Shown here in pieces: positions 1 through 6,549 of a stretch of DNA of 6,549 nucleotides. The position numbers were made by a program, and so were the translations under genes. Source of the stretch: a bacterium. GTDB taxonomy: Bacteria > ARS69. The number at the start of each line of letters is the position of its first letter. The first letter of the stretch is position 1. The notes under the pieces were generated by a model. The model saw nothing but the letters and a program-made list of their open reading frames with translations, was not told where the DNA came from and did no database searches. The DNA lies in NCBI GenBank assembly GCA_025774865.1, contig JALGZO010000520.1:1-6549 (forward strand), written 5' to 3'.

Positions 1-244
1 CCTCGACACGCTCCAGGTCGACCGGCCGGAAGCGGAGAATCCCGGACGTGGACGAATGGACGACCTTCTCGAGGTCGCCAGCGGACTCGCCGAAGTCGCC
101 CTCGAAGCCGATCGACTCCAGGCTGAAGCGTCCTACGGAATCGGGGACAGCCTCGGTCCAGGTAGATGCCGCCACGGTCGACGGCGCGAACGCGGCGGCG
201 GCACCAGCCAGGACGGCGATTCCGAACGCTGCCACGCGTCGCAT
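1..244 (-). CDS. Secreted protein of unknown function, 5' part only
   Basis: An open frame runs leftward from an ATG at 244-242 to the window edge without a stop (81 codons; the 3' end lies outside). The first 26 or so residues look like a Sec signal peptide: MRR, then a hydrophobic Ala/Val/Leu/Gly stretch, then STVAA, with likely cleavage before STWTEAVP. The visible mature part is acidic and mixed in character (for example FSLESIGFEGDFGE) and contains no motif I recognise, so no function is assigned. The product is expected to be periplasmic, outer-membrane or secreted. A GGAG lies 14 bases before the ATG, which is rather far, so the start rests mainly on the signal peptide. The gene is divergent from the lipoprotein gene at 384-716, and the two could share the 139-base intergenic region. 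The frame is supported by the signal peptide; the identity is unknown. Confidence 0.6.
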   Translation of the reverse strand, partial: MRRVAAFGIAVLAGAAAAFAPSTVAASTWTEAVPDSVGRFSLESIGFEGDFGESAGDLEKVVHSSTSGILRFRPVDLERVE

Positions 245-383
245 GGAGGTATCACTCGCTCCGAGTCGAGGAGGGGCCGATAGGCTCCCCGCCGGAAATG
301 CCCCGCCGCCTCCCGTCCAGCCGCGGCTTCCCCTTGCGGGTCCGGAAGAGGATGGTAGGGTGAAGTCGCACAAAGGAGAAGAA
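245..383. promoter_or_regulatory. Divergent intergenic region between two exported-protein genes
   Basis: These 139 bases separate the starts of a leftward secreted-protein gene and a rightward lipoprotein gene, so they must hold control signals for at least one of them. On the plus strand a weak sigma-70-like pair can be drawn: TTGCGG at 334-339 and TAGGGT at 356-361, 16 bases apart, which would start transcription shortly before the ribosome binding site AAGGAG at 373-378. No equally good pair was found for the leftward gene, and no clear operator repeat was seen. The promoter is a guess from spacing and partial consensus match. Confidence 0.3.
373..378 (+). promoter_or_regulatory. Ribosome binding site of the small lipoprotein gene
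   Basis: AAGGAG lies 5 bases before the ATG at 384. It settles the start of the lipoprotein gene: the reading frame is open upstream to an ATG at 48, but that upstream stretch runs antisense to the secreted-protein gene and would bury the signal peptide inside the protein. Confidence 0.75.
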
Positions 384-716
384 ATGAAACCGGGCCGGCA
401 CGCGTATCTCCCGTTCTGGACGGCGGTTGTCGCGCTCAGCGCCGGTTGCTCCGACGAGGGCTACGTCGAAAGGACCCCGGACACCCTGGCGGTCGAGGAG
501 ATCGCGGGGGACTTCCTCGACTATTACCAGGAGCTTCTCCAGCTCTCGAACCAATACTCCTCGCACCCCGATTCGTTCCAGGCCGCCGTCGACTCGTTAC
601 CCGGATCGCACCTCACCGATGAGCAGTGGGAAGCGTGGACGGCGCCGTACCGCGAGCAACCGGCCCTACTCGCGGATCGTCTCGAGGAGGTGATGGCGGA
701 GCTTCGGGGCCGGTAG
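384..716 (+). CDS. Small lipoprotein of unknown function (110 aa)
   Basis: The protein starts with a type II signal peptide: a short basic start (MKPGRH), a hydrophobic segment around residues 8-20, and the lipobox LSAGC at residues 18-22, so Cys22 should be lipidated and become the mature N-terminus. The residue after it is serine, so Asp at +2, the classic inner-membrane retention signal, is absent; outer-membrane sorting is possible. The mature 89 residues are acidic and probably mostly helical, with a segment around DFLDYYQELLQLSNQY (about residues 43-58), a Pro/Gly-broken middle, and a C-terminal helix ending MAELRGR. No catalytic or metal-binding motif is apparent and I do not recognise the family. 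The start is chosen for its ribosome binding site and lipobox. The gene ends 64 bases from the convergent HAD gene and has no visible link to the metal operon; the only neighbour with a similar export theme is the divergent gene at 1-244. Confidence 0.8.
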   Translation: MKPGRHAYLPFWTAVVALSAGCSDEGYVERTPDTLAVEEIAGDFLDYYQELLQLSNQYSSHPDSFQAAVDSLPGSHLTDEQWEAWTAPYREQPALLADRLEEVMAELRGR

Positions 717-780
717 CTACGATTCTGGGCGCGGCCGAAGGATGCTCACCAGCGCCAGGTCGTTCTCGCGCCGGGGTCGA

Positions 781-1482
781 TCACCTCGACGACTCGACGA
801 GCCTCACGAGCTCGTCCAGGTCGGCCACCTCGAGATGAGGCATCGCGGCCGCGGGCGGAGTCGCGCCGAACCCCTCCCGTCCCCGTCGCCGGTTGACCCA
901 GATCGTCGTCATCCCCAACTCCCGCGCCGGAACGATGTCGTGGTAGAGGCTCTGGGCCGCGTGCAGCCAGCGCTCGGGAGCGACACCGGTCTTGCGGACG
1001 GCCATCTCGAAGTTGCGCCGCATCGGCTTGTAACTCGCCGCCTCTTCTGCGGTGAGGACCCAGTCGAACGCGACCCCGAGCCGGCGGCGAGTCTCCACGA
1101 ACAAATCGTCGTCGATGTTCGAGATGACACCCAGACGAAAGTGCCGCTGAAGTCGCGGAAGCGCGGCCACGGTGTCGGGAAACGGTGGCCAGTCGGGCAA
1201 GGACTCCACGAGGAGATTCCGATCGTCGCCGCGCGTCCGGAACCCGTACTCCTCGGCGATTCCCTTGATGACCCGCGCGAGGACGTGGCGATACGGTGCC
1301 CAGATCCCTTTCTCTGCCCGCGTCTCGAGCTTCGCGTAAGTCTCCAGAATCACGTGGTCGCTGACCCGGACCTCGTGTCGTGCGAGAAACGGCCGGAGCG
1401 CGCCCAGAATTCCGGCTTCCCAGTCGATGAGCGTTCCGTAGCAATCGAAGCTCATCACCTCGAACTGACGGAAATCGATCAC
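781..1482 (-). CDS. HAD-superfamily hydrolase, haloacid dehalogenase type II group (233 aa)
   Basis: All four HAD motifs are visible. Motif I is FDCYGTL (residues 12-18), with Asp13 as expected nucleophile and Tyr15 in place of the acid/base Asp of phosphatases, as in L-2-haloacid dehalogenases. Motif II is the Ser121-Asn122 of GVISNID, motif III is Lys152 in SYKP, and motif IV is Asp182 in LYHDIVPARELGM. Residues of about 19-100 form the helical cap, placing it in subclass I. Length is typical. Family members hydrolyse C-halogen or phosphate ester bonds through an aspartyl intermediate; the substrate cannot be read from the sequence, and many proteins annotated this way have no proven dehalogenase activity. 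It should be cytoplasmic. The GTG start overlaps the stop of the upstream permease as GTGA, implying translational coupling within the metal-uptake operon. An ATG nine codons in (1455-1453) is an alternative that would leave only three residues before the nucleophile, so GTG is preferred. Its role in metal homeostasis is unknown. Confidence 0.88.
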   Translation of the reverse strand: MIDFRQFEVMSFDCYGTLIDWEAGILGALRPFLARHEVRVSDHVILETYAKLETRAEKGIWAPYRHVLARVIKGIAEEYGFRTRGDDRNLLVESLPDWPPFPDTVAALPRLQRHFRLGVISNIDDDLFVETRRRLGVAFDWVLTAEEAASYKPMRRNFEMAVRKTGVAPERWLHAAQSLYHDIVPARELGMTTIWVNRRRGREGFGATPPAAAMPHLEVADLDELVRLVESSR

Positions 1483-2774
1483 GGGACCGATCCGCCCGAC
1501 CCCTCCTCGCCCGGTGGTGGAATCGGGCGATCGTGGGGATCTCTGGTCGGGAAGCGAGCCGCCTGCTCGACCGCTTCCGTCACGCCCGGCTCGATGTAGT
1601 GCTCGACGCGATCGGCTGGATCGTGGATGTGATCGGGCGGGTAGCCGAGCTCGCCGAGGAAGCTCTCGTAGAGGCGGTGACGGCGCAACAGGTCGAGAGC
1701 TCGTCCCGAGCCCTTCTCCGTCAGGAAGTAGCGATCGCCCCGGTGCGCGAGATAGCCGGTCCTCACGAGCCGCTCCGTGACCGCCGCGACGCGGGTCCCG
1801 CTGCCCGCCCCGATGACCTCCTTCGCCGTGACGCCGTCGGCGAGCACGCGTTCGCCCCGGCGCCCGAGCCACATCAGGATGTCCTCTTCCGCGACGAGCC
1901 TGCGCAGCCGGTGCCTGACCCAGGCCCGAGCGACCATCCCCTGATTCGGGGAGAAGAAGAACGCGAGCGTGAAGAACGCGCCGGACACGGAAGCCATCGC
2001 GGCGGCGATCGACGAGTCGAGAACGCGGGCGACGTGGTAGCCGAGGATCGAGGACGCGACGCCGAGCACGACGGAGATCGCGATCATGCGGCCCAGACGA
2101 TCGGTCAGCAGGTAGGCGGTCGCAGCCGGCACCACGATCATCGCCACGACGAGAATCGCTCCGACGCTCTCGAACGCGCCCACCGCGGTCACCGCGACGA
2201 GTCCCATGAGAAGGTAGTGCATCAATACGACCGGGATTCCGACCGCGGCGGCCATCTCCGCATCGAACGCGCACAACTTGAACTGCTTGAAGAGGAGCCC
2301 GATCGCGAGCGCGTTCATGAGGAGAAGTCCACCGTTGATCCAAACGGCACGAGGTCCGATGTCGCGGCCGCCGAGCATCCACGTGTCGAACGGCGTGTAG
2401 GCGATCTCCCCGTAGAGCACGCAATCGAGGTCGAGGTCGACATGGTGGCCGTACAGCGAAATGAGAACCACACCGACCGCGAAGAGCGACGTGAACGTCA
2501 CGCCGATCGCGGCGTCCCCCTGAATCCCCCTCGTAGAAAGGAACTGGACGAAGAACGCAGTCAGGACTCCGATGGCCACCGCTCCGACGAACATCGGCCA
2601 GGACGCCCGGCTGGCCGTCAGCAGGAACGCGAGCCCGATACCCGGCAGGATCGCGTGGCTGATCGCGTCGCCGAGCATGGCGATCTTCCGAAGCACCAGG
2701 AAGCATCCGAGAAGGGCGCACGATGCGCCGACGAGGGCACCGGTCAGCATGATCATGAGCGAGTCGGTTCCCAC
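1479..2774 (-). CDS. troD: ABC-3 metal permease, TroD-like, with C-terminal DtxR-like domain (431 aa)
   Basis: Inner-membrane channel subunit of the Mn/Fe/Zn importer. Residues 1-276 form the ABC-3 permease part with about nine hydrophobic segments and family hallmarks: MLGDAISHAILPG (33-45), the DLDCVLYGEIAY loop (115-126) typical of TroD-type subunits, and IVVPAATAYLL (213-223). A short basic linker (about 282-293) leads into a DtxR-like extension: a helix with EED (296-298), a winged-helix region (about 312-352), then RRHRLYE (364-370), HIHDPADRVEHYI (382-394) and DPHDRPIP (412-419). Aligned by eye to DtxR, potential metal ligands are kept: His366, Glu370, His384, Glu391 and His392 match DtxR His79, Glu83, His98, Glu105 and His106; Asp388 replaces Cys102 and Asp298 replaces Met10. 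Plain ABC-3 permeases stop near 270-300 residues. The GTG start follows a strong ribosome binding site that overlaps the stop of the preceding permease gene. Family assignment is firm; the role of the extension is inferred. Confidence 0.92.
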   Translation of the reverse strand: MGTDSLMIMLTGALVGASCALLGCFLVLRKIAMLGDAISHAILPGIGLAFLLTASRASWPMFVGAVAIGVLTAFFVQFLSTRGIQGDAAIGVTFTSLFAVGVVLISLYGHHVDLDLDCVLYGEIAYTPFDTWMLGGRDIGPRAVWINGGLLLMNALAIGLLFKQFKLCAFDAEMAAAVGIPVVLMHYLLMGLVAVTAVGAFESVGAILVVAMIVVPAATAYLLTDRLGRMIAISVVLGVASSILGYHVARVLDSSIAAAMASVSGAFFTLAFFFSPNQGMVARAWVRHRLRRLVAEEDILMWLGRRGERVLADGVTAKEVIGAGSGTRVAAVTERLVRTGYLAHRGDRYFLTEKGSGRALDLLRRHRLYESFLGELGYPPDHIHDPADRVEHYIEPGVTEAVEQAARFPTRDPHDRPIPPPGEEGSGGSVP

Positions 2775-2779
2775 GACGT

Positions 2780-2788
2780 CTCTCCTCA
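2780..2788 (-). promoter_or_regulatory. Ribosome binding site of the TroD-like permease, overlapping the upstream stop
   Basis: On the minus strand the end of the TroC-like gene reads TGAGGAGAG: the TGA stop (2788-2786) runs into an AGGAG core (2786-2782), placed 7 bases before the GTG at 2774. Termination of one permease thus occurs on the initiation site of the next, which favours matched production of the two subunits. It also supports GTG at 2774 over the internal ATG codons seven and nine codons in. Confidence 0.75.
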
Positions 2789-4069
2789 GCCGGCGTTCGC
2801 GAGACGGGGGTGGATCTTCGGCTCGAGACCGTGGAGGCGAAGATACCGCTCGAGCTCGTCGACCGTCGTCTCCGGCAGATAGTGCTCGATGTAGTCCGCG
2901 TCTCGGTCGACGTGATCCACCCCGAGCTGGCCTTCGTACATCAGGAACATCTCCCAGAGACGGTGGTTGCGGATCACGCCGTACGCCGCGCCGAGCCCCG
3001 CTTCCGTGAATCGGAACGTGTCGCCGTCCCGCGCGACGAGGCCTTCACCCGCGAGACGTTTGAGGCTTCCCTCCGTCGCCACTCGCTCCTGTCCGCGACG
3101 CGCCGCCGTCTCGGAGACACCGACCGACCGATCCCAGGGGCCCGTCTCCTCCACTGTCTCGTACAGGGATCGCAGCGTGTTCTCTCGCGCCACGCGCGAG
3201 CGCAACGTGAGAAACCGGATGAGCCGCGGCAAGAGGCCACGCCGCGGCGCCAGAAAGAGCGAGACGAGAAAGATCGACGTCGCCGCGAGCACGATGAGCG
3301 GCCCGGTGGGCAGGCGAAGCGCCTGCAAGCTGAGCACCGTTCCCAGGGCTCCCGAGGCCGCCCCGACGGTACCGGCCAGGACGACCATGCTACCGAGCCG
3401 ATCCGTCCAGAGCCGCGCCGACGCGGCGGGAATGATGAGCATCGCCGCCATCAACACGACCCCGACCGCCTGCAACCCGATCACGACGGCGAGCACGACG
3501 AGGGTCATGAGGACCCCGTCGAGAACGCCGGGAGAAAACCCCAGCCCTGACGCGAAGCCCTGGTCGAAGCAGAGGATCTTCAGCTCCTTGAAGAGCGCCG
3601 CGGCCACCAGGCACACGATGACGGCGCAGATCGCCATGACTTTGACGTCTTTCCCCACCATCGAGGCCGCCTGCCCGAAGACGTACTTGTCGAGGCCCGC
3701 CTGGTTGCCCGCTCCGGTGTGCTGGATGTTCGTGAGGAAGAGGATCCCGACCGCGAAGAAGACCGAGAGCACGATCCCCAGCGCGCCGTCTTCCTTGATT
3801 CTCGTGTAGCGCGTGATCGCCTGCACCGCGGCCGCCCCGAGAAGCCCGGCGACCAGCGCCCCGAGTAACAGCACCGAGAGCGACCGCGACTGCGTCAGCA
3901 GAAACGCGACGCACACCCCCGGAAGCGCCGCGTGCGCGAGCGCGTCACCGAGCAAGCTCCGGCGACGCAGGAGAGCGAAGCAACCGAGCACGCCGCTCGA
4001 GACGCCGAGCAACGTGGTGCCCGCGAACACCCATTGCGTGTTCGGATCCCGGATCCAGTCGAAGTCCAT
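2786..4069 (-). CDS. troC: ABC-3 metal permease, TroC-like, with C-terminal DtxR-like domain (427 aa)
   Basis: First of the two inner-membrane channel subunits. Residues 1-274 carry about nine hydrophobic segments and ABC-3 hallmarks: SLLGDALAHAALPGV (38-52), LDKYVFGQAASMVGKDV (126-142), typical of TroC-type subunits, and LIIPAASARLWTDRLG (211-226). After a basic linker (about 277-294) comes a DtxR-like extension with RENTLRSLYE (295-304), a winged-helix region (about 315-356), NHRLWEMF (368-375) and DRDADYIEHY (388-397). By-eye alignment to DtxR keeps His369, Glu373, Glu395 and His396 (DtxR His79, Glu83, Glu105, His106); Asp392 replaces Cys102, Asp388 stands at His98, and Asn297 falls near Met10. 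The PhG-PIP stretch that ends the dimerisation region in DtxR is missing, so this copy is shorter and less canonical than the one on the partner permease. It is the only gene of the operon starting with ATG, 12 bases after the ATPase stop. Transport role is firm; any sensing role is inferred. Confidence 0.92.
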   Translation of the reverse strand: MDFDWIRDPNTQWVFAGTTLLGVSSGVLGCFALLRRRSLLGDALAHAALPGVCVAFLLTQSRSLSVLLLGALVAGLLGAAAVQAITRYTRIKEDGALGIVLSVFFAVGILFLTNIQHTGAGNQAGLDKYVFGQAASMVGKDVKVMAICAVIVCLVAAALFKELKILCFDQGFASGLGFSPGVLDGVLMTLVVLAVVIGLQAVGVVLMAAMLIIPAASARLWTDRLGSMVVLAGTVGAASGALGTVLSLQALRLPTGPLIVLAATSIFLVSLFLAPRRGLLPRLIRFLTLRSRVARENTLRSLYETVEETGPWDRSVGVSETAARRGQERVATEGSLKRLAGEGLVARDGDTFRFTEAGLGAAYGVIRNHRLWEMFLMYEGQLGVDHVDRDADYIEHYLPETTVDELERYLRLHGLEPKIHPRLANAG

Positions 4070-4073
4070 CGTT

Positions 4074-4080
4074 CTCCACC
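4074..4080 (-). promoter_or_regulatory. Ribosome binding site of the TroC-like permease
   Basis: GGTGGAG on the minus strand sits in the 12-base gap between the ATPase stop and the permease ATG, with a 4-base spacer. Together with the ATG codon this looks like an independent initiation site, unlike the GTGA overlaps at the two preceding junctions. Confidence 0.65.
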
Positions 4081-4081
4081 G

Positions 4082-4932
<851 letters not shown>

Positions 4933-4936
<4 letters not shown>

Positions 4937-5835
4937 TGCAACGCCTTCACGATCGTCTCGATGTTGTGTCGGACCATCCCGACGTATGTGCCCTCCGGCG
5001 TGCCTTCTTCCCCCATCGCGTCGGAGAAGAGCGAGCCCCCGACGACGACGTCGTGACCTCGCGCCCGACAACCTTCGACGACCGCTTCGATCGAGCGGGG
5101 CGGAACACTCGACTCCACGAAGACCGCCTTGACCCCACGGGACGTGACGAGGTCCACGAGCCGGTGGACGTCCTTGAGACCGTACTCGCTCGCAGTGGAG
5201 ATCCCCTGGAGCCCGACGACCTCGACGTCGTACGCGCGACCGAAGTATCCGAACGCGTCGTGCGCGGTCACGAGGACGCGCCGTTCGACGGGAATCGTGA
5301 CGAGCCGCTCCTGGCAGTACGCATCCAGGGCAGTCAGCTCGGCTCGCAAGGCCTCCGCGTTCCGCTCGAAGACATCCCGCGACGCGGGCTCGATCTGAGC
5401 GAGCCCCTCGGTGGCCGTCGGAATCGTCAGCTTCCAGAGCTCCACGTCGAACCACACGTGGGGATCGGGGTGGCCTTGGAACTCGGGGGGGGTGGCGAGC
5501 AGCGACGGCTCGATGTTCTCGGCCACCGCGATCACCAGCTTCCCCCGCTTCGCGATCTTCTCGAGGATGTCGCCCATCTTTCCTTCGAGGAAGAGTCCGT
5601 TGTAGAAGATGACGTCGGCGCGAGAGAGCCGCCCGATGTCGCCCTGGGACGCCTTGTACAGATGCGGGTCCACGCCCGGACCCATGAGCGTCGTGACGTC
5701 GACGCGTTCCCCCCCGATGTTCTCGATGAGATCGCCGACCATGCCGGTCGTGCACGTGACGTGGATCTTCTCCCCGGCGGCGGCCCCGTTCGGGAGCAAG
5801 GCGACGGCGGCGAGGGCGGCGGCGAGCTTCCTCAC
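4933..5835 (-). CDS. troA: Periplasmic metal-binding protein of the ABC importer, TroA-like (300 aa)
   Basis: Cluster A-I (TroA/ZnuA/MntA) solute-binding protein that delivers Mn, Zn or Fe to the permease. A signal peptide (VRKLAAALAAVALLPNGAAA, 1-20) precedes the mature start near GEKIHV. There is no lipobox cysteine, so it should be free in the periplasm, unlike the lipoprotein versions of monoderms. Landmarks include MGPGVDPHLY (51-60), DPHVWFD (124-130), TAHDAFGYF (190-198), GLQGISTASE (208-217) and GGSLFSDAMG (266-275). The four expected ligands His58, His126, His192 and Asp272 match His68, His133, His199 and Asp279 of Treponema TroA. The His-rich loop of ZnuA zinc proteins is absent, which argues against a dedicated high-affinity zinc importer. 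Similarity to TroA is stronger than to ZnuA by eye. The GTG start overlaps the regulator stop as GTGA, and the signal peptide begins exactly there. Length is usual. Metal choice cannot be settled from sequence. Confidence 0.94.
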
Positions 5836-6497
5836 GAGACGTTCCCGGGAACCGAGACGAACACGTTTCGGGCGAGCTCCTCGCCGATCTTGTGCTCTCG
5901 CCCACCGACCTTGACGAGAAACGGGCCCCCGAACGGATCGCGATCGACCAGCTCGACCGGTACCTCCGGGTAGATCCCGAGAGTCCCGAGATACCGAAGC
6001 ATGGCCGGATCCGAGTCGGAGACGCGCGCGACTCGTCCCTTCTGACCGGGGGCCATCTCGACGAGCGCCGGATGCCGGGTGGGGTCGATCTCCCCGTCCT
6101 TCGTGGGAATGGGATCTCCGTGTGGATCGTGCGTAGGATGCCCCAGCATGGCGTCGATCCTGTCCTCGAACTCCTCGGAGATGACGTGCTCGAGGACTTC
6201 CGCCTCGCCGTCGACCTGATCCCACGTGTAGCCCAGCGCCTCCTTCAGGTAGACCTCAAGCAGCCGGTGATGGCGAATGATCTCGAGCGCCACTTTGGAG
6301 CCGCCGGTCGTCAGCTCGATCCCCTCCGAGCGCTCGTACTGCACGAGCTTGAGCTCCTTGAGTCGCTTCACCATCTTCGTGACGGCCGCGAGCGAGACCT
6401 CCTGCGCCTCCGCCACCGCCGAGGGCCTGACCCGGGGGTTCGACTGCGAGAGCTTGTAGATGGTCTTCAGGTAGTCCTCGACGGCCGATCCGAACAC
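5832..6497 (-). CDS. mntR: DtxR/MntR-family metal-dependent repressor (221 aa)
   Basis: Three parts are visible: an N-terminal winged helix-turn-helix (about 1-70, recognition region near SLAAVTKMVKRLKELKLV), the metal-binding/dimerisation domain (about 71-132, with RHHRLLE, EAEVLEH and DPHGDPIP), and a FeoA/SH3-like C-terminal domain (about 145-216, GQKGRVARVS to KIGEELARNVFV). Likely ligands are Asp8, His77, Glu81, Glu100, Glu103 and His104. Asp at the DtxR Met10 position and Glu at the Cys102 position are what Mn-selective MntR proteins have, while Lys11 replaces Bacillus MntR Glu11 and Asp96 stands at DtxR His98. Metal-loaded protein should bind DNA and repress, most likely this operon, which it leads; in Treponema the tro regulator sits at the other end. 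The GTG start has GGGAGG 5 bases upstream, and the N-terminus lines up with MntR. The name is by family and ligands: iron or zinc response remains possible, and troR would be an equal label. Confidence 0.9.
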   Translation of the reverse strand: MFGSAVEDYLKTIYKLSQSNPRVRPSAVAEAQEVSLAAVTKMVKRLKELKLVQYERSEGIELTTGGSKVALEIIRHHRLLEVYLKEALGYTWDQVDGEAEVLEHVISEEFEDRIDAMLGHPTHDPHGDPIPTKDGEIDPTRHPALVEMAPGQKGRVARVSDSDPAMLRYLGTLGIYPEVPVELVDRDPFGGPFLVKVGGREHKIGEELARNVFVSVPGNVS

Positions 6498-6549
6498 GGG
6501 AGCCTCCCAAGCGGCGAAAGTGATGTTGAGCCGAAGACCGGCCCTAGGT
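6498..6549 (-). promoter_or_regulatory. Leader of the metal-uptake operon with ribosome binding site
   Basis: The ribosome binding site GGGAGG is at 6508-6503 on the minus strand, 5 bases before the GTG of the regulator gene. It lies inside an 11-base palindrome, GGGAGGCTCCC (6498-6508), directly next to the start codon. A second small inverted repeat, GCCG-AAGAC-CGGC, spans 6530-6542, and a CCTAGG palindrome lies at 6543-6548 by the window edge. No convincing -35/-10 pair is seen in these 52 bases, so the operon promoter and metal box may lie outside the window. The ribosome binding site is likely; the repeats are only noted. Confidence 0.45.

Follow-up and report, generated by a model that had tools for sequence, protein, structure and literature searches.

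In Chlamydia trachomatis the repressor YtgR is cleaved from the permease YtgC and represses in a metal-dependent manner (PMC5599777, PMC7755916). The initial annotation of the locus described here took YtgCR as the known precedent for a permease carrying a DtxR-like tail. This was too narrow, as PMC5599777, citing Thompson et al. (2012), gives permease-repressor fusions in 11 phyla. A second line of comparison comes from the MetNI and ModABC importers, for which trans-inhibition through C-terminal domains is established (PMC10710835). In the present locus both permeases of one importer are fused. Single permease-repressor fusions are already known, but the double fusion is apparently undescribed as a pair: no description of it was found in the literature searched, which included few subscription papers. 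Thompson et al. (2012) may have noticed double fusions.

The DNA analysed (the window) is one whole contig, of 6549 bases, from a draft genome in 785 contigs that is 92.65% complete with 8.3% contamination. Its minus strand encodes a free MntR/DtxR regulator, a TroA/ZnuA-type binding protein, an ATPase, two ABC-3 permeases and a HAD-type hydrolase. The operon is mntR-troABCD-like and contains the gene of the free MntR together with those of both fused permeases (Table 1). Both permease frames were recovered at the positions and on the strand first proposed for them, and neither contains an internal stop.

Table 1. Genes and domains of the importer operon, with the evidence for each.
Feature	Positions	Strand	Evidence and remarks
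Free MntR/DtxR regulator, 221 aa	5832..6497	-	First gene of operon; PF01325 2.8e-13, PF02742 8.5e-30, PF04023 6.3e-20
TroA/ZnuA-type periplasmic metal-binding protein	4933..5838 (start approximate)	-	PF01297 3.2e-78
TroB-type ATPase	4082..4915 (start approximate)	-	PF00005 4.2e-29
TroC, ABC-3 permease with DtxR-like tail, 427 aa	2786..4069	-	Pfam, AF2 model, fold match
TroC channel domain, residues 10-273	3251..4042	-	PF00950 1.4e-69; PsaBC 7kyp Z 34.7
TroC tail, winged-helix part, residues 290-354	3008..3202	-	DtxR/SloR alignment from tail residue 8-11; helix-helix-helix-wing in model
TroC tail, metal-binding/dimerisation part, residues 355-411	2837..3007	-	PF02742 1.2e-11; alignment
TroD, ABC-3 permease with DtxR-like tail, 431 aa	1479..2774	-	Pfam, AF2 model, fold match
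TroD channel domain, residues 9-274	1953..2750	-	PF00950 1.4e-46; PsaBC 7kyp Z 27.4
TroD tail, winged-helix part, residues 293-352	1719..1898	-	AF2 model; MntR match 293-399, Z 11.3
TroD tail, metal-binding/dimerisation part, residues 352-419	1518..1721	-	PF02742 3e-20; alignments; DPHDRPIP motif

The importer has the expected features of the ABC-3 family, with a channel domain covering nearly the full PF00950 profile in both subunits, and a binding protein and an ATPase in the operon. The free MntR consists of a winged helix, a metal-binding/dimerisation domain and a FeoA/SH3 domain (Pfam). Its best NCBIfam model is MntR (NF047407, 1.7e-59, under its cut-off); the ATPase is closest to Deinococcus MntA (4.8e-69, under cut-off), and the top models for the TroA/ZnuA-type protein are AztC and MntC, also under their cut-offs. 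The closest named models for the importer genes are thus manganese and zinc systems, all under cut-offs. A genome of the same family encodes a TroD that is 67% identical and has the same tail, in an operon that is also led by MntR, and the window locus is therefore unlikely to be a contaminant or a misassembly. A double fusion unique to this one contig, or created by faulty assembly, was also rejected, since the fusion recurs in other phyla.

Each permease reads without interruption from the ABC-3 channel into the tail, with PF02742 (Fe_dep_repr_C) matched above the curated cut-off in both tails. A search of the tails with DtxR-family profiles, as first suggested, was only partly successful: PF02742 matches both, but the N-terminal winged-helix model PF01325 matches neither (Pfam). 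Nevertheless, a winged helix is present in both tails, as judged from alignments and models. The TroC tail aligns with SloR and DtxR of solved structure from about tail residue 9 (phmmer), and the TroD tail with the manganese regulator 5zr4, IdeR and DtxR, also of solved structure, from tail residue 27 or later. In the AlphaFold2 models both tails have the order helix-helix-helix-wing-helices, which is the winged-helix topology. These models, made for single chains from four sequences, are of moderate confidence (mean pLDDT 64 and 72), the winged-helix parts being mostly at 64-87 and the values lower toward the C-terminal end. The TroC tail model superimposes on Escherichia coli MntR (2h09) with Z 15.0 over 126 aa at 2.4 A, and the TroD tail model on Bacillus subtilis MntR with Z 11.3 over 98 aa at 2.4 A. 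The profile matches and the MntR-like fold, with its winged helix and dimerisation helices, mark out both tails as real DtxR/MntR-type modules, each conserved as such. That much of the earlier interpretation holds; YtgCR is, however, not the only precedent.

The ligand positions of the family (10, 79, 83, 98, 102, 105 and 106 in IdeR numbering) were aligned across 50 TroC tails and 44 TroD tails. The HRL-E and A-D-x-x-EH landmarks noticed at the outset correspond to H79/E83 and to 102/E105/H106. By alignment, the TroD tail of the window has D10, H79, E83, H98, D102, E105 and H106, and its TroC tail N10, H79, E83, D98, D102, E105 and H106. Across the alignment, H79 is kept in 45/50 TroC and 42/44 TroD tails, E83 in 47/50 and 42/44, and E105 and H106 each in 48/50 and 44/44. 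Position 102 is chiefly D or E, and position 98 is H or D. The DtxR metal ligands are, in these sequences, nearly invariant in both types of tail. Two positions vary by type: position 98 is D or H in TroC tails and H in TroD tails, and position 10 is chiefly H or N in TroC tails and D in TroD tails. The MntR-like motif DPHG.PIP is retained in TroD tails and mostly missing from TroC tails.

The paired arrangement was surveyed in other genomes, as had been proposed, and is itself widespread. In a sample of 386 genomes across the domain, a count by eye gave 22 in which the alignment of one permease, or of both, runs through to the tail's end. Both permeases are tailed in eight of these 22, in six of them within one operon and in two at separate places. 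At least four phyla have full tails in pairs: that of the window, two small phyla (represented by 7 and 14 genomes), and Planctomycetota, where they are common, at least some 30 of 245 genomes having both as read from the strong matches listed. Thalassoglobus neptunius (Planctomycetota) was the sole named relative in a protein-based scan of genome contigs. Among the strong matches listed for Chlamydiota, the TroC fusion occurs alone.

The number and completeness of the tails is not identical in all operons. Among two-permease loci, which were picked for having tails, 31 complete ones have full tails on both permeases, a recurrence that takes the double fusion beyond chance. Eight have a full tail on TroC and only a winged helix on TroD, five a tail on TroC only and two on TroD only; 12 have a winged helix on both, and seven a winged helix on TroD alone. 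A full TroC tail is thus combined with a TroD without the metal domain in 13 operons, and TroD alone is full in two. Because many operons carry one full tail only, some importers of this group evidently do without a full pair. There is also a group of eight loci with a single permease, several of which have a PF02742 tail on that permease, including in at least one case (L096, the one examined with Pfam) a FeoA domain. A homodimer of such a tailed permease would again present two modules.

The ancestry of the tails was examined by constructing a tree, although resolution at many of its forks is weak. Only three changes are needed on it to account for the three kinds (TroC tail, TroD tail and MntR), compared to 56.8 in shuffles. 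The three kinds thus form largely separate, ancient lineages, which implies that the pair is old and that the tails are not copies of a neighbouring mntR; recent copying from the adjacent MntR was rejected on this tree. A test of paired retention on the ATPase tree had no power, there being one independent pair only.

The domain identities, the ligands, the recurrence in several phyla, the old and separate tail lineages and the MntR in the operon are all drawn directly from sequences and models. Adding to them the analogy with MetNI and ModBC, we hypothesise that this is a Mn/Fe/Zn-type ABC-3 importer in which a pair of permease-anchored cytoplasmic DtxR/MntR-type sensors adjusts transport, a proposal that we regard as evenly balanced. 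The two modules would lie side by side in the assembled importer, bind metal that has just entered, and pair through the DtxR dimerisation surface. Pairing would then lower, or otherwise set, the rate of transport, as do the C-terminal domains of MetNI and ModBC, so that the free MntR would govern transcription and the tails activity. The recurrence of the pair across four or more phyla, accompanied by a free gene switch of the ordinary kind, suggests a brake that reads the intracellular metal level. More tentatively, and with the balance somewhat against it, these importers may be an old and widespread group in which the TroC and TroD halves, each with its own ligand set, are specialised and non-interchangeable, together forming a metal-sensing heterodimer gate, with winged-helix-only relatives that use a histidine site instead and with the YtgR repressor derived from one half.

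The initial annotation also raised the possibility that the tails are released. In this case both would be cut off, as is reported for chlamydial YtgR, and would act on DNA in a metal-dependent way as homo- or heterodimers. The cleavage and metal-dependent repression reported for C. trachomatis speak for this, and the tail tree places YtgCR-type tails within the TroC tails. The recognition helix is relevant here. In the clade of the window its identity between tails is only 0.14-0.36, with metal domains at 56-82%, compared to 0.71-0.86 for the MntRs of the same genomes. More generally, at a C-domain identity of 0.45-0.75, paired tails have values of 0.21-0.35 and free MntRs of 0.44-0.52, and part of the helix is missing from some tails (L088 TroC and L143 TroD). 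However, the control with chlamydial YtgR gave 0.20-0.29, as variable as the paired tails. YtgR being a proven DNA-binding repressor, a variable helix is compatible with DNA binding by the tails, and the use of a degenerate helix as proof of lost DNA binding was withdrawn.

The content of free regulators also differs. A free DtxR-type protein is encoded in each of the nine paired-tail genomes examined and in the window genome, which has both the free MntR and other PF02742 proteins besides the tails, although a full-length DtxR gene is absent from the fetched stretch in 19 of the 31 paired loci. In the chlamydial genomes examined, by contrast, no PF02742 protein was found other than the fused tail. 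The need for the tail to act as a repressor therefore differs between the two. In addition, the class of relatives without the metal domain keeps its winged helices paired in the absence of the DtxR dimerisation and metal domain, and in the models a long helix (residues 280-309 and 279-309) connects the channel to the winged helix, with no loose linker evident at their moderate confidence. We consider release unlikely.

The relatives without the metal domain deserve further comment. They retain the winged helix, which matches the corresponding half of full tails with E-values as low as 4.5e-14. Their TroC tails have a histidine cluster, H-x4-8-H-x-H, in 9/12 cases compared to 1/50 full tails, and their TroD tails a cluster H[LIVM]xxH in 16/19 compared to 0/44 full ones; the latter is found in 0/7 TroD tails whose TroC partner is full. 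These counts are not independent events, because the sequences share ancestry. The exchange of the metal domain for histidine clusters suggests that the property being kept is the binding of metal at the importer. Such clusters, together with the conserved ligands of full tails, would also fit domains that take over metal as it leaves the channel, or that stabilise the heterodimer, and leave the flux unregulated. A whole DtxR fold, with winged helix and dimerisation helices, exceeds the needs of a hand-off site, and this explanation is rather improbable. Least probable of all is that the attached tails bind DNA, or capture free MntR as heterodimers, and so couple transcription to the state of the importer: the free MntR is in the same operon with a dimerisation domain in common, and the winged helices are retained and mildly basic (mean net charge at the recognition-helix positions +3.0 and +2.6, compared to +1.9 for MntR), but the recognition helix is little constrained and in places partly deleted. 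On the sequence evidence, the free DtxR of paired-tail genomes, the nearly invariant ligands, the poorly conserved recognition helices and the histidine clusters favour a sensor on the importer, although the case is not built on the helices, which are just as variable in the DNA-binding YtgR.

If the sensor proposal is correct, DtxR-type domains would monitor the activity of a major class of Mn/Fe/Zn importer as well as serving as gene switches, and imported metal would feed back directly on its importer. Chlamydial YtgCR, a puzzling case in that its repressor half supposedly has to be set free by cleavage, would then be left over from a module of two tailed permeases. Operons with paired tails, with one tail and with substituted histidines provide a natural series for testing the idea.

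The locus can be placed among known systems as follows. It shares with Chlamydia YtgCR a TroC-type ABC-3 permease that continues in frame into a DtxR-like tail, the conservation of the metal ligands in this tail, and the type of operon (ytgABCD). In Chlamydia, however, one permease is fused and the second has no tail (L102), and the tail, which is reported to be cleaved, is the only PF02742 protein of the genome, whereas the window operon has two fused permeases and a free MntR as well. With the free repressors MntR, DtxR, IdeR and SloR the tails share the winged helix and the metal-binding/dimerisation domain, in the same fold and with the same ligand positions; they differ in being fused to a channel, in having no FeoA/SH3 domain, and in their poorly conserved recognition helix. 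The channel has the fold of the manganese importer PsaBC of Streptococcus pneumoniae (7kyp, Z 27 and 35), but the solved PsaBC channel chains, at 258-290 residues, are too short to include a tail of this kind. The proposed mechanism would have in common with MetNI and ModBC that paired cytoplasmic regulatory domains hold the importer once they have bound the substrate that it brings in (PMC10710835). In those systems inhibition is established and the domains, of other folds, are on the ATPase subunits, whereas in the window importer, known here from sequence and models, the tails are DtxR-like and are carried by the channel subunits.

In the genome to which the window belongs, the DtxR-like protein encoded on contig C632 has a probable N-terminal membrane helix, followed by a DtxR-like winged helix, PF02742 and two FeoA domains. 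The feoB gene lies directly downstream. This arrangement suggests that a second importer of the same genome may also carry a DtxR-like module anchored in the membrane. Likely relatives are present in genomes G001, G002 and G003.

Coordinates of the features discussed
Feature	Coordinates	Strand	Remarks
DtxR-like protein, 342 aa	L002:924-1952 (contig C632, window genome)	-	PF02742, 7.9e-21
HAD type II (haloacid dehalogenase-like) hydrolase	window 781-1485		downstream of troD; TIGR01428, above NCBIfam cut-off
Sole permease with long DtxR-like tail	L096:3036-4526; L097:5830-7320; L098:5652-7607
Winged-helix-only permease tails (example)	L110:5557-6693; L110:6690-7796
Chlamydia-type YtgCR	L102:5810-7153		WWW motif present

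In three pairs of loci (L090/L091, L092/L093 and L151/L152) the TroC and TroD genes are distant within the genome rather than adjacent, and both permeases nevertheless have full tails. Among the single-permease importers L096, L097 and L098, a FeoA domain was confirmed in the tail of L096; all three operons begin with another, free MntR.

The importers of loci L103-L119 have tails consisting of the winged helix only, often on both permeases and sometimes on TroD alone, with conserved histidine clusters (HxxxxHxH in TroC, HLxxH in TroD). A winged-helix-only tail is also found on TroD of a Deinococcus peraridilitoris plasmid (L049, 475243-486289), where two separate metal-dependent regulators flank the operon.

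In the Chlamydia-type YtgCR, the recognition-helix region is diverged, even between close relatives, notwithstanding which DNA binding has been reported for YtgR.
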